The translations under genes were made by a program, and so were the position numbers. From Ruegeria sp. TM1040 (lineage in GTDB: Bacteria > Pseudomonadota > Alphaproteobacteria > Rhodobacterales > Rhodobacteraceae), in assembly GCF_000014065.1 (NCBI RefSeq), contig NC_008043.1:749001-813000 (forward strand): DNA of 64,000 nucleotides, in the 5' to 3' direction. The notes under the pieces were generated by a model. The model saw only the letters and a program-made list of their open reading frames with translations. It was not told where the DNA came from and searched no databases. Positions 1-64,000 of the stretch are shown piece by piece; the stretch's first letter is position 1, and the number at the start of each line of letters is the position of its first letter.

Positions 1-1166
1 TGTTTTACAGTCACGACACGTTTGGCCTTGGTCACTTGCGGCGCTCGCGCGCCCTGGCAGCGGCGATCACTTCGGCGGACCCCAAAGCCTCTGCAATGAT
101 CCTGACCGGCTCGCCAGTGGCGGGGCGATTTGCCTTTCCCAATCGCGTGGACCACATGCGCCTGCCCGGTGTGATCAAGCGCGCTGACGGCTCATATGCC
201 AGCCGCACAATGGGTATGAGCATCGAAGAGACCACGGAGCTGCGCGCGGGCCTCATCCGCTCCACCGCCGAGCAGTTTGCGCCCGATATACTGGTGGTCG
301 ACAAGGAACCCACCGGATTTCGCGGCGAGTTGATCCCCACGCTTGATCTCTTGCAGGAACGCGGCCAGGCGCGCCTTGTGCTGGGTTTGCGCGATGTTCT
401 GGACGAACCAGAAGTGCTGCGCGCCGAATGGGAGCGCAAATCCGCGCTCGAGGCGGCAGAGACCTACTATGATGAAATCTGGATCTACGGTTTGCATGAC
501 GTCTATGATCCGACCGCAGGCCTGCCCCTGAGCAAAGAGACACAGGCGCGCATGCACTGGACGGGCTATCTGCGCCGCGATCTCGGCGAAGTGGGCGAGC
601 CTCCAGAGCAGCCTTATGTTCTGATTACCGCCGGCGGTGGCGGCGATGGCGCGATGATGGTGGATCTTGCGATTTCCGCCTATGAACGCGATCCCACTCT
701 CACGCCACGCGCGATGCTGGTCTACGGCCCGTTCCTGTCCGGTGACACCCGCGCCGCATTTGAGGATCGGGTCGCCGCCCTTGACGGGCGGGTCAGCGCC
801 GTCGGCTTTGAGAGCCAGATCGAGACGCTGTTTGCCGGAGCGCAGGGCGTCATCTGCATGGGCGGTTACAACACGTTCTGCGAGGTGCTTTCGTTTGACA
901 AACCGGCCGTGATTGTGCCGCGTACCACGCCCCGGCTGGAGCAGTGGATCCGGGCCAGCCGTGCCGAGGAACTGGGCCTCGTGACCATGCTCGACGAAAC
1001 CCGCGATGGCTGGACGCCCGAGGCGATGATCGGTGCGATCCGCGCGCTGGAGCGCCAGCCTAACCCCTCAAAAGCGATCTCTGACGGGCTACTTGACGGA
1101 CTCGACTATGTGACCGAACGGGTCAATGCACTGTTGCAACAACTCCCGCGTGAGGTCAGCGCATGA
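1..1166 (+). CDS. MurG-like glycosyltransferase, 5' end missing
   Basis: A GT-B fold glycosyltransferase resembling MurG and the GT28 group. The frame is open to the left edge and reads FYSHDTFGLGHLRRSRALA, the usual N-terminal strand and GxGHxxR loop of this family, so the real start lies a few codons before base 1; the TTG at 36 is internal. The C-terminal half has the glycine-rich donor-site loop (TAGGGGDGAMM) and MGGYNTFCEVLSFDKP, the acceptor/donor cleft motif of GT28-like enzymes. Its stop overlaps the next start by four bases (ATGA at 1163), so translation is probably coupled. It heads a seven-gene glycan operon. The donor and acceptor sugars cannot be told from sequence. Confidence 0.85.
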   Translation, partial: FYSHDTFGLGHLRRSRALAAAITSADPKASAMILTGSPVAGRFAFPNRVDHMRLPGVIKRADGSYASRTMGMSIEETTELRAGLIRSTAEQFAPDILVVDKEPTGFRGELIPTLDLLQERGQARLVLGLRDVLDEPEVLRAEWERKSALEAAETYYDEIWIYGLHDVYDPTAGLPLSKETQARMHWTGYLRRDLGEVGEPPEQPYVLITAGGGGDGAMMVDLAISAYERDPTLTPRAMLVYGPFLSGDTRAAFEDRVAALDGRVSAVGFESQIETLFAGAQGVICMGGYNTFCEVLSFDKPAVIVPRTTPRLEQWIRASRAEELGLVTMLDETRDGWTPEAMIGAIRALERQPNPSKAISDGLLDGLDYVTERVNALLQQLPREVSA

Positions 1167-2407
1167 CTGGAAAACGCCCCGCGCTTGCTGTGTTGGTCAA
1201 AGGCTGGCCGCGCCTTTCCGAGACCTTTATCGCGCAGGAACTTGTCGCTCTTGAGGCGGCGGGGCAGCCTTTTGAGATTTGGTCGCTGCGTCACCCCACC
1301 GACACCAAAACTCACCCGCTTCATGATCGCCTCCAGGCACCGGTGCATTACCTGCCGGAGTATCTCTATGATGCGCCCGCTCGGGTGGCCGAGGCTCGCA
1401 CTCGGGCGCAGACGCTGCCGGGCTACGCGGCGGCCTACGAAGTCTGGCGCGCTGATCTGCGCCGCGACCCGACGCACAACCGCATTCGCCGCTTTGGTCA
1501 GGCCTGTGTCCTGGCGGCGGAACTGCCGCCCGAGGTGCGCGGCCTTTATGCCCATTTCCTGCATACGCCCGCTTCGGTGGCGCGCTATGCCGCAATCATG
1601 CGGGGCCTGCCGTGGAGCTTTTCGGCCCATGCAAAAGACATCTGGACCTCGCCCGAATGGGAGTTGCGCGAAAAGCTCTCGGCGGCCAGCCATGGCGCGG
1701 CCTTTGGGGCCACCTGCACAGGGTTTGGCGCGAAGCATCTACAAGAGCTCTCTGACGGCACGCCTGTGGATCTGATCTATCACGGGCTTGATCTGTCGCG
1801 GTTCCCCGCCCCCCCTGCGCGTGTACTGCGCAGCCCGAATGCGCCGTTTCACATGATGTCGGTGGGGCGGCTGGTGGAGAAGAAAGGCTTTGACCGCTTG
1901 ATCGCCGCGCTTGCGCTCCTGCCTCGGGATCTTGACTGGCACTGGACCCATATCGGTGGTGGCGGACTTGGGGATCTGTTGCAGGGCATGGCCGAAGACG
2001 CAGGCATTTCTGCTCGTATCACATGGCGCGGCGCCTGCGATCAGCCCGAGGTGATTGATGCGATGCGTGCGGCGGATCTCTTTGTGCTGCCTTCCCGTGT
2101 GGCTTCGGATGGCGACCGCGACGGCTTGCCCAATGTGCTGATGGAGGCGGCTTCGCAAGGCCTGCCGATCCTCTCGACCCCGGTGTCGGCTATTCCCGAG
2201 TTCATCGAAAGTGGCACCCATGGCCTCCTCAGCAGCGACGCGCCCGAGGCTTTGGCGGACGCGATGCTGCGTTTGGCCCATGCGCCCGAAGAGGCGCAGC
2301 GCATGGCCAAAGCCGCGCTTCTGCGTCTGCGCGCTGAGTTTGGCATGGATCCGGGTATTGCGCAGTTGAACACGCGCCTCAATGCGATGCTGAAGGACGC
2401 TGGATGA
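1163..2407 (+). CDS. Glycosyltransferase family 4
   Basis: A 414-residue retaining glycosyltransferase of the GT4 group. The N-terminus (VLVKGWPRLSETFIAQEL) is like WcaL/exopolysaccharide-type enzymes. The C-terminal Rossmann domain holds VGRLVEKKGFDRLIAAL and LPSRVASDGDRDGLPNVLMEA, the nucleotide-sugar site with the E-x7-E pattern. There is no membrane segment, so it probably acts at the cytoplasmic face. It overlaps the genes on both sides by four bases (1163-1166 and 2404-2407), marking it as part of one transcript with the upstream MurG-like enzyme and the downstream GT4. The sugar specificity is unknown. Confidence 0.88.
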   Translation: MTGKRPALAVLVKGWPRLSETFIAQELVALEAAGQPFEIWSLRHPTDTKTHPLHDRLQAPVHYLPEYLYDAPARVAEARTRAQTLPGYAAAYEVWRADLRRDPTHNRIRRFGQACVLAAELPPEVRGLYAHFLHTPASVARYAAIMRGLPWSFSAHAKDIWTSPEWELREKLSAASHGAAFGATCTGFGAKHLQELSDGTPVDLIYHGLDLSRFPAPPARVLRSPNAPFHMMSVGRLVEKKGFDRLIAALALLPRDLDWHWTHIGGGGLGDLLQGMAEDAGISARITWRGACDQPEVIDAMRAADLFVLPSRVASDGDRDGLPNVLMEAASQGLPILSTPVSAIPEFIESGTHGLLSSDAPEALADAMLRLAHAPEEAQRMAKAALLRLRAEFGMDPGIAQLNTRLNAMLKDAG

Positions 2408-3513
2408 GCGCATCCCGTATCGCCTTTTATGCGCCCATGAAGGCTCCGACTCATCCTACGCCCTCTGGCGATCGCGCGATGGCTCAGAACCTGATGGAGC
2501 TTTTGCAATTGGGCGGTGCGGAGGTGATCCTCGCCTCAGAGCTGCGGCTTTATGATAAACTGGGCGACCCCGCGCATCAGCAGCTATTGCAGCGGCGCGC
2601 CGCTGATGAGGTCAGCCGTCTGGTCGAGGAGCTTCCGCCCGTGGACGCTTGGGTGACCTATCACAATTACTACAAAGCCCCCGATTTGCTCGGACCCGCC
2701 GTGGCCGAGGCCCGGGGCATTCCCTACGTGCAGATCGAGAGCACGCGCGCCAAGAAACGCCTGAAGGGGCCTTGGGCCGCATTTGCGCAGGCCGCCCACG
2801 AGGCCGCTGATCAGGCCGCGGTGATCTTCTACCTCACGGACCAGGACCGACAGACGTTGGAGCGCGATCGCGCAGGCGATCAACAGCTGGTGCATCTGCG
2901 CCCGTTTCTGCCGCAGGATGTGCTGCCTCCGGCAAGGGCAGAGTCAGACGACGCAGGCCGTACACTGCTGGCCGCTGGCATGATGCGTCCGGGCGACAAA
3001 CTGGCGTCATATGCCCTTATTGCCGAGACGCTGCGCCACCTTGAGAAGACCGAGCGCGCGAGCGACTGGCAGCTTTTGATTGCGGGCGACGGCCCCGCGC
3101 GCACCGAGGTCGACGCGCTCATGGCGCCCTTTGGCGACCGGGTGCGTTTTCTCGGACAGCTCGGCCCCGAGGCCATGATAGACGCGTATCGTGCCGCAGA
3201 TCTTTTCCTGTGGCCCGGCGTCAACGAAGCCTTCGGGATGGTCTATGTCGAGGCCCAATCTCATGGTCTACCTGTGGTCGCTCAAGACAGGCCCGGCTTG
3301 CGGGATGTGCTTTTGCCCGGGGATTATCCCGCTCCAGATGCTGGCGCGCGCGCCCTTGCCGCCCGTGTGGTGCACCTGCTGGCGGATGCGTCTGAGCGCA
3401 AAGACCTCGGGCGGCGGGCGCGGGATCATATCGCCCGCCACCACCTTCGCCCCGCCGCGTCCGCAACCCTCTGGGCGGCGCTCAAGCCACTATTTAGGGA
3501 ACACAGCGCATGA
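2404..3513 (+). CDS. Glycosyltransferase family 4 (second)
   Basis: A 369-residue GT4-type glycosyltransferase. The N-terminal half opens with FYAPMKAPTHPTPSGDRAMA, a common acceptor-domain start in proteobacterial GT4 proteins. The C-terminal half has LLIAGDGPAR and LFLWPGVNEAFGMVYVEAQ, the donor-binding helix with the conserved glutamates. It is diverged from the GT4 just upstream, so this is not a recent duplication. Four-base overlaps join it to the gene before and to the phosphatase after (3510-3513). It probably adds another sugar to the same glycan or glycolipid; the substrate is unknown. Confidence 0.87.
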   Translation: MSASRIAFYAPMKAPTHPTPSGDRAMAQNLMELLQLGGAEVILASELRLYDKLGDPAHQQLLQRRAADEVSRLVEELPPVDAWVTYHNYYKAPDLLGPAVAEARGIPYVQIESTRAKKRLKGPWAAFAQAAHEAADQAAVIFYLTDQDRQTLERDRAGDQQLVHLRPFLPQDVLPPARAESDDAGRTLLAAGMMRPGDKLASYALIAETLRHLEKTERASDWQLLIAGDGPARTEVDALMAPFGDRVRFLGQLGPEAMIDAYRAADLFLWPGVNEAFGMVYVEAQSHGLPVVAQDRPGLRDVLLPGDYPAPDAGARALAARVVHLLADASERKDLGRRARDHIARHHLRPAASATLWAALKPLFREHSA

Positions 3514-4094
3514 TCCGCCTTGCTCTTTTGCGCCACGGGCACACAGACTGGAACCGTGCAGGTCGCATTCAGGGGCGCAGCGACATCACACTCGATGCGG
3601 CCGCCCGCCAAGAGCTTGCAGCCCATGCCCTGCCGGGCACGTGGAAAGACGCGGACCTCTGGTCGAGCCCCCTGAAGCGCGCCGCCGAGACCGCCGAACT
3701 TGTGGCTGGACGTGCGCCCCAAACAGCAGCCGCGCTCATCGAGATGAATTGGGGCGATTGGGAAGGTCAACAGGGCGCGCTTTTGCGCGCAGACCCGCAA
3801 TCAGGGTTTCGCGACATTGAACACTGGGGCTGGGATTATCGCCCGCCTGGGGGAGAAAGCCCTGCCGAGGTCTGGGCGCGGGTCGCGCCCTGGATCGCAA
3901 CCCTGACGCGTGACACGGTTGCCGTCTGTCACATCGGTATCATGCGGATGATCCTTGCCCGCGCGCATGGCTGGGATTTCGATGGCCCCGCCCCGTTCCA
4001 GGTTAAGCGCAACCGCCTGTTTGTGGTCGAGATCTCTGGCGATCAGCTCGACCCATGGACAGAGCCCGTCAGGCTGGAGAAACGCGCGTCATGA
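3510..4094 (+). CDS. Histidine phosphatase family protein
   Basis: A 194-residue member of the phosphoglycerate-mutase-like histidine phosphatase superfamily. LLRHGHTDWN carries the phospho-accepting histidine, followed by a conserved arginine in GRIQGRSD; the acidic catalytic region is EMNWGDWEG and the second histidine is in AVCHIGIMR. It lies inside the glycosyltransferase operon, overlapping its neighbours by four bases on each side. A role in dephosphorylating a sugar phosphate or glycan intermediate is inferred from this context. Cobalamin-type phosphatases (CobC-like) share the fold, but no cobalamin gene is nearby. Confidence 0.85.
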   Translation: MIRLALLRHGHTDWNRAGRIQGRSDITLDAAARQELAAHALPGTWKDADLWSSPLKRAAETAELVAGRAPQTAAALIEMNWGDWEGQQGALLRADPQSGFRDIEHWGWDYRPPGGESPAEVWARVAPWIATLTRDTVAVCHIGIMRMILARAHGWDFDGPAPFQVKRNRLFVVEISGDQLDPWTEPVRLEKRAS

Positions 4095-5230
4095 AGGTTC
4101 TGATTGCTGTGACGCATCTCTTGGGCACCGGGCATCTGTCGCGCGCCCTCACATTGGGGCGGGCGTTTTCGCGACTGGGCCATGCCGTTACCGTGATCTC
4201 TGGCGGGTTTCCAGCGCCGCAACTCAGCCTTGAGAGCGTCCAGATCGAGCAATTGCCACCGCTGCGCTCTGATGGGGTGGCGTTCACGCGCCTGCTGGGC
4301 GAAGGGGGCGAGGTCGCGGATGAGGCCTATCTTGCCCGCAGGGTGCATCAGCTGGAAACCGTGGTTCAGGCTCGGGAACCCGATGTTCTGATCACGGAGC
4401 TTTACCCCTTTGGTCGCCGCGCTCTTAGGGCAGAGTTCCGCGCCCTCCTTGAGGCTGCCAAGGCCCTGCCCCGCCCGCCCCTGATCCTGTCCTCGATCCG
4501 TGATATTCTTGCCCCGCCGTCAAAGCCGCAAAAGGCCGTGGACGCCGATGCAATGATTGAGCGCTATTACGATGGCGTGCTCGTTCACTCCGACCCCAAG
4601 GCGACCCGGCTCGAGGTCAGCTGGCCTGTCTCGGACATGCTCGCCGCCAAGCTGCATTACACCGGCTATGTCGCCCCACCAGCCGCAGCGCCGCATCCCG
4701 ATGGGGTTGGCAAAGGCGAAATCCTCGTCAGCGCTGGCGGTGGCAGCGTCGGAGATGCACTATATGCCTGCGCCATTGAGGCCGCCAAGGAGATGCCAGA
4801 CTATAGCTGGCGCATTCTTGTCGGCGGCGCGGATGCGGCGGCGCGGATCGCAGAGTTGCACGACCCAAGTTCGCCCGCGAGTCTTGAGCCTGCCCGCTCT
4901 GACTTTCGCGCGATGCTGCCCCATGCCGCCGCCTCCGTGAGCATGTGTGGCTACAATACCGCACTGGATTTGCTGCAATCGGGTACCCCAGCGGTGCTCG
5001 TGCCCTTTGATGCGGGCAAGGAGGTGGAGCAGACCCTGCGCGCCAAGAGCCTGTCTCCGTTACCAGGTTTTGAGGTCGAAGCGGCGGCGACACTCACGCC
5101 AGCCCGTCTCGCGACAGCGCTGCGCCGCGTTATGCAGGATACGCAACGCAGCCTTGACGGCTTTGAATTTGACGGAGCGGGTCAGAGTGTGGAGATTGCC
5201 GCAACGCTGCTGAGGGGGCAGCGCGCTTGA
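4091..5230 (+). CDS. MurG-like glycosyltransferase (second)
   Basis: A 379-residue GT-B glycosyltransferase starting at the ATG at 4091, which overlaps the phosphatase stop (ATGA). An upstream in-frame start at 4055 would overlap far more and adds no family sequence. The N-terminus MKVLIAVTHLLGTGHLSRAL has the GxGHxxRAL loop. The middle has LVSAGGGSVGD and the end has SMCGYNTALDLLQSGTP, the paired donor-site motifs of GT28-like enzymes. It is distantly related to the first gene of the operon, so the operon holds two diverged MurG-like and two GT4 enzymes. The product is not known. Confidence 0.85.
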   Translation: MKVLIAVTHLLGTGHLSRALTLGRAFSRLGHAVTVISGGFPAPQLSLESVQIEQLPPLRSDGVAFTRLLGEGGEVADEAYLARRVHQLETVVQAREPDVLITELYPFGRRALRAEFRALLEAAKALPRPPLILSSIRDILAPPSKPQKAVDADAMIERYYDGVLVHSDPKATRLEVSWPVSDMLAAKLHYTGYVAPPAAAPHPDGVGKGEILVSAGGGSVGDALYACAIEAAKEMPDYSWRILVGGADAAARIAELHDPSSPASLEPARSDFRAMLPHAAASVSMCGYNTALDLLQSGTPAVLVPFDAGKEVEQTLRAKSLSPLPGFEVEAAATLTPARLATALRRVMQDTQRSLDGFEFDGAGQSVEIAATLLRGQRA

Positions 5231-5250
5231 GCGCAATTGGGGGATTTTGA

Positions 5251-6009
5251 ATGACCGAAGGCTGGGACGCGCTGGACGCGGAGCTGGAGCAATGGGCTGC
5301 GGCGGGTCTGCGTTTGCCGCTGTGGTGGCGCGATGATGATGCAGTTACCCCGACCGATGCGTTGACGCGGCTTGAAGCAATGGCAACGCGGCTTGATCTT
5401 CCGGTGCATCTGGCGGTGATCCCGAAAGCGGCAGAAGACGCGCTGGCGCAACATGTATCACAGTCGAGCCATTTGATCCCCGTCGTGCACGGTTGGGCGC
5501 ATGTGAACCACGCAAATCCTGACAAGAAGACCTGCGAATTTCCCAGCACCCGCCCTGTGGACGAGGCGTTGACCGATGCCGAACAGGGGGTCGAGCGACT
5601 GAAACATCTGTTTGGCGCGCGGTTGCAGCCCATGTTCGTCCCACCGTGGAACCGGATCTCGCCTGCGATGTTGCCGTGGCTTGCGGGGCTGGGCTTTGCT
5701 GCAATCTCCACCTATGGACCCCGCAAGCGCACGCAGGCGGCATCGGGTCTGGTGCAGATCAACACCCATATTGATCCGATCGACTGGAAAGGTGGGCGCG
5801 GTCTTATGCCTGAGGCTCAGATCCTTCAGAAGCTGGTGGCCAATTTGCAAGCGCGGCGCAGCGGTCAGCAGGATAATGCGGAACCGCTGGGTCTCCTGAC
5901 GCATCATCTTGTGCATACGGACGAGGTATGGGAGTTCTGCGACACCTTGCTGCGCCGTCTCCTTGAGGGGCCAGCCCATCCCTGGCGTTTCAACGAGAGG
6001 ATCAACTGA
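5251..6009 (+). CDS. Polysaccharide deacetylase-like protein (NodB fold)
   Basis: A 252-residue protein resembling the short polysaccharide-deacetylase-like proteins of alphaproteobacteria. LPLWWRDDDAV holds the paired aspartates expected at the metal/catalytic site of the NodB domain; VVHGWAHVNH carries the histidines usually found in the H-x3-5-H metal site; MFVPPWNRIS matches the R/P-PWN motif near the active-site groove. No signal peptide is visible, so it would act on a cytoplasmic substrate such as a lipid-linked or nucleotide sugar. It sits 20 bases after the second MurG-like gene and abuts the methyltransferase. Removal of an N- or O-acetyl group from the glycan is inferred. Confidence 0.78.
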   Translation: MTEGWDALDAELEQWAAAGLRLPLWWRDDDAVTPTDALTRLEAMATRLDLPVHLAVIPKAAEDALAQHVSQSSHLIPVVHGWAHVNHANPDKKTCEFPSTRPVDEALTDAEQGVERLKHLFGARLQPMFVPPWNRISPAMLPWLAGLGFAAISTYGPRKRTQAASGLVQINTHIDPIDWKGGRGLMPEAQILQKLVANLQARRSGQQDNAEPLGLLTHHLVHTDEVWEFCDTLLRRLLEGPAHPWRFNERIN

Positions 6010-6489
6010 GTGAGCCGACTGGACAGTATGCTGCGCCGCCTGACCGCGCAACGCGATGGGCTAAATTGGGCCGCGCAAGAGATTTCGCTCCTCACCGGGG
6101 ATGTTCTTGATCTCGGGCTTGGCAATGGTCGCACCTATGATCACCTGCGCGAAGTGATGCCGGAGCGCCGGATCTGGGTCATCGACCGCGTCCTTCAATG
6201 CCACCCGTCCTGTGTCCCGCCGGAAGAGAACTTTTTGCAAGGCGAAGCGGCTCCGATGCTGGACCGCCTGGCAGAGGGTGGCCATAAGCTCGCGCTGGCG
6301 CATTACGATCTGGGGTTTGGGATCAAAGAAAAAGACGTGGCCGAAGCAGCAAAACTCTCTCCGGTGATTGCGCGCGTCATGGTGCCGGGCGGGGTGATCG
6401 TCTCTGGCCAGCCTCTTGTGGGCTTCAAAGAGATCGATGGCCCCGAAGGCATCCCCGAAGGCCGCTACATGTTCTATCGCGTGGAGTAA
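6010..6489 (+). CDS. Small class I SAM-dependent methyltransferase
   Basis: A 159-residue Rossmann methyltransferase. The GTG start follows the deacetylase stop with no gap. Motif I is VLDLGLGNGRTYDHL, followed by the acidic strand-2 end in RIWVIDRVLQ. No lipid- or nucleic-acid-specific motif is seen. It is the last gene of the seven-gene operon; beyond it lie almost 400 bases without a gene. By context it may methylate the sugar or lipid made by the glycosyltransferases. Confidence in the fold is high; the substrate is a guess. Confidence 0.78.
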   Translation: MSRLDSMLRRLTAQRDGLNWAAQEISLLTGDVLDLGLGNGRTYDHLREVMPERRIWVIDRVLQCHPSCVPPEENFLQGEAAPMLDRLAEGGHKLALAHYDLGFGIKEKDVAEAAKLSPVIARVMVPGGVIVSGQPLVGFKEIDGPEGIPEGRYMFYRVE

Positions 6490-6682
6490 TCCGCACCACG
6501 CCGCACCACGTCCAATGGATCGCTGGAAATAGGATGCGCATCGTCTTTGAGGGGGTGCGCTTTGCTGTGCAAATCGCGCTGGGGCGGAGGCCCAACGCTT
6601 TTGGGGGCGGCTTAGCCGCACGCATAAAGGGGCGGGAGCCTCCCGGTTCTGCAACAGCGCATAGGTCAGCACTCCTGCCTGA

Positions 6683-6702
6683 TTGTTTCGCGTGCGAAAC
6701 AA
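6683..6702. promoter_or_regulatory. Perfect palindrome, parS-like or operator-like
   Basis: TTGTTTCGC and GCGAAACAA flank a GT centre: 9-base arms with a 2-base centre. No T-run follows, so it is not a standard terminator. It resembles the chromosomal parS half-sites (TGTTTC/GAAACA), but with a longer centre than the usual 16-base parS. Confidence 0.4.
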
Positions 6703-6733
6703 CAGGTCACCAAGGCTGATACTTTATGTAGGC

Positions 6734-6776
6734 GTTGCGTGGAGAGCGCACGCTGACATCTGCGAGTCCACGCAAC
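6734..6776. repeat. Inverted repeat, 10-base arms
   Basis: GTTGCGTGGA at 6734-6743 is the exact reverse complement of TCCACGCAAC at 6767-6776, with a 23-base loop. It lies between the glycan operon and phnM and is not followed by a T-run. Confidence 0.5.
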
Positions 6777-6784
6777 AAAGCCGT

Positions 6785-6806
6785 TTTGCGCGCATATTTG
6801 CGCGCA
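6785..6806. repeat. Tandem 10-base repeat
   Basis: TTTGCGCGCA occurs at 6785-6794 and again at 6797-6806, with TA between. Each unit contains the self-complementary TGCGCGCA. No function is assigned. Confidence 0.5.
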
Positions 6807-6839
6807 GAGGCGCCGCTCAGGCGTGTAAGAGCGGTGTGC

Positions 6840-6868
6840 AAAGCGCGCGCGCTATCAACGCGCGCTTT
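6840..6868 (-). terminator. Hairpin terminator after phnM
   Basis: AAAGCGCG and CGCGCTTT pair around a loop containing TATCAA, 16 bases beyond the phnM stop. The T-run is short on either strand, so strength is uncertain. It may act in both directions. Confidence 0.5.
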
Positions 6869-6883
6869 ACGACACTGGCGCCC

Positions 6884-8026
6884 TCAGGCCACACGCGCGC
6901 CGCGCGAATAAACTGCGCGCAGCATCGGCACGCCCTCACGGGTGCGAAAGCGGATCAAGTCCGCGCGTTTGCCAACCTCCAGCACCCCGCGATCGGTCAA
7001 GCCCACCGACGCAGCAGGCGCAGCCGTCACGGTGGCCATCCCGCGCGCCAGATCACCCCAGATCTCGCCCAGTTTGACAGCCGCCTGCAGCAGCGCGGCC
7101 GGGATATAGTCCGAGGACACGATGTCCAAAAGCTCCAGATCCGCAAGCTCTCGCGCGGCGACATTGCCGGAGTGCGAACCACCCCGAATGAGGTTGGGCG
7201 CGCCCATCATCACCTTGATCCCATGGGCATGGCAGGCCCGCGCGGCCTCAACCGTGGTGGGGAACTCGGCCAGCCGAATTCCATGGCCTGCCGAGGTCTG
7301 CACCTGATCTGCAGTGGTGTCATCATGGCTGGCCAGCACTGCGCCAAAGCGGGCGGCCTCGGCCACGGTGGTTGCCTCGTGGAGATCACCAAAGCGGGCG
7401 CGCAGATCCTTCAGTTGCGCCACATGGTTGATGAATTCCTCATCCGACATGCCACGTTTGGACTTCACGTATTGCTCGAGTTTCGCAATATCGCGGAACT
7501 GGCGCTGACCGGGGGTGTGGTCCATCAGGCTCACAAGGCCCACGCGGTCCTCGGCGGTGAACTCCGCCAGCTCCTCGGCCAGCGTTTCAGAGCAGACTTC
7601 GGCGCGCAGGTGCAGGAAATGACTGATCTTCAGCATGTCCTTGGTGCGCAGGTCCAGCATCTCGCTCGCAAGCTGGCGCGCATATTTGATATAGCGCCCC
7701 TTGCCGGACGGGATCGAACCCACCCGCATTGCATCAAAGACGGTGGTGATGCCGGTCGAGGCAAGCTCGGCGTCATGGGCGACCAGGGCCGCCGCATGGG
7801 GCCAGTCAACCCCGGGTCGGGGTTCGATGTGGCGTTCCAGATTGTCGGTGTGCAGTTCCACAAGGCCAGGGCTGAGGAAATCGCCCTCAAGATCCACCGC
7901 GCCCGCAGGCACAGAAGAGCCGTCGGCGATGTCGGCGATCACGCTATCTGAGATTTTTACGCAACCGGTGCGGGTCTCGCCCGCAAGGATCAGCGTGGCA
8001 TTGGCAAGGATCATCTCTTGTGTCAT
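6884..8026 (-). CDS. phnM: RPnTP diphosphatase PhnM
   Basis: A 380-residue amidohydrolase-superfamily protein. In the C-P lyase pathway PhnM removes pyrophosphate from alpha-D-ribose 1-methylphosphonate 5-triphosphate. PGLVELHTDNLERHIEPRPG carries the H-x-D metal motif and the ERHxxPRPGV signature of PhnM, and the C-terminus has the usual GKRADLIR segment. The ATG at 8026 was chosen because it gives the normal N-terminus; an upstream in-frame ATG at 8062 adds unrelated residues. phnM stands apart from the phnG-N operon, being separated from phnN by the oppositely oriented DUF1045 gene; only 52 bases lie between the phnM and DUF1045 starts. Confidence 0.95.
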   Translation of the reverse strand: MTQEMILANATLILAGETRTGCVKISDSVIADIADGSSVPAGAVDLEGDFLSPGLVELHTDNLERHIEPRPGVDWPHAAALVAHDAELASTGITTVFDAMRVGSIPSGKGRYIKYARQLASEMLDLRTKDMLKISHFLHLRAEVCSETLAEELAEFTAEDRVGLVSLMDHTPGQRQFRDIAKLEQYVKSKRGMSDEEFINHVAQLKDLRARFGDLHEATTVAEAARFGAVLASHDDTTADQVQTSAGHGIRLAEFPTTVEAARACHAHGIKVMMGAPNLIRGGSHSGNVAARELADLELLDIVSSDYIPAALLQAAVKLGEIWGDLARGMATVTAAPAASVGLTDRGVLEVGKRADLIRFRTREGVPMLRAVYSRGARVA

Positions 8027-8078
8027 CTGGAGTTCACATCTTTCGGGATAGAGAAGGCCCACGTCTTAGGAGGCCAAT

Positions 8079-8762
8079 GTGACATTTACGCGATATGCGA
8101 TCTATTATGCGCCCTGCGCCGATGCGGCGTGGAGCAAATGGGCAACGAGCTGGCTCGGTTGGGACATCGTGGCGGGCCGCGAGGTGGCGCATCCCAGTGC
8201 CGGGGCGCTGGATGTGACGACGATCACGGCCACCCCGCGCAAATACGGTCTGCACGCCACCCTGAAGCCGCCGATGCGACTGGCTGACGGGCATGATGAG
8301 AGCGCCCTGCGTGGTGCATGTGAAGCCCTGGCGGCGCGTCTGCCCCCCGTCCAACTGGAGGGCCTCCAAGTTGAGCGGCTTGGCCGGTTTCTGGCGCTGC
8401 GTCCCATCGGCGATGTGGGCGCTCCGAACGCGCTGGCGGCAGCCTGTGTGACCGAGCTTGACGGGTTTCGTGCGCCGGCACCGGATGCGGAGATTGCAAA
8501 ACGCCGCGCGGGCGGCCTCAGTGCCGAGCAGGACGCCCACCTTCTGCAATGGGGCTACCCTTATGTGTTGGATCAGTTCCGCTTTCACATCACCTTGACC
8601 GGAAAACTGCCAAAACGGGAGCTGCCCGCGGTCGAGGCCTATCTGGCGGAGGCCCTTGTGCCGCTCTTGCCACAGCCCTTTGTGATCAACGACTTGGCGC
8701 TGATGGGCGAGGCGGAGGATGGGCGTTTTCACCTGATCCAACGCTATGCCCTCTCGGCCTGA
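8079..8762 (+). CDS. DUF1045 phosphonate-cluster protein, 2H phosphoesterase-like
   Basis: A 227-residue DUF1045 protein, a family found almost only beside phn genes. Two H-x-T motifs are visible, His59-x-Thr61 in GLHATLKPP and His170-x-Thr172 in FRFHITLTG, the signature pair of 2H phosphoesterases that open 2',3'- or 1,2-cyclic phosphates. No phnP is present in this otherwise complete cluster, so it may hydrolyse the 5-phosphoribosyl 1,2-cyclic phosphate made by C-P lyase; this is inference. The GTG start at 8079 is well supported by AGGAGG at 8068-8073. It runs against the rest of the cluster, and its 3' end overlaps the convergent phnN by 19 bases. Confidence 0.88.
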   Translation: MTFTRYAIYYAPCADAAWSKWATSWLGWDIVAGREVAHPSAGALDVTTITATPRKYGLHATLKPPMRLADGHDESALRGACEALAARLPPVQLEGLQVERLGRFLALRPIGDVGAPNALAAACVTELDGFRAPAPDAEIAKRRAGGLSAEQDAHLLQWGYPYVLDQFRFHITLTGKLPKRELPAVEAYLAEALVPLLPQPFVINDLALMGEAEDGRFHLIQRYALSA

Positions 8763-9316
8763 ATGATTGCCTGAGCCTCGACGATTGCGGCGCTGAGCGC
8801 GCCGCTGTTGTCGACCTCATGGACCTGACGCAAACCCTCGGGCAGCGCTAGGCTGGCACGGGCAAGGCGGCGTTCCACCTCGGCGGCATCCTCGCGCCCG
8901 CGTCCGGCCAAACGCGCGGCCAGCACTTCGGGGCGGGCCGTGACAGAGATCACGCGGAAATCGTCGAACACCTCCTGCGCCTGCAACAGAACCGCGCGCG
9001 AGAGGTTCACAAGGACGCCCGTGGCGCCCTCGCGCAGTTTTTCAATGTCGCGCGGAATGCCGTAGCGCAGCCCATGGGCATTCCAATGGAGCGCAAAGAC
9101 ATCCGCCTCGACCAAGGCCTGAAACTCGGCCTCGCTCACGGGTTGATAGTCCTCCCCCCCGGCTTCGGGCGCGCGGGTAATCACACGGCGCATGGAGCGC
9201 AGGCGCGGATCAGCGACCGCAAGGCCGCTCATCAGGCTGTCCTTGCCGACACCCGAGGGGCCGACAACAGCGATGACCGGCCCCTTTGCAGGGGATGTGT
9301 CGGCGGGTACGCTCAT
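8744..9316 (-). CDS. phnN: Ribose 1,5-bisphosphate phosphokinase PhnN
   Basis: A 190-residue kinase of the guanylate-kinase-like fold. PhnN converts ribose 1,5-bisphosphate to PRPP, returning the C-P lyase ribose moiety to metabolism. The P-loop is GPSGVGKDS near residue 20, and [20 protein letters not shown] matches the phosphate/substrate loop of the family. It begins inside the stop of phnL (ATGA, 9313-9316) and is the last gene of the phnGHIJKLN operon. Its 3' end overlaps the DUF1045 gene on the other strand. Confidence 0.93.
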
Positions 9317-10017
9317 GCGGCAGCCTTTGGCGCAAAGGCCGACACATCAACAAACCGATCGCAGACCTGCTCGCGCGCGGCCTCGTCGTGAAAGATGCCG
9401 ATGATGGCTGCGCCCCGCGCCTTGGCGCTCTCGATGAGGCCAAGAACCGTTGCGCGGTTTTGCGCATCAAGGCTGGCGGTGGGCTCATCCAGCAGCATCG
9501 CCGGGTAGTCATAGGCAAAGCCCCGGGCGATATTCACGCGCTGCTGTTCACCGCCCGAAAATGTCGTTGGGCTCAGGGTCCAGAGCCGTTCGGGGATGTT
9601 GAGCTGCGCCAGAAGCGAGGCCGCACGGTCGCGCGCCTTTTCAACCGGGGTGCCCACCGACAAGAGCGGCTCGGCGACCACATCAAGCGTCGAAACCCGA
9701 GGCACCACCCGCAGGAACTGGCTCACGTAGCCAAGTGTCTTGCGGCGCAGTTCCAGAATTTCGCGCGGCTCGGCATTGGCGACATCAAGCCCACCGATCA
9801 GGATATGGCCGGAGGCGGCAAGGTAATTGCCGTAGATGAGCCGCATCAGGGTCGATTTCCCGGCGCCGGAGGCCCCGACCAGCCCAACGCACTCGCCCGG
9901 GCTGACGGAAAGGTTTGCCCCCTCCATCACCGGAATAAGCGCGCTGCCCTGATTGTGCAGGGTGAAAGTCTTGGAGACATTTTGAATGTCGATCATCGGA
10001 GTTTGAGAAGCGGTCAT
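9313..10017 (-). CDS. phnL: C-P lyase ABC-type ATPase PhnL
   Basis: A 234-residue ABC ATPase-like subunit of the C-P lyase system. It has the Walker [10 protein letters not shown], the signature [14 protein letters not shown] and Walker [13 protein letters not shown]. PhnL acts with PhnG, PhnH and PhnI when ribose-phosphonate triphosphate is formed from ATP and phosphonate, rather than as a transporter. The ATG at 10017 ([14 protein letters not shown]) is chosen because a purine-rich GGAAAGG lies just upstream; the frame is open further but encodes nothing family-like. It is 70 bases after phnK and overlaps phnN by four bases. Confidence 0.95.
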
Positions 10018-10087
10018 AGCCAGCCTTTCCAACAAATAAAGGGAAGCCCGCCGCGCACAGATCCCATGTGCGCGCCAGAGGCCTTGG

Positions 10088-10858
10088 TCACACCTGCAAC
10101 ACGGAGGAGACCAGAAGTTGCGTGTAGGCGTGTTGCGGATCATCCAGCACCTGATCGGTGAGGCCGGTTTCCACGACGTGGCCGGACTTCATAACCATAA
10201 GGCGATCAGCCAGCAGGCGCACCACGGCGAGGTCGTGGGTGACGATGATCGCCGAGAGCCCCATTTCACGCACCAAACCACGCAAGAGGTCCAGAAGCCG
10301 CGCCTGTACCGAGACATCCAAGCCCCCGGTGGGTTCGTCCATGAACACCAGACGCGGGCCGGTCACCAAATTGCGCGCGATCTGCAAACGTTGCTGCATG
10401 CCGCCCGAGAAGGCCGTGGGGCGATCATCTACCCGGCTCTCGTCGATCTCCACCCGGTCGAGCCAGTCGACGGCGCGGTCGCGGATGTTACCATAGTGAC
10501 GGTCTCCCACGGCCATCAGACGCTCGCCAATGTTACCGCCTGCCGAGACCGACATGCGCAGGCCCTCGCGGGCGTGCTGATGCACAAAGGCCCAGTCGGT
10601 GCGCCCCAGCATACGGCGCTCGGGTTCGGACATGGTGAGCGTATCGACGGGACCACGATCCCGGGTGTCAAAGATCACCTCGCCGCCGTCGGTGTCCAGA
10701 TGACCTGCAAGGCAGTTCAGCAAGGTGGACTTGCCGGAGCCCGACTCGCCCACGATGCCCATGACTTCACCCGGATAAAGATCAAAGGAGACATCCGTAC
10801 AGCCGATGCGATGGCCATACATCTTTTTGATATTGTTGACTTTCAGAAGGGGATGCAT
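10088..10858 (-). CDS. phnK: C-P lyase ABC-type ATPase PhnK
   Basis: A 256-residue ABC ATPase that docks on the PhnGHIJ core complex in characterised systems. Walker A is GESGSGKST, the signature [14 protein letters not shown] and Walker [13 protein letters not shown]. The ATG at 10858 ([15 protein letters not shown]) shares one base with the phnJ stop, so the two are translationally coupled; longer readings of the frame run back into phnJ. The protein is close to dipeptide-type ABC ATPases, but the position between phnJ and phnL settles the identity. Confidence 0.95.
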
Positions 10859-11739
10859 CACGCGGCCTCCGGTCCGGTGTTGAGAGGAGCGTTCTGACCG
10901 AGCCGGCCCACATGGCCTGCCTCGCGCCGGGAACGGCAATAATCGGTGTCGGAGCAGACGAACATCCGCCCGCCCTGATCGTCCACGATGACCTCGTCGA
11001 GATAGCTGTCCTCTGCCGCGCAGAGGTCGCAGGGGTGTTCGGCCTTGGTGGCCTCGAACGGGTAATCCTCAAAATCGAGAGAGACCACTTTGGTGTAGGG
11101 CGGAACCGCATAGATCCGTTGTTCGCGTCCTGCGCCAAAGAGCTGGATCGCGGCCATTTCCATCTTGGGGTTGTCGAACTTCGGAATGGGAGACGGGTCC
11201 ATCACGTAGCGCCCCTCCACCTTCACCGGATAGGCGTAGGAGGTGGCAATGGCGCCATGTTGGCTGATGTCTTCATAGAGCTTCACATGCATGAGGCCGT
11301 ATTCCTCAAGCGCGTGCATTTTGCGGGTCTCGGTCTCGCGCGGTTCCAAAAAGCGCAGAGGTTCCGGGATCGGCACCTGATACACAAGGATCTGGTCCTC
11401 GCGCAGATCGGCCTCCGGGATGCGGTGGCGGGTCTGGATGATCGAGGCTTTTTCGGTTTCCTCAGTAGTGGCAACACCTGCGGTGCGTTCAAAGAACTTA
11501 CGGATAGAGACCGCGTTGGTGGTGTCATCCGCGCCCTGATCGATCACTTTGAAGGTGTCATCGGGCGTCAGTGCCGCCGCAGAGACCTGCACGCCGCCGG
11601 TGCCCCAGCCGTAAGGCATGGGCATTTCGCGGCTTGCAAAAGGCACCTGATAACCGGGGATGGCGAGACCTTTGAGGATCGCGCGACGGATCATCCGCTT
11701 GGTCTGCTCGTCGAGGTATGCAAAGTTGTAGTCAGACAT
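10858..11739 (-). CDS. phnJ: Radical-SAM C-P lyase PhnJ
   Basis: A 293-residue catalytic subunit that cleaves the carbon-phosphorus bond of ribose 1-phosphonate 5-phosphate by a radical S-adenosylmethionine mechanism. The cysteines lie at 237, 240, 262 and 268 in a C-x2-C-x21-C-x5-C arrangement, the same spacing as the Fe-S and thiyl-radical cysteines of E. coli PhnJ. The ATG at 11739 (MSDYNFAYLD) is chosen over the one at 11748 because AAGAAGG sits nine bases before it but directly abuts the earlier ATG. A structured repeat fills the gap to phnI, unusual in this otherwise compact operon. Confidence 0.96.
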   Translation of the reverse strand: MSDYNFAYLDEQTKRMIRRAILKGLAIPGYQVPFASREMPMPYGWGTGGVQVSAAALTPDDTFKVIDQGADDTTNAVSIRKFFERTAGVATTEETEKASIIQTRHRIPEADLREDQILVYQVPIPEPLRFLEPRETETRKMHALEEYGLMHVKLYEDISQHGAIATSYAYPVKVEGRYVMDPSPIPKFDNPKMEMAAIQLFGAGREQRIYAVPPYTKVVSLDFEDYPFEATKAEHPCDLCAAEDSYLDEVIVDDQGGRMFVCSDTDYCRSRREAGHVGRLGQNAPLNTGPEAA

Positions 11740-11762
11740 AGTGGGCATCCTTCTTAGCTGTA

Positions 11763-11838
11763 GCCCGGCACCGCCGGGCAGCGCCCGACCTCCCCCACGG
11801 GAGGGCGCTTCGCACCCACCCGAGGTCGGGCATTGCCC
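11763..11838 (-). repeat. Two-hairpin intergenic repeat, copy A
   Basis: Read on the minus strand it starts GGGCAATGCCCGACCTC and closes with GAGGTCGGGCGCTGCCC, which pair as outer arms. An inner hairpin (GGGTGGG with CCCTCCC) and a trailing hairpin (GCCCGGC, GGT loop, GCCGGGC) follow. It lies between phnI and phnJ. About 57 of 66 bases match the copy at 32029. Confidence 0.75.
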
Positions 11839-11853
11839 TATGTTCCGTATGCT

Positions 11854-12957
11854 TCATTCCGCCGCCTCCCGCGCTTGCTCAGCCTCAGTGCGCGCGGCCT
11901 CGGCCTCGCGGCGCAACTTGCGCACCAGTTCGAGTTCGGACTGGAAATCCACGTAATGCGGCAGTTTGATATGTTCGAGGAAACCGGTCGCCTGGATGTT
12001 GTCGCAGTGGCTGAGGACAAATTCCTCATCCTGCGCAGCCGCGCCGAGGTCGTCTTCGCCCAGCTCTTTCCAGCGCAGCGCACGGTCCACAAGCGCCATG
12101 GAGATCGCCTTGCGCTCTGTCTGGCCGAACACCAGACCATAGCCACGGGTGAACTGCGGCGGCTCGGTCTTGGAGCCTTTGAATTGGTTCACCGTCTCGC
12201 ATTCCGTCAGCTCCACCTCGCCGATTTCAATGGCAAAGCCCAGTTCTGGGATGTCCATCTCAACCGCAACGGTGCCAATCCGCAATTCGCCCACAAAGGC
12301 GTGGTTGCGCGCGTAGCCGCGTTGGGTGGAATAAGCCATGCCCAGCACAAAGCCCTCATCGCCGCGGGTCAGCGTCTGCAAGCGGGTGGCGCGATCCGCC
12401 GGAAAGGACATCGGCTCTCGGGTGATGTCCTTGGGCGTGGCGTCAGAGTCCTCTTCGGTCTGGATGATATCCTCACCGCGCAGGAAGGACGTCACATGCG
12501 GGGTCGGCTCTAGGCGCGGCTCCGCAGCAGGTGCCTCGGGCACCTCGCCTTCGGCGGCGAGTTTGAAGTCCAGTAAACGGTGCGTGTAGTCAAAAGTCGG
12601 CCCCAAGACCTGCCCGCCCGGTACGTCCTTGAAGGTCGCGGAGATGCGACGATCACAGGTCATATCGGCTGTCTCTACCGGCTTGGAATTCCCAAACCGG
12701 GGCAAGGTGGTGCGATAAGCCCGCATCAAAAAGATCGCCTCGATCAAGTCGCCCCGCGACTGTTTGATCGCCAGTGCGGCCAGATCGGGATCATAGAGCG
12801 AACCCTCGGCCATCACGCGGTTCACTGCCAGCTTCAGCTGTTCGCGGATCTGCGCGAGGGACAGCTCAGCGATGCTCTGATCGCCCCGGCGTTCTTCGGC
12901 GAGCCAGGCATGGGCATTGTCAATCGCCCGCTCACCGCCTTTTACGGCTACGTACAT
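11854..12957 (-). CDS. phnI: C-P lyase core subunit PhnI
   Basis: A 367-residue subunit of the PhnGHIJ core. PhnI is the nucleosidase-like component needed to join the phosphonate to the C1 of ATP ribose in place of adenine. The protein starts MYVAVKGGERAIDNAHAWL, the standard N-terminus; the open frame further upstream runs through phnH and is not coding. The AYxTQRGYARNHAF segment is typical of PhnI. It follows phnH by four bases and is separated from phnJ by the repeat element. Confidence 0.96.
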   Translation of the reverse strand: MYVAVKGGERAIDNAHAWLAEERRGDQSIAELSLAQIREQLKLAVNRVMAEGSLYDPDLAALAIKQSRGDLIEAIFLMRAYRTTLPRFGNSKPVETADMTCDRRISATFKDVPGGQVLGPTFDYTHRLLDFKLAAEGEVPEAPAAEPRLEPTPHVTSFLRGEDIIQTEEDSDATPKDITREPMSFPADRATRLQTLTRGDEGFVLGMAYSTQRGYARNHAFVGELRIGTVAVEMDIPELGFAIEIGEVELTECETVNQFKGSKTEPPQFTRGYGLVFGQTERKAISMALVDRALRWKELGEDDLGAAAQDEEFVLSHCDNIQATGFLEHIKLPHYVDFQSELELVRKLRREAEAARTEAEQAREAAE

Positions 12958-12961
12958 CTGC

Positions 12962-13537
12962 TTAGCCCTCCGGTTGAATCTGGGTCGAGCGCGGCAGAGC
13001 GGCAATCTCGGACCCGGAGGTGAAAAATACATCTACCCCAAGCGGGTAGAGCATGGCGTTGCGCTGCATCAGAGCCACATCGGGCAGATACATCCGCGCG
13101 TGTTCCTTGATGCCGGGCCCCCTGAGCATGGCATTTGGGGGCTCAAACGCGGGGCTCTCAACAATGAGCGTCGCGGAGCGATCGGGGTATTCCGAGGTGC
13201 CGATGCGATATTGCTCAAGCGGCATCAGCGCGTCCCAGCCCCCCACGGCGAAATCCGCTTTGGCGGCGCGCACAATCGGCGCGCCGGTATGAAAGGTGAT
13301 CCAGCCGCGCAGGGCGGCGCTGTCCACGTCCGGCGCCAGAAACAGACCTGTCTCCGGGTCTGCCAGCGTCAGGATCAGGCTTGCTGCGGCTTGGCTCAGG
13401 CCTTCGGGGGCGCTGCCACCGGTGATTTCACGGATCTCGCCGGGGCGCGCCATAACGTCCATCGCGGCACGAAACGCATGGGCCGAGGCCACTGCAGGAT
13501 CGGCAAAACCGCCTGTATAAATCTCGGTGTCGGGCAT
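12962..13537 (-). CDS. phnH: C-P lyase core subunit PhnH
   Basis: A 191-residue subunit of the C-P lyase core, a PLP-transferase-like fold without cofactor in the known structure. The sequence GGFADPAVASAHAFRAAMDVMARPG matches the N-terminal segment of PhnH (here quoted only in part: AFRAAMDVMARPG), and GPGI in the last third is also conserved. Its ATG shares one base with the phnG stop (13537), so translation is coupled. It is flanked by phnG and phnI in the standard order. Confidence 0.95.
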   Translation of the reverse strand: MPDTEIYTGGFADPAVASAHAFRAAMDVMARPGEIREITGGSAPEGLSQAAASLILTLADPETGLFLAPDVDSAALRGWITFHTGAPIVRAAKADFAVGGWDALMPLEQYRIGTSEYPDRSATLIVESPAFEPPNAMLRGPGIKEHARMYLPDVALMQRNAMLYPLGVDVFFTSGSEIAALPRSTQIQPEG

Positions 13538-13989
13538 CAGTCCTCTCCTCGCACCATCGTAAAGAAGTCCACCTTGGTCGCGGCGGCTTTGGCAGCGCGG
13601 GCCTCTCGGGCCGCGTCACGCTCCGTGCGCAGGGGGGTCAGGATCTTGTTCTCGAGCTCCGGGGCGGCCTCTGTTTGCATCATCGCGTCCAATTTGGCGG
13701 CCATCTCCGCCTGCCGCTTGCTGCGACCCTGCACATAGCCATGCCCCACTTCGCCAGATACGAGTTTGAGCGTGCAGCGGGTGACGGTCATCTCGCCGAG
13801 GTTAAACGGTGCGCCGCTTGCGCCTGTGCGCCCGCGGACCATCACACCACCGGTTTCGGGCGCGCGTAGAAAAGCATGCTCGGGGCTATGCCCGAAGGCC
13901 TCGAACAGGCTGGCAAGCCGAGCCTCGGGCGCGGTGGCCAGCAGGCTCATCCAGGCCTTGCGGTCCTCGGGCGTTCTCTCTTGTGTCAT
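13537..13989 (-). CDS. phnG: C-P lyase core subunit PhnG
   Basis: A 150-residue subunit and the first gene of the phnGHIJKLN operon. The start at 13989 (MTQERTPEDRKAWMSLLA) has a purine-rich AAGAGGCG upstream and gives the normal length; an earlier in-frame start at 14034 would lie across the operator. PETGGVMVRGRTGASGAPFNLGE (in part: GRTGASGAPFNLGE) and HGYVQGRSKRQAE are conserved in PhnG. The promoter region is shared with phnF, transcribed the other way. Confidence 0.94.
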   Translation of the reverse strand: MTQERTPEDRKAWMSLLATAPEARLASLFEAFGHSPEHAFLRAPETGGVMVRGRTGASGAPFNLGEMTVTRCTLKLVSGEVGHGYVQGRSKRQAEMAAKLDAMMQTEAAPELENKILTPLRTERDAAREARAAKAAATKVDFFTMVRGED

Positions 13990-14023
13990 GTCTGGTGTCG
14001 CCTCTTGGCAGATTAGTCTACAT

Positions 14024-14040
14024 GTCCTATACAACTAGAC
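14024..14040. promoter_or_regulatory. Probable PhnF operator between phnG and phnF
   Basis: The site GTCCTATACAACTAGAC is an imperfect palindrome (GTCxTA ... TAxGAC) in the divergent phnG-phnF promoter region. Thirteen of its bases, TATACAACTAGAC, recur exactly at 15515-15527 before the phosphonate acetyltransferase. A GntR/HutC-family regulator is encoded alongside. Confidence 0.65.
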
Positions 14041-14111
14041 AAATACTACCCGAGTCGCCTTGCTGCGCGCAAGCCGCTCTCTTGTGAAGCTTTCATGACG
14101 AAGGAAATAGC

Positions 14112-14834
14112 ATGACCAAAGCCGCTTCCCGCACCCCGGTCTGGAAGTCGATTGCAATCACCTTGACCGATGACATCGCGCAAGGGCGCTATGACCGCGG
14201 GGCGAAGCTGCCGGCAGAGGCGCAGCTCGCGGAGCGCTTTGGCGTCAACCGTCACACGGTGCGGCGGGCGCTCGCGGATATGTCGGAACAGGGGCTGGTC
14301 CACGCGCGGCGCGGCGCCGGGGTGTTTGTTGCCGCAAAACCCACCGATTACCCGGTTGGAAAACGCATCAGGTTTCACCAGAACATCCGGCGCGCAGGGC
14401 GCGTGCCTAGCAAGAAAGTTCTGCGTCTCGAGACGCTTGCGGCCGACGCAAGGGAGGCCGATGTGCTGGAGCTGGAACCGGGCGACCCGGTGGTGGTTTA
14501 TGAAGGTCTGTCCTATGCGGACGATCATCCGGTTGCGCTGGCGCGGACGTTGTTTCCGGCAGACCGCCTGCCCGGCATCATCGACGCGCTTCAGTCACAT
14601 GACTCGATCACGGCAGCGCTGAAGGCCTGCGGCGTAGAAGATTATACCCGCCGCGAAACCCGCATTACGGCAAAGCTTGCGACCGCCACCCAGGCGCTAC
14701 ATCTGCGCACGTCTGAAGGCGCGCCGATCCTGCGCACCACCGGGATCTCGGACGACCTCAACGGTGTGCCGATCGAGTTCGGCCGCACATGGTTTGCAGG
14801 AGACCGGGTGACGCTGACAGTTGGCGACGACTGA
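14112..14834 (+). CDS. phnF: GntR/HutC-family regulator PhnF
   Basis: A 240-residue transcription factor. The N-terminal winged helix (AEAQLAERFGVNRHTVRRAL) is the GntR type, and the C-terminal UTRA domain (LYxxGVxF-like ligand fold) spans roughly residues 90-235. PhnF proteins repress phn operons and are released by a pathway ligand or by phosphate status. It is transcribed away from phnG; the 122-base gap contains the palindromic site at 14024-14040, suggesting control of both its own gene and the phnG operon. A GC hairpin follows its stop. Confidence 0.92.
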   Translation: MTKAASRTPVWKSIAITLTDDIAQGRYDRGAKLPAEAQLAERFGVNRHTVRRALADMSEQGLVHARRGAGVFVAAKPTDYPVGKRIRFHQNIRRAGRVPSKKVLRLETLAADAREADVLELEPGDPVVVYEGLSYADDHPVALARTLFPADRLPGIIDALQSHDSITAALKACGVEDYTRRETRITAKLATATQALHLRTSEGAPILRTTGISDDLNGVPIEFGRTWFAGDRVTLTVGDD

Positions 14835-14840
14835 GCCAGA

Positions 14841-14862
14841 GCGCGCGCCCTGGGGCGCGCGT
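14841..14862. terminator. Bidirectional hairpin between phnF and the acetyltransferase
   Basis: GCGCGCGCCC pairs with GGGCGCGCGT around a 2-base loop, between two convergent genes. There is no clear T-run, so it may be a weak or factor-assisted terminator. Confidence 0.5.
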
Positions 14863-14883
14863 CACGTACTCAAGCGTTTGCGA

Positions 14884-15498
14884 TTATTCGTATTTTTCGA
14901 GAAATGCCTCAGCGGGTAAGGCGCGAAAATCCGCGAGCGCTGCACGCAAGGTCGCGTGATCCCAGTCCCACCACGCCAGCGCGATCATCCGTTCTGCAAC
15001 GGGTTCTGTGTAGCGTCGCCGGATCAGCTTTGCTGTGTTGCCGCCGACGATTGTGTAGGGGGCCACGTCCTTTGTGACCACTGTACCAGCGGCCACCACG
15101 GCGCCGTGACCGATTGTGACCTCGGGCTTGATCAACGCACCATGGCCAATCCAGGTGTCGTGTCCGATCTCTGCGCGTCGGCTTTTGCGATGAGCAAACC
15201 AATCCGCGTCATCCTCGGCATCCTCCCAGTAGCTTGCCGAGCGATAGAGGAAATGGTGCAGAGAGGCCTTCTCCATCGGATGATCTGTCGCGCCGATCCG
15301 CACGCAGCTTGCGATATTTGCAAATTTGCCAATCTGTGCGTTGGCGATGTCGCACATCCGGTCGCAATAGCTGTAGTCGCCAAATGCGCTGTTGGCGACA
15401 CGGGTATTGGCCCCGATTTCGACCCAAGCCCCAAAGGTGCTGTTGGTGAGGCTACAGCCCGGGTGGGCGTAGGGGTCTGAGGCTGAGAGTTTGGGCAT
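14884..15498 (-). CDS. Phosphonate-cluster hexapeptide acetyltransferase
   Basis: A 204-residue left-handed beta-helix acyltransferase of the phosphonate-linked xenobiotic/chloramphenicol acetyltransferase-like group. Hexapeptide repeats run through IGANTRVANSAFGDYS, IGHDTWIGHGALIKPEV and IGHGAVVAAGTVVTKDV. Members found in phn clusters are thought to modify phosphonates or pathway intermediates, such as aminoalkylphosphonates; the substrate here is not known. The exact 13-base core of the phnG/phnF operator lies 17-29 bases upstream of the start, implying control by PhnF. It is convergent with phnF. Confidence 0.9.
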   Translation of the reverse strand: MPKLSASDPYAHPGCSLTNSTFGAWVEIGANTRVANSAFGDYSYCDRMCDIANAQIGKFANIASCVRIGATDHPMEKASLHHFLYRSASYWEDAEDDADWFAHRKSRRAEIGHDTWIGHGALIKPEVTIGHGAVVAAGTVVTKDVAPYTIVGGNTAKLIRRRYTEPVAERMIALAWWDWDHATLRAALADFRALPAEAFLEKYE

Positions 15499-15514
15499 TT
15501 GCGCACCTTTAGAA

Positions 15515-15527
15515 TATACAACTAGAC
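15515..15527. promoter_or_regulatory. Second PhnF-like operator
   Basis: TATACAACTAGAC is identical to 14028-14040 in the phnG/phnF promoter. The second half of the palindrome is poorly kept here. It sits just upstream of the acetyltransferase start at 15498. Confidence 0.6.
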
Positions 15528-15647
15528 TTTCGTGACGGTGTGTGTTGCACGAACAACCTCGTCCAACGGGCGGCGGTTGTAATGCAGACGCCTCTCACCC
15601 GCGTGAAAGGCGCCTTGCTTCGTAACCCATCCGGGTCGTCGAAGAGG

Positions 15648-16967
15648 TCAGTGACCACCCTCATCGCCGCGGATCAGGCGCTTGCGCAGCCAGCCCGAGA
15701 ACCAATCCATCACCATCACCATGAGGATGATCAGAACGATGTAATAGGAGACCTCTTCCCAGTCCTTTTGGGTGATGATCGCCTGTGTGAGCAAGAGACC
15801 GATCCCGCCGCCGGTGATGGCACCGATAATGGTGGCCGAGCGGGTGTTTGATTCAAGGAAGTACAAAAGCTGCGACAGCAGAACCGGCGTAATCTGCGGG
15901 ATCACCCCAAAGCGGTAGCGCTGGACCGGTTTTGCACCGGTGGAGGCCACGCCCTCGATCTGTTTTTCATCCACGTTTTCGAGGGCTTCGGAGAAGATTT
16001 TGCCGAAGGTGCCGGTGTCCGTGATCAGGATCGCAAGCGCGCCGGTGAGCGGACCAGGACCAAAGGCACGGGCCAGAACAACGGTCCAGATGAGCGAGTC
16101 GACACCGCGCACAAAGTCAAAGACACGCCGGGTGGCAAAGCGGATGATCCGCACGGGCATGAAATTCCGCGTCCCCAGAAAGGCCAGCGGCAGCGCCACC
16201 AGACCCGCACCAAAGGTGCCGAGGAAGGCCATCAGGATCGTCTCACCGATGGCCCAGGCCACATCGCTGTGCCGCCACATCTTGTTGGTCCAGAAGTCGT
16301 TCCAGATCGCGCCTGCCTCGCCAGACACTGCGTGCCCCACAAGCTCTAGCGGACCCATGCCGTGATAGGGGCTGTCGAGCGTGAAGAAGAACAGCTCCCA
16401 GCCATAAAAATAGCGGAAAACCTCGGCGCGGTTGCGGGTCACGGTCAGGCGCCCCGCATCGGTGGTGATCGCCAGACGGTTCTTCGAGAGGTTGATCCAC
16501 GCGGGCACCTCACCCTCGGGCAGGACGGCCTGTACACCTTGGCTGCGCGAGGGCGTGGCGGTCACGAGACCATAGCCCGGAATATCATATTCGATCGTCT
16601 CGGGGCCAAAGCGCACCACATGGCCACCTGTGAGGTCGATCACCGTGGTTGCCCCCGGCGTGACCCATTCGGGGCTCATGCCTTCGGGGTATTCGCCTTT
16701 GCGCTCCCCCTCAACCGCGTAGGTCACATCGCCCGTGCGATTGTCGCGAGTCACATGGGTCTTGTAGCTATAAGTGTCGGACACCAGCGTGCGGGCATTG
16801 TCCATAGAGGCACGTTCCCACAGGCCCGGTACGTCAAACGCAAAGAACACATAGGTGAGATAGGCGAGGATGAGGGCCGGAATGCCGAAGTTCATCAGCC
16901 GTTTCTTGAAAAACAGCTTGTCCATCTGCCCTTTGAGCGGCGCGGTGTTGAGGTCGAGGGTGGTCAT
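15648..16967 (-). CDS. phnE: Phosphonate ABC transporter permease PhnE2
   Basis: A 439-residue permease. It has one N-terminal membrane segment (about residues 25-48), then a long hydrophilic insert of roughly 170 residues, then the usual binding-protein-dependent permease domain with about five segments. The cytoplasmic coupling motif is in IEGVASTGAKPVQRYRFGVI, and SATIIGAITGGGIGLLL follows. With PhnE1, PhnD and PhnC it should import phosphonates. The insert between the first and second membrane segments should be periplasmic. Three bases separate it from phnE1. Confidence 0.92.
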   Translation of the reverse strand: MTTLDLNTAPLKGQMDKLFFKKRLMNFGIPALILAYLTYVFFAFDVPGLWERASMDNARTLVSDTYSYKTHVTRDNRTGDVTYAVEGERKGEYPEGMSPEWVTPGATTVIDLTGGHVVRFGPETIEYDIPGYGLVTATPSRSQGVQAVLPEGEVPAWINLSKNRLAITTDAGRLTVTRNRAEVFRYFYGWELFFFTLDSPYHGMGPLELVGHAVSGEAGAIWNDFWTNKMWRHSDVAWAIGETILMAFLGTFGAGLVALPLAFLGTRNFMPVRIIRFATRRVFDFVRGVDSLIWTVVLARAFGPGPLTGALAILITDTGTFGKIFSEALENVDEKQIEGVASTGAKPVQRYRFGVIPQITPVLLSQLLYFLESNTRSATIIGAITGGGIGLLLTQAIITQKDWEEVSYYIVLIILMVMVMDWFSGWLRKRLIRGDEGGH

Positions 16968-16970
16968 ATC

Positions 16971-17849
16971 TCAGGCCCCTTTCCGGTTGCCGTGGGTCAA
17001 ACGGTCACGCAGCGTGCCAGAGATCTGGTCCACCACCACGATGGTCACAAAGAGCAGGATGAAGATCGCGGCAGCTTCGTCATATTTGCCCTGTCCCCAG
17101 GACATCGAATTCTTGAGCTCGTAGCCAATCCCGCCTGCGCCCACGAAGCCGAGGATCGCGGAGGCGCGAATGTTGATCTCAAACCGCAGGAGCGCATAGG
17201 ACACATAATTCGGCCCCACCTGAGGGATCACCCCAAGCCACATGCGTTGTGCCCAGGAGGCCCCGGTCGAATTGAGGCCCTCGACAGGCTTGAGCGAGGC
17301 GTTTTCATTTACTTCGGAGAACAGCTTGCCCAAGGCGCCCGCCGTGTGGATCGCGATAGCGATCATCGCTGGCACCGGGCCACCCCCCAAAAGGAAAATC
17401 AGCACCAGGGCGATCACGATTTCCGGGATCGCGCGGCAAATGTCCATGATACGGCGAAACAGTGGAATGAGCGCGGGCCAAGGCGCCATGCCCCGGGTGG
17501 AAAGCAGGGACAAAAGCGTGCCGAAGATTGCACCGATGAGCGTGGAGGCCCCGGCAATATTCAAGGTCTCGATCAGTGCGGGCAGAAAGTGAACCACATG
17601 GGCCGGAAGCTCGGCGATTTTCTCCACCGCTTCAGAGAGCACCTCAGCGGGGTAGTCAAAGATGCGCTGATACCCATCTGCAAACGAGCCTGCGTTGCGG
17701 TCATCGGCGGTGCGAAACCCCGCCACCATAAGCGCGATGAAGAGGGCCAGAAGCACCCCGCCATAGATGCGCTTGCGACGGGTGAGATCGGCGTATTGCG
17801 CCTTGATCTCAGCCACCGATCCGGGGGCCTGAGCGGTCAGATCAGCCAT
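16971..17849 (-). CDS. phnE: Phosphonate ABC transporter permease PhnE1
   Basis: A 292-residue inner-membrane permease of the standard length. Membrane segments are visible near residues 32-50, 85-110, 130-160 and 210-280. The coupling loop is in VEGLNSTGASWAQRMWLGVIP, and ASAILGFVGAGGIGYEL is the conserved end of the permease domain. It pairs with the longer phnE2 downstream. It is separated from phnD by about 110 bases that hold a strong hairpin, which may lower its expression relative to the binding protein. Confidence 0.94.
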   Translation of the reverse strand: MADLTAQAPGSVAEIKAQYADLTRRKRIYGGVLLALFIALMVAGFRTADDRNAGSFADGYQRIFDYPAEVLSEAVEKIAELPAHVVHFLPALIETLNIAGASTLIGAIFGTLLSLLSTRGMAPWPALIPLFRRIMDICRAIPEIVIALVLIFLLGGGPVPAMIAIAIHTAGALGKLFSEVNENASLKPVEGLNSTGASWAQRMWLGVIPQVGPNYVSYALLRFEINIRASAILGFVGAGGIGYELKNSMSWGQGKYDEAAAIFILLFVTIVVVDQISGTLRDRLTHGNRKGA

Positions 17850-17912
17850 TGAATTCTTCCTGAGTCATGGAGTGTGGCCTACGGCACCAGAAGGCGCAAA
17901 AGGGCCACGCAT

Positions 17913-17942
17913 GTGGGGTCCGGGCATTGGCCCGAACCCCAC
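17913..17942 (-). terminator. Intra-operon hairpin between phnD and phnE1
   Basis: GTGGGGTCCGGGC pairs with GCCCGAACCCCAC (one mismatch) around ATTG. It lies within the phnCDE1E2 operon with no T-run, so it more likely protects or partly attenuates the transcript than ends it. Confidence 0.55.
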
Positions 17943-17960
17943 AAAGGTGAGTGTCGACGC

Positions 17961-18863
17961 TTAGTTGGACTTCAGCTTGCGCGCTTCGATGATGACCTCA
18001 TAGGCCTCATGCGAGATCGGCTGGAAGCCTTTGGAGTCGCCCGCTGCAACAGAGTAGTAGCAGTCGTAGTCCATTGCCGGCATCGACGCCATAAGCGCGG
18101 TCATCTTCACTTTGACGTCCTCGGGCAGCGCCTTGCGCAGAACAACCGGGCCTTCGGGGATCGGCTTGGACTGCCAGATCTGGACCAGATCGTTCATGTC
18201 GACGAGTCCCGCGTCCACGGCCTTGCGCAGCGCGCCGGAGTTATAGCCGTCTTCCCAGTTGCCCAAGCCGTCGGCCCAGGTCACACCAGCGTCGATGTCG
18301 CCGTTTGCAACCGCAACGATGGTCTGCTCGTGACCGCCGGTGAACTTCACCTCACCGAAGTAGTCGCCGGACTGCATGGTGGAACCGGTCGCCTGCGGGA
18401 TCTCGATGGATGGGATCAGGTAGCCGGAGGTGGAGTTCGGATCACCAAAGCCAAAGACCTTGCCTTTGACGTCCTCAAGGGCGTTGATGTTGCTGTCCTT
18501 GCGGGCAAAACCAACCGAGTAGTAGCCGTAGCCGCCATCGACGTTTACTTTGACCAGAACCGGCTCAACCGCTTCGGGGTCGGAGAGATAGGTCTTTGCG
18601 TAGCCGGAAGCGCCCAGCCAGGCCATGTCGATGGTGCCGCCCAGCAGACCCTGGATCACGCCGTTGTAGTCGGCAGGCGCAAAGAGTTTGGTTTCAACGC
18701 CCAAGAGCTCTTCGGTTTTGGCGCGCAGGCACTCGTTGGAGTTCAGACGGTCCTGAGCGTTCTCACCGCCCAGGATACCGATGCGGAATTCAGAGATGTC
18801 GTCTGCCAGGACCGGGGTGGTCAGGGCGGTGGAGGCCAGTGCGGCAAGGATCAGGTGTTTCAT
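17961..18863 (-). CDS. phnD: Phosphonate-binding protein PhnD
   Basis: A 300-residue periplasmic substrate-binding protein. A signal peptide is evident (MKHLILAALASTALTTPVLA, then DD), and the mature protein starts FRIGILGGENAQDR, typical of alphaproteobacterial PhnD. GFGDPNSTSGYLIP contains the phosphonate-binding serine/threonine loop. The ATG at 18863 is chosen for the signal peptide and its GGAG ribosome site; the long open frame upstream is noncoding. It is the second gene of the phnCDE1E2 operon. Confidence 0.96.
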   Translation of the reverse strand: MKHLILAALASTALTTPVLADDISEFRIGILGGENAQDRLNSNECLRAKTEELLGVETKLFAPADYNGVIQGLLGGTIDMAWLGASGYAKTYLSDPEAVEPVLVKVNVDGGYGYYSVGFARKDSNINALEDVKGKVFGFGDPNSTSGYLIPSIEIPQATGSTMQSGDYFGEVKFTGGHEQTIVAVANGDIDAGVTWADGLGNWEDGYNSGALRKAVDAGLVDMNDLVQIWQSKPIPEGPVVLRKALPEDVKVKMTALMASMPAMDYDCYYSVAAGDSKGFQPISHEAYEVIIEARKLKSN

Positions 18864-18930
18864 CGTGGAATACTCCGGTTTTGGTTGGCCCGAGGCCCTA
18901 CCGGCCCCGGGGTGATGAAAGGGGTCGGGA

Positions 18931-19749
18931 CTAGACGTAGGCCTCTGCCGTGCGGACGGCGTCGGTTTGCTCCAGCGTTTCGATTGCTGTCGAGGTCGCG
19001 GCCTCAGAGAAATCGGCGCCAGCGCCATAGATCTCGCGGGCGACGCCGGTGGTGAGTTGCTCGGGCAGGCCGTCAAAGACGATGCGCCCGTCGCGCATGC
19101 CCACCACGCGGTCGCAGTAGCGGCGCGCAGTATCCAGCGTGTGCAGGTTTGCGATGACGGTGCGGCCGTCTTCTTCGTGGATGCGGCGCAGAGCCTCCAT
19201 CACGGTCTGCGCATTCATCGGGTCCAGCGAGGCGATCGGCTCGTCCGCGAGAATGATCTTGGGGTCCTGCATCAGGGCGCGGGCAATGGCCACGCGCTGC
19301 TGCTGTCCACCCGAGAGGGCTTCGGCACGCTTGGGGGCGTGCTCGGCAATGCCAAGACGGTCGAGGATCTCGATCGCCTTGTGGATGTCCGCCATCGGAT
19401 AAAGATTGAACACGGTCGCCAGTGTCGAGCGGCGATTCAGCGTCCCGTGCAGCACGTTGGAAACCACATCCATGCGCGGCACCAGGTTGAACTGCTGAAA
19501 GATCATCGCGCATTCAGACTGCCAGGCGCGTTTGTCCTTGCCCTTGAGGGTGGTGATTTCGCGCCCCTCAAAGCTGATCGAGCCCTCGGTGGCGTCGCCC
19601 AGGCGGTTGATCATCCGCAGCAGGGTGGATTTGCCTGCGCCCGAGCGTCCGATGATGCCCAGCATGCAGGGTTTGTCGATGTCGAGCGTCGCGGTCTCAA
19701 CCGCTGTCTTGTCGCCGAATCTCTTGGTCAGTTTGTTGATGCGCAGCAC
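18931..19749 (-). CDS. phnC: Phosphonate ABC transporter ATPase PhnC
   Basis: A 272-residue ABC ATPase. It has Walker [10 protein letters not shown], signature [14 protein letters not shown] and Walker [12 protein letters not shown], with [20 protein letters not shown] typical of PhnC. It starts with GTG at 19749, preceded by AAGGGGG at good spacing. It is the first gene of the transporter operon. No PhnF-like site lies upstream; instead a 7-4-7 direct repeat resembling a Pho box lies at 19812-19829. Confidence 0.95.
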
Positions 19750-19811
19750 TTGGCGGCCCCCTTTGGTTCCGCGGTGATGTACGCAATTGGCTCAAATCAT
19801 TTGTGTCGGTG

Positions 19812-19829
19812 CTGTAAAACTTTTGTAAC
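19812..19829 (+). promoter_or_regulatory. Possible Pho box between phnC and rpe
   Basis: CTGTAAA, ACTT, TTGTAAC is a 7-4-7 direct-repeat arrangement like PhoB sites (CTGTCAT-type). It is 63 bases upstream of the phnC start but reads on the plus strand, so the orientation is opposite to phnC. Confidence 0.4.
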
Positions 19830-20036
19830 TGCCCTCGATTTCTGCCGCGTGGCTCTGGCACGCTGCGCTCAGAGGGCCATGGCGACAATATTCGCGTTCG
19901 ATCAGAGAATTTTGCCGCTCCGCCCGAGGCCAAAGGCCAATGTGACCCTGTGCAGCCAGACTGAGACAGGCTATACGGCGCGCAGAAACTCAAGACTCAT
20001 CCTGTCTCTGCCTCTATGTGCCAAGGAACCCTGCTG

Positions 20037-20717
20037 ATGTCCTTTGATCGCTCCATCAAGATCGCCCCTTCCATTCTTTCCGCGGACTTCGCCAACTTTG
20101 GCCAGGAAATTCAGGCCATCGAAGCCCAGGGCGCGGATTGGGTGCATGTGGACGTGATGGATGGCCACTTTGTGCCGAACCTCACCTTTGGCCCCGCAGC
20201 GGTCAAAGCCTTCCGCCCGCACGTCAAAACCGTGATGGACGTGCATCTGATGATTGCGCCGGTCGATCCCTATATCGACGCTTACGCGGATGCGGGCGCC
20301 GATGTGCTGACCGCACATGTCGAAGCCGGGCCGCATATCCACCGCACGCTGCAAGCCATCCGCGCGGCGGGCATGAAGGCCGGTGTGGCGCTGAATCCCG
20401 GCACGCCGGCCGAGGCGGTGGCACATCTCCTGGATTTGACCGATCTCATTTGCGTCATGACCGTGAATCCGGGCTTTGGCGGCCAAAAGTTTATCGACAT
20501 GACTGCCAAGATCCGCAGCCTCCGCGAGATGATCGGCGACCGCCCGGTGCACATCGAAATCGACGGTGGCGTTGACCCGACCACAGCGCCCCTTGTGGTC
20601 GAGGCCGGTGCTGACGTCCTGGTGGCAGGCTCTGCGGTGTTCCGTGGCGGATCTGTCGAGGCCCCTGAGGTCTACGGCGAAAACATCCGCAAGATCCGCG
20701 CCGCTGCAAACGCCTGA
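20037..20717 (+). CDS. rpe: Ribulose-phosphate 3-epimerase
   Basis: A 226-residue TIM-barrel epimerase interconverting ribulose 5-phosphate and xylulose 5-phosphate in the pentose phosphate pathway. IAPSILSADF, HVDVMDGHFVPNLTFGP, MTVNPGFGGQKF and EIDGGV give the two catalytic aspartates, the metal histidines and the phosphate loop. The ATG at 20037 is preferred: AAGGAA lies nine bases before it, whereas an earlier in-frame ATG at 20016 has no such site. It runs divergent from phnC. A link to C-P lyase, which feeds ribose phosphates, is possible but not shown. Confidence 0.95.
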   Translation: MSFDRSIKIAPSILSADFANFGQEIQAIEAQGADWVHVDVMDGHFVPNLTFGPAAVKAFRPHVKTVMDVHLMIAPVDPYIDAYADAGADVLTAHVEAGPHIHRTLQAIRAAGMKAGVALNPGTPAEAVAHLLDLTDLICVMTVNPGFGGQKFIDMTAKIRSLREMIGDRPVHIEIDGGVDPTTAPLVVEAGADVLVAGSAVFRGGSVEAPEVYGENIRKIRAAANA

Positions 20718-20814
20718 TCCTATCGCTTGCCCTCGGCGCCATTAGGCCGCCGGGGGTGCTGCCCAATTGATCGGGCTGCGCCGTACCTTCTGACTCTGCG
20801 GATCAGCGTGGCGG

Positions 20815-21252
20815 TCAGCGCGGGGTGATCCGTCGGAAAATCGCGGTCGCTGTTGCCAAAAGCTGCCCCGCTTCGTCGTGCAGCTCTCCCATCACATGTG
20901 CCGTGCTTTTCCCACCGCCAGTGGTGCGTGCGGTGGCGATCACCTACCCCGCAGACGTCGACGCGATGTAAGAAAGATTGAGCGCAACAGTCACAACCGA
21001 CGCGTTGCCTTCGGGATCAAAATAGCGTCCCGCCGTATGGCCGCAGGCCACATCCATCAACGTCGCTACCATGCCGCCGTGCAAAATCCGATGCCGATTG
21101 AGATGCCGCGCCGCAAGATCCAGCGTAACGCGACAGGTCCCGGCGGCATCGAACTGGGTTTGATAGCCCACCATTTGCTGACATCCGGGGTCAGAGACTA
21201 CTTCTACCGCTTGCGCCTCAGAGTCTGACGTCATCGCCGCATCCTTCATCAT
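20815..21252 (-). pseudogene. PaaI-like hotdog thioesterase interrupted by an amber codon
   Basis: A hotdog-fold acyl-CoA thioesterase reading frame split by one in-frame TAG at 20944-20946. The first 102 codons end at STSAG; after the TAG the same frame continues for 42 codons (VIATARTTGGGKSTAHVMGE onward) to a TGA at 20815. Both halves fit one PaaI-type domain: HGGMVATLMD is the active-site helix and the second half supplies the last strands. Without readthrough the last two strands are missing, so the short product is probably not functional. An error in the assembly, a recent mutation or a decaying gene would all explain it. Confidence 0.8.
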
Positions 21253-21331
21253 TCTTGCGTGATCGCGGCGACAGTGACGTGAAGCCCGTCAAAGGTCCAG
21301 CCCGCGTTGGGGCAAGACCCGCATCCACGCG

Positions 21332-22564
21332 TCAGCGCACGATCACGCCCTCTTTGATCCAGGCATCAAACTGTGCCAGCACCGCATTGGTGAATTCGGC
21401 GTCATTGATGTGGCAGTCGAGCTCCTGCAGTTGCGCGTTCTCCGGAACTCCGCGACGCATCTCATCGCAAAAGGCCCGAAGCCCTTCCGCATCATGCAGA
21501 TCGCCGCCGGCGCGGTCCCATTCGTTGCAGCCCGCGCGGGGCAAGAACACCGTGACTGGTGCTGAGGCCCGGGCAAGCTTGTTGCACATCTCTTGCGCGA
21601 CGCGCTGTCGTTCTCGCGCATCAAGCATGGCCGACGTCAGCAAGCGGTTATGGGCGTGGCACTCCCGTCCGCGCAGTTGCTCCGGCGCACCCTGCCAGCC
21701 GACAAAATCCACAAGGTCATAGCATCCCGGCGCAATCAGTTGCGGGACACCCGCATGCCCGGCGTGTGTCATGCGCCCCTCGCCCGCCGACAAGCCGCCA
21801 AAGAGATGATTGCTCACTTCTTGAGGGGCAAAATCCATCACCGCCGCAAAAGCGCCCTCCCCCGCAAGGCTCTCAAAGGCGCGCCCGCCCATGCCGGTGG
21901 CATGAAAGACCGCCACATCAAATCCGCGCTTCTCAAGCTCTGGTTTAAGCGTCACCATGTAGCGCAGCACCGTCTTTCCAAAGGAGGTCATGCCCACCAT
22001 CGGACGCTCAAAACTGGGCGCCTCCACCGCGCGCGCGGCGCCCAGAACGGCACCCGCAGCCTGACTGAGCGATGCTTTGCAGATGTCGTTCAATCCATAG
22101 AGCCCCCCGGCCCAAAGGATCATCTGCAGATCCGCCGGGATGCGCTCCGGTGGCAGCAACGGCGAGAATGCCACGGTCGAGACGACATATTTGGGCACCC
22201 CCAAAGGCAACGCAGCACAGAGGTCGAGCGCAAGATCGGTGCCCATGGTGCCCCCGAGCACGATCACGCCATGGATGCGCCCCGCGCGCCACAGATCCAG
22301 CGCAAGCCTGGCCGAGCCCGCCCCCATGATTTGCATCGCGGTATTTTCATCTCCGCTGTCGATGGCCCTCTGAATGGAACTGCCCGCCGCCTCGGCAACG
22401 TCGTGTTTTGAGACATCCGTGGGCAGTTTGGGCTCGCCCAACACACTCACATCCATGCTGAGCACCTGACCGCCCTGCCCCCGGATCACTTCCGATAAAT
22501 AAGACAGCTCATCATCCTTGGTATCCCAGGTCCCGGCCACAAGGATCGTCTTTTCACCGTTCAT
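21332..22564 (-). CDS. Tm-1-like/UPF0261 ATP-binding protein
   Basis: A 410-residue protein of the UPF0261/Tm-1-like family. ILVAGTWDTKDDELSYL at the N-terminus and GLGGTMGTDLALDL-like loop (VLGGTMGTDLA) are typical of the family; FGKTVLRYMV and VFHATGMGGRAFESL mark the C-terminal domain. The plant relative binds ATP and inhibits viral replicase; bacterial members have no settled activity. It is the last gene after tctCBA and aldehyde dehydrogenase, 101 bases beyond the dehydrogenase stop, so a role in the same catabolic unit is likely. Confidence 0.85.
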   Translation of the reverse strand: MNGEKTILVAGTWDTKDDELSYLSEVIRGQGGQVLSMDVSVLGEPKLPTDVSKHDVAEAAGSSIQRAIDSGDENTAMQIMGAGSARLALDLWRAGRIHGVIVLGGTMGTDLALDLCAALPLGVPKYVVSTVAFSPLLPPERIPADLQMILWAGGLYGLNDICKASLSQAAGAVLGAARAVEAPSFERPMVGMTSFGKTVLRYMVTLKPELEKRGFDVAVFHATGMGGRAFESLAGEGAFAAVMDFAPQEVSNHLFGGLSAGEGRMTHAGHAGVPQLIAPGCYDLVDFVGWQGAPEQLRGRECHAHNRLLTSAMLDARERQRVAQEMCNKLARASAPVTVFLPRAGCNEWDRAGGDLHDAEGLRAFCDEMRRGVPENAQLQELDCHINDAEFTNAVLAQFDAWIKEGVIVR

Positions 22565-22595
22565 CTCATCCTCCCCTCAGGCGCGTCGCGCGCCC

Positions 22596-22624
22596 GTCTT
22601 CATCTTCTTCCAAATATCCCCGCC
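22596..22624 (-). repeat. GGGGATATTTGGAAGAAG-type intergenic motif
   Basis: On the minus strand the gap between the dehydrogenase and the Tm-1-like gene reads GGGCGGGGATATTTGGAAG followed by AAGATGAAGAC. From memory, GGGGATATTT-type strings of this kind recur between genes in many Rhodobacteraceae genomes. Only one copy is seen here. Confidence 0.35.
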
Positions 22625-22665
22625 CGAGGCCGCGCGGCCCGGGCAGAGCCAGGGCCGCGCTCCTT

Positions 22666-24150
22666 TCAAAGCTGAATCCAGGCCGTTTTCAGATCGACGT
22701 ATTTCTCGAGCGCATGCAGGGATTTGTCGTGACCGTTACCGGATTGGCCAACCCCACCCAAAGGCACCGTATTATCAGCCCCGCCATAGGTGTTCACATG
22801 CACGACGCCTGCGCGGATACCGGCCACGCAGCGATGCGCGCGCGACAGATCCTGCGACCAGACCCCTGCCGCAAGCCCATAGTCGGTGGCATTGGCAAGC
22901 CGAAGTGCTTCGTCTTCGCTCTCAAACGCCGTGACCGAGAGCACCGGACCAAACACCTCCTTTTGAAAGAGGTCCGCGTCCTGCGTGACACCCGCCACAA
23001 CGGTCGGCGCCATGTAGGTTCCACCCGTCTCGGAGAGGATGCGACCGCCCCCGCAGAGCACCTCGCCCCCTTGGGCGGCGGCACGCTCCACGTGGGCAAG
23101 GTTTGCTGCAAGCTGGGTCTCTGAATTCACGGCGCCAATCTGAGTGTTCATATCCAGGGGGTCGCCAACCCGAAGCGCCTGTGCATGGGCCACGACCCGG
23201 GCCACAAATTCCTCGTGGATGGAGGCCTCCACCAAAAGGCGCGATCCTGCGACACAGACCTGACCGGAATTGCGGAAAATCCCCATGGCCGAGACCTTGG
23301 CCACGTGATCGAGATCCTTTGCATCCGCAAAAACGATATTGGGGGACTTGCCTCCCAGCTCGAGGTAGCAGCGCTTGAGGTTGGACCGCGCCGAGGCCAC
23401 CAGCAGGCGCCGCCCCGTCGCGCCAGAACCGGTAAAGACCATCACGTCCACATCCATATGCTCCGATAGGGCGGCGCCAGTCACGGCGCCCGGCCCGGTC
23501 ACTACATTCAACACCCCATCCGGCAGGCCGCAGTCTGCGCAGATCTCAGCAAGACGTAGCAGCGACAGCGAGGCAGTCTCAGCCGGCTTCAGCACCACGG
23601 AATTGCCCATCGCGAGCGCGGGCGCGAGCTTCCAGGCGCCGATCATCAGCGGAAAGTTCCATGGCACGATTGCGCCCACGACACCAACGGGCGCGCGATG
23701 CACGAGTCCCAGAACGTCCGGCGCGGTGGGCGCGACCTCGCCTGCGACTTTGTCCAGCGCCTCGGCGTAGTAGCGGAAAGTCCCTGCAGCAGATCCGGCC
23801 TCGGCCTTCAACGCCATATTGAACTCGGTGCCATTGTCACGCACGCCAAGCACCGTGAGCGCCAGCGCCTCGGCCTCGATCTTGTCGGCAATCCGGTGCA
23901 GAACCTTTTTGCGCGCCGCCGGGGCCAGCCCTGACCAGCGACCGTCGTCAAAAGCGCGCCGGGCCGAGACCACCGCGCGGTCGACATCCTTCGCCGTAGC
24001 AGTCGCCAATGTGGTCAGAACAGATCCGTCAATCGGCGAAGTAGTCTCGCATGGCGCGCCCGAACCTTCTTGCCATGTTCCTTCAAGAAAGAGGCTCTGC
24101 GGCGCAACAGCAGTGCTCCGAAGCGTGTTGATGAGGTCTTGGTTTGCCAT
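22666..24150 (-). CDS. NAD(P)-dependent aldehyde dehydrogenase
   Basis: A 494-residue aldehyde dehydrogenase of the betaine/gamma-aminobutyraldehyde-like class. GAIVPWNFPLMIG, LELGGKSPNIVFADA (catalytic Glu), NSGQVCVAGSRLLV (catalytic Cys) and EVFGPVLSV are all present. It would oxidise a semialdehyde to a carboxylate. The ATG at 24150 has AAGGAGG four bases before it. Its first 45 codons overlap the 3' end of tctA in another frame, far more than other overlaps in this window. Together with the nearby class III aminotransferase it suggests an amine-to-acid pathway. Confidence 0.92.
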   Translation of the reverse strand: MANQDLINTLRSTAVAPQSLFLEGTWQEGSGAPCETTSPIDGSVLTTLATATAKDVDRAVVSARRAFDDGRWSGLAPAARKKVLHRIADKIEAEALALTVLGVRDNGTEFNMALKAEAGSAAGTFRYYAEALDKVAGEVAPTAPDVLGLVHRAPVGVVGAIVPWNFPLMIGAWKLAPALAMGNSVVLKPAETASLSLLRLAEICADCGLPDGVLNVVTGPGAVTGAALSEHMDVDVMVFTGSGATGRRLLVASARSNLKRCYLELGGKSPNIVFADAKDLDHVAKVSAMGIFRNSGQVCVAGSRLLVEASIHEEFVARVVAHAQALRVGDPLDMNTQIGAVNSETQLAANLAHVERAAAQGGEVLCGGGRILSETGGTYMAPTVVAGVTQDADLFQKEVFGPVLSVTAFESEDEALRLANATDYGLAAGVWSQDLSRAHRCVAGIRAGVVHVNTYGGADNTVPLGGVGQSGNGHDKSLHALEKYVDLKTAWIQL

Positions 24151-25634
24151 TCGGCCTCCTTCAGCTCGCGCGCCTCTTTCACGATACGAAAGAGATGCGC
24201 CGCAAGCACGATCAAGATGAGGGAAAACAGGATGAACGCCACCGGGCGATCAATGAAATCAAAGGGAGTCTTTACCCGTGCCATGGCGGCGCGCAGTTTC
24301 ACTTCCATGATGCCGCCCAGAACCATGCCGAGGATGATCGGCACGGCGGGCAGCTGCAACCGCTTGAGGATAAAGCCAAAGAGCCCAAACCCGGCTGCCA
24401 TGAAGCAATCGGTGACCGAGTTGCGCAGCGAATAGACCCCCACAAAGCTGAGCGTGAGAATGCCGACACCCAGGAAGCGGTTGGGAATGCGCACCACTTG
24501 AACCAGCGATTTGGTGGCCGCCAGCAGAAAGACAAGCACAAGCACATTGAGGATCAAGAGCGCCAGATAAAGCGCGACGACAAAATCCATCTGGTTTTGG
24601 AACAGCCCCGGCCCTGGCACGACATTGTGGACGTAAAAGACCGAAAGCATCATCGCTGTCAGCGCCTCGCCCGGAATGCCAAGCGCGAGAAGCGGCACCA
24701 TGGCAGCAGCGGGCACGGCGTTATTGGCGGTTTCGGCAGCGATCAGCCCCTCAGAGGAGCCATTGCCAAAATCCTGCGGCCGTTTTGAGGTCTTTTGCGC
24801 GTAGGTATAGGACATGAACTGCGCCGTGAACTCACCCACGCCCGGGATCATTCCCATCACCACGCCAAAGCCCGCCGAAACAGACGCCACCCGCGGGTGG
24901 CGCGCCAGCTCGCGCAGACCTTGAAACACTCCACCGCGCAGCTTGGTGAGGCGGATTTTCTCATCCTCATCGGTCAAGAGGATAAAGGCCTGCGAGATCG
25001 CAAAAAGCCCCAGCACCACCACGATGAGATTGATGCCTGACCCCAGCGCATCCGTTCCAAAGGTGTAGCGTTGGGTGTATTTCACCGGCTCCATGCCGAT
25101 CGTATTGAGAAAGATCCCAAGGCACGCGAGCGCCCCGGCTATCAGGGCTTGGCCCCGGTGTGCGACCACCACCAGAATGAGTCCGAGAAGGGCTGCGAGA
25201 AAAATTTCGCGCGCGCCAAAGAGCGGCGCCACCTTGGCCAGTACGGGCGCAAAGAGGATCAGACAGATCACCGAAAAGATGCCGCCAAAGAAGCTCGCGG
25301 AATAGGCAAGGCTAAGGGCGCGCCGAGGCTCGCCGCGGGCCGTCATCGGGTAGCCGTCATAGGTCGTCAGCGCGTTGACCGCAGTGCCGGGCGTATTGAT
25401 CAGGATCGCCGGGATCGCACCGCCATACATGGAGGACCCATAGATCCCCAAGAGCACCGTGAGCCCCACGATCGGATCGAGCGAAAAGGTCGCAGGTAGC
25501 AGGATCGCGATGGCAACGGCCGGGCCTACGCCGGGGATCGCCCCGATCAGTACCCCGCCAACAGAACCTGCCAGCAGCGCCAGCGCCACGTCCCAGCGCA
25601 TCAGGATTTCAAGGGCGGAGAGGATCAGGTCCAT
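24015..25634 (-). CDS. tctA: Tripartite tricarboxylate transporter large subunit TctA
   Basis: A 539-residue polytopic permease. IGAIPGVGPAVAIAILLPATF and the repeated MGMIPGVGEFTAQFMSYTYA (in part IPGVGEFTAQFMSY) are the conserved TctA motifs, with YGGAIPAILINTPGT between. About 12 membrane segments end near residue 485. The last 42 residues (from TKTSSTRFGALLL, rich in Arg and Leu) are encoded across the start of the aldehyde dehydrogenase gene and look unlike TctA. A single A-to-G change in an ancestral ATGA overlap would have turned the stop into Trp; see the finding. Confidence 0.93.
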   Translation of the reverse strand: MDLILSALEILMRWDVALALLAGSVGGVLIGAIPGVGPAVAIAILLPATFSLDPIVGLTVLLGIYGSSMYGGAIPAILINTPGTAVNALTTYDGYPMTARGEPRRALSLAYSASFFGGIFSVICLILFAPVLAKVAPLFGAREIFLAALLGLILVVVAHRGQALIAGALACLGIFLNTIGMEPVKYTQRYTFGTDALGSGINLIVVVLGLFAISQAFILLTDEDEKIRLTKLRGGVFQGLRELARHPRVASVSAGFGVVMGMIPGVGEFTAQFMSYTYAQKTSKRPQDFGNGSSEGLIAAETANNAVPAAAMVPLLALGIPGEALTAMMLSVFYVHNVVPGPGLFQNQMDFVVALYLALLILNVLVLVFLLAATKSLVQVVRIPNRFLGVGILTLSFVGVYSLRNSVTDCFMAAGFGLFGFILKRLQLPAVPIILGMVLGGIMEVKLRAAMARVKTPFDFIDRPVAFILFSLILIVLAAHLFRIVKEARELKEAEWQTKTSSTRFGALLLRRRASFLKEHGKKVRARHARLLRRLTDLF

Positions 25635-25661
25635 GCGCGCGGGTCTTTCTGGAACAGGGCC

Positions 25662-26192
25662 TTAGAGATAGAGGATGGCAAAGCTGCGCCATGCATCGGG
25701 AAGATATTCATAAAGGGCGGCGCCGGGGATGCGCACGGCGAGGACACCTTTGAAAAAGAGGACGATGAACACCGCAAACCCGGCGCTGATCGCCATCATC
25801 TGCGGGCTGCGATAGCCCATCCGCCAGGCGAGCAGCGGCACGAACACCAGCGTCACCGGCAGATAGCCAGCAAGCGGCACAAGCACGACATACCCCATGA
25901 ACCAGAGCATATACTCCAGAGCGGCAGCCCAACGCTGGGCTTCGCGCAGATCACTGCGGTCAATGCGGCGAAACGGCAGCCTCCACAGGTGCAATGCGGT
26001 AAAGACCACCATGCCCCCAACGCCCACAGCGGGCCAGAACCGGGGCTGCGCGAAAAAATCGGTCTTCCTGACCCATGCGGTTTGGGTCCCGATCTGGGAC
26101 AAAAGCATTACGGCCAAGGCCAGAAAGGACAGAACAAAAAGAAGCTGCCCCCGGCGCGGGCCGATGAATCTGCGTTCACGTTCGCTTTGCAT
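25662..26192 (-). CDS. tctB: Tripartite tricarboxylate transporter small subunit TctB
   Basis: A 176-residue membrane protein with about four membrane segments, the TctB/DUF1468 pattern; LLFVLSFLALAVMLL and YMLWFMGYVVLVPLAGYLP are two of them. The start at 26192 (MQSERERRFIGPRRGQ) gives the normal length; the open frame before it runs into the tctC gap and is not family-like. It sits 27 bases before tctA and about 100 after tctC, the usual TTT gene order. Confidence 0.88.
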   Translation of the reverse strand: MQSERERRFIGPRRGQLLFVLSFLALAVMLLSQIGTQTAWVRKTDFFAQPRFWPAVGVGGMVVFTALHLWRLPFRRIDRSDLREAQRWAAALEYMLWFMGYVVLVPLAGYLPVTLVFVPLLAWRMGYRSPQMMAISAGFAVFIVLFFKGVLAVRIPGAALYEYLPDAWRSFAILYL

Positions 26193-26295
26193 GAATGGTC
26201 TCTGGCTGGGAAAGCGGTCTGGGTGAGGAAGGCATGTGGCGGGCCGAAAAATCCGCCGGGCCATCAAAGACGACACCGGCGGAAGGTCGGGGAGG

Positions 26296-27240
26296 TTACT
26301 CCAGGGTTTCGCCAATCCGTGCCATGGTCTCGATATCGCTGGCCACGCGGGCCGCGCTTTCATCGGCGTTCTGCCAATAGACCAAGGCACCCGTTTCTGC
26401 AGCAACAGCCTGCGCGCGTTCAGAGAAGACGGTTTCCTGCGCCACCTCGATGATCTTGTCGCGCACGTCTTGCGGCGTGTCCTTGGTTACAAAAAGCCCG
26501 TTCCAGAGCGCAATGTCGAGATCCGGGTTCAGCTCTCCGATGGCAGGCGCATCCGGCACCAGCGGGATGCGGTCGTCGGTGATCGAGACCAGAACCTTGA
26601 TGTCGTCGAGGCAGGGCAGGATCAGCTGAAGCGTGGTGTTGATCACATCCGCATCGCCCGAGGCCAGTGTATTGCAATCCAGCGCATCAAAAGCTGCATC
26701 GGCGCCCCATTCAAAACCTGCGGATTTGGCAAAGGCTTTGGTCACTTGGGTCGGCGTCAGTACATCGCCAAAGTGGCCCAGCACCACCTCGTTGTCCTGT
26801 GCGTATTCAGCAAGCTCCGCCATGGAGCTATAGGGCGAATCCCCCGAGGTCGCGATCACGAAGGGATAGGTCAGGAAAATGCCAAGCGGGTCGAATTTGG
26901 CTGGTGTCAGGGGTGGAATGTCGATCTGATGACCCATGACCGGAACGCCAATCACAAAGGAGCCAACGGTGTAGCCATCAGCCGGCGCATTGGCGACCTC
27001 GATTGCGCCGGGAAAGGGTCCGCCGCCGCCGCCGGGTTTGTTCACAACGGCCGCTGCAACGCCGTATTTCTCCTGGAAGTCCTCGGCGATCATGCGGGTC
27101 AAGACGTCCTCAAGATCGCCCGGCGGCCATGGCACGATAAAGTTCACGGGTTTTTCCGGGTAGTCCGCAGCTGCGGCCCCTGCTGTCAGTGCAAGGCCGG
27201 CTGCGGCCACACATCCCTTGAGTACAGTTGTCATGGTCAT
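26296..27240 (-). CDS. tctC: TTT-system solute-binding protein TctC
   Basis: A 314-residue periplasmic binding protein of the Bug/TctC family. A signal peptide (MTMTTVLKGCVAAAGLALTA ... AAA) precedes YPEKPVNFIVPWPPGDLEDVL, the family start. The ligand loop is VNKPGGGGGPFPGAIEVANAPADGYTVG (in part PADGYTVG). These proteins bind carboxylates; the ligand cannot be read from sequence. The ATG at 27240 was picked for the signal peptide. It is the first gene of the tctCBA-dehydrogenase operon, divergent from the IclR regulator. Confidence 0.92.
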   Translation of the reverse strand: MTMTTVLKGCVAAAGLALTAGAAAADYPEKPVNFIVPWPPGDLEDVLTRMIAEDFQEKYGVAAAVVNKPGGGGGPFPGAIEVANAPADGYTVGSFVIGVPVMGHQIDIPPLTPAKFDPLGIFLTYPFVIATSGDSPYSSMAELAEYAQDNEVVLGHFGDVLTPTQVTKAFAKSAGFEWGADAAFDALDCNTLASGDADVINTTLQLILPCLDDIKVLVSITDDRIPLVPDAPAIGELNPDLDIALWNGLFVTKDTPQDVRDKIIEVAQETVFSERAQAVAAETGALVYWQNADESAARVASDIETMARIGETLE

Positions 27241-27333
27241 TGGCTGTCTCCCTGATCGCCATTTGCGGTGCCGTTGGTGAAGTGGCGACGTTTTCCGCCG
27301 CTCGGTTGGCTCATCGGACTGGTTTATTATATG

Positions 27334-27344
27334 AACCATTGGTT
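27334..27344. promoter_or_regulatory. Possible IclR operator
   Basis: AACCATTGGTT is a perfect odd palindrome in the tctC-iclR gap, with flanking TG and TTGA extending it. IclR-type regulators commonly bind such short inverted repeats near their own promoter. Confidence 0.45.
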
Positions 27345-27354
27345 TGAATTTAGA

Positions 27355-27381
27355 TTGACAGCCGCGGGGGTTATCTGTCAA
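27355..27381. promoter_or_regulatory. TTGACAG/CTGTCAA inverted repeat before iclR
   Basis: Seven-base arms TTGACAG and CTGTCAA are separated by 13 bases. Each arm reads like a -35 element, one for each direction, so it could be overlapping promoters or a regulator site. Confidence 0.45.
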
Positions 27382-27386
27382 CAAAA

Positions 27387-28235
27387 ATGAAAGCCACCGG
27401 ATCATACCGGATCGCGCGTGGTCGAGTTTCAGGCAAATCAGGACCGAGCGCATCAATGGGAACCGTATCTAAAGCTCTGACTTTGCTGACTTACTTCAAT
27501 CACGGGCGCTTGGAGATCGGCCTGAGTGACCTCACTCGACTGTCGGGAATGAACAAGGCTACCGTCTATCGGTTGATGAGCGAACTGCAGGAAGCGGGAT
27601 TTGTTGAACAGGTCGAAGGCGCACGGTCGTATCGGCTTGGACCACAGGTTTTGCGGCTCGCCGCCCTGCGCGAAGCCAGCGTGCCGATTCTGTCGGCCTC
27701 TCGCCGGGTGCTGCGAGAGCTTTCCGAGGACACCGGCGAGACCACCCATTTGTCGCTCCTTCAGGGCGAGCAGCTTGCGTCACTCAGCCATGCCTATTCC
27801 TCGCGCAATGCGACCAAGGTCATGATGGAGGACGCGGAGGTCCTGACCTTTCACGGCACGGCCTCGGGGCTGGCGGTGCTGGCCTATTCAGAGCCGAGCT
27901 TTGTGGACGCGGTGCTCGCCGCGCCCCTGACCGCACGCACGCCGCAAACCCAGACCGATCCCGCCGCAATCCGGGCCGAGATCGCCGAGGTTCGCCGCAC
28001 GGGGCTGGCGCAATCAATCGGCGGTTTCGAAGCCGAGGTGCATTCGCATGCGGTGCCGATCTTTGGCCCGGATCGCGCCGTTTTGGGGGCTCTGGCCGTG
28101 GCTGCGCCGACCTCGCGGATGACCCCAGATCAGAAACGAACGATCCCGCCCGCCCTGCGCGCGGCGGGCCTCAGCCTCACCGAGCGAATTGGCGGCGCCT
28201 GCCCGCCGGAATTTCCCACCGACATCGCGGCCTGA
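27387..28235 (+). CDS. IclR-family transcription regulator
   Basis: A 282-residue regulator. The winged helix begins after residue 24 (TVSKALTLLTYF, then LSGMNKATVYRLMSELQEAGF), followed by the IclR effector domain (VLRELSEDTGETTHLSLLQGEQ to AVAAPTSRMTP). ATG 27387 is used; an in-frame ATG at 27456 immediately before the DNA-binding domain is also possible, and neither has a strong ribosome site. It is divergent from tctC and 29 bases before the aminotransferase, so it likely controls both transcripts in response to the imported substrate. Confidence 0.9.
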   Translation: MKATGSYRIARGRVSGKSGPSASMGTVSKALTLLTYFNHGRLEIGLSDLTRLSGMNKATVYRLMSELQEAGFVEQVEGARSYRLGPQVLRLAALREASVPILSASRRVLRELSEDTGETTHLSLLQGEQLASLSHAYSSRNATKVMMEDAEVLTFHGTASGLAVLAYSEPSFVDAVLAAPLTARTPQTQTDPAAIRAEIAEVRRTGLAQSIGGFEAEVHSHAVPIFGPDRAVLGALAVAAPTSRMTPDQKRTIPPALRAAGLSLTERIGGACPPEFPTDIAA

Positions 28236-28264
28236 ACTGCCGCGCCGCGACAAGGAGACAGATC

Positions 28265-29632
28265 ATGACCGCACATCAGCCCGACGCCAATTTCCTCAAG
28301 GAACATAACGCCCGCAGCCTCTGGCATCCCATGGCGCATCCCGGCGACAGCCTTGCCAACCCACCCACCATCGTGACCGGTGCCTCTGGCGTGCGGATCA
28401 AGGATGTGGATGGGCATGAGGTGGTCGACGCGGTTGGCGGGCTCTGGAATGTGAACCTTGGATTTTCCTGCCAGCCCGTGAAAGACGCGATCGCCGCGCA
28501 GCTCGATGTTCTGCCTTACTATTCGATCTTTCGCGGCACCACCAACGACCAGGTGATCCAACTCGCAGAAGAGCTGCGAGACTTTTTTGCGCCCGACGGC
28601 CTGAGCCGTGCGTTCTTTACCTCCGGTGGTTCGGATTCGGTAGAAACCGCCCTGCGGCTGGCGCGCCAATACCACAAGGTGCGCGGAGAGCCTGCCCGGG
28701 TGAAATACCTGAGCCTCAAGAAAGGCTATCACGGCACCCATTTCGGCGGGGCATCGGTCAATGGCAATGCCAATTTTCGCACCGCTTATGAGCCGCTATT
28801 GGCGGGCTGTCACCATATCCCCGCACCCTATACCTATCGCAATCCGTTCAACGAGACCGATCCGGAACGCCTGGCGCAGTTGTGTCTTGCGGCGCTGGAG
28901 GATGAGATCGCCTTTCAGGGCGCGGGCACCATTGCGGCCTTCATCATGGAGCCCATTCTGGGCGCAGGCGGCGTGATCCCCCCACACGAGAGTTTCATGC
29001 CCGGCGTGGCGGAGATCTGTCGCAGGCATGGGATCCTGCTGATTGCAGATGAGGTCATCACCGCCTTTGGCCGCACCGGGTCCTGGAGCGGCTCGCGCCA
29101 TTGGGGCGTGCAGCCTGACATGATGTGTACCGCCAAGGCGATCACCAACGGCTATTTCCCGTTTGGGGCGCTGATGCTTTCCGAGCGGCTGGTGGAGGTG
29201 TTTGAAAAGGACGACACCGGCAAGGCCGCGATTGGGCATGGCTATACCTATTCCGGCCATCCTGTTGGCGCGGCGGCGGCGCTGGCTTGCCTCGCGGAGA
29301 CCAAACGATTGAATGTGCCAGAGAATGCCGCGGCGCGGGGGGCGCAGATTTTTGAGGGTCTTCAAGATCTCGCGGCCCGCTATGACCTGATCGGCGACGT
29401 GCGGGGAGGCCATGGTTTGATGTCTGCGCTGGAACTTGTCAGTGACCGGGCCACCAAGGCGGCGGTGGACAAGAAAGTCATCAACCGCCTTCAGGAAGTC
29501 GCTTATCAGAATGGAGCCATGGTGCGCGTGAGTGGCCCGAATATCATTCTCTCGCCGCCACTTGTGCTCACTGAGGCGGACGCCGCGCAGATCCTGTCGG
29601 CCCTCGACGCAGGCTTTGCGGCAGTGAACTGA
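28265..29632 (+). CDS. Class III (omega) aminotransferase
   Basis: A 455-residue PLP-dependent aminotransferase. YHGTHFGGASVNG, ADEVITAFGRTG and the lysine-bearing CTAKAITNGYFPFGA are the fold-type I class III motifs. Members act on omega-amino acids, diamines, beta-alanine or taurine, usually with pyruvate as acceptor, giving an aldehyde. With the divergent aldehyde dehydrogenase and tctCBA it suggests uptake of an amino-carboxylate, transamination and oxidation. It shares its transcript with the IclR gene. The exact substrate is not determined. Confidence 0.92.
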   Translation: MTAHQPDANFLKEHNARSLWHPMAHPGDSLANPPTIVTGASGVRIKDVDGHEVVDAVGGLWNVNLGFSCQPVKDAIAAQLDVLPYYSIFRGTTNDQVIQLAEELRDFFAPDGLSRAFFTSGGSDSVETALRLARQYHKVRGEPARVKYLSLKKGYHGTHFGGASVNGNANFRTAYEPLLAGCHHIPAPYTYRNPFNETDPERLAQLCLAALEDEIAFQGAGTIAAFIMEPILGAGGVIPPHESFMPGVAEICRRHGILLIADEVITAFGRTGSWSGSRHWGVQPDMMCTAKAITNGYFPFGALMLSERLVEVFEKDDTGKAAIGHGYTYSGHPVGAAAALACLAETKRLNVPENAAARGAQIFEGLQDLAARYDLIGDVRGGHGLMSALELVSDRATKAAVDKKVINRLQEVAYQNGAMVRVSGPNIILSPPLVLTEADAAQILSALDAGFAAVN

Positions 29633-29781
29633 CCCGGGGCTCCGAACGCGACCGCCTCCGTGTTCCATTGGGGCGTGGAGGCCACCAGACCCCATGGCGC
29701 CCCCGAAGTCATTGGCTTCGAGGTCGCGTCATGCGGGGGTGCCGCGAACGCGGCGCGGTTGTGCCAGTGGGTCAGGGTCGC
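29633..29781. other. Gap between the aminotransferase and FkbM genes
   Basis: A short convergent gap. GC-rich, with small inverted repeats (CGAAG ... CTTCG near 29705-29725), but no gene or recognised site. Confidence 0.4.
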
Positions 29782-30528
29782 TCAGGAGGTCTCTATATTA
29801 CGGGTGCAGGTCCAAACCGTACGGGTTGAAACATCGTCGACTTTTTCAAAGCCTGCCTCGCGCAGGATGGTCTTGCAGCGCCGCATGCCTTTGACCTCAT
29901 AGGCCTCGGGGTGGAATTCAATCACGATGGCGCGAAACGCAGAGAGATCGAGCGCCTCCAGCAGCGCCAGTTCGCCGCCTTCGATGTCCATCACCAGCAC
30001 GGTGGGCTTGAATTCAGCAATGACTTCGGCCGCATCCACCGTTGGGATCTCCACAACCCGCGAGGGGCGCCCGGCCTCATTGAGGAGCGAGGAGCCAAGG
30101 AAGCTATTGCGCAGATGAAACGCCATCGTCTGTGGCCGGTCGGTGCCCGCGAACAGGACCTGATTGCGCAACTCGACCTGCGAGCCGAGATCGTTCATGT
30201 CATGCAGGGCGTGGATCACGGGCACCAATTCCGGGTTTGCTTCGAATGACAGGACCTTTTGAGGCTTGGCGTTCACCGCGATGACCGCACCGACAATCCC
30301 GAGCCCTGCGCCGACCTCAAGCACGCGGTCCTCCTCGCACACCACATGAAGCGCGCCGGCGATTTCTTGTCCCTCGTAGCGTGCGGCGTTGATCCGCTTG
30401 ATCCGGGTTTCCGTCAAAAAACTGGACTGCGGCACCTTCACGCCAAGGCAGGTGGCCGCAATCTCTTGGGAGACAACCGGGAGCGCATCAGACGCCATTT
30501 TGTGTGACGCCAGTTTTGTTTCAGACAT
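29782..30528 (-). CDS. FkbM-family SAM-dependent methyltransferase
   Basis: A 248-residue methyltransferase. Motif I is VLEVGAGLGIVGAVIA, followed by the acidic strand end in VLSFEANPELVP; VLVMDIEGGELALLEALDL is the hallmark FkbM segment. FkbM proteins O-methylate small molecules or sugars. The ATG at 30528 (MSETKLASHKMAS) gives the family length. It is 139 bases downstream of the glutamine-synthetase-like gene on the same strand, so it may belong to the P450 unit, though the gap leaves that open. Confidence 0.85.
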   Translation of the reverse strand: MSETKLASHKMASDALPVVSQEIAATCLGVKVPQSSFLTETRIKRINAARYEGQEIAGALHVVCEEDRVLEVGAGLGIVGAVIAVNAKPQKVLSFEANPELVPVIHALHDMNDLGSQVELRNQVLFAGTDRPQTMAFHLRNSFLGSSLLNEAGRPSRVVEIPTVDAAEVIAEFKPTVLVMDIEGGELALLEALDLSAFRAIVIEFHPEAYEVKGMRRCKTILREAGFEKVDDVSTRTVWTCTRNIETS

Positions 30529-30667
30529 GTTCTGCTCGTTTCGCCTGAGTTGATTATCGCGCCAGTCTGGCGTGGCCCTGCAGGAAAAAGCAAGCGCAGG
30601 CCATCGTTGGCCTGCACGATGCCGATGAGCTGTGTCTTCGTTCAGACAATCCGGCCTAGCATTCCGG

Positions 30668-31957
30668 TCAGACAAAATGCACGTAGAAGTCCCGCAGCGC
30701 ATCGCCTTCGAGGTCGCGGGTTTTGCGGACCTCTTTCTGCTTCATGTAGACATGATTGGCGACCAGATCCGGCCCCACCGCCTCCGCAAGGGAGGTATCC
30801 TTTTCCAGATCTGCGACCGCGCCCTTGAGCGTCATTGCGGTGCTTTCGCGCGTGTCCGTGCGGTCAAACCCATCGCCGGTTTCCATCGGTCCCAGCGCAT
30901 AGCCGCGCTCCACGCCAAGGCGCGCCGCCTGCAAGAGCGCCGCCACCGTGGTATAGGGATTGGAGGAGGCATCCGCCATTCGGTGTTCAAGCCGCGCCTT
31001 CGCCCCGCCTTCGGAGCTGATCCGAGTGGTGACATTGCGATGATCGCCGCCCCAGTTCTGCCAAAAGCCCGACAGACTCCCCGGTTGCAGACGCATGTAG
31101 CTGTTGGCGGTGGGCGCGATCAGACCGGCCAAGCCCTTGTGATGATGCAGAAACCCGGCAAGGCAGCCGCGCGCGAGATCATTCATGTGATCCGGCCCGC
31201 CCCGAGGCCCCGACGAAAGCGCATTTCCCCCCGCCTCATCCGTGAACGAGAGGTTCACATGCATGCCTGACCCCCCTGCCTGCGCGACCGGCTTGGGCAT
31301 GAACGTCAGAACGATCCCGTACTCCAGCGCGATCTCACGCGCCATCAAGCGAAACAGCACGATGTCATCCACCGCCTTTACAGCGTCGTCAAAGGTCAGC
31401 GTATATTCAAACTGAGGGCTGTCGAACTCCGCCGTAATCATGTCGAGAGAGAAGCCCATCTCATCCGCCATCGCCCAGATCCGGTCATTGAACCGTAATG
31501 GATCTGCAAACGGCCCGGTGCCGTAGACCACTCCGCCGGGCGCATCATAGGGGACAAGCCGCCCGTATTCGTCGGGCTGCAGGGCAAAAGCCTCAAGTTC
31601 GATACCAATTTTTGGAGAAAGCCCCTTTCCCTGCCAATCCGCAACGGCGCGTTTCAACGCCCCTCTGGGACAAAGCGTCAGCAGCTCGCCCTCGTCGTCA
31701 TAAAGATCGCCCAAGACGATTTTGGTCGAGGCGTGCCAACTGTCGCGAATGTCATCGTGACGCCAGCGCAGCGTCATGTCTGGTAGGCCCTGTTTGACCA
31801 TCGACCCCGGCGCGTCCAGCAGGTCGCGGTCATAATGGGTGCCAAACACAGAGCGGCAGAACCGGGTTTCATCGTCGCCGATCTTTGAATGCGGCAGGTA
31901 TTTCCCGCGCATGATACTGAGATGGTCGCAGAATAACGCGCGCAGGCGAGTTTTCAT
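30668..31957 (-). CDS. Glutamine-synthetase-like ligase (gamma-glutamylamine type)
   Basis: A 429-residue glutamine synthetase fold protein. IGIELEAFALQPDEYG, GGSGMHVNLSF and ISSEGGAKARLEHRMADASS hold the metal and ATP residues; NSYMRLQPGSLSGFWQNWGG replaces the NSYKRLVPG-type loop of housekeeping GlnA, as in enzymes that join glutamate to amines. No GlnB or adenylylation-region tyrosine motif is seen. It lies between a P450 and an FkbM methyltransferase, so I infer it forms a gamma-glutamyl amide of an amine substrate. It could still be a polyamine (PuuA-type) or another glutamylation enzyme. Confidence 0.82.
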   Translation of the reverse strand: MKTRLRALFCDHLSIMRGKYLPHSKIGDDETRFCRSVFGTHYDRDLLDAPGSMVKQGLPDMTLRWRHDDIRDSWHASTKIVLGDLYDDEGELLTLCPRGALKRAVADWQGKGLSPKIGIELEAFALQPDEYGRLVPYDAPGGVVYGTGPFADPLRFNDRIWAMADEMGFSLDMITAEFDSPQFEYTLTFDDAVKAVDDIVLFRLMAREIALEYGIVLTFMPKPVAQAGGSGMHVNLSFTDEAGGNALSSGPRGGPDHMNDLARGCLAGFLHHHKGLAGLIAPTANSYMRLQPGSLSGFWQNWGGDHRNVTTRISSEGGAKARLEHRMADASSNPYTTVAALLQAARLGVERGYALGPMETGDGFDRTDTRESTAMTLKGAVADLEKDTSLAEAVGPDLVANHVYMKQKEVRKTRDLEGDALRDFYVHFV

Positions 31958-32028
31958 GGGGCTTCCTTTCCTGTTGGTGGCCTGCGCATCTTTGGCGTGC
32001 GTCTTGACCGAAATTGATCCCCAACGGA

Positions 32029-32104
32029 GGGCAGTGGGCGACCTCGAGTGGGAGCGGAGCGCCCTCCCGTGGGGGGAGTCGGGCGCTGTCCGGGCGACCG
32101 CCCG
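32029..32104 (+). repeat. Two-hairpin intergenic repeat, copy B
   Basis: Starts GGGCAGTGGGCGACCTC, keeps the GCGCCCTCCCGTGGGGG core and ends with the trailing CGGGC-GACC-GCCCG hairpin. About 57 of 66 bases match copy A. It lies between the P450 and the glutamine-synthetase-like gene, which run on the other strand. Confidence 0.75.
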
Positions 32105-32123
32105 AACGGGTCTTCTGTTGAGC

Positions 32124-33383
32124 CTACGCGGCTTCTACCCGCACGGGCAATTCCTTGATGCCGCCGACAAAGTTCGACCGCAGGAATTTGTGGGCACCAT
32201 TGGGTTCGATGGATTTGATCCGCTTGGAGAGTTCCTGAAACAGAACCGTGACCTCAAGCCGTGCGAGCCACATGCCCAGGCAGACATGCGGGCCGAACTG
32301 GCCGAAAGACAGGTGCCGGTTGGGATTGCGCATCAGGTTCACCCGAAACGGGTCGTCAAAATAGCTGTCGTCGCGATTGGCAGAGGCAAACCAATAGAGC
32401 ACCTTATCGCCTTCGCGGATGGTCTTGCCATGCATCTCGACATCCTGCGTCGCCGTGCGGCGGAAATAGAGCGCAGGCGTCGCCCAGCGGATGATCTCAT
32501 CCGCCGCCGTCTCCCAAATCTCCCCGCCCGCCTGCATCTGCGCCAGAAGCTCCGGCTGATGACACATCGCCTGAATGCCAGCCGCGATGGAGTAACGCGT
32601 GGTGTCGTTGCCCGCAGCCACCAAGAGGCAGAAGAAATTGCGAAACTCGGTTTCGGTAATGACCGATCCGTCTCGGGCCGGCTGCAGAATCATGTTGAGC
32701 ACGCCGGAGGTGTCACCTGCCCTCTCTTTGGCTTCCATCAACTCCTTGGCGTAGATGTATAATTCTGCACCCGCCGGAGAGTTGAAGGGCATCATGCGGA
32801 ATTCATCCGTGTCCATTTTGTCCAGCACATGCGAGGTGAAATCGGGGTCAGTATTCGCAATGAGCGCATCCCCCTTCTCCACCAGCCACGGCAGATCCGC
32901 GTCCGGCAAGCCGACGACGCGCCCGAGCATCCGCATGGGCAACTGCCTGGCGATCTCCTTGGTGGCGTCAAAGCTGCCTTTTGCCAAGGCCTCGTCGAGG
33001 ATCTCCGCACAAAGGTCGCGAATGTCCGCCTCGTATTGCGCCATGGTGGTCTTGGAGAACGCCTTCAGGAGCTTCATGCGCACCTGAGAATGTTCGGGCG
33101 GGTCGGTTTCCTGAAAAGTGCGCCGCGCGAGGTATTCCTCGTAGGTCTGATCCTCCATGCGGATGCCGCGCGCCGAGGAAAAGATCTCTGTGTTCTTGTT
33201 CATCTTGGTGATGTCGTCATAGCGCGTGACCGACCAGAAATTCTCGCCATCGCTGTATTCGGTCCAATGCAGCGGATCATCACGCCGGAGCCGGGCAAAG
33301 GTGTTGTGCGGCGCGCCATTGGCAAAGGCGTCATGGCTCGACAGATCCGCATATCCGTCATCGGTCGGGGTCCAGATCGTCAT
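32124..33383 (-). CDS. Cytochrome P450
   Basis: A 419-residue bacterial class I-type P450 with no membrane anchor. The oxygen-binding I-helix is LLVAAGNDTTRYS, the ExxR pair is Glu296/Arg299, and the heme thiolate is Cys368 in LSFGQFGPHVCLGMW. The ATG at 33383 (MTIWTPTDDGYADLS) is chosen; the reading frame is open further into the divergent promoter region but not family-like. No ferredoxin or reductase gene is adjacent. Its neighbours are a glutamine-synthetase-like ligase on the same strand and a class I amidotransferase diverging from it, recalling amine-oxidation clusters. Confidence 0.95.
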   Translation of the reverse strand: MTIWTPTDDGYADLSSHDAFANGAPHNTFARLRRDDPLHWTEYSDGENFWSVTRYDDITKMNKNTEIFSSARGIRMEDQTYEEYLARRTFQETDPPEHSQVRMKLLKAFSKTTMAQYEADIRDLCAEILDEALAKGSFDATKEIARQLPMRMLGRVVGLPDADLPWLVEKGDALIANTDPDFTSHVLDKMDTDEFRMMPFNSPAGAELYIYAKELMEAKERAGDTSGVLNMILQPARDGSVITETEFRNFFCLLVAAGNDTTRYSIAAGIQAMCHQPELLAQMQAGGEIWETAADEIIRWATPALYFRRTATQDVEMHGKTIREGDKVLYWFASANRDDSYFDDPFRVNLMRNPNRHLSFGQFGPHVCLGMWLARLEVTVLFQELSKRIKSIEPNGAHKFLRSNFVGGIKELPVRVEAA

Positions 33384-33410
33384 GGCGGGGCTTCCTTTGG
33401 ACTGCTTCAC

Positions 33411-33421
33411 ATGTATACTAT
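33411..33421. promoter_or_regulatory. Possible GntR operator between P450 and amidotransferase genes
   Basis: ATGTATACTAT surrounds the palindrome GTATAC in the 73-base divergent gap. FCD-type GntR regulators often bind ATnGTATACnAT-like sites. The gap is AT-rich compared with its surroundings. Confidence 0.35.
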
Positions 33422-33456
33422 TAAGAACTGTAATTATGCATATGGGAAGCCTGAAC

Positions 33457-34194
33457 ATGCGCATTGCGATTTTAATGACCAACACGGACGAAAGCGCCTT
33501 TGCCCACAGGTACCCGAAGGATGGTGAGAAATTCACCGCCTTGATCCAGATGGCGCGGCCAGAGTGGCACTGCGATGTCTATGCAGTGAAGGATGGAGTT
33601 TTCCCAGAAAACATAAGGTGTTACGATGGTGCTATGATCACCGGAAGCCCCGCTTCCACCCGGTCAGGGGCGCATTGGGTTGCACAGCTTTTGGATCTGA
33701 TCCGGCAGATGCACGCGATGCGGCTGCCGCTTTTTGGGGCCTGTTTTGGCCATCAGGCGATTGCGCTCGCGCTAGGTGGTCGTGTCGACAATCTGCCCGG
33801 TGGCTGGGTGCATGGCCGCACCGAGAATCATCTGGTCGCACGCCCGGAGTGGGCTTCAGATCTGCCGGATGTGGTCTCCATCTACGGGTCGCATGTGGAA
33901 TATGTCTGCACCCTGCCCAAAGGCGCGCAACCGCTGATGTCCCGCGCGGACCATACCACCGGCTTTATGATTGGAGATCACATAGCCACCAGCCAGCACC
34001 ACCCGGAAATGACTCATGCGTTCATCTGCGCCCTGACCGAAGAACTGCGGCAGAAAATGGGACCTGAGGTCTATGCAAGGGCGCAAGAGAGCCTTGCGCA
34101 AGAGGTGGATCAGCCCGCACTGGCGGAGGCGATCGCACGGTTTTTTGAGACCGCAAGCGCTAGCCGAGGGCGGCCAGCAGATCCATCACCGTGA
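33457..34194 (+). CDS. Class I glutamine amidotransferase-like hydrolase
   Basis: A 245-residue GATase1-domain protein. The nucleophile is Cys96 in LFGACFGHQAI and the His/Glu pair is His182/Glu184 in SQHHPEM, so the triad is complete. It resembles stand-alone GMP-synthase-like amidotransferases and the amidotransferase-like hydrolases of aniline clusters. The ATG at 33457 (MRIAILMTNTDES) has GGGAAG upstream; earlier in-frame ATGs at 33436 and 33442 lack a ribosome site. Divergent from the P450, it may hydrolyse a gamma-glutamyl amide after oxidation. Its end overlaps the convergent GntR gene by 35 bases. Confidence 0.88.
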   Translation: MRIAILMTNTDESAFAHRYPKDGEKFTALIQMARPEWHCDVYAVKDGVFPENIRCYDGAMITGSPASTRSGAHWVAQLLDLIRQMHAMRLPLFGACFGHQAIALALGGRVDNLPGGWVHGRTENHLVARPEWASDLPDVVSIYGSHVEYVCTLPKGAQPLMSRADHTTGFMIGDHIATSQHHPEMTHAFICALTEELRQKMGPEVYARAQESLAQEVDQPALAEAIARFFETASASRGRPADPSP

Positions 34195-34810
34195 CCTGAT
34201 CAAACTGCACATGCGCGCGCATTGCGGCCTCTGCCCCATTGCGATCATGCGAGAGGATCAGCTCTGCAATCTCGCGATGCTCCAGCGCGGATTGGGCGAT
34301 GGCACCAGGATAGCGATAGCGCGCACGATAATAGGCCATGAGCTTGCGGGCATTGGTCTTGATCATCTCGACCAGGAACGGATTGGCCGCGCCGAGCGCC
34401 ACTGTCTCATGAAAACGCAGATTGAGCTGATAATACCCATCAGGATCAGCGTCGCCCTTCGAGCTGGCGTGGTCTGCGCAGTCCTTCGTAATTCGCTCGA
34501 GTTCGGCGCGCAAATCCGGCGATATTCTTCGCGCCGCAAGCCCTGCGGCCTGCCCTTCCAGTTGCGCATGCACCTCTTGGATGGCGAGGAATTCTTCGAG
34601 CGTGGGTTTGAACAGAACTGCGCCTTTGCGCGGCAGTCGGCGGATCAGGCCGGTAGCCTCCAGTTGGATATAGGCCTCCCGGATCGGGGTGCGTGAGACG
34701 CCGTGATGGGAGGCCAGGGCGGCTTCGTCGATCTCTTGGCCCGGCGCGAGGCGGCCAGCGTCGATGTCCGCAAGGATTGCGCCAATCAGTGTCTCCGTCT
34801 GCCCCGCCAT
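34160..34810 (-). CDS. GntR-family regulator, FCD domain
   Basis: A 216-residue regulator. The N-terminal winged helix ([25 protein letters not shown], in part [15 protein letters not shown]) is FadR-type, and the C-terminal FCD domain shows the metal-binding histidines in NLRFHETV and ALEHREIAE. It lies at the end of the P450 region, convergent with the amidotransferase. It may control that region through the palindrome at 33411, or the nearby paa genes; the first is favoured because the gene overlaps the amidotransferase. Confidence 0.85.
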
Positions 34811-35062
34811 TGCGTTCTCCTGTTGCGTGATCCCTGCTTACGGCAGCGTCGGCGGACTTGGCAACTCTGCGCGATGGCATGCAGGCCCATCTCGAATGCG
34901 TTACTGAATTTCCATTTCGTGCATTTTTCGGTTACATTTCACTTGAGCCGAATCATTAGCGGGCGTAGATTGCCCTGCAAGCGCCCCACCAAGTTGAGGC
35001 GCGCTAGGTTACACACCACGTCACACGGGCCGAAGATTGGGCCAGCACCGGAGGAGCCAGCC
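34811..35062. other. Divergent GntR-paaA gap
   Basis: About 250 bases holding the promoters of the GntR gene (-) and paaABCDE (+). GTTAC-containing segments recur at 34910 and 34931, but no clear operator is recognised. GGAGGAG precedes paaA. Confidence 0.4.
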
Positions 35063-36055
35063 ATGTACGCGCAGATGGTCAAATCGACCGGCACGGGAGT
35101 TAAATCTACCGAGGAAATGAGCGCCGAAGAGCGCGCGTTTCAGGCCCGTATCGATGCGGGCGAAAAAATCGAGCCGAAAGACTGGATGCCCGAGGGCTAT
35201 CGCAAGACGCTGATCCGCCAGATCGGCCAGCACGCGCATTCCGAGATTGTCGGCCAGCTGCCCGAGGGCAACTGGATCACCCGCGCACCGACGCTGGAAC
35301 GCAAGGCGATCCTGCTGGCGAAAGTACAAGACGAGGCGGGCCACGGGCTCTATCTCTACTGTGCCGCTGAAACGCTGGGCGTCAGCCGTGACGAGATGAC
35401 CGAGATGCTCTTGGACGGGCGGATGAAGTATTCGTCGATCTTCAACTATCCGACCCTGACATGGGCCGATATGGGTGCTGTCGGCTGGCTCGTGGATGGC
35501 GCGGCGATCATGAACCAGGTGCCGCTGCAGCGCACCTCCTTTGGCCCCTATTCGCGTGCGATGATCCGGGTGTGCAAGGAAGAGAGTTTTCATCAGCGTC
35601 AGGGCTTTGACATCATGATGAAGATGGCGCAGGGCACGCCGCAGCAAAAAGCGATGGCTCAGGATGCGCTCAACCGCTTCTGGTATCCGGCGCTGATGAT
35701 GTTCGGCCCCTCGGACAAGGACTCGGTGCATTCCGCGCAGTCGATGGCGTGGAAAATCAAGATGAACACCAATGACGAGCTGCGCCAGAAGTTCGTCGAT
35801 CAGACCGTGCCACAGGCGGAATACCTCGGCCTAACCGTGCCGGACGAGAACCTCAAATGGAACGAGGAAAAGGGCGGCTACGACTTTTCCGAGCCCGACT
35901 GGGAAGAGTTCTTTGAGGTCATCAAAGGCAACGGCCCCTGCAACACCGACCGCCTGGCCGCGCGCAACAAGGCCTGGGACGACGGCAAATGGGTGCGCGA
36001 GGGCATGATGGCCCACGCCGAAAAGAAACGCGCCCGCAAGATGGCGGCGGAGTAA
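35063..36055 (+). CDS. paaA: Phenylacetyl-CoA epoxidase catalytic subunit PaaA
   Basis: A 330-residue diiron oxygenase subunit that epoxidises phenylacetyl-CoA in the paa pathway. The iron ligands lie in [13 protein letters not shown] and [11 protein letters not shown], two ExxH-type pairs. The ATG at 35063 ([15 protein letters not shown]) has GGAGGAG at 35050-35056; the longer frame upstream crosses the promoter. It is the first gene of paaABCDE. The rest of the pathway (paaG, paaZ, paaJ, paaK) is not in the window. Confidence 0.97.
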
Positions 36056-36127
36056 GCACCTCCTTCGTTTTGACATTCCCTGCGGCAGCGCCGGGCGTGC
36101 CCTGCCTCAGCACCGAAAGGACCAAAC

Positions 36128-36412
36128 ATGAAAACCGAATGGCCCCTCTGGGAAATCTTCATCCGCGGCCAGCACGGCCTCAGCCACCGTCACGTCGGCA
36201 GCCTACATGCGCCGGACGCTGAAATGGCGATCAAGAACGCCCGCGACGTCTACACCCGCCGCAATGAAGGTGTGTCAATCTGGGTGGTCGAGGCGGCGCA
36301 GATCACGGCCTCCTCGCCTTCCGAGAAGGGTCCGCTTTACGAACCCTCCGAGAGCAAGGTCTACCGTCACCCATCGTTTTACGACATTCCCGAAGACGTG
36401 GGGGCGATGTGA
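36128..36412 (+). CDS. paaB: Phenylacetyl-CoA epoxidase subunit PaaB
   Basis: A 94-residue small subunit of the epoxidase that helps connect the PaaA and PaaC units. WPLWEIFIRGQHGLSHRHVGS is the conserved N-terminus (quoted in part: WEIFIRGQHGLSHRHVGS). It follows paaA by 72 bases and its stop shares one base with the paaC start (TGATG). Confidence 0.96.
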   Translation: MKTEWPLWEIFIRGQHGLSHRHVGSLHAPDAEMAIKNARDVYTRRNEGVSIWVVEAAQITASSPSEKGPLYEPSESKVYRHPSFYDIPEDVGAM

Positions 36413-37173
36413 TGTCGCACGACGCTGCCTTTTATGAATTCCTCTTGCGGATGGGGGACAACACCCTGATCCTCGGCCATCGCGTCAGCGAATGGTGCGG
36501 TCATGCGCCTGTTCTTGAAGAGGATATCGCGCTTGCCAACACCGCGCTCGATCTCATCGGTCAGACCCAGATGTGGCTTGGACTTGCGGCTGAAGTACAG
36601 GGCGAGGGCAAGACCGCAGATGATCTGGCCTTCCTGCGCGACGCCTGGGATTTTCGCAATCTGCTGCTGGTCGAGATGCCAAACGGCGACTTTGGCCAAA
36701 CCTTGATGCGCCAGTTCCTGTTTGATGCCTGGCATGTGCTGCAACTGCGCGCGCTGACTGGGTCGTCTGACGAACGCATCGCCGCGATTGCGGCAAAAGC
36801 GGTGAAGGAAGCGACCTACCATCTCGAACGCTCTGCCGAGACGGTGGTAGGCCTTGGCGACGGAACCGAGGAAAGCCACGCCAGAATGCAGGCGGCGCTT
36901 GATTACCTTTACCCCTATGTGGGTGAAATGTTCCTGAGCGACGTGGTCGATGCCGCGCTGGTCGAGGCCGGGATTGCGCCGGATCCTGCGAGTTTGCGCG
37001 CGGACTACGATGACACGCTCGCCCGCGTTCTTGGCGAAGCGACGCTGGCGCTCCCCAAGGCGCGCCGCGCCCGTGGTGGGGGCCGCGATGGTAAGATGCA
37101 CACCGAACACCTCGGCCATCTGCTGACCACGATGCAGTGGATGCAGCGCGCCTATCCGGGCGCGACGTGGTAA
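36412..37173 (+). CDS. paaC: Phenylacetyl-CoA epoxidase structural subunit PaaC
   Basis: A 253-residue ferritin-like subunit related to PaaA but catalytically inert in characterised systems. GDNTLILGHRVSEWCGHAP is the characteristic N-terminus and TYHLERSAETVVGLGDGTEES another conserved stretch (in part YHLERSAETVVGLGDG). The ATG at 36412 is chosen; the GTG just before it at 36409 lies inside the paaB stop. A repeat element of about 80 bases separates it from paaD. Confidence 0.96.
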   Translation: MSHDAAFYEFLLRMGDNTLILGHRVSEWCGHAPVLEEDIALANTALDLIGQTQMWLGLAAEVQGEGKTADDLAFLRDAWDFRNLLLVEMPNGDFGQTLMRQFLFDAWHVLQLRALTGSSDERIAAIAAKAVKEATYHLERSAETVVGLGDGTEESHARMQAALDYLYPYVGEMFLSDVVDAALVEAGIAPDPASLRADYDDTLARVLGEATLALPKARRARGGGRDGKMHTEHLGHLLTTMQWMQRAYPGATW

Positions 37174-37203
37174 TGTTTTTGCTGCGCTTTCCTTTTGCCC
37201 AGA

Positions 37204-37286
37204 GGGCCACGTCCGGCCCGGCGGGGTGGGCGGGGAACGCCCGCCCCGTGGGGGGCGGGACGGGCGTGGCCCGGCCTATCGGCCGG
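37204..37286 (+). repeat. Two-hairpin intergenic repeat, copy C
   Basis: A diverged member. The outer arms GGGCCACG and CGTGGCCC, the inner GTGGGCG/CGCCCGC pair and the trailing CCGGCC-TATC-GGCCGG hairpin keep the pairing of copies A and B while the bases differ. It lies between paaC and paaD. Confidence 0.65.
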
Positions 37287-37300
37287 ACCGGAGGTTCATC

Positions 37301-37777
37301 GTGACCGACACGCAATCCAACCAACCCGCCCTCGCGCAGATCTGGGAATGGCTTGACGCGGTGCCCGATCCGGAAATCCCAGTGATCTCGCTCGTCGATC
37401 TTGGGATCGTGCGCAATGTTGAATGGGGTGACGATCGCCTCATCGTCACGCTGACGCCGACCTATTCGGGCTGCCCGGCCACCTCGGTCATTCGACTGGA
37501 TGTGGAAACTGCGCTGGCGGCGCATGGGATCGAACGCGTTGAGATCAAAACACAAATTGCGCCACCCTGGACCACCGACTGGCTCTCGGACAAGGGACGC
37601 GCACGGCTTGAGGAATATGGCATTGCCCCCCCCTCCCCTGCCGGTGGTCCCGATCATTGCCCGCGCTGCGGCAGCCCGGATGTGACCCGCGTGAGCCAGT
37701 TTGGCTCCACCCCTTGCAAGGCCCATTGGCGCTGTACCAGCTGCCTTGAGCCATTCGACTATTTCAAGTGTATCTGA
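37301..37777 (+). CDS. paaD: PaaD, DUF59 Fe-S maturation protein for the epoxidase
   Basis: A 158-residue protein. The N-terminal DUF59 domain contains DPEIPVISLVDLGIVR, and the C-terminus is a cysteine cluster (CPRCGSPDVTRVSQFGS, then CKAHWRCTSC). PaaD is thought to help assemble the iron-sulfur or diiron sites of the epoxidase. The GTG at 37301 is fixed by GGAGG seven to eleven bases before it; the longer reading crosses the repeat. It follows paaC after a 127-base gap and precedes paaE by 13 bases. Confidence 0.95.
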   Translation: MTDTQSNQPALAQIWEWLDAVPDPEIPVISLVDLGIVRNVEWGDDRLIVTLTPTYSGCPATSVIRLDVETALAAHGIERVEIKTQIAPPWTTDWLSDKGRARLEEYGIAPPSPAGGPDHCPRCGSPDVTRVSQFGSTPCKAHWRCTSCLEPFDYFKCI

Positions 37778-37790
37778 GGAGGCTCGCTCC

Positions 37791-38861
37791 ATGGCCCGCT
37801 TTCACCCTCTCGAAGTCACCGACATCAAGAAAACCATCCGCGACGCGGTTGTGGTCACGCTGAAGCCCCTCAATGGTGCGGCTGCGGAGTTCGACTTTAC
37901 CCAAGGCCAATATCTGACGTTCCGGCGTGATTTTGACGGCACCGAGCTGCGCCGCAGCTATTCGATCTGTGCGGGCAAGGACGAAGGCATCCTGCAGGTC
38001 GGCATCAAGCGCGTGGATGGCGGGGCCTTTTCCACCTGGGCCAATACGGTCCTCAAGGTCGGTGACACGGTCGAAGCGATGCCGCCGCAGGGGCGGTTTT
38101 TCACCGATCTCGATGCCGCCGCCGAGAAACACTATCTCGGCTTTGCCGGGGGCTCTGGCATCACGCCGGTGCTGTCGATCCTGAAGACCACCCTGCAGGC
38201 AGAGCCTCAGTCTCGTTTCACGCTGGTCTACGCCAACAAGGGCATCAACTCGATCATGTTCCGCGAGGAAATCGAGGATCTGAAGAACCGCTACATGGGG
38301 CGCCTGTCCGTCATTCATGTGCTGGAAACAGATGCGCAAGAGGTCGATCTCTTCACCGGTCTGGTGACGCAGGAGAAATGCGCCGAGCTGTTTGAGCGCT
38401 GGATTCCGATCCAGAGCGTCGACACGGCGTTTATCTGTGGACCCGAACCGATGATGCTCGGCATAGCCGAAGCCCTGCGCACGGCAGGGCTCTCGGATGA
38501 GCAGATCAAGTTCGAGCTCTTCGCGTCCAATCAGCCGGGGCGGGCTGCAAAGAAGGCCACAAGTGGTGATGCAGCGGCCAGCGCCCCGGTCACGGCGGCG
38601 ATCACGCTGGATGGGGCCACGCGCTCTGTCACCCTGGATCGCAATACCAGCGTTCTGGAAGCCGCTCTGGAAAATGCGATGGACGCGCCCTGGTCCTGTC
38701 GGGCGGGCGTGTGTTCCACCTGCCGCTGCCGCGTCATCGAGGGCGAGGTCGAAATGGCCGCGAACCATGCGCTTGAAGATGACGAAGTGGCCAAAGGCTT
38801 CGTGCTCTCCTGCCAAGCTTACCCGCTGAGCGACGCCCTTGTGGTGAGCTACGACGAGTAG
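37791..38861 (+). CDS. paaE: Phenylacetyl-CoA epoxidase reductase PaaE
   Basis: A 356-residue ferredoxin-NADP-type reductase that supplies electrons to PaaA. FAD binding is shown by RRSYSIC (residues 54-60), NAD(P) binding by GFAGGSGITPVLS, and the C-terminal [2Fe-2S] site by cysteines 303, 308, 311 and 341. The ATG at 37791 follows TGAGGAGG. It is the last paa gene in this cluster; a weak GC hairpin (GGGCC-GCA-GGCCC) lies at 38892-38904. Confidence 0.96.
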   Translation: MARFHPLEVTDIKKTIRDAVVVTLKPLNGAAAEFDFTQGQYLTFRRDFDGTELRRSYSICAGKDEGILQVGIKRVDGGAFSTWANTVLKVGDTVEAMPPQGRFFTDLDAAAEKHYLGFAGGSGITPVLSILKTTLQAEPQSRFTLVYANKGINSIMFREEIEDLKNRYMGRLSVIHVLETDAQEVDLFTGLVTQEKCAELFERWIPIQSVDTAFICGPEPMMLGIAEALRTAGLSDEQIKFELFASNQPGRAAKKATSGDAAASAPVTAAITLDGATRSVTLDRNTSVLEAALENAMDAPWSCRAGVCSTCRCRVIEGEVEMAANHALEDDEVAKGFVLSCQAYPLSDALVVSYDE

Positions 38862-39005
38862 TCTGATAGACCCCGCCTGATCGCGCCGGCGGGGCCGCAG
38901 GCCCTGTGGAATGTGTCGATTTGGCCTTTCGGCTGGACCTCCTGAGGCACGCGCCCTAACGTCCCGACAGATCACCTAAGACATTCCAAAATCCGAGGTT
39001 CCCCT

Positions 39006-39869
39006 ATGGCTGTCGGCAAGACCATTCGTACTTATTTCAACGGCCAGTGGCATGACGGCGATGTGCCGATCATGTCCGCCGCCGATCACGCCGCGTGGCT
39101 CGGCTCTTCCATTTTTGACGGCGCGCGCTGGTTTGATGGGGTGAGCCCGGATCTTGATAAACACTGCGCGCGGGCCAATGCCTCTGCCGAGGCGCTGATG
39201 ATGGCGGCCACCGTGCCTGCCGACGAGATGGTCGAGATTGTGCGCGAGGGTCTGAAAGGATTCTCCCCCGATAGCGCGGTCTATATCCGCCCGATGTACT
39301 GGGCGACTGATGGGGACCAGACCCTGATCGCGCCGGCGCCCGAGGCGACCCAATTTGCCATCAGCCTCGAAGAAATTCCGATGGCAGCAGAGAGCGCGTC
39401 TGCGACGCTGACCCGCACCCAATTTCGCCGCCCGGTGTTGGAATCTTCGGTGGTCAATGCCAAGGCCGGCTGTCTTTATCCCAACAATGCCCGCATGTTA
39501 CGCGAGGCACGCGCCAAGGGCTTCACCAATACGCTCACCTGCGATGTGATGGGGAATGTGGCCGAAACCGCCACCGCCAATATCTTCATGGTGAAGGATG
39601 GCGAAGTCTTTACCCCGATTGCAAATGGCACCTTTCTGGCGGGGATCACCCGCGCGCGCCACATCGAGAACATGCGCGCAGATGGGATCACCGTACATGA
39701 GGCGGTGCTGAGTTATGCCCATTTTGAGACTGCGGATGAGGTCTTTATGTCCGGCAACATGTCCAAGGTCACACCGGTCACCGCTTTTGACGATGTGAGC
39801 TATCAACACGGCCCAGTCACTCGCCGTGTGCGCGAGCTCTACTGGGATTGGGCGAAATCCGGGGCCTGA
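39006..39869 (+). CDS. Class IV aminotransferase (branched-chain type)
   Basis: A 287-residue fold-type IV PLP aminotransferase. VNAKAGCLYPNNARM carries the PLP lysine, and VAETATANIFMVKDG is the conserved cofactor loop. It is close to IlvE, which transaminates leucine, isoleucine and valine, but lies away from other branched-chain genes, so a D-amino-acid or other specificity is not excluded. It is 144 bases beyond paaE and probably its own unit. Confidence 0.88.
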   Translation: MAVGKTIRTYFNGQWHDGDVPIMSAADHAAWLGSSIFDGARWFDGVSPDLDKHCARANASAEALMMAATVPADEMVEIVREGLKGFSPDSAVYIRPMYWATDGDQTLIAPAPEATQFAISLEEIPMAAESASATLTRTQFRRPVLESSVVNAKAGCLYPNNARMLREARAKGFTNTLTCDVMGNVAETATANIFMVKDGEVFTPIANGTFLAGITRARHIENMRADGITVHEAVLSYAHFETADEVFMSGNMSKVTPVTAFDDVSYQHGPVTRRVRELYWDWAKSGA

Positions 39870-40026
39870 AACGGCGCAATCTCTCGCCTCATCCCAGACC
39901 TCTGGCCAAGTACATCCATCCCGTGCTGAAGCGCTGCGGATCTTTGGGGCATCGCGGCGTGCGAGTTCTATTGCGCGGGGTGGTTGCATCCGCCAATATG
40001 ACATGAAGAAGTCAGCAGAGGTTTAG

Positions 40027-40482
40027 ATGCGCAAGTTTCTTGTCGTGTTGGACGACAGCCGAGAATGCCTGAATGCGATGCGCTTTGCCGCGATGCGCGC
40101 CGCCAATACTGGCGGTGGCGTCGTCATCCTGTCGGTGATCCCGCCGGATGAATTCAATCACTGGATCGGGGTCGGTGAAGTCATGCGTGAAGAGGCGCGC
40201 GAACGGATTCATGCGCATTTTGAGGTCTTCGCGAAATGGATGCGCGACCGGCAGGGCGTGGACCCGGAACTGGTGATCCGCGAAGGCGATACGGTTCCCG
40301 AAATCCTCGCCCAGATCGAAGCGGATCCCGAGGTGGGTGTTCTGGTGCTGGGCGCGGCCAGCGATCGCAAGGGCCCCGGCCCGATCGTGACACAACTGAC
40401 CCGGACGGCAGGCACGCTGCCGTTTCCGATCACAATTGTGCCTGGCGATATGTCGAAAGAGCGGCTTGAAGCAATCACCTGA
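40027..40482 (+). CDS. UspA-family universal stress protein
   Basis: A 151-residue single-domain Usp protein. KFLVVLDDSRECLNAMRFA opens the fold and VLVLGAASDRKGPGPIV resembles the ATP-binding G-2x-G-9x-G region. It likely binds nucleotide as a dimer in stress or growth-arrest conditions. It is a lone gene between the aminotransferase and the convergent lipoprotein genes. Confidence 0.88.
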   Translation: MRKFLVVLDDSRECLNAMRFAAMRAANTGGGVVILSVIPPDEFNHWIGVGEVMREEARERIHAHFEVFAKWMRDRQGVDPELVIREGDTVPEILAQIEADPEVGVLVLGAASDRKGPGPIVTQLTRTAGTLPFPITIVPGDMSKERLEAIT

Positions 40483-40655
40483 GCAGGGCTTGCTCGCTTT
40501 GGACCCGCTCGTGGCGCGGCCCTGAAGACAGCTATGTGCAGTCGTGGCATTGCGCCCTGGTGGGTGGCATCACCGCGCGGCCGGTCTTGAGAGAATAAAT
40601 CGATCGATTGCCTATCAGGACACGACCCAAACACGGTGGACCAAACACGGCTGGT
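40483..40655. other. Gap between the Usp gene and the lipoprotein genes
   Basis: A convergent gap. A short GAGCA/TGCTC hairpin follows the Usp stop; nothing else is recognised. Confidence 0.4.
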
Positions 40656-40802
40656 TCAGTCGCCCCAGACCACCCCGACACGAGCCTCACCAGAGATATG
40701 AATGCCGGGGTCTGTCGGCTCGACCGGCTCCTTGAGAGGGGCGCCACTGTAGTCGCAGCCGGAGATCCCCATCAGGCACAGGAACAACGCTGCGCGCATC
40801 AT
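40656..40802 (-). CDS. Small lipoprotein
   Basis: A 48-residue predicted lipoprotein. The N-terminus MMRAALFLCLMGISGC has a short hydrophobic stretch and a lipobox ending at Cys16; the rest is DYSGAPLKEPVEPTDPGIHI and a tail ending VGVVWGD. It starts in the stop of the other small lipoprotein (ATGA, 40799-40802), so both are translationally coupled. The tail GIHISGEARVGVVW resembles GVHVGGAIGV of its partner. No function is known; it lies at the end of the argH transcript. Confidence 0.7.
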   Translation of the reverse strand: MMRAALFLCLMGISGCDYSGAPLKEPVEPTDPGIHISGEARVGVVWGD

Positions 40803-40975
40803 AGGCCAATGCTCACGCTTACGGGACCTTTCCGGACCCCGATTGCGCCGCCGACATGCACGCCGCTGCCGGAAATCCCAAGACCCGCATTGAGGCTCGG
40901 ACGCACCGGCTCCCCATCCGCACCGCATGCTGCAAGCAGCGCCGCTACACCCAAACACATCAGAACGCGGGTCAT
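40799..40975 (-). CDS. Small lipoprotein downstream of argH
   Basis: A 58-residue predicted lipoprotein. MTRVLMCLGVAALLAAC has a clear lipobox (LLAAC, Cys17), followed by a glycine-rich tail (NAGLGISGSGVHVGGAIGV). AAGGAGAG seven bases before the ATG is a strong ribosome site. It begins 24 bases after the argH stop on the same strand. Short lipoprotein genes after argH are seen in other Rhodobacteraceae from memory; no function is established. Confidence 0.75.
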   Translation of the reverse strand: MTRVLMCLGVAALLAACGADGEPVRPSLNAGLGISGSGVHVGGAIGVRKGPVSVSIGL

Positions 40976-40999
40976 GTTATCTCTCCTTGTCTCAGGGGG

Positions 41000-42391
41000 T
41001 TAGCCCAAGATCTCTTTCCAACGCGCCACCTGCGCGCGTACCTGCGCGGGAGCGGTGCCGCCGTAAGACATGCGCGAGTTTACTGAATTCTCCACGCCCA
41101 ACACGGTAAAGATATCCTCGGTGATGCCCTCATGCACAGACTTCATGTCTTCAAGGCTCAGATCCGGCAGATCCACGCCGCGGCCCTCGGCCATCGCGAC
41201 GAGCGCGCCGGTCACATGGTGGGCATCCCGGAACGGCACTTTCAGGACCCGCACCATCCAGTCCGCCAGATCGGTGGCCGTCGAGAAACCGGACCCCGCC
41301 GCGGCCGCAAGGCTTTCGCGGTTGCCGGTCATGTCCTTCACCATGCCTTCCATCGCAGCAAGTGCGAGCATCCAGTTATCGGCGGCGTCAAAGACCTGCT
41401 CTTTGTCTTCCTGCATGTCCTTGGAATAGGCCAGCGGCAGGCCCTTCATCACCATCATCAGCGCCGTGTTAGCGCCAAAGATCCGTCCCACCTTGGCGCG
41501 GATCAGTTCGGCGGCGTCTGGGTTTTTCTTTTGCGGCATGATCGAGGAGCCAGTGGAGAAACGATCCGAAAGCGTCACAAAGCGGAACTGCGCCGAGGAC
41601 CAGATCACCAGTTCTTCGGCAAAGCGCGACAGATGCATGGCGCAGATAGAGGCAACCGAGAGGAACTCCAGCGCGAAGTCACGATCCGACACCGCATCGA
41701 GCGAATTGGCCGTCGGGCGATCAAACCCCAGCGCCTTGGCGGTCATCTCGCGATCAATCGGGAACGAAGTCCCTGCCAGCGCCGCAGAACCCAGGGGCGA
41801 CTCGTTCATGCGCTTGCGCGCATCGCGCACCCGGCTGAGGTCGCGGCCAAACATCTCCACATAGGCCATCATGTGATGCCCCCATGTGACCGGCTGCGCG
41901 GTTTGCAGATGGGTAAAGCCCGGCATCACCCAATCCGCGCCAGCCTCGGCCTGATCGACCAGCGCTTTGATCAGCGCGAGAAGACCCTTTTCAGCGGCAT
42001 CGAATTGGTCGCGCACCCAGAGTTTGAAATCGGTTGCGACCTGGTCGTTGCGCGAGCGACCTGTATGCAGACGACCTGCAGGCTCGCCAATGATCTCTTT
42101 GAGGCGCGCTTCGACATTCATGTGAATGTCTTCGAGCGCAGTAGAGAACTGAAAACTGCCGCTTTCAATCTCTGACAAAACGGTGAGCAGCCCTTCACGG
42201 ATCGCCTCGGCGTCATTATCCGTAATGACACCGGTCGCGGCGAGCATCGCCGCATGAGCCCGAGAGCCAGCAATATCCTGCGCTGCCATGCGCTGGTCGA
42301 ACCCGATAGAGGCATTAATTGCCTCCATGATCGCGTCCGGTCCGGCGGCAAAGCGGCCGCCCCACATCTGGTTCGAGGTCTTGTCTGTCAT
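41000..42391 (-). CDS. argH: Argininosuccinate lyase
   Basis: A 463-residue enzyme of the aspartase/fumarase superfamily that splits argininosuccinate to arginine and fumarate in arginine synthesis. The signature is [12 protein letters not shown] with the catalytic serine; [17 protein letters not shown] is the substrate loop. It starts only 20 bases from the divergent tlpA-like gene, so one or both promoters must lie inside the neighbouring coding sequence. Two small lipoprotein genes follow on its transcript. Confidence 0.97.
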
Positions 42392-42411
42392 GGCCCAACC
42401 TTGGAGATACT

Positions 42412-42975
42412 ATGCGTATTGTTCGTCAGCTTTCCCTTTATATGGCCCTTGCCCTAGGTGCAAATGCCGCCTTCGGTGCCGACCTCAGCGCGGTAGAAGC
42501 CCTGCGCGAGGGCGACATGAAGAAACTGGTCTTTCACACCGAGGCAAAACCGGCGTCTGATGCGACGTTCGAGCTGGCGGATGAGGCCGGTCAGGGGCAT
42601 CTGTCCGACTATGAGGGCAAGTATGTCTTGCTGAACTTCTGGGCCACATGGTGCCCGCCCTGCCGCAAGGAAATGCCGATGCTATCGGCGCTGCAGGAGG
42701 AATTTGGCGGCGACAGCTTTGAGGTCGTGACCTTGGCGACGGGGCGTAACAACCCGGCCGGGATCAAGAAATTCTTCGACGAAATCGGTGTCACCAACCT
42801 GCCACGTCACCAAGACCCCAAGAGCGCCGTGGCGCGCGACATGACGGTACTGGGTCTGCCCATCACCGTGATCCTCGATCCAAAAGGCAATGAGATTGCG
42901 CGTCTGCGCGGTGAAGCGGACTGGAATTCCGACAGTGCGCGGGCGGTCATTCGCGCCTTGGTTGCGGGATCCTGA
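42412..42975 (+). CDS. TlpA-like thiol:disulfide thioredoxin
   Basis: A 187-residue secreted or membrane-tethered thioredoxin. The N-terminus MRIVRQLSLYMALALGANAAFG is a signal sequence or anchor (in part: LYMALALGANAAFG), and the redox site is WCPPC at residues 80-84. The cis-proline region is VLGLPITVIL. TlpA-type proteins keep periplasmic thiols reduced, for example in cytochrome c and oxidase assembly. It diverges from argH, an arrangement often seen in this family of bacteria. A hairpin follows its stop. Confidence 0.9.
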   Translation: MRIVRQLSLYMALALGANAAFGADLSAVEALREGDMKKLVFHTEAKPASDATFELADEAGQGHLSDYEGKYVLLNFWATWCPPCRKEMPMLSALQEEFGGDSFEVVTLATGRNNPAGIKKFFDEIGVTNLPRHQDPKSAVARDMTVLGLPITVILDPKGNEIARLRGEADWNSDSARAVIRALVAGS

Positions 42976-42991
42976 GGCTGCTCTCTCGGTC

Positions 42992-43020
42992 GGCGGGACC
43001 CTGTGTTCCAGGGTCCTGCC
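42992..43020 (+). terminator. Terminator hairpin after the tlpA-like gene
   Basis: GGCGGGACCCTG pairs with CAGGGTCCTGCC around TGTTC, one G-T pair. There is no T-run afterwards. Confidence 0.55.
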
Positions 43021-43142
43021 GAGGGTAACTAAAATTCGCGTTTTAATTCCTGCTCAACTCTTTTGAGAGACGGTAGAGTTCAATTTACAACTCGGATGGC
43101 TTCCCTTGCGCAAGGGCACCGCAAACCGTTGGGGCTGAGAAC

Positions 43143-43982
43143 GTGAAGAAACGGCATTTCTGGAAAAACGACATCCCGGAAGGGGCAGAAAACCCGCTAT
43201 CGGCCGCCATCGTGGCGCGCGATCGCAATGTTGTGGATATGGTGGCAGAGGCCGTACGACACGATCAAACCCTCCTCGCCTACCAGCCCGTTGTGCAAAG
43301 CCGCGCGCCCGACGCGATTGCCTTTTACGAGGGCTACATCCGCGTAATGGACGCCACCGGCCGCATCATCCCCGCGCGCGAATTCATGAGCGTGATTGAG
43401 GATCGCGAACTGGGGCGCAAACTCGACTGCCTTGCGCTTGAACAAGGGCTGCGCGTTCTGCAGCGCAATCCCAATATCCGCCTCTCGATCAACATGTCCG
43501 CCCGCTCTATCGGCTACAGCCAGTGGAACAAGGTTCTGGAACGGTTTCTTGAGCGCGATCAGTTCCTAGGCGAGCGACTGGTGCTGGAAATTTCCGAAGC
43601 CTCTGCCATGGCGACACCCGAACTCGTGATCGACTTTATGGACCAGATGCAGCAGCACGGCATTGCCTTTGCGCTCGACAACTTCGGGGCTGGCACCACT
43701 GCCATCGGCCACTTCCGTGACTTCTTTTTTGATGCGGTGAAGATCGATGGCCAATATGTGCGTGGGGTTCACGCCAGTCACGACAATCAGGCGGTCATCA
43801 AGGCGCTGATCGCCATTGCCAAGCAGTTCGACATGTTCATCGTGGCGGAGTCGGTTGAACGGCAGGAGGATGCCGACTTCCTTATCGAGGCCGGGGTCGA
43901 TTGCCTGCAGGGGTTTCTCTACGGCGCGCCAACCATTTCACCGCCCTGGCAGAACGAAAACGATTCGCGCGCCCGCGCCTGA
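43143..43982 (+). CDS. EAL-domain protein with degenerate active site
   Basis: A 279-residue stand-alone EAL domain. The metal/c-di-GMP residues N117, E149, D179, K200, E236 and Q256 are in place, but the EAL motif itself reads EGY (63-65) and the DDFGTG motif reads DNFGAG, losing the second aspartate that binds metal. It may therefore be a weak phosphodiesterase or a c-di-GMP receptor. It starts with GTG at 43143 and has no sensory or GGDEF domain. It stands alone; over 500 bases without a gene follow. Confidence 0.87.
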   Translation: MKKRHFWKNDIPEGAENPLSAAIVARDRNVVDMVAEAVRHDQTLLAYQPVVQSRAPDAIAFYEGYIRVMDATGRIIPAREFMSVIEDRELGRKLDCLALEQGLRVLQRNPNIRLSINMSARSIGYSQWNKVLERFLERDQFLGERLVLEISEASAMATPELVIDFMDQMQQHGIAFALDNFGAGTTAIGHFRDFFFDAVKIDGQYVRGVHASHDNQAVIKALIAIAKQFDMFIVAESVERQEDADFLIEAGVDCLQGFLYGAPTISPPWQNENDSRARA

Positions 43983-44511
43983 GCGCTGCCATAGACACGG
44001 CACAGGTTCCGCATCTAAACGGCAGTTGGACATCCCTGATGCCATAACTGTGATTGGTGTGAACCTGAACCAAAGCCGCGCATGAAGCAGCCCGTTGGGT
44101 CCGTCCGGGCCGCTCCCGAAACGTTCACGGTCACGCGCGTCAAAAGGGCGCGACCGCGTTTGTTCCTGACTGGACCTACATCTGCCTCATTATCCATCGT
44201 GGAGGGTTAGCGTTTGTTCGGGACTATCCTCTGGTCTCAAGCGCGCACCTTTCCATTGTAAGCCTCACCTCTAACATGTTTCCAGGGCTGCGCCCCCGTT
44301 GCGCCCCCACCCCTGCGGTCTTGCCCTTTCAAATCCGATCAATTCTCTAGCCGCGCAGACGCCTAACCCCTGTGGAACAGTCGAAACCATTGCTGCACGT
44401 GCACGGTTGGGCTATGCCTGAAGGGAAGGGAGGAGACGTTGCGCGATCAGGGTAACGCAAAAAGGCCCCACCGCGTCGGCGTTTCCGCAGAAATTGCAGA
44501 GGATTGACCGA
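43983..44511. other. Long gap before phaA
   Basis: About 530 bases without a credible gene. The only recognised signal is a PhaR-like palindrome at 44393-44404, 110-120 bases before phaA, and AGAGGA before its start. Confidence 0.5.
44393..44404. promoter_or_regulatory. PhaR-like box before phaA
   Basis: CTGCACGTGCAC contains a CTGC-N4-GCA(G) arrangement and the 10-base palindrome TGCACGTGCA. It differs by one base over 11 from the site at 45811 before phaB. Confidence 0.5.
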
Positions 44512-45687
44512 ATGACCAACGTAGTAATTGCATCCGCAGCCCGCACCGCTGTCGGCAGCTTTGGCGGCGCCTTCGCCACCACACCGGCCCATGATCTGGG
44601 CGCCGCTGTGCTCGAGGCGGTTGTGGCCCGTGCAGGCATCGACAAATCCGAGGTCTCGGAAACCATCCTGGGCCAGGTGCTGACCGCGGCACAGGGCCAG
44701 AACCCCGCCCGGCAGGCCCATATCAATGCAGGTCTGCCCAAAGAATCCGCCGCCTGGGGCATCAACCAGGTCTGTGGCTCCGGTCTGCGCGCTGTTGCGC
44801 TTGGCGCGCAGCACATCCAACTGGGCGACGCCTCCATCGTTGCCGCAGGTGGTCAGGAAAACATGACTCTCAGCCCCCATGCTGCCAACCTGCGTGCCGG
44901 TCACAAGATGGGTGACATGAGCTACATCGACACGATGATCCGCGACGGGCTGTGGGACGCGTTCAACGGCTATCACATGGGTCAGACCGCCGAGAACGTG
45001 GCAGAGCAATGGCAGATCTCGCGCGACATGCAGGACGAGTTTGCGGTTGCCTCTCAAAACAAAGCCGAAGCCGCCCAGAAAGCGGGCAAGTTTGCCGATG
45101 AGATCACGCCCTTTGTGGTGAAGCATCGCAAGGGCGACATCACCGTGGACGCGGATGAATACATCCGTCACGGCGCAACCATTGAGGCGATGCAGAAACT
45201 GCGCCCCGCCTTCACGCGCGATGGCTCGGTCACCGCGGCGAACGCGTCCGGTCTGAATGATGGCGCGGCCGCGACCCTCTTGATGAGCGCGGATGAAGCC
45301 GAAAAACGCGGAATCGAGCCGCTTGCCCGCATCGCGTCCTACGCAACCGCCGGCCTTGATCCGTCGATCATGGGTGTTGGCCCGGTCTTTGCCTCCCGCA
45401 AGGCACTCGACAAGGCGGGTTGGAGCGTGGACGATCTGGATCTGGTCGAAGCCAACGAGGCCTTTGCCGCGCAGGCCTGTGCAGTGAACAAGGACATGGG
45501 CTGGAACCCTGAAATCGTGAACGTCAACGGCGGCGCGATTGCAATCGGCCACCCGATTGGCGCGTCTGGGTGCCGCGTTCTGAACACCCTGCTGTTTGAA
45601 ATGAAACGCCGTGGCGCCAAGAAAGGCCTCGCGACACTCTGCATCGGTGGGGGCATGGGCGTCGCTATGTGCGTAGAGCGCCCGTAA
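44512..45687 (+). CDS. phaA: Acetyl-CoA acetyltransferase (beta-ketothiolase) PhaA
   Basis: A 391-residue thiolase condensing two acetyl-CoA to acetoacetyl-CoA, the first step of polyhydroxybutyrate synthesis. The nucleophile is Cys88 in [10 protein letters not shown]; the other active residues are in [10 protein letters not shown] and [11 protein letters not shown]. The ATG at 44512 has AGAGGA eight bases upstream, better than the TTG at 44494. A strong terminator follows, so phaB is transcribed separately or by readthrough. It could also serve thiolysis of acetoacetyl-CoA. Confidence 0.95.
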
Positions 45688-45722
45688 AACGTGCAAGGAT
45701 GCTTGCAAAATAGGCAGTTTTT

Positions 45723-45752
45723 AGGGGCGTCCGCGGGCGCCCCTTTGTTTTT
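45723..45752 (+). terminator. Rho-independent terminator after phaA
   Basis: AGGGGCG and CGCCCCT pair around an 8-base loop, followed by TTTGTTTTT. A classical intrinsic terminator. Confidence 0.85.
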
Positions 45753-45810
45753 CGTTTCCCCGTTACAATCTAAAGCATAGTGTAGGCGCAGCCTGATGCA
45801 CGGCGGCTTT

Positions 45811-45821
45811 CTGCATGTGCA
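45811..45821. promoter_or_regulatory. PhaR-like box before phaB
   Basis: CTGCATGTGCA is near-identical to CTGCACGTGCA before phaA. It lies about 90 bases before the phaB start. Confidence 0.5.
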
Positions 45822-45851
45822 AATTGGTTGCGAAATTTTATTGCCCCTTGA

Positions 45852-45859
45852 CTGCGCAG
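45852..45859. promoter_or_regulatory. CTGCGCAG palindrome before phaB
   Basis: CTGCGCAG followed by TGTGCAA is a second TGC/GCA cluster, 50 bases before phaB. It may be part of the same regulator site. Confidence 0.35.
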
Positions 45860-45908
45860 TGTGCAATAAGATTGCGAAGTGAAGTAAAGAAGTTGGAGGA
45901 CACCTCAC

Positions 45909-46631
45909 ATGGCTCGTATTGCCCTTGTTACCGGCGGATCACGCGGTATTGGCGCCGCTATTTCAAAGACTCTTCAGGCGCAGGGCTGCCAGGTCGCCGC
46001 GACCTATGCCGGCAATGATGCCGCAGCAGCACAGTTTACCGAAGAAACCGGGATCAAGACCTACAAGTGGAACGTGGCCGACTATGAGGACAGCAAGGCC
46101 GGGATCGCACAAGTCGAAGCCGACCTTGGCCCGATCGACATTGTCGTTGCCAACGCGGGGATCACCCGCGATGCGCCATTTCACAAAATGCAACCTGAAC
46201 AATGGCAACAGGTGATCGACACCAACCTCACTGGCGTGTTCAACACCGTGCACCCGGTCTGGCCCGGGATGCGCGAACGGGGTTTTGGCCGCGTTATCGT
46301 GATCTCCTCGATCAATGGTCAAAAAGGCCAGTTCGCACAGGTCAACTATGCCGCCACCAAGGCAGGTGACCTCGGCATTATCAAATCCCTTGCGCAAGAA
46401 GGCGCCGCCAAGGGGATCACGGCGAACGCGGTTTGCCCGGGCTATATCGCGACAGAAATGGTCATGGCTGTACCTGAAAAAGTGCGCGACGCCATCATCG
46501 GTCAGATCCCCACCGGTCGCCTTGGTGAACCCGAGGAAATCGCACGCTGCGTGGCCTTTCTGGCGTCGGATGATGCGTCCTTTATCAATGGTTCGACCAT
46601 CTCCGCAAATGGCGGCCAGTTCTTCGTGTAA
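45909..46631 (+). CDS. phaB: Acetoacetyl-CoA reductase PhaB
   Basis: A 240-residue short-chain dehydrogenase reducing acetoacetyl-CoA to (R)-3-hydroxybutyryl-CoA for PHB synthesis. TGGSRGIGAAI is the NADP-binding loop and the catalytic set is ISSINGQKGQFAQVNYAATK (Ser, Tyr, Lys). GGAGG precedes the ATG by eight bases. With phaA it gives the PHB monomer; the synthase phaC is not in the window. PhaR-like boxes lie upstream. Confidence 0.95.
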   Translation: MARIALVTGGSRGIGAAISKTLQAQGCQVAATYAGNDAAAAQFTEETGIKTYKWNVADYEDSKAGIAQVEADLGPIDIVVANAGITRDAPFHKMQPEQWQQVIDTNLTGVFNTVHPVWPGMRERGFGRVIVISSINGQKGQFAQVNYAATKAGDLGIIKSLAQEGAAKGITANAVCPGYIATEMVMAVPEKVRDAIIGQIPTGRLGEPEEIARCVAFLASDDASFINGSTISANGGQFFV

Positions 46632-46662
46632 TACCTCTCGCGACATTGAAGTGCGCATGAAA

Positions 46663-46691
46663 AAGGGCCGGTTCTTCACGAACCGGCCCTT
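46663..46691. terminator. Bidirectional terminator between phaB and the small minus-strand gene
   Basis: AAGGGCCGGTTC and GAACCGGCCCTT form a perfect 12-base stem with a TTCAC loop. Five As precede it, giving a T-run for minus-strand transcription and fitting a terminator for the small gene at 46716-46880. Confidence 0.85.
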
Positions 46692-46715
46692 GTCATATCC
46701 CGTAAGTGCCTGGTT

Positions 46716-46880
46716 TCAGCTCGCGCGCGCTGAGGCCCAGCGGGAAATCCGGATGCCGTGCGACGACGCGCGACGGCGGGAAAACATCCATGTGAGCGCA
46801 TCACGCAGGACCTGCGCACGCGCTTCGTGGGCCCGGGCCATGCCCTGTTTCACTTCGGCTGTTGCAGCATATTCAATCAT
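46716..46880 (-). CDS. Conserved-looking 54-residue protein
   Basis: A small basic protein (MIEYAATAEVKQGMARAHEA and 34 more residues) with an alpha-helical N-terminus and an arginine-rich C-terminus (FSRRRASSHGIRISRW). Its length and character recall the short stress- or membrane-associated proteins of Rhodobacteraceae, but I cannot name the family. Support: a perfect intrinsic terminator with a minus-strand T-run lies 25 bases past its stop, and GAAAGGTG lies before the ATG. It diverges from the LysR gene. Confidence 0.6.
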   Translation of the reverse strand: MIEYAATAEVKQGMARAHEARAQVLRDALTWMFSRRRASSHGIRISRWASARAS

Positions 46881-46992
46881 CCTGAGCACCTTTCGGTTTA
46901 GCGTCTCTGTTGTGGGTTCAATATGCGCATTTGAAGCATTGACGACAAACGAGAGTTTTGCGACGCTCAGTTAAGTTATTCTTGAGTGTCAA

Positions 46993-47931
46993 ATGTCAGA
47001 CCGACTCCCCCCTCTCACAGCTTTGCGCGCGTTTGACGCTGCCGCGAGACATATGTCTTTTGCAAAAGCCGCCGACGAGCTCAGCGTGACGCCTGCGGCC
47101 CTGTCTTTTCAGATCAAATCGCTGGAGGAGCATCTGGGCGCGCCGCTCTTTCGCCGTCTCAACCGCGCCGTCGAGCTCACAGAGGCAGGTGCGGCGCTTG
47201 CGCCTGGCGTGGATGAGGGGTTTCAGGCCCTGAGCGCGGCGTGGCGGCAAGCGCGGCGGGTTCTCGATACCACGTCGCTCACCGTGACCGCAGGGCCAGC
47301 GCTGACGGCAAAGTGGTTGGCGCCACGGCTCTATGAGTTTGCCCGCAGCCACCCGGACATTGACCTGCGCTTGTCTGCAGGCCTCAAGATGGTGGACCTG
47401 CGGCGCGATCACGTCGATGTGGCCATTCGATTTGGCTATAGCGTTGACGATTATCTTGTGGCGCAAGCCGCGCGCCCTGAATGGCTGACGCCTGTGATGA
47501 CGCCGGAGCTATGCGCAAAGTACCCAACTCCCCAGAGCCTGCGCGATGCGCCTCTCATCTATGATGACAGCATCGGTTTTCTCAGCCCATCTTGTGATTG
47601 GCCAACATGGTTCCGCGCCATGGGGCTGGAGTTCACACCCGGTCACGGCACGCATTTTTCTCACGCTGATCACGCCATCGACGCTGCCTGCGCCGGGCTC
47701 GGCGTGGCGCTCGGGCGACGCCCGATGATCATCAAGGATGTACAGGAGGGGCGCCTGGTTGCGCCCTTCAAGGTCGCGATCGAAACAGATGCCAAGTTTC
47801 ATTTCCTCTGCTTGCCCAGTTCGCAGGATCGCCCGCAGATCAGGGCTTTTCGCGAATGGTTCTTTTCGGAGATTGAGAAAACGGCGCATATGTGGGACGA
47901 CTTCACGATTATCCCCGTTAAGGATCTTTAG
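46993..47931 (+). CDS. LysR-family regulator (GcvA-like)
   Basis: A 312-residue LysR regulator. The helix-turn-helix is in FAKAADELSVTPAALSFQIK, with the characteristic GcvA-type opening LPPLTALRAFDAAARHMSF (in part: LRAFDAAARHMSF). The substrate-binding domain spans roughly 90-300. It is six bases before the DMT exporter gene, so it likely regulates it. A CTCA-N13-TGAG dyad at 46966-46986 directly before the start may be an autoregulatory site. Confidence 0.9.
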   Translation: MSDRLPPLTALRAFDAAARHMSFAKAADELSVTPAALSFQIKSLEEHLGAPLFRRLNRAVELTEAGAALAPGVDEGFQALSAAWRQARRVLDTTSLTVTAGPALTAKWLAPRLYEFARSHPDIDLRLSAGLKMVDLRRDHVDVAIRFGYSVDDYLVAQAARPEWLTPVMTPELCAKYPTPQSLRDAPLIYDDSIGFLSPSCDWPTWFRAMGLEFTPGHGTHFSHADHAIDAACAGLGVALGRRPMIIKDVQEGRLVAPFKVAIETDAKFHFLCLPSSQDRPQIRAFREWFFSEIEKTAHMWDDFTIIPVKDL

Positions 47932-47937
47932 CCAGAT

Positions 47938-48849
47938 ATGACTCGTCCTCGCGCTACTGCAGTCGGATTTGTTGCCGTTCTTCTGTGGGCGCTTCTGGCG
48001 CTCTTGACGTTCGGTTCCAGCCCAACGCCCCCCCTGCTTCTCAACACCATCTGTTTCACCATCGGCGGCATCATCGGCCTGATCTGGGTGCAGATGACGG
48101 GCAGCTGGGCAGAGCTCAGACGAGTCCGGCTTAGGGTCTATGCCTTCGGATCGATCGGTGTCTTTGGCTATCACGCACTCTACTTTTCTGCCCTGCGCGC
48201 GGCGCCTGCGGCCGAGGCTGGCCTGATTGCTTATCTCTGGCCTTTGCTGATCGTCCTCTTGTCGGGCCTCCTACCCGGAGAGCGGTTGCGTGCGGGGCAT
48301 TTCATCGGCGCAGTTTTAGGGTTTGCCGGAGCGGCCTGCATTATCACCGGTGGCGGTGTCGGCTTTCAGGCGCAGTATCTCCCGGGCTACGGTCTTGCAC
48401 TGCTCTGCGCCCTCTTTTGGTCCAGCTACTCCGTCGGATCTCGCCTCATTGGGGACGCGCCGACGTCATCGGTGGCTGTGTTCTGCCTTTTGAGCGCTGT
48501 TGCTTCTGGCGCATTGCATGTTCTGCTTGAGGACACCATCTGGCCTGCGAACTCGCTGGGGTGGGCCTCGGCGCTGTTGTTGGGCTTAGGTCCTGTGGGG
48601 CTGGCCTTTTACGTTTGGGACATCGGGGTCAAGCAGGGGGACATCCAGATGCTTGGAACCAGCTCCTATGCGGCGCCCTTGTTGTCGACGTTGATTCTGG
48701 TGCTCGCCGGGATCGCCGCCCCCACCTGGGGACTGGCACTGGCGACTGTGTTGATCACGGCAGGCGCCGTACTGGCAGCGCGTGCCTCTGCCAAGGCCCC
48801 TGCGCACACCCTCGTCGAGGGGCAAACCGTGACACCGCCTGCCGGATAA
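47938..48849 (+). CDS. EamA/DMT-family exporter
   Basis: A 303-residue membrane protein with ten predicted segments in two EamA repeats. YALFWSSYSVGSR-like and SALRAAPAAEAGLIAYLWPL (in part: APAAEAGLIAYLWP) are typical of the aromatic amino-acid exporter (YddG-like) branch. It probably exports amino acids or metabolites under LysR control. It follows the LysR gene by six bases. Confidence 0.85.
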   Translation: MTRPRATAVGFVAVLLWALLALLTFGSSPTPPLLLNTICFTIGGIIGLIWVQMTGSWAELRRVRLRVYAFGSIGVFGYHALYFSALRAAPAAEAGLIAYLWPLLIVLLSGLLPGERLRAGHFIGAVLGFAGAACIITGGGVGFQAQYLPGYGLALLCALFWSSYSVGSRLIGDAPTSSVAVFCLLSAVASGALHVLLEDTIWPANSLGWASALLLGLGPVGLAFYVWDIGVKQGDIQMLGTSSYAAPLLSTLILVLAGIAAPTWGLALATVLITAGAVLAARASAKAPAHTLVEGQTVTPPAG

Positions 48850-48866
48850 TCTCAGCTGGAACAAGA

Positions 48867-48891
48867 AAGGCCCCGCATCTGGCGGAGCCTT
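48867..48891 (+). terminator. Hairpin after the DMT exporter gene
   Basis: AAGGCCCCGC and GCGGAGCCTT pair with one mismatch around a 5-base loop, 17 bases past the stop. It lacks a good T-run. Confidence 0.55.
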
Positions 48892-48915
48892 GGCTTCTGG
48901 TTCTGCGGGTGATCT

Positions 48916-48932
48916 CACTGCAGACTGCAGTG
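48916..48932. repeat. Perfect 17-base palindrome between convergent genes
   Basis: CACTGCAG, A, CTGCAGTG. It lies between the DMT exporter and DUF465 genes, where no promoter is needed, and partly resembles CTGC-GCAG sites. Confidence 0.5.
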
Positions 48933-48943
48933 CGCTCTAGGGC

Positions 48944-48965
48944 GCGTCGGCGCAGGGGCCGACGC
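48944..48965 (-). terminator. Hairpin after the DUF465 gene
   Basis: GCGTCGGC and GCCGACGC form a perfect 8-base stem, 9 bases past the DUF465 stop. No T-run. Confidence 0.55.
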
Positions 48966-48973
48966 AGCTTTGA

Positions 48974-49141
48974 TCAGACTGGCGACAGACGCTCAATCTC
49001 GTCTTTCAGGCGCAGCTTCTCTTTCTTGAGGGACTTCACATGCATGCGGTCAATAGCTGGAGATCTTTCCGCTTGTTCGACTTCAAAACTCAGATGCTCG
49101 TGCTTCTTCTTCAATTGGTTCAGATGCGAGCTGAGGCTCAT
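48974..49141 (-). CDS. DUF465/YdcH-family small protein
   Basis: A 55-residue coiled-coil protein (LNQLKKKHEHLSFEVEQAER, then KSLKKEKLRLKDEIERL), the DUF465 pattern. The ATG at 49141 is chosen; the frame is open far upstream but the residues there are not family-like. Members are common, short and of unknown function; several copies usually occur per alphaproteobacterial genome. It is separated from trmN6 by 232 bases. Confidence 0.85.
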   Translation of the reverse strand: MSLSSHLNQLKKKHEHLSFEVEQAERSPAIDRMHVKSLKKEKLRLKDEIERLSPV

Positions 49142-49373
49142 GTCGTTCCTCCTTCTACAAAGCTTGATGTCATCAACATGGGGATTGGAGCATGCTTCTT
49201 TCAAGCTGTCACGCTGCATACGCACAATTCGGAACGTTTCTTTCCTACAATTTGCAACTTTTGGCCATTTCCCGCCGATTGTGGCCGATAAACCGGCAAC
49301 TCGCCTCTGATCCCCAGGCGCCAAAGCATAAAGGGAACGCAAATCGTCGCAGAGCCCTTGTGGCCCAAAACGC
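49142..49373. other. Gap upstream of the DUF465 gene
   Basis: About 230 bases between two minus-strand genes. It should contain the DUF465 promoter; no specific element or gene is recognised. Confidence 0.4.
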
Positions 49374-50162
49374 TCAGTTGCGTCCGATGTCGGGCCAGGG
49401 CAACGCGCTACCTTCGCGCAGAACCGCGCGCACCGCTGGACTATAATCCTCGCCATCCCGGTGATGGGCGTCGCCTTGATGCATCACCAAAGGGGCGTGC
49501 AGTCGAAACTCTGCGCGCCCGCCTTTGCGAGCCCTCAAAATTACGAGTTCGGTTGCGCGCCCAACACGTGGTGAAAGCGGCAGCACTTCGAGTGAGCCAA
49601 GCCGTCCTTGCGCTGCGGCAATCATGTCCGGTAGACGTTCGACCCGCTGGATCATGTGCAAATAGCCCTTTGGGGTAAGCCTGCGCGCGGCGACATCGAA
49701 CCAGAGCTCAAGCGGCGTGCCTTCGCCGAGCGCGGTACGGCGACCTGGGTCCTTGGCCTGGCTGTGCGCGCCCGCGCGATAATAGGGCGGATTGGCGATC
49801 ACATGCGAAAACCGCCGTTGGCGCAATGTGGCTGGCAGATTGCTCAGATCGGCTACGACGACCTCTGCCGGAACGGCGTTGACTGCGGCATTTCGGCGCG
49901 CAAGCTCGGCATAGGCAGGTTGCAATTCCACACCGACAATCGAGAGGCCCGAAACCCGCGCCGCCAGACACAAGAACGCCTGCCCTGCCCCACAACCCAG
50001 CTCCAGCACAGAATCGCCGGATTTCGCGTTGACAGCGGCCGCCAACAGCACCGGATCAACGCCCGCACGATACCCGCTCTTGGGTTGCAAGAGTTTGATC
50101 TGGCCGCCCAAAAACGCGTCGAGGCTCAGCTCGTCTTGTGCAAAGCTTTGAGGCTCAGCCAC
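49374..50162 (-). CDS. TrmN6-like tRNA adenine-N6 methyltransferase
   Basis: A 262-residue methyltransferase of the tRNA1(Val) A37-N6 type. Motif I is VLELGCGAGQAFLCLA and the catalytic NPPY is in VIANPPYYRAG, the signature of adenine-N6 enzymes. The GTG at 50162 (VAEPQSFAQDELSLD) overlaps the DUF2007 stop by eight bases; longer readings run into that gene. The DUF2007-TrmN6 pair diverges from the polyprenyl synthase gene, a common arrangement in Rhodobacterales from memory. Confidence 0.85.
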   Translation of the reverse strand: MAEPQSFAQDELSLDAFLGGQIKLLQPKSGYRAGVDPVLLAAAVNAKSGDSVLELGCGAGQAFLCLAARVSGLSIVGVELQPAYAELARRNAAVNAVPAEVVVADLSNLPATLRQRRFSHVIANPPYYRAGAHSQAKDPGRRTALGEGTPLELWFDVAARRLTPKGYLHMIQRVERLPDMIAAAQGRLGSLEVLPLSPRVGRATELVILRARKGGRAEFRLHAPLVMHQGDAHHRDGEDYSPAVRAVLREGSALPWPDIGRN

Positions 50163-50382
50163 GGTCCGACACCGGCAAATCATTGTCGCGCATGACCACC
50201 CGAGCATCCTCGAGATCATCAGCGTGCACCAGAAGCCTGCGCGGGAAAATCCCGATGCCGCCTTCAAGCACGCTCATATTTACGTCCATTTCAAAGCAGT
50301 CTATACCCTCTCCGTTAAGAAGGGCGGTGGCAAAGGCCAGAACCGTAGGGTCAGTGCTGCGCAAAAGTTCCTTCATATCCAT
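50155..50382 (-). CDS. DUF2007-family protein
   Basis: A 75-residue protein of the DUF2007/putative signal-transducing type (VLAFATALLNGEGIDCFEMD, then RLLVHADDLEDARVVM). It starts at ATG 50382 or the ATG six bases later. Its stop overlaps the GTG of trmN6. Function unknown. Confidence 0.85.
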   Translation of the reverse strand: MDMKELLRSTDPTVLAFATALLNGEGIDCFEMDVNMSVLEGGIGIFPRRLLVHADDLEDARVVMRDNDLPVSDRG

Positions 50383-50433
50383 GGATCTAAGGGCAAGACC
50401 GGGGTCTTGTCGAGCCTATCAGTCGGGAATGTG

Positions 50434-51444
50434 ATGAACCAGGTGATGACAAAGACTCCGCAGGGAAAGCCTCATGAATTGCTGGCCGAGACACTGGCTC
50501 CGGAACTGGAGGCGGTAAACCTTCTCATTCGCGAGCGTATGGCGTCTCAGCATGCGCCACGAATTCCCGAGGTCACGGCCCATCTGGTCGAGGCGGGCGG
50601 CAAACGTCTGCGCCCGATGCTGACCTTGGCTGCGGCGCGGATGTGTGGCTATGAGGGCGAACATCATCTGAAGCTCGCCGCTACGGTGGAGTTCATCCAT
50701 ACGGCGACACTCCTGCATGACGATGTGGTCGACGAGAGCGCGCAGCGCCGGGGTCGGCCCACGGCGAATCTTTTGTGGGACAACAAGAGTTCGGTTCTGG
50801 TGGGCGACTATCTCTTTGCTCGCAGCTTCCAGCTCATGGTCGATACCGGGTCACTCCGCGTGCTGGATATTCTCGCCAATGCCTCGGCCACGATTGCCGA
50901 GGGCGAAGTCCTTCAGATGACCGCGGCAACGGATCTGGGCACCACGGAAGAAATCTACCTACAGGTTGTGCGTGGCAAGACCGCGGCGCTGTTTTCGGCA
51001 GCGACAGAGGTCGGTGGCGTGATTGCCGGGGCCAGCGAGGCGCAGGTCAAGGCACTGTTTGATTATGGCGACGCGCTAGGTATCGCCTTCCAGATCGCGG
51101 ATGATTTGCTGGACTATCAAGGCGATACAGCCAAGACCGGTAAAAACGTCGGTGACGATTTCCGCGAGCGCAAGCTGACCCTGCCGGTCATCAAGGCGAT
51201 TGCGCAGGCCGGCGACGAAGAGCGCGCCTTTTGGCACCGCACAATCGCCAAAGGCCGCCAGGAAGAGGGCGATCTTGAGCATGCTCTGTCGCTGATGGCG
51301 AAATACGCCACACTGGAGGCAACCCGCGCCGATGCGATCGGCTGGGCGGACAAGGCGAAATCTGCACTGGCGGACCTGCCCGAACATCCGATCCGCACAC
51401 TGCTGATTGACCTCGCCGATTACGTTGTATCCCGTCTGAACTGA
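50434..51444 (+). CDS. Polyprenyl diphosphate synthase (IspB-like)
   Basis: A 336-residue trans-prenyltransferase, probably the octa- or decaprenyl diphosphate synthase for ubiquinone. The first Asp-rich motif is LLHDDVVDES and the second IADDLLDYQGD; GGKRLRPMLTL is the conserved N-terminal loop. ATG 50434 (MNQVMTKTPQ) has GGGAA nearby; the ATG at 50446 is possible. Chain length cannot be fixed by eye, though the small residues before the first motif (EFIHTATLL) suit a long chain. Confidence 0.9.
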   Translation: MNQVMTKTPQGKPHELLAETLAPELEAVNLLIRERMASQHAPRIPEVTAHLVEAGGKRLRPMLTLAAARMCGYEGEHHLKLAATVEFIHTATLLHDDVVDESAQRRGRPTANLLWDNKSSVLVGDYLFARSFQLMVDTGSLRVLDILANASATIAEGEVLQMTAATDLGTTEEIYLQVVRGKTAALFSAATEVGGVIAGASEAQVKALFDYGDALGIAFQIADDLLDYQGDTAKTGKNVGDDFRERKLTLPVIKAIAQAGDEERAFWHRTIAKGRQEEGDLEHALSLMAKYATLEATRADAIGWADKAKSALADLPEHPIRTLLIDLADYVVSRLN

Positions 51445-51505
51445 CCCCTGTGCGCCAGTTTGCGCCCACGGGCGCCTTGGAGCAGACTTTGGATCAGGCG
51501 CGCAA

Positions 51506-52330
51506 TCAGCTGAGTTCGGTTGCCACACACCACCACTCTGGGTGCTCTGCGCCGATCTCATAGGCTGCAAAATGCGCCGCCTTCAACGTCGGGTAGATCG
51601 CAAAGCATGTCGATCCGGACCCCGACATTCGGGCCAGAAGCGCAGCGCGAGAGGCACGCAGATCACTCAGAACGCGCTCGATCAGGGGGGCCGCCGCGAT
51701 CGCTGCGGGTTCCAGATCGTTGCGCTGCGCTCCGAGCCATCCCGCACAATCCGCGACACCGTCAAAACGTGGGACCTCCGAGGGCATAGGGTCATTCTCA
51801 CGCGACGCAAGCCCGGAGAACACCGCCCCCGTGGGCACTTCAACGCCGGGGTTCACCAATAGCGCGGGCAGTTTGGGCAGCGGGATCGGAGTGATCTCCT
51901 CGCCGATCCCCTGCATCCGCGCGGCTGAGGCATGCATGCAGACCGGAACATCCGCCCCAAGCGACAAGGCCAAGGCTTTTGGCACAGTGTGTCCCTGCGA
52001 TCGAAATGCGTTCAAAACAGCACCCGCATCAGAAGAGCCGCCGCCGATACCCGCCCCATGAGGCAGAGATTTCTCCAGCCCGATATGCCCGCGCCAATCC
52101 GCGCCTTCGGCGGCGCGCCAGACCAGATTACGCGAGTCCTCCGGGACCCCGTCCGCAAAAAGCCCCGAAACAGAAAGCGAAAGCTCCTCAGCCGGGGACA
52201 GGCGCAATCGGTCGCCTATGCTTGCAAATGCAACCAGACTGTCCAGCAGGTGATACCCATCTGCGCGGCGCCCCGTCACATGCAGGGAAAGGTTTACCTT
52301 GGCCGGCGCAAAAACCTCAGTGATCGTCAT
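51506..52330 (-). CDS. ispE: 4-diphosphocytidyl-2-C-methyl-D-erythritol kinase
   Basis: A 274-residue GHMP kinase of the MEP isoprenoid pathway. FAPAKVNLSLHVTGRRADGYH is the N-terminus (in part: APAKVNLSLHVTGRR) and PHGAGIGGGSSDAGAVL the ATP loop. The ATG at 52330 overlaps the end of the TPR gene by 14 bases; the longer frame runs back through it. It is convergent with the polyprenyl synthase gene, both serving isoprenoids. Confidence 0.94.
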   Translation of the reverse strand: MTITEVFAPAKVNLSLHVTGRRADGYHLLDSLVAFASIGDRLRLSPAEELSLSVSGLFADGVPEDSRNLVWRAAEGADWRGHIGLEKSLPHGAGIGGGSSDAGAVLNAFRSQGHTVPKALALSLGADVPVCMHASAARMQGIGEEITPIPLPKLPALLVNPGVEVPTGAVFSGLASRENDPMPSEVPRFDGVADCAGWLGAQRNDLEPAAIAAAPLIERVLSDLRASRAALLARMSGSGSTCFAIYPTLKAAHFAAYEIGAEHPEWWCVATELS

Positions 52331-54035
52331 TCGCAACCTGAAGCGGTTCTGCCCCTTCTTCGGCCAGGACCACATCAAGCCCAACGTCGAGCTTGCGGCG
52401 AATGCGATCCGGGTTGGCCTCGGCGTCCTTATCCTCGGGCTCCACAAAGGAAAGCGCGCGCCGCCACTGGAACTCGGCCTCCAGCTTGCGCCCAACCGCC
52501 CAATAGACATCTCCGAGGTGATCGTTCACCACCGGATCCACGGGCATCAACTCGACTGCGCGTTCCATGTGACCGACGGCTTCGTCATAGCGGCCCATCC
52601 GGTAAAGAACCCATCCAAGGCTGTCGATGATATAGCCACTCTCGGGGCGCGCAGCGACGGCACGCTCGATCATGGAAAGTGCCTCGTCCAGTTTTTCCTG
52701 CCGCTCCACAAGGGAGTAGCCTAGGTAGTTCAGAACCTGGGGCTGGTCCGGGTCGATCTCAAGCGCGGCGCGAAAATCCGCCTCGGCCGCCTCCCAGTTC
52801 TTCAGACGTTCGTTACAGATGCCGCGCGCATAATAAAGGAACCAGCGGTTCGTTGTCTCATCGGGGCTCAGTTCGAGCGCGCGGGTATAGGCCTTTGCGG
52901 CTTCGGCATAGTTTTCCTGCTGCCGCATAAGGTCGCCCAGATCGATATAGACCGCGACATGCTGCGGGAAATCGCGCGCCAGTTGTTCCAGCACTTCGGC
53001 GGCGGCCTGCGGATTGGCCGATCGCCGCAGCGCCTCGGCACGACCAAGCTCGGCAGCATGGAAATCAGGGTGATCACGCGGCACCTGCTTGTAGGTGGCG
53101 ATCGACAGTTCGTAACGACCCATTTGATCCAGAAGCCCCGCGCTCAGAAGCACGGCATCCACATGGCCGGGGCTGAGTTTTGCGGCCATGCGTGCATACA
53201 TCAGCACATAGTCACTCGCTGCCTCGCCCGAAAGCGCCTGACCAAGGCTGTAGAACACCTCTGCCATGCCATCGCGTGCGGTCGGGGTAATCGAGAACCG
53301 TAAGGTCTCTCCCATGGCGAGTTGATCTGCAAACTCCGTAAGCGCAGGGTCGAAGCCTTCGCCAAAGCTGTCGACCAGCACCTCAAGCGCCTGATCGTTG
53401 CGCCCGAGTTGTGACAGGACCTGTATCCGCGCGATTGCAGCCCGGCGCGAGGACCTGCCTAGCTGGCCCTCATTGGCGGCAAACAGTTGGTCTGCGCCCT
53501 CGTAATCTCCGACCGATGCAAGCGCCAAGGCCTTGTGGTACAAAGCAAAAAAGCGCAGCCCGTCCTGTTGTGCCACGGCGTCGAACTGGTCGAGTGCCTG
53601 CGAGACCGCGCCTTTGCCCATATAGGCCCAAGCATCCAGCAGCCCGTCGACCAGCGGGCTGATTTCAAACTGTTCGGAATCGCGTGCAAGCAGGGCGTCA
53701 TAGTTTTCCTGCAGTGCAAGATTGCCTGCCATGACGATATTGGCGACCTGACTGCTCACACCTGCCTGCCACATCCGCTCTGCCACCGGCAACGCGGATT
53801 CGACCTCTCCAAGCGCAAGCTGCGCATAAACGAGGTTCTCCATCAGGGTGATGTTCTGCGGATCGCGCACCAGTGCACGCGTGTAATATTTGGCGGAGGC
53901 GGCAAAGTCGCTTTCATAGGTCGCGGCCCGTCCAGCGAGATACGCGCCCGCCAGCCCATCCGCCACCGCCATCGGCCCGGTGGTCAGCAAAAGCGCGGCT
54001 GCGCAGGTCAAAGAACGGAGATAGGATACGGGCAC
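52317..54035 (-). CDS. Secreted tetratricopeptide-repeat protein
   Basis: A 572-residue protein with a signal peptide (SYLRSLTCAAALLLTTGPMAVA) and about ten TPR units, best seen at the C-terminal half (DLMRQQENYAEAAKAYTRAL, then NYLGYSLVERQEKLDEALSM and the GWVLYRMGRYDEAVGHMERA unit). It starts with GTG at 54035 behind GGGGAGG. Its 3' end overlaps ispE by 14 bases. A periplasmic scaffold role is likely; no partner is known. Confidence 0.88.
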   Translation of the reverse strand: MPVSYLRSLTCAAALLLTTGPMAVADGLAGAYLAGRAATYESDFAASAKYYTRALVRDPQNITLMENLVYAQLALGEVESALPVAERMWQAGVSSQVANIVMAGNLALQENYDALLARDSEQFEISPLVDGLLDAWAYMGKGAVSQALDQFDAVAQQDGLRFFALYHKALALASVGDYEGADQLFAANEGQLGRSSRRAAIARIQVLSQLGRNDQALEVLVDSFGEGFDPALTEFADQLAMGETLRFSITPTARDGMAEVFYSLGQALSGEAASDYVLMYARMAAKLSPGHVDAVLLSAGLLDQMGRYELSIATYKQVPRDHPDFHAAELGRAEALRRSANPQAAAEVLEQLARDFPQHVAVYIDLGDLMRQQENYAEAAKAYTRALELSPDETTNRWFLYYARGICNERLKNWEAAEADFRAALEIDPDQPQVLNYLGYSLVERQEKLDEALSMIERAVAARPESGYIIDSLGWVLYRMGRYDEAVGHMERAVELMPVDPVVNDHLGDVYWAVGRKLEAEFQWRRALSFVEPEDKDAEANPDRIRRKLDVGLDVVLAEEGAEPLQVANDDH

Positions 54036-54104
54036 GAATGGGCCTCCCCAGCAGGATCACAACACATCTGAACAGGAGCGTAGACGCCAGTCCCGAGATG
54101 CGCA

Positions 54105-54130
54105 ATGGGGCGACCCTCAGGCCGCCCCAT
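54105..54130 (-). terminator. Hairpin after etfqo
   Basis: ATGGGGCG and CGCCCCAT pair around a 10-base loop, 30 bases past the ETF-QO stop. No T-run is seen. Confidence 0.5.
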
Positions 54131-54159
54131 CAAAGTGATCACTGATTGCAAATCCGCTG

Positions 54160-55809
54160 TTACATGTTGGGATAATTCGGTCCGTCACCGCCCTGCGGCG
54201 TGGTCCAAGTGATATTCTGGCTTGGGTCCTTGATGTCGCAGGTCTTGCAATGGACACAGTTCTGGAAGTTCACGACAAACTCTGGCTTACCGTCTTTTTC
54301 CACGACCTCATAAACACCTGCCGGGCAGTAGCGCTGCGCAGGTTCGTCATATTTCGGCAGATTGACCGAAATCGGCGTGTCCTTGTTCCCCAGACGCAGA
54401 TGGCAGGGCTGGCTTTCTTCGTGGTTGGTCGCCGCAAAGGACACGTTGGTCAGGCGATCAAAAGACAGCACGCCATCGGGCTTGGGATAGTCGATGGGTT
54501 TGTGGTTCTCCGCGGGCTCGGTTGCCTCCGCGTCATTCTTGCCATGCCCCAGCGTGCCAAACAGCGACAGTCCAAAGAGGTTGTTGGTCCACATGTCCAG
54601 ACCACCCAGCGCGAGCGACGCTGTGAGACCCCATTTGGACCACATCGGTTTGACGTTGCGGACCATCTTCAAATCCTTGCCGATGGGGCCGTCGCGCACG
54701 TCTGCCTCGTAGCCGGTCAGCTCATCGGACTGACGGCCTGCCTTGATCGCCTCAAAGGCAGCTTCGGCGGCCGCTTTGCCCGAGAGCATCGCGTTATGGT
54801 TGCCCTTGATGCGCGGCACGTTGACCATGCCCGCGGAACAGCCCAGAAGCGCGCCCCCCGGGAAGGTCAGTTTCGGCATCGACTGATAGCCGCCCTCGGT
54901 GATTGCGCGTGCGCCATAAGCGACGCGTTTGCCGCCTTTCAAAAGCTCCGCCACCATCGGGTGATGCTTGAAGCGCTGGAACTCCATGTACGGATAGAGA
55001 TGCGGGTTCTTGTAGTTCAGGTGAACCACAAATCCCACATAAACCTGATTGTTATCAAGGTGATAGATGAAAGAGCCACCGCCTGCGTTGGAATTCAGCG
55101 GCCAGCCCATTGTGTGGGTGACAGAGCCTTCCTTGTGCTTGGCGGGATCAATCTCCCAGATTTCTTTCATACCGACGCCGTATTTCTGCGGCTCCTTGCC
55201 GTCAGAGAGACCGTATTTGGCGATGACTTCTTTCGACAGCGAGCCGCGCACGCCCTCGGAGAGGAAGACGTATTTGCCGTGCAATTCCATGCCCGGCTCT
55301 GTGTTGGGCCCGTAAGAGCCGTCTTCCTCAAGACCAAAGACGCCCGCGACGACGCCCTTGACCTCGCCGTTGTCGCCATAGACCAGCTCGGAGCAGGCCA
55401 TGCCGGGGAAGATCTCAACGCCCAGTTCCTCGGCCTGTTCCGCCATCCAGCGGCAGACATTGCCCATGGAGACGATGTAGTTGCCGTGGTTGTTCATGAG
55501 TGGCGGCATTGGTGCGTTTGGAATACGGATTTCGCCCGCTTCGCCAAGCATGTAGAAATTGTCGTCCTTGACCGGCACGTTGAGCGGCGCGCCCTTGTCT
55601 TTCCAGTCAGGCATCAGGGCATCAAGGCCGCAGGGGTCAAGCACCGCGCCCGACAGGATATGCGCTCCCACTTCGGAGCCCTTCTCCAGAACCACAACCT
55701 GAAGGTCGGCATCCAGTTGCTTCAGGCGGATCGCGGCCGAAAGACCGGCGGGACCGGCCCCGACGATCACAACGTCGTATTCCATTGCTTCGCGTTCAAT
55801 CTCGGCCAT
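54160..55809 (-). CDS. Electron transfer flavoprotein-ubiquinone oxidoreductase
   Basis: A 549-residue membrane-associated flavoprotein passing electrons from ETF (acyl-CoA and amine dehydrogenases) to ubiquinone. FAD binding is at VVIVGAGPAGLSAAI; the C-terminal [4Fe-4S] site uses CPAGVYE and NCVHCKTCDIKDPSQN. AAGGAG precedes the ATG at 55809. A palindrome, CCTACGTAGG, lies about 140 bases upstream. The gene is not next to etfAB. Confidence 0.96.
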   Translation of the reverse strand: MAEIEREAMEYDVVIVGAGPAGLSAAIRLKQLDADLQVVVLEKGSEVGAHILSGAVLDPCGLDALMPDWKDKGAPLNVPVKDDNFYMLGEAGEIRIPNAPMPPLMNNHGNYIVSMGNVCRWMAEQAEELGVEIFPGMACSELVYGDNGEVKGVVAGVFGLEEDGSYGPNTEPGMELHGKYVFLSEGVRGSLSKEVIAKYGLSDGKEPQKYGVGMKEIWEIDPAKHKEGSVTHTMGWPLNSNAGGGSFIYHLDNNQVYVGFVVHLNYKNPHLYPYMEFQRFKHHPMVAELLKGGKRVAYGARAITEGGYQSMPKLTFPGGALLGCSAGMVNVPRIKGNHNAMLSGKAAAEAAFEAIKAGRQSDELTGYEADVRDGPIGKDLKMVRNVKPMWSKWGLTASLALGGLDMWTNNLFGLSLFGTLGHGKNDAEATEPAENHKPIDYPKPDGVLSFDRLTNVSFAATNHEESQPCHLRLGNKDTPISVNLPKYDEPAQRYCPAGVYEVVEKDGKPEFVVNFQNCVHCKTCDIKDPSQNITWTTPQGGDGPNYPNM

Positions 55810-55948
55810 TCGAGGTGCTCCTTGGCTGTCGTGCGGACCCGCGCATCTGGTCCTTGGCTGGTTGGCGCATCATGAGTGCGCTGTCATTCGGGCGCAACAT
55901 TCTTGCGCGGTTGCTTAGCTGGTGCAGCATGGACAGGTCAATCCATAC

Positions 55949-55958
55949 CCTACGTAGG
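55949..55958. promoter_or_regulatory. CCTACGTAGG palindrome upstream of ETF-QO
   Basis: A perfect 10-base palindrome inside ACCCTACGTAGGTT. Its position fits an operator for a TetR-type or similar regulator, but no regulator is identified. Confidence 0.4.
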
Positions 55959-56044
55959 TTCTCTGACAGACCCCGAAACATGCCGTATCGCGCGCCGGTT
56001 TTCGTCACCCAAGACGCAAATAACGGCGTTTATCGACAGGAGTG

Positions 56045-56500
56045 TCAAGTTTTTGGCCGATCCCCCATCAGATAGCGGGGCCCCTGACCATTTTTTGCGG
56101 CGCGGTCGTCAGCATTGTAGAGTGCGCAGGTCGGCAGCGACAGGCAACCACAGCCAATGCATCCGTCGAGATCGTCGCGCAGCTTCTCGAGCATCGCGAT
56201 TCGCGCATCCAGGTGGGTGCGAAACCCCTCCGACAAGCGTGACCAGTCTTCCTTGGTGGGGGGGCGTTTATTGGGCAGGCTTTGCAGCTGTTCGCGAATC
56301 TCGGGCAAGGTGAAGCCAAACTTCTGCGCAATCAGGATGAAGCTCAGTCGCCGGATGTCAGCGCGATGAAAGCGGCGCTGTCCGCCCGCATTGCGCCACG
56401 GCTCCAAGAGACCTTGTGTTTCGTAGTAGCGTATCGCCGAAACCGCGAGGCCTGTGCGTTCCGCAAGGTACCCGATCGACAATCCGTGTGATGCTGGCAT
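56045..56500 (-). CDS. soxR: Redox-sensitive MerR-family regulator SoxR
   Basis: A 151-residue MerR regulator. The winged helix is IGYLAERTGLAVSAIRYYE and the [2Fe-2S] cluster uses cysteines 114, 117, 119 and 125 in CIGCGCLSLPTC, the same spacing as E. coli SoxR. The ATG at 56500 gives the standard length. It is divergent from a VOC gene; a dyad (56578-56597) in the gap may be its site. In most non-enteric bacteria SoxR activates efflux or small redox genes instead of soxS. Confidence 0.94.
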   Translation of the reverse strand: MPASHGLSIGYLAERTGLAVSAIRYYETQGLLEPWRNAGGQRRFHRADIRRLSFILIAQKFGFTLPEIREQLQSLPNKRPPTKEDWSRLSEGFRTHLDARIAMLEKLRDDLDGCIGCGCLSLPTCALYNADDRAAKNGQGPRYLMGDRPKT

Positions 56501-56577
56501 GCGGTGGTCCTCTTCTGGTGGGAGAGTTGCACAGGAGATTTCTGCACTACGGGAAAATCTCGCGGCTCTGAAAAAAC

Positions 56578-56597
56578 ACCTTGAGCTAAAGTTAGGT
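56578..56597 (+). promoter_or_regulatory. MerR/SoxR-type dyad before the VOC gene
   Basis: ACCTTGAGCTAAAGTTAGGT has ACCT/AGGT ends and a TTGAGC that could be a -35, with a weak -10 (TTATCA) 18 bases on, the long spacing typical of MerR-activated promoters. It lies between soxR and the VOC gene. Confidence 0.45.
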
Positions 56598-56645
56598 TTA
56601 GAAATTATCACCGAAGGAGGCAAGACAAAAGAAGGAGCCTCAGCG

Positions 56646-57026
56646 ATGTCAGCCACGCTCGAACACGCAAACATCTGTGTTACCGATCCACATAAGACCG
56701 CCGCCTGGATGGAAAAAGTCTTTGGTTGGCGAATCCGCTGGCAGGGTCCCGCCATTGGCGGGGGCTATTCCGTGCATGTGGGCTCGGATAACAGCTATCT
56801 CGCGCTTTATGCCCCGCCTGAGGATCTCGGCGAGGCGCCCGCACGGTATTCCGCGAAGGGGGGGCTCAACCATCTTGCGGTGGTGGTTGCGGACCTCGAC
56901 GCGGCGGAACAAGCCGTTTCAGACGCAGGTTACACCCCGAGAAGCCATGCAAATTACGAACCTGGCCGACGCTTCTATTTTGAGGACGAAGAGGGCGTGG
57001 AATATGAGCTTGTTCAATATGATTGA
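56646..57026 (+). CDS. VOC-superfamily protein (glyoxalase/bleomycin-resistance fold)
   Basis: A 126-residue single VOC-fold protein. LEHANICVTDPHKTAAWMEK opens the fold with the first metal histidine, and GLNHLAVVVADLDAAEQAV and the final EEGVEYELVQYD (metal glutamate) are consistent with a metal-dependent enzyme. Substrate unknown. The ATG at 56646 is used. It is transcribed away from soxR and may be a SoxR target. Confidence 0.87.
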   Translation: MSATLEHANICVTDPHKTAAWMEKVFGWRIRWQGPAIGGGYSVHVGSDNSYLALYAPPEDLGEAPARYSAKGGLNHLAVVVADLDAAEQAVSDAGYTPRSHANYEPGRRFYFEDEEGVEYELVQYD

Positions 57027-57255
57027 TGCGCTGTTTTTCGCGACCTATGGCCCGCGTGGGCTTGGTGCCTATGGTCTGTTTGGTCACCACTGGCGCTCCC
57101 GGGCGCGCGCGCCGCGCCTGCCATCATCCCTGCCGGAACGTGCCTCGCAAGGCCGTTAAACCCAAGTCCGCGACAGCAAAACCCTGCACAACCTGAGACG
57201 CCCCCCCTTGCAATTGCGTCCGCGATTGGGTCAGGTATTTGCCAACACGACGGCT

Positions 57256-57282
57256 CGCCCCGCTGCTCTTCGCGGCGGGGCG
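57256..57282 (+). other. Hairpin in the greA leader
   Basis: CGCCCCGC and GCGGGGCG pair around an 11-base loop, about 57 bases before the greA start. Possibly the terminator of the VOC gene or a greA leader structure; there is no T-run. Confidence 0.45.
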
Positions 57283-57338
57283 GCGGCGTTCATGAGCATG
57301 TGACAACAAAAGAACGAACCACGAAAGCGGACAAGACC

Positions 57339-57809
57339 ATGGACAAGATCCCGATGACGCCGCAGGGCTTTCACGCCCTCGAAGCAGAACTGAAGAACCT
57401 CAAAAGCGTGGAGCGCCCGGCGATCATTCAGGCCATCGCCGAAGCCCGCGAGTTGGGCGATCTGTCGGAAAACGCAGAATATCACTCTGCGCGTGAGAAG
57501 CAGTCCTTCATCGAAGGCCGCATCAAGGAGCTCGAGGGCGTCTTGTCTCTGGCCGATGTTATCGATCCGTCAAAGCTCTCCGGTGCGATCAAATTCGGCG
57601 CCAAGGTCACCGTGGTCGACGAAGACACCGATGAAGAGAAAACCTGGCAGATCGTTGGCGAACACGAGGCGAATATCGAAGCGGGTCTTTTGAATGTGAA
57701 ATCTCCGATTGCACGCGCCTTGATCGGCAAGGAAGAAGGCGACAGTGTAGAAGTGCGCACGCCCGGTGGTGATCGCTCCTACGAAATTCTGGACATCACT
57801 TACGGTTAA
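57339..57809 (+). CDS. greA: Transcription elongation factor GreA
   Basis: A 156-residue factor that restarts backtracked RNA polymerase. The N-terminal coiled coil carries [20 protein letters not shown], with the acidic tip residues, and the C-terminal FKBP-like domain ends [11 protein letters not shown]. The ATG at 57339 ([14 protein letters not shown]) fits the family; the upstream in-frame start at 57300 is not needed. It precedes a membrane protein gene by 36 bases. Confidence 0.96.
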
Positions 57810-57845
57810 GTAGAAACGCCGCTGCGCGGGACGGACAGGCAAAGC

Positions 57846-58877
57846 ATGACCAGTGAACGCAGTCCAAACGAACAGACCAAGGCACCGCGGCAGTCCGATC
57901 TGAGACTGCCTGAGCTTGAGAGTGGTTCGCGCCCCTCCCTCGGCCTCGCCGAAGCGATCGCTCTTGTGCTTGGGGTCTTGTGGGCTCTGGTCGTGGTGGC
58001 CGTCTACGTGCTGGCGCCGGATATGGCGCTGTCGACAGAATGGAACGCCCCCCTCGTGCGAATTCTGGCGGTGATGCTGCCGGTGCTGATGCTGCTGGTG
58101 GCGGCCATTGCTCTGCGCTCTGCCCGTATCATGCGCGAGGAAACAGAGCGCCTGCATGCGGCGATTTCGAGCCTCCGGCACATGTATCTTGCCCACACGC
58201 AGGCCGCTGCGGTGGTGTCAGAGCCTTCGGTCGCCAAAAAGCTCGACGAAATTGCGGAAACCGCGCGCAAAACGGAAACCGTGCTTGCCACGTTCCAATC
58301 CTCTCGCGCCACGCCAACACGCCTTGCGATTCCATCCAAAGCGATGGAGGCCGTGGCCGAGCAGGGCTCGTTCGAACTGGGCACCTCCGCAGAGGAAATT
58401 TCGCCGCCGCTCTCCAACGATCACTTCATCCGCGCGTTGAATTTTCCCGATTCGGCAGAGGACGAAGAGGGATTTGTCTCGCTGCGTCTGGCGCTCAAGG
58501 ATCGTCACGCGGCCCAGGTGATACAGGCTGCGCAAGATGTGCTGACGCTGCTCAGTCAGGAAGGCATCTACATGGATGATCTGCGCCCTGACCGCGCCCG
58601 CCCAGATGTCTGGCGTCAGTTCGCCCATGGTGCGCGTGGCCGGTCGGTGGCGGCGCTTGGGGGTGTTCGGGATCGCTCGTCGCTGGCGCTCTCCTCGGCG
58701 CGCATGAAACAGGATCCGCTGTTTCGCGAGAGCGCCCATCACTTCTTGCGCCGGTTCGATCAGATTTTCACCCGTTTTGAGCAAGACGCTTCGGATGCGG
58801 AGATTTCCGCCCTGAGCGACACCCGCACGGCCCGCGCTTTCATGCTGTTGGGGCGTGTTGCCGGGACCTTCGACTGA
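57846..58877 (+). CDS. Two-segment membrane protein of unknown function
   Basis: A 343-residue protein with two membrane segments (about residues 34-56 and 72-90) and a long cytoplasmic C-terminal part. The coiled region REETERLHAAISSLRHMYLA follows the second segment. A similar gene lies after greA in other Rhodobacterales from memory; no function is established. Its stop lies 18 bases before the GNAT gene. Confidence 0.75.
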   Translation: MTSERSPNEQTKAPRQSDLRLPELESGSRPSLGLAEAIALVLGVLWALVVVAVYVLAPDMALSTEWNAPLVRILAVMLPVLMLLVAAIALRSARIMREETERLHAAISSLRHMYLAHTQAAAVVSEPSVAKKLDEIAETARKTETVLATFQSSRATPTRLAIPSKAMEAVAEQGSFELGTSAEEISPPLSNDHFIRALNFPDSAEDEEGFVSLRLALKDRHAAQVIQAAQDVLTLLSQEGIYMDDLRPDRARPDVWRQFAHGARGRSVAALGGVRDRSSLALSSARMKQDPLFRESAHHFLRRFDQIFTRFEQDASDAEISALSDTRTARAFMLLGRVAGTFD

Positions 58878-58895
58878 TCTGCTGGGGTAGTGCGC

Positions 58896-59414
58896 GTGAA
58901 CATAGCGCTACGCCCAGCCCGCCCAGAGGATGCCTCCAGTCTGGCAGCCCTCTCGGTAGAGGTCTGGGTCGGGACCTACCTGCGCCAGGGCATCACAGCG
59001 CATTTTGCAGACTATGTGCTCTCGGAGTTTACGCCTGCCCGAATGGAGGCATTGATCCACGCGCCGGATCAAAACATCATCGTCTCGCAGAACGAGGATG
59101 GGATCGATGGCTACATCCGGGTGTCGCACCGCTGCCCGGACCCGCTGGCGGGCGGCCACCAGACCGAGGTCGCCACGTTATACGTGCAACCTCGTCATCA
59201 GGGTAAAGGCCTTGGCCGCGCGTTGTTGTTGGCAGGCCTGCAGGCCGCGCATGAGGCGGGAGCGACTTCGATCTGGCTCACCACCAACTCTGAGAATGCG
59301 CCCGCCATCGCCTTCTACCTTGCTCAAGGCTTTGAACGGATCGGCATCACACAGTTTCGCATTGAGGATCAGGCCTATCAAAACGACGTTTTTGCACGGG
59401 TGCTAGACCACTGA
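58896..59414 (+). CDS. GNAT-family acetyltransferase
   Basis: A 172-residue GNAT protein. Motif A (acetyl-CoA binding) is LYVQPRHQGKGLGRALL, with a terminal NAPAIAFYLAQGFERIG. The GTG at 58896 is preferred because GGGG lies eight bases before it; the GTG at 58890 has its site too close. Substrate unknown. A perfect hairpin terminator follows at 59555. Confidence 0.82.
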   Translation: MNIALRPARPEDASSLAALSVEVWVGTYLRQGITAHFADYVLSEFTPARMEALIHAPDQNIIVSQNEDGIDGYIRVSHRCPDPLAGGHQTEVATLYVQPRHQGKGLGRALLLAGLQAAHEAGATSIWLTTNSENAPAIAFYLAQGFERIGITQFRIEDQAYQNDVFARVLDH

Positions 59415-59554
59415 TGACGTCTGGCGAGGCCTGAAGTTCGGAGAATTTCCCGCCCGTCACACCTGCATGATAACTTCACCCGTTCCCATTGGACGCAGCA
59501 GCCTTTGGGAGAGGCCCGCGTTTTATCACCTTGGTTGTGGTTCAAATACGACCA

Positions 59555-59577
59555 CAGCGCGCCCGTAGGGCGCGCTG
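59555..59577. terminator. Terminator hairpin between convergent GNAT and moeA genes
   Basis: CAGCGCGCCC and GGGCGCGCTG form a perfect 10-base stem with a GTA loop. It can serve both convergent genes, although no T-run is present. Confidence 0.65.
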
Positions 59578-59644
59578 CCGGGCCCAAACGGGGGTGGTGG
59601 CATTTGTGATGCTGCCGCGCTCGGCGGGAGGGCCACCCCGGCTG

Positions 59645-60904
59645 TTAGCTCATGCCAAAGCTGGCGAAGGGAATAAATCGCACAGGATCTCCCGGCGCGA
59701 CATCCATCGCCCCATCAGGCAACTCTACCAGCCCCTCGGCCCAGCTGAGGCCCGAAATCCGGCCTGAGCCTTCGGATTTGAACACCTCCGCACATCCCGA
59801 CCGCATGCGCGCGCGCAGGTATTCTCGCCGCCCCGGTTTCTTTCGCTTGGAGAACGCGGCTGGCACCTCAAATCCTTGCGGCTCAGACCAGCCCGCCCCC
59901 GCCAGAAGGCCCATCGCGGGGCGTGCAAAGACAAGCGTACAGACCAAGGCGGCAACAGGGTTGCCCGGCAGGCCAAAGACGGGCGTGCCCTGCCACATCC
60001 CAAGCGCCAGTGGACGTCCCGGTTTCAGGGCAATGCGCCATTCCTGCATGGCGCCAGATTCGCGCAGAAGGGCCGAGACATGATCCTCGTCCCCCGCGGA
60101 CGCGCCGCCACTGGTCAGAATCACATCCGCCTGTGCAGCCGCCTGATCCAGCGCTGCTGCGAGCGCTGCGCGATCATCCTGGATGCGCCCCATGTCGACC
60201 GTGGCAAATCCAAACTGCTGCATCAGCGCCAACAGCATCGGACGGTTGGCGTCATAAATTTGCCCGTCTCGCGCGGCCTGCCCCGGCTCGACCAGTTCAT
60301 CGCCGGTGGAAATCACCGCGACTCTCAGGCGCTGGCGCACCACCAGACTGTTAAGCCCCGTTGCAGATGTCAGCGCGAGATCCGCAGGCGTCAGGACGCG
60401 CCCCCTGCGCAATATCACCTCGCCAGCGTTCACATCTTCGCCCGCTTTGCGCGTATTGGCCCCCTGCTTGAGCGGTCCGTTGAAGGCGATCGACTGACCA
60501 TCGGTGCGAACGTCTTCTTCCAACACGACGGTATCAACACCTTCGGGGAGTGCCGCACCCGTTAGAATTCGGAGGGCATGCCCTTGAGGCACAGTTCCTC
60601 CATAGGGCACCCCGGCTGCGGCGCGCCCCTCCTGAAGGGGTAGCACCTGCGCCCCCTCCGGGCGTCCACCCGAAAATCCATACCCATCAACCGCCGTGTT
60701 GGGTTGCGGTGGGTTGGACCTGAGCGCCACGGCATCCTCGGCCAGCACCCGACCAAGCGCCTCGGAGAGCGACACGGTGTCCGCCGACGTCACCGGCCCA
60801 AGGCGCTCTTGCAGCAGGGCAAGAGCCTGATCCACCGGGGTCCAATCCACCCCTTGCGGCAAGGCAAAACAGTCATTGCTGAGGGGCGGCGGGGTCAGGG
60901 TCAT
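59645..60904 (-). CDS. moeA: Molybdopterin molybdotransferase MoeA
   Basis: A 419-residue enzyme inserting molybdate into adenylylated molybdopterin. The N-terminal domain includes PPQPNTAVDGYGF (PPFDxSAMDGYA-like) and the catalytic domain has ILTSGGASAGDEDHV with GLPGNPVAALV. It starts in the stop of the DUF429-like gene (ATGA, 60901-60904) and ends the Mo-cofactor operon. Confidence 0.94.
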   Translation of the reverse strand: MTLTPPPLSNDCFALPQGVDWTPVDQALALLQERLGPVTSADTVSLSEALGRVLAEDAVALRSNPPQPNTAVDGYGFSGGRPEGAQVLPLQEGRAAAGVPYGGTVPQGHALRILTGAALPEGVDTVVLEEDVRTDGQSIAFNGPLKQGANTRKAGEDVNAGEVILRRGRVLTPADLALTSATGLNSLVVRQRLRVAVISTGDELVEPGQAARDGQIYDANRPMLLALMQQFGFATVDMGRIQDDRAALAAALDQAAAQADVILTSGGASAGDEDHVSALLRESGAMQEWRIALKPGRPLALGMWQGTPVFGLPGNPVAALVCTLVFARPAMGLLAGAGWSEPQGFEVPAAFSKRKKPGRREYLRARMRSGCAEVFKSEGSGRISGLSWAEGLVELPDGAMDVAPGDPVRFIPFASFGMS

Positions 60905-61737
60905 CGATCAGGCTCCACAGCGAAAATCCAGCCCTCTTCCAATGCAATGGGGGCAGTCACGGTCAGATAACGGTTCAGGTCTGCCACAGGCAGCCCCGCA
61001 AGGTCCAGAGCAACAGAATGTACCTGCCATGCGTCTTTGATCCACCCGTCTGGACAGGCACCAACCGTGAGTGATGGCCAGATCTCTAACAGCGCGACCG
61101 GGGTCTCCAGAGGCTCGAAGGGCCAGACGGAGACATGGGGGGCAAATTCACGCCGCAACCGCTGCAGGACCGGCAAGCCCATCATGACCTGCCCTCCGAC
61201 CGAGCCCGCACCGGACATCTGCCAGCAGGTAAAGCTGCCCTTGGCGCGGTATTCCACCTGTCTGCGCTCCGCAAAGGGGTTGTGATACTGTGTTTTGCGG
61301 CGCGGCAGACCGGCGATATCGCGTTTCAGGCCATTGCCCCAAAAGGGTCCCTCGCCCTGCCCTCCGGGCTGAAGACGCAGATTGATGTCGCCCGCGAGAT
61401 CAAATCGGTTGTTGAGCTTTGGCGCATCCTCGATCCGGTCTGCAAACCACTGCCACAGTACAAGTGGATCTGCCTCCCCCGTGAGCGCCGCGGCAAAACC
61501 CTGCGGGTAGCCAAAGGGGAAATCGAACCCTATTGCCAGGCGCCTTCCAGCGCGTAGCTCGCTATCAACGAGGTCCTTGAGCCAGTCCGAGGCCAGTTGC
61601 CTGTTGCGCAGATAGACCGGCGCCTGTGCTTCTCCGGCGCGGACCACACAGGCCCAGATCGCATCCCGGCGCGGTGTGGGCCCTGTATCGTTGCCGCCGG
61701 ACCAATCGAGCATTGCAAAACTGTCAAACGCAGTCAG
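60901..61737 (-). CDS. DUF429-like protein in the Mo-cofactor operon, CTG start
   Basis: A 278-residue protein with an RNase-H-like acidic start (MLDWSGG with Asp) and GFDFPFGYPQGFA, as in DUF429-type proteins. The start appears to be CTG at 61737: AAGGAG lies eight bases before it and the resulting CTGA overlaps the mobB stop by four bases, matching the operon's style. The ATG at 61713 has no ribosome site and would drop LTAFDSFA. The role in cofactor synthesis is unknown; its place between mobB and moeA suggests one. Confidence 0.75.
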   Translation of the reverse strand: MTAFDSFAMLDWSGGNDTGPTPRRDAIWACVVRAGEAQAPVYLRNRQLASDWLKDLVDSELRAGRRLAIGFDFPFGYPQGFAAALTGEADPLVLWQWFADRIEDAPKLNNRFDLAGDINLRLQPGGQGEGPFWGNGLKRDIAGLPRRKTQYHNPFAERRQVEYRAKGSFTCWQMSGAGSVGGQVMMGLPVLQRLRREFAPHVSVWPFEPLETPVALLEIWPSLTVGACPDGWIKDAWQVHSVALDLAGLPVADLNRYLTVTAPIALEEGWIFAVEPDR

Positions 61738-62225
61738 AGCCCCAGCTCCTTTGCGATGAAATCAGCAATCTCAGGTGTGGCGTCGAGATCAAAAACCGGA
61801 CGGTCCAGATCGAGCGGCGTATCAGAGGCAATAGCGCGGATGGTTGGGTCGTCGGGCGCAATCAGCGCAGTCCCCGCCTCGGCGCGGTGGGCTTCGATCT
61901 TGGGGTGGGGTTCGCGCTTGTAGCCTTCTACCAGGATCAGATCGACCGGGCGCATTCTGGCCAGAAGTGCAGTCAGGGAGGGCTCATCAGCGCCGCGCAA
62001 CTCCTGCATGATGGCCACCCGGTTCGGAGAGGCCAGAACCACTTCGGACGCACCAGCCGCGCGGTGACGGTAACTGTCGGTCGCTGGCTGGTCCACATCC
62101 GTGCTGTGATGGGCGTGCTTCAGGGTCGACACCGTGAGACCCCGCGCGGTGAACTCGGCGACCAGCCGCTCCATCAGACCTGTCTTGCCGTTGTTCTTCC
62201 AGCCGGTGACACCGTATATTTTCAT
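61734..62225 (-). CDS. mobB: Molybdopterin-guanine dinucleotide adaptor MobB
   Basis: A 163-residue P-loop GTP-binding protein aiding MobA. The P-loop is GWKNNGKTGLMERL. The ATG at 62225 is given (one-base overlap with the mobA stop); the GTG at 62228 is equally possible and better spaced from GGAGG (seven bases). It lies between mobA and the DUF429-like gene. Confidence 0.9.
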   Translation of the reverse strand: MKIYGVTGWKNNGKTGLMERLVAEFTARGLTVSTLKHAHHSTDVDQPATDSYRHRAAGASEVVLASPNRVAIMQELRGADEPSLTALLARMRPVDLILVEGYKREPHPKIEAHRAEAGTALIAPDDPTIRAIASDTPLDLDRPVFDLDATPEIADFIAKELGL

Positions 62226-62860
62226 CACAGCAATGCCTCCGCTCGCGCCAGGTCTTCGGGTGTATTGACGTTGAAAAACGGATCAAACGGCTCCGCGTCA
62301 AAGAGCGCCTCGCGCCCGTCGTGCCGATCGGTCCACAAGACCACCTTGCGCAGCCCATCCTGCAGGGCCGCGCGCAGATCGTCGCGCAGGGCCACGGGCC
62401 AAAGCCCGAAGGTCGGATGCCGGTTCACGCGCCCCTTGCCCCCCGATTTGAGGATTTCATCGCCACTCTTGGGGGTGGTGGCCAGAACCAGCGGAGTGTC
62501 CTGTCCGTCTGCGGCTGCAACCAGTTGCTCCACCAGATCAGTCGGGAAAAACGGCGTGTCAGCCGCCACCGTGACAATGGTATCTGCGCCTTGCTCTGCC
62601 GCCCAATCGAGCCCCGCAAGGACACCGGCAAGCGGCCCGGCAAAGCCGTCGATACTGTCCGGAATAACCGGCAGCCCAAAATCGTCAAACCGCGCCCCGT
62701 CACCATTGACGTTGAGCGCCATCTGACGCACTTGCGGTGACAACCGGTCGATGACTCGCGCCATCAAGCTCTGACCGCCAAGGGACAAAAGCCCCTTGTC
62801 ACCACCCCCCATCCGGGTGGCGAGACCACCGGCAAGGATCACTCCGAGGGGTTGGATCAT
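62225..62860 (-). CDS. mobA: Molybdenum cofactor guanylyltransferase MobA
   Basis: A 211-residue nucleotidyltransferase joining GMP to molybdopterin. LAGGLATRMGGGDKG is the nucleotide loop and NVNTPEDLARAE closes the fold. The ATG at 62860 overlaps the preceding membrane-protein stop by four bases. The dinucleotide cofactor is used by DMSO-reductase-family enzymes, including formate dehydrogenase, consistent with fdhD upstream. Confidence 0.94.
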   Translation of the reverse strand: MIQPLGVILAGGLATRMGGGDKGLLSLGGQSLMARVIDRLSPQVRQMALNVNGDGARFDDFGLPVIPDSIDGFAGPLAGVLAGLDWAAEQGADTIVTVAADTPFFPTDLVEQLVAAADGQDTPLVLATTPKSGDEILKSGGKGRVNRHPTFGLWPVALRDDLRAALQDGLRKVVLWTDRHDGREALFDAEPFDPFFNVNTPEDLARAEALL

Positions 62861-63315
62861 GTCACATTCTCCGTCCAAGGGGCAGGCCACAACACCAAGA
62901 GAGCCGCCACTGTGACGCCTATACTCAACCATAAGAGTGCCCACGTAAAAAAGAAGCCAAACAGCACCACGGCGAGCGCCTGCATCAAATAGATCGAAAG
63001 CACCAAGCACCGATAGGACTGTAAGGCCGACAATGCCTCTTGCGAGTGTACGAGCTGTGGTGGCGCCCCCCAAAGCGTAAGCCGCCAAAACAATCTGCGA
63101 TGCGAATAGTCTTTGCGAACACCCAGTGTCGGCACAATGGGGTTTTCAATTCGCCACCCCAAGGTGGTGCGGTGCTGCCAAGGGGTCGTCTCCATCGCGC
63201 TAAAATACCGCCCCAAAGTCGAAGTCATTTTCCAGAAGAACGCAAGCGCAGAGAAGCCGGCCACTATCCACGCCATAAAACCAAAAACGCCCCATATCCC
63301 AAAATCACGTTCCAT
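62857..63315 (-). CDS. Small membrane protein in the Mo-cofactor operon
   Basis: A 152-residue protein with three likely membrane segments (about residues 8-30, 105-120 and 123-145) and a soluble loop with a TTPWQHRTTLGWRIENP segment between. It is not recognised. It overlaps mobA by four bases and follows fdhD by about 100. Confidence 0.7.
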   Translation of the reverse strand: MERDFGIWGVFGFMAWIVAGFSALAFFWKMTSTLGRYFSAMETTPWQHRTTLGWRIENPIVPTLGVRKDYSHRRLFWRLTLWGAPPQLVHSQEALSALQSYRCLVLSIYLMQALAVVLFGFFFTWALLWLSIGVTVAALLVLWPAPWTENVT

Positions 63316-63412
63316 GGCTCAACTCCCTCCACTTGCCTCGCGTCCAGAGCGGCACCGCCGCGACGCGCGCCGTAGGGCCTCGATGGCCCCGAGGCGCGCT
63401 GCCTCCGCCGTG

Positions 63413-64000
63413 TCAATCCGCGCTCTTGCGGCGGTGCTTCCTGTCTTCCTCTGGCATCGCCGCAGGGTCCACATCGCGAACCAGTCGCTCTTCGCCGGCC
63501 AGACAGACAAACCGCTGCCCGCGCATGCGGCCGATCAGAGTCAGCCCCACCTGCCGCGCGATTTCCACGCCCCATGCCGTGAAGCCCGAGCGCGAGGCCA
63601 GCACCGGGATGCCCATCATCGCGGTCTTGATCACCATCTCTGAGGTCAGCCGCCCGGTGGTATAAAGGATCTTGTCCGAGGCCGCCGCCCCTTCGGACAG
63701 CATCCAGCCTGCAATCTTGTCCACCGCATTGTGACGCCCCACGTCTTCCATATAGACCAGCGGGCGGTCCTCCTGACAGAGCACGGTGCCATGGATCGCA
63801 CCTGCCTCCAGATAGAGCGAGGGCGTGCGGTTGATCTCATGCGCGAGCTTATAGAGCCAGGATGTCTTCACCGGGGTTTGAGGCAGGTTCACCCCCTCAA
63901 GACCCGCCATCATATCCCCAAACACGGTGCCGACCGCGCAGCCGGACGTTCGGGTCTTTTTCTGGAGCTTTTCTTCATGCGAGGTCTCCACTTCGGTGCG
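63413..64000 (-). CDS. fdhD: Formate dehydrogenase accessory sulfurtransferase FdhD, 5' end missing
   Basis: The C-terminal 196 residues of FdhD; the frame continues past the window edge. FdhD passes sulfur from a cysteine desulfurase to the Mo-bis-MGD cofactor of formate dehydrogenase. YMEDVGRHNAVDKIAGW is the conserved family stretch and TSGCAVGTVFGD the sulfur-carrying loop, with a single cysteine where E. coli FdhD has a CxxC pair (from memory). It heads the operon with mobA, mobB and moeA. Confidence 0.93.
   Translation of the reverse strand, partial: RTEVETSHEEKLQKKTRTSGCAVGTVFGDMMAGLEGVNLPQTPVKTSWLYKLAHEINRTPSLYLEAGAIHGTVLCQEDRPLVYMEDVGRHNAVDKIAGWMLSEGAAASDKILYTTGRLTSEMVIKTAMMGIPVLASRSGFTAWGVEIARQVGLTLIGRMRGQRFVCLAGEERLVRDVDPAAMPEEDRKHRRKSAD

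Follow-up and report, generated by a model that had tools for sequence, protein, structure and literature searches.

A conserved P450, glutamine synthetase-like and amidotransferase module in marine Rhodobacteraceae, possibly for gamma-glutamylated arylethylamine breakdown

Gamma-glutamyl amines in described systems

In the putrescine (Puu) pathway of E. coli, the substrate is handled by a ligase, an oxidation, an aldehyde dehydrogenase (ALDH), a gamma-glutamyl hydrolase and an aminotransferase. The same enzyme classes occur in the module described here, which however uses a cytochrome P450 and not an oxidase, and its glutamine synthetase (GS)-like protein and ALDH fall under the PuuA and PuuC cut-offs. 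For isopropylamine, the relevant part of a study on Paenarthrobacter (A.) aurescens TC1 names IpuC, a P450 system and a glutamine amidotransferase, calling the proteins 'predicted' and the hydrolysis 'postulated' (PMC6776027), and the amidotransferase-P450-ferredoxin-reductase-IpuC genes lie side by side in the pTC1 record. The statement in a preliminary description of the present locus that no described system holds this exact set can therefore not be upheld. The scheme of three enzymes has a precedent in isopropylamine breakdown, whereas the branch described here and the aromatic pathway partnered with it look new, and no description of the present module was found in the open-licence PubMed Central literature.

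The Ipu systems of P. aurescens TC1 (pTC1) and Pseudomonas sp. KIE171 resemble our module in the clustering of the GS-like IpuC, a P450 with ferredoxin and an amidotransferase-type hydrolase, and in the order in which the amine would be glutamylated, oxidised and released. However, the GS-like protein and the P450 from TM1040 are only 29% and 26% identical to the TC1 proteins, which does not indicate a close relationship, the ferredoxins of TC1 and the module give no alignment, and the TC1 cluster includes a ferredoxin reductase and has no annotated Tct or hpa gene within the 30 kb examined. The hydrolase assigned in TC1, pTC10065 beside the P450, is of the PuuD type and gives no real alignment with our amidotransferase, but a class I amidotransferase encoded four genes before the P450 (pTC10062) is 28% identical to it over 170 residues. 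The hydrolases of both systems may be closer to each other than the assignment in PMC6776027 suggests.

The aniline and 1-naphthylamine systems (AtdA, NpaA) also combine a GS-like ligase, a glutamine amidotransferase (GAT)-like enzyme and an oxygenase and lead by way of a catechol-type diol to ring cleavage, according to the sections of PMC11335346 that deal with them. Their oxygenase is a Rieske-type dioxygenase, whereas a P450 is found here, and an aminotransferase co-travels with the present module; no Rieske dioxygenase was noticed among those recurrent neighbour families that were annotated. Two plasmid clusters are related as well. The roseobacter Sagittula stellata has adjacent GS, amidotransferase and P450 genes, the P450 being 40% and the amidotransferase approximately 30% identical to our proteins, but its GS is only 25% identical in the matched part, the gene order differs, and a TRAP transporter and other aromatic genes adjoin the triad. 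In Novosphingobium sp. EMRT-2 the P450 (56% identical) and GS (47%) genes are adjacent, and ALDH genes and one for a 2Fe-2S protein are close by, but no amidotransferase is annotated in the stretch examined, and catechol 1,2-dioxygenase and FAH-family genes adjoin the cluster.

The module of Ruegeria sp. TM1040

The analysed DNA, here called the window, comprises 64,000 nt of Ruegeria sp. TM1040 (NC_008043.1, GCF_000014065.1, positions 749,001-813,000 of the forward strand). A GS-like gene, a P450 gene, a class I amidotransferase gene with a Cys96-His182-Glu184 triad and a GntR/FCD regulator gene are all present, as the preliminary description had reported, and they are intact (Table 1). The P450 and amidotransferase genes are divergent and 73 bp apart, the 3' ends of the amidotransferase gene and gntR overlap by 35 bp, and paaA, belonging to a neighbouring paa operon, is divergent from gntR. 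The gene set, its intact catalytic residues, its conservation as a unit and its co-occurrence with hpa genes can be read directly from the sequences.

Table 1. Features of the module, in window coordinates.
Feature	Position	Strand	Basis and remarks
UPF0261 family protein	21332-22564	-	family annotation; 46/114 loci
Aldehyde dehydrogenase, PuuC/KauB-like	22666-24150	-	family models, nearest relatives
TctA large membrane subunit	24015-25634	-	Pfam TctA
TctB small membrane subunit	25662-26363	-	Pfam TctB; start uncertain
TctC-type solute-binding protein	26296-27240	-	Pfam TctC; start inferred, listed ORF from 27456
IclR-family regulator	27387-28235	+	family annotation; 61/114 loci
Class III aminotransferase, PRK07481 subfamily	28265-29632	+	nearest solved relative omega-transaminase 5lh9
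GS-like, probable gamma-glutamyl-amine ligase, 429 aa	30668-31957	-	Pfam Gln-synt_C, kept motifs
Cytochrome P450, 419 aa	32124-33383	-	heme Cys, ExxR, acid-alcohol pair
Operator-like element of 30 bp, conserved, in the amidotransferase-P450 intergenic region	33413-33442	-	learned motif
Glutamine-amidotransferase-like hydrolase of class I, 245 aa, probably acting on gamma-glutamyl amides	33457-34194	+	GATase, triad
GntR/FCD regulator	34160-34810	-	HTH and FCD domain

The GS-like gene starts at ATG 31957, backed by a good ribosome-binding site, and its product matches Pfam Gln-synt_C with 239 bits, scored on a longer frame containing the ORF. The metal, ATP and glutamate motifs of GS are kept, as in glutamyl-organic-amine synthases (GoaS); the assignment of these residues to the three ligands is one that we assume from the GS literature. 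Also as in GoaS, the flap glutamate is gone, since Leu295 stands where the GlnA of the same genome has the Glu of PGFEAP; across the aligned GS-like rows this position is Leu in 99/108 and Met in 9/108, and IpuC, likewise lacking the glutamate, has Trp. We take the flap glutamate of GS to be Glu327 and the RxE glutamate to be residue 357, and the latter is retained (Glu324). The part of PMC11335346 on GoaS enzymes reports a loss of GS catalytic residues that includes the Glu-flap residue, which is numbered Glu357 there, in a numbering that differs from ours. Moreover, the protein remains below the NCBIfam equivalog cut-offs for type III (177.7/469.6 bits) and type I (154.9/429.15) glutamate-ammonia ligase and below that for the gamma-glutamylputrescine synthetase PuuA (NF045547, 165.6/650 bits). 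It is a probable gamma-glutamyl-amine ligase.

The P450 ORF as listed opens at GTG 33536, but its relatives begin with MT[IV]W, which together with a ribosome-binding site favours ATG 33383. The protein has the features of a cytochrome P450, namely the heme Cys in FGQFGPHVCLG, AGNDTT and EIIR, and Cys368, Gly258, Asp260, Thr261, Glu296 and Arg299 are invariant in 100/100 aligned rows (99 called proteins and the window reference). Its nearest solved sequences are one named CYP125MRCA, then CYP124 and CYP126; CYP125 and CYP124 are terminal-methyl hydroxylases of sterols and lipids. The amidotransferase, starting at ATG 33457, belongs to class I by its Pfam GATase match, its triad is invariant in 98/98 rows, and among solved structures it is closest to gamma-glutamyl peptidase 1 (E 3e-16), so that a gamma-glutamyl amide hydrolase is the probable function.

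Conservation, accessory genes and a putative operator

The preliminary description had set conserved co-occurrence as a test of its reading, and the genes are indeed conserved together as a unit, beyond chance. Among 295 genomes of the same family, nearly one per genus, the P450 is present in 56, the GS-like gene in 58 and the amidotransferase in 51; P450 and GS-like gene occur together in 56/295, never the P450 without the GS-like gene, and all three in 46/295, while four genomes have the amidotransferase without the GS-like gene. Within the own genus, 8/18 genomes contain the GS-like gene, the own one counted. Exceptions in arrangement exist: P450 and GS are approximately 24 kb apart in one genome (G186), and the GS near the P450 of another (G154) is a different one with 48% identity. 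Other lineages have co-directional runs such as TctC-TctB-TctA-P450-GS-GAT and TctB-TctA-TctC-GAT-P450-GS.

For the gene neighbourhoods, a first de-duplication of 141 loci to 128 still held a few duplicates; the recount removed 16 and left 125 distinct loci, including those truncated at contig ends, and a P450 or GS was called in 114 of these. Genes were called heuristically from ORFs and GC by codon position, and the locus counts are lower bounds because this procedure sometimes picked antisense frames over P450, GS or GAT. The unit is wider than its four core genes: a ferredoxin, a class III aminotransferase, an ALDH, a tripartite carboxylate (Tct) transporter, the IclR regulator and the UPF0261 protein co-travel with it. 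The ferredoxin gene is located directly 3' of GS in 54/107 loci; it is absent from the window's module, and the only match in the own genome, on another contig, is 43% identical. Aminotransferase and ALDH were called in 72/114 and 67/114 loci as sequence clusters that possibly include paralogues, and any Tct gene in 72/114. BugD is the nearest solved relative of TctC, and the ALDH is nearest to KauB and gamma-glutamyl-gamma-aminobutyraldehyde dehydrogenase, with PuuC as best model under its curated cut-off (521/850 bits). The preliminary description had missed this wider module and its tie to hpa genes.

The gntR gene was called in 75/114 distinct loci holding P450 or GS. The 30-bp element is the top site in the window (score 31.1; runner-up 8.9) for a motif trained on 94 upstream regions and then scored in the same 94, of which 78 exceed a score of 8. 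Across 128 loci we counted 181 hits at a score of at least 9 on both strands. Of these, 131 are close to the starts of P450 and/or GAT and to those of no other gene, 12 have only gntR nearby, 30 have no called start in their vicinity and 8 are located elsewhere; 799,000 bases of shuffled sequence gave 3 hits. GntR probably pairs with this putative operator and would thereby control the divergent P450-GS/amidotransferase promoter. The idea that the motif might also serve in the regulation of hpa or paa was rejected, as the own hpa stretch scores 4.3 at best and the window has no second strong site.

The homoprotocatechuate link and candidate pathways

The strongest tested genomic partner of the module is the homoprotocatechuate (hpa) meta-cleavage pathway and not the adjacent paa operon. 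HpaH was found in 54/58 module genomes versus 59/237 others (Fisher p 1.7e-22, odds ratio 41, kinship ignored), or 50/58 versus 53/237 at the curated cut-off, and four of the 58 module genomes gave no HpaH match. The corresponding numbers for paaA are 45/58 versus 96/237 (p 3.6e-7, odds ratio 5, kinship ignored), and among paaA-positive genomes HpaH is present in 43/45 with the module versus 38/96 without it. Physically, hpa core genes are beside the module in 14/114 loci in varying arrangements, HpaI-like or decarboxylase genes in 26/114, paaA in 19/114 and fumarylacetoacetase in 10/114. The own genome has, elsewhere on the same contig, a row of HpaE, HpaD, decarboxylase, HpaG-like, HpaH and HpaI-like genes, with HpaE, HpaD and HpaH above and HpaG and HpaI below their curated cut-offs, and the decarboxylase has its closest matches among DOPA/tyrosine decarboxylases. 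Against the link, PMC5064897 reports 2/7 homoprotocatechuate genes for the relative strain O3.65, which also carries the module.

HpaB was not found in the own genome, in 51/58 module genomes or in 46/59 HpaH genomes without the module, and an association with the module was not detected (p 0.46). As most module-free HpaH genomes likewise have no HpaB, it was rejected as a discriminator, and its absence is no proof that the P450 replaces HpaBC. Among 17 genomes or loci chosen for module and hpa genes, which include one assembly twice (G323, L160) and the only 74-83% complete G305, G187 and G074, HpaB occurs in 3. The decarboxylase was rejected as a module-specific gene, being present in 43/59 HpaH genomes without the module and in 53/58 module genomes (p 0.015).

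That an amine is glutamylated, hydroxylated by the P450 and released, as proposed in the preliminary description, receives support from the kept GS motifs with the lost flap Glu and from the similarity of the amidotransferase to gamma-glutamyl peptidase 1. For the proposed pathway we infer every reaction, the reaction order and the substrate. The GS-like ligase would couple the gamma-carboxyl group of glutamate to the amine with use of ATP, the P450, receiving electrons from the 2Fe-2S ferredoxin encoded next to GS in many relatives, would hydroxylate the gamma-glutamyl amide, and the amidotransferase would cleave the gamma-glutamyl bond to glutamate and the hydroxylated amine, which the class III aminotransferase and then the ALDH could convert via the aldehyde to the acid. 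Since this acid is most likely dihydroxyphenylacetate entering the hpa pathway, the most likely substrate is a phenolic arylethylamine, e.g. tyramine, processed via gamma-glutamyl-tyramine, gamma-glutamyl-dopamine and dopamine to homoprotocatechuate. We give this arylethylamine reading close to an even chance. The more specific version, a route not previously described by which marine Rhodobacteraceae would degrade aromatic biogenic amines and in which the P450 ring-hydroxylates gamma-glutamyl-tyramine in place of HpaBC, appears rather doubtful; tyramine might then come from uptake or from the aromatic-amino-acid-decarboxylase-like gene inside the hpa run. A widespread P450-GS-amidotransferase unit of marine roseobacters (GS in 58/295 genomes) is thereby placed in a testable pathway and tied to ring cleavage by hpa genes, for which HpaB is the usual entry hydroxylase, missing from the matches of most module genomes. 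If true, the pathway would identify a compound that supplies carbon and nitrogen in the sea, and gamma-glutamyl masking with a P450 would serve aromatic amines besides isopropylamine.

Several observations do not fit easily with this scheme. The Tct transporter is of the carboxylate type, with BugD as nearest solved binding protein, which is unexpected for tyramine; the CYP125/CYP124-like P450 and the KauB-like ALDH equally suit an aliphatic amine; hpa core genes adjoin the module in only a small part of the loci; four module genomes gave no HpaH match; and the own genome lacks the clustered ferredoxin. The transporter, P450 and ALDH relationships, together with PuuC as best ALDH model and the isopropylamine precedent, speak for a Puu-like cycle acting on an aliphatic amine or omega-amino acid with the P450 replacing the oxidase PuuB. 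The P450 would oxidise the terminal carbon of gamma-Glu-NH-R-CH3, the ALDH would take the gamma-glutamyl aldehyde, the amidotransferase would release an omega-amino acid and the aminotransferase would take off its nitrogen. We regard this as rather unlikely, and it explains neither the HpaH association nor the various arrangements in which hpa genes adjoin the module. Hydroxylysine kinase and its phospho-lyase offer an analogy for another variant, modelled on the conversion of gamma-Glu-isopropylamide to gamma-Glu-alaninol, in which the P450 yields a vicinal amino alcohol that a kinase and a phospho-lyase-like enzyme turn into an aldehyde. In 10/114 loci an APH-family kinase-like gene does occur together with a further gene of the class III aminotransferase type, but the pair is limited to these and is missing from the window's module, which makes the variant improbable.

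Very improbable is a module that mainly supplies the neighbouring paa (phenylacetyl-CoA) operon, e.g. from phenethylamine: the position of paaA in the window, its place beside the module in other loci and its enrichment in module genomes agree with it, but paaA is less strongly associated with the module than HpaH is, phenylacetate requires no ring hydroxylation, which leaves the P450 without a clear role, and no strong match to the operator-like motif lies at paa within the window. Finally, the mixed strands, the presence of two regulators only and the patchy distribution within the genus could be taken as signs that the core genes are unrelated neighbours, an explanation that is barely credible given their conservation over dozens of genera and the co-directional runs in other lineages.

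Gene content of the module and a candidate operator

The core genes of the module lie on a contig of 822 kb, and their coordinates as well as the amidotransferase triad were correctly given in the preliminary description. Among named records, the nearest relatives of the GS-like gene are 91-96% identical and mostly belong to Tritonibacter and related roseobacters, so that the genome resembles a Tritonibacter-like roseobacter.

Module features in the window
Feature	Position	Strand	Remark
tctA/ALDH overlap	24015-24150		frames share 136 bp on the same strand
FkbM-type methyltransferase gene	29782-30702		in the slot that holds ferredoxin in many relatives
GS-like gene	30668-31957	minus	downstream of P450 gene
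cytochrome P450 gene	32124-33383	minus
30-bp element	33413-33442		sole strong site
class I amidotransferase gene	33457-34194	plus	divergent from P450
GntR/FCD regulator gene	34160-34810	minus

Genes were clustered from 60 stretches of family genomes and 80 loci of named records; recounting with stricter de-duplication left 114 distinct loci in which a P450 or GS-like gene was called, and Pfam scans were added for genes first named by eye. The usual gene order is GntR, amidotransferase (divergent), P450, GS-like, ferredoxin, aminotransferase, IclR, TctC, TctB, TctA, aldehyde dehydrogenase (ALDH) and UPF0261. Within the 114 loci, GntR was found in 75, the aminotransferase and any gene of the tripartite carboxylate transporter (Tct) in 72 each, ALDH in 67, IclR in 61, ferredoxin in 54 and UPF0261 in 46. 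In 54 of 107 loci, the gene directly after the GS-like one, in the same orientation, is that of the ferredoxin. Of the 125 distinct loci, 21 have a called FkbM-type methyltransferase gene, some of them together with ferredoxin (e.g. L032). The sole ferredoxin match in the own genome is 43% identical and located on another contig. Furthermore, transporter, P450, GS-like and amidotransferase genes form a single co-directional run in loci of other lineages (L050, L051, L057; L069, L071, L077, L078), which argues that the transporter is part of the pathway. Match positions suggest that relatives, for example L027 and L031, share the long tctA/ALDH overlap.

At the module tail of some loci (L097, L116, L146, L162, L163), an APH-family kinase-like gene and a second class III aminotransferase-like gene take the usual UPF0261 place; the two occur together in 10 of the 114 loci. 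Kinase/phospho-lyase pairs acting on amino alcohols are a parallel. A sulfatase/PehA-like hydrolase gene near gntR (L093, L101, L105, L107 and others) was called in 18 of 125 loci, and by our reading of the gene order it adjoins gntR or sits one gene off in 15.

The 30-bp element is situated between the amidotransferase and P450 genes; of the 94 upstream regions, 78 have a score above 8. In 12 cases it stands near gntR. It is probably the GntR operator.

Conservation and relation to described systems

Conserved co-occurrence of the three genes, named as a check in the preliminary description, was confirmed in 295 same-family genomes, a sample of nearly one per genus. With E-value limits of 1e-120 for the P450, 1e-90 for the GS-like protein and 1e-50 for the amidotransferase, the three were present in 56, 58 and 51 genomes, respectively; 56 carry P450 and GS-like, 46 all three, and four the amidotransferase without GS-like. 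The module is nevertheless patchy, since only 8 of 18 genomes of the own genus, our strain counted, possess the GS-like gene. The thresholds obscured a divergent branch of 8 genomes with adjacent P450 (50-58% identical) and GS-like genes (42-48%) and no amidotransferase above threshold; one of 31-35% identity adjoins the P450 in 7 of the 8 loci, and the sequence of the remaining one (L070) stops just beyond the P450. The triad was also found in Oricola and Ahrensia, and a Novosphingobium plasmid has P450 and GS-like genes without an annotated amidotransferase.

The GS-like protein retains motifs which we take to be metal-, ATP- and glutamate-binding, and its profile scores fall far short of those required for PuuA or a true glutamine synthetase. 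Its Leu295 (Met in 9 of 108 aligned rows) replaces the glutamate of PGFEAP in GlnA of the same genome, a position occupied by Trp in IpuC of Paenarthrobacter (A.) aurescens TC1. Glutamyl-organic-amine synthases have lost GS catalytic residues including the flap glutamate, according to PMC11335346, where the number of this residue differs from that in the usual numbering. Gamma-glutamyl peptidase 1 is the nearest solved relative of the amidotransferase and an omega-transaminase that of the aminotransferase. The nearest sequences to the P450 are one named CYP125MRCA and CYP124, and all key residues checked are invariant in the alignment.

The preliminary claim that no described system has this exact set cannot be maintained. 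For isopropylamine in TC1, PMC6776027 describes IpuC together with a P450 system and, as a postulate, an amidotransferase; in the pTC1 record, amidotransferase, P450, ferredoxin, reductase and ipuC are successive genes. The three-enzyme logic is thus already described, while the proteins are distant. The hydrolase assigned in TC1 is PuuD-type, whereas that of the window is a class I amidotransferase; TC1 also has one of this class, 28% identical, four genes before the P450. This comparison, the recount of loci and the added Pfam scans left the odds of the readings unaltered. Aniline and naphthylamine systems share the ligase and the amidotransferase-like protein but use Rieske-type dioxygenases instead of a P450. 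A second, distant GS-amidotransferase-P450 triad is found on a Sagittula stellata plasmid (L172, 8669-11976), close to genes for salicylyl-CoA 5-hydroxylase and an aromatic-ring-hydroxylating dioxygenase. Open-licence papers yielded no account of the present module.

Association with aromatic pathways and possible substrates

The module's neighbour in the window is the phenylacetyl-CoA (paa) operon. However, the homoprotocatechuate (hpa) meta-cleavage pathway is its strongest genome-wide partner among the markers tested, ahead of paa. Of the 58 module genomes, 54 have HpaH (TIGR02312, E <= 1e-60), compared with 59 of the remaining 237 (odds ratio 41; p 1.7e-22 by Fisher's test); the curated cut-off gives 50 of 58 vs 53 of 237 (p 1.7e-19). 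Both tests treat related genomes as independent. PaaA occurs in 45 of 58 vs 96 of 237 (odds ratio 5). The HpaH association stays among paaA-positive genomes alone (43 of 45 with the module, 38 of 96 without). Core hpa genes adjoin the module in 14 of 114 loci in differing arrangements. They lie downstream of GS in L071, L073 and L074, and on the far side of GntR and a MarR gene in L122, L124 and L130 (similarly in L131); in L144 and L146 they form HpaD-G-(H)-I runs ahead of the amidotransferase. In the representatives scanned, curated cut-offs were passed by HpaD, HpaD_Fe and HpaH but not by HpaF, HpaG and HpaI.

In the own genome, the hpa genes are found elsewhere on the same contig, in a run including an aromatic-decarboxylase-like gene, which was rejected as module-specific because it is not restricted to module genomes. 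The usual hydroxylase of the pathway, HpaB, was not found in this genome nor in 50 other module genomes. Its absence is no more than permissive, since HpaB is also missing from 46 of the 59 module-free genomes that have HpaH.

The simplest scheme using all evidence would be that an arylethylamine is glutamylated, hydroxylated in this form by the P450 and released from the glutamyl group, after which the amine would be transaminated and oxidised to a dihydroxyphenylacetate. The carboxylate-type transporter, whose binding protein has BugD as nearest solved relative, and the ALDH, nearest to KauB and PuuC-type enzymes, suit this scheme less well, and the substrate may instead be aliphatic or an amino acid.

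In one branch (L035, L132, L149, L150, L155 and others), genes for a fumarylacetoacetase, an FAD monooxygenase and a metallo-hydrolase-like protein lie upstream of the module, in L149 together with a homogentisate dioxygenase gene cut by the locus edge, a hint at a possible homogentisate variant.
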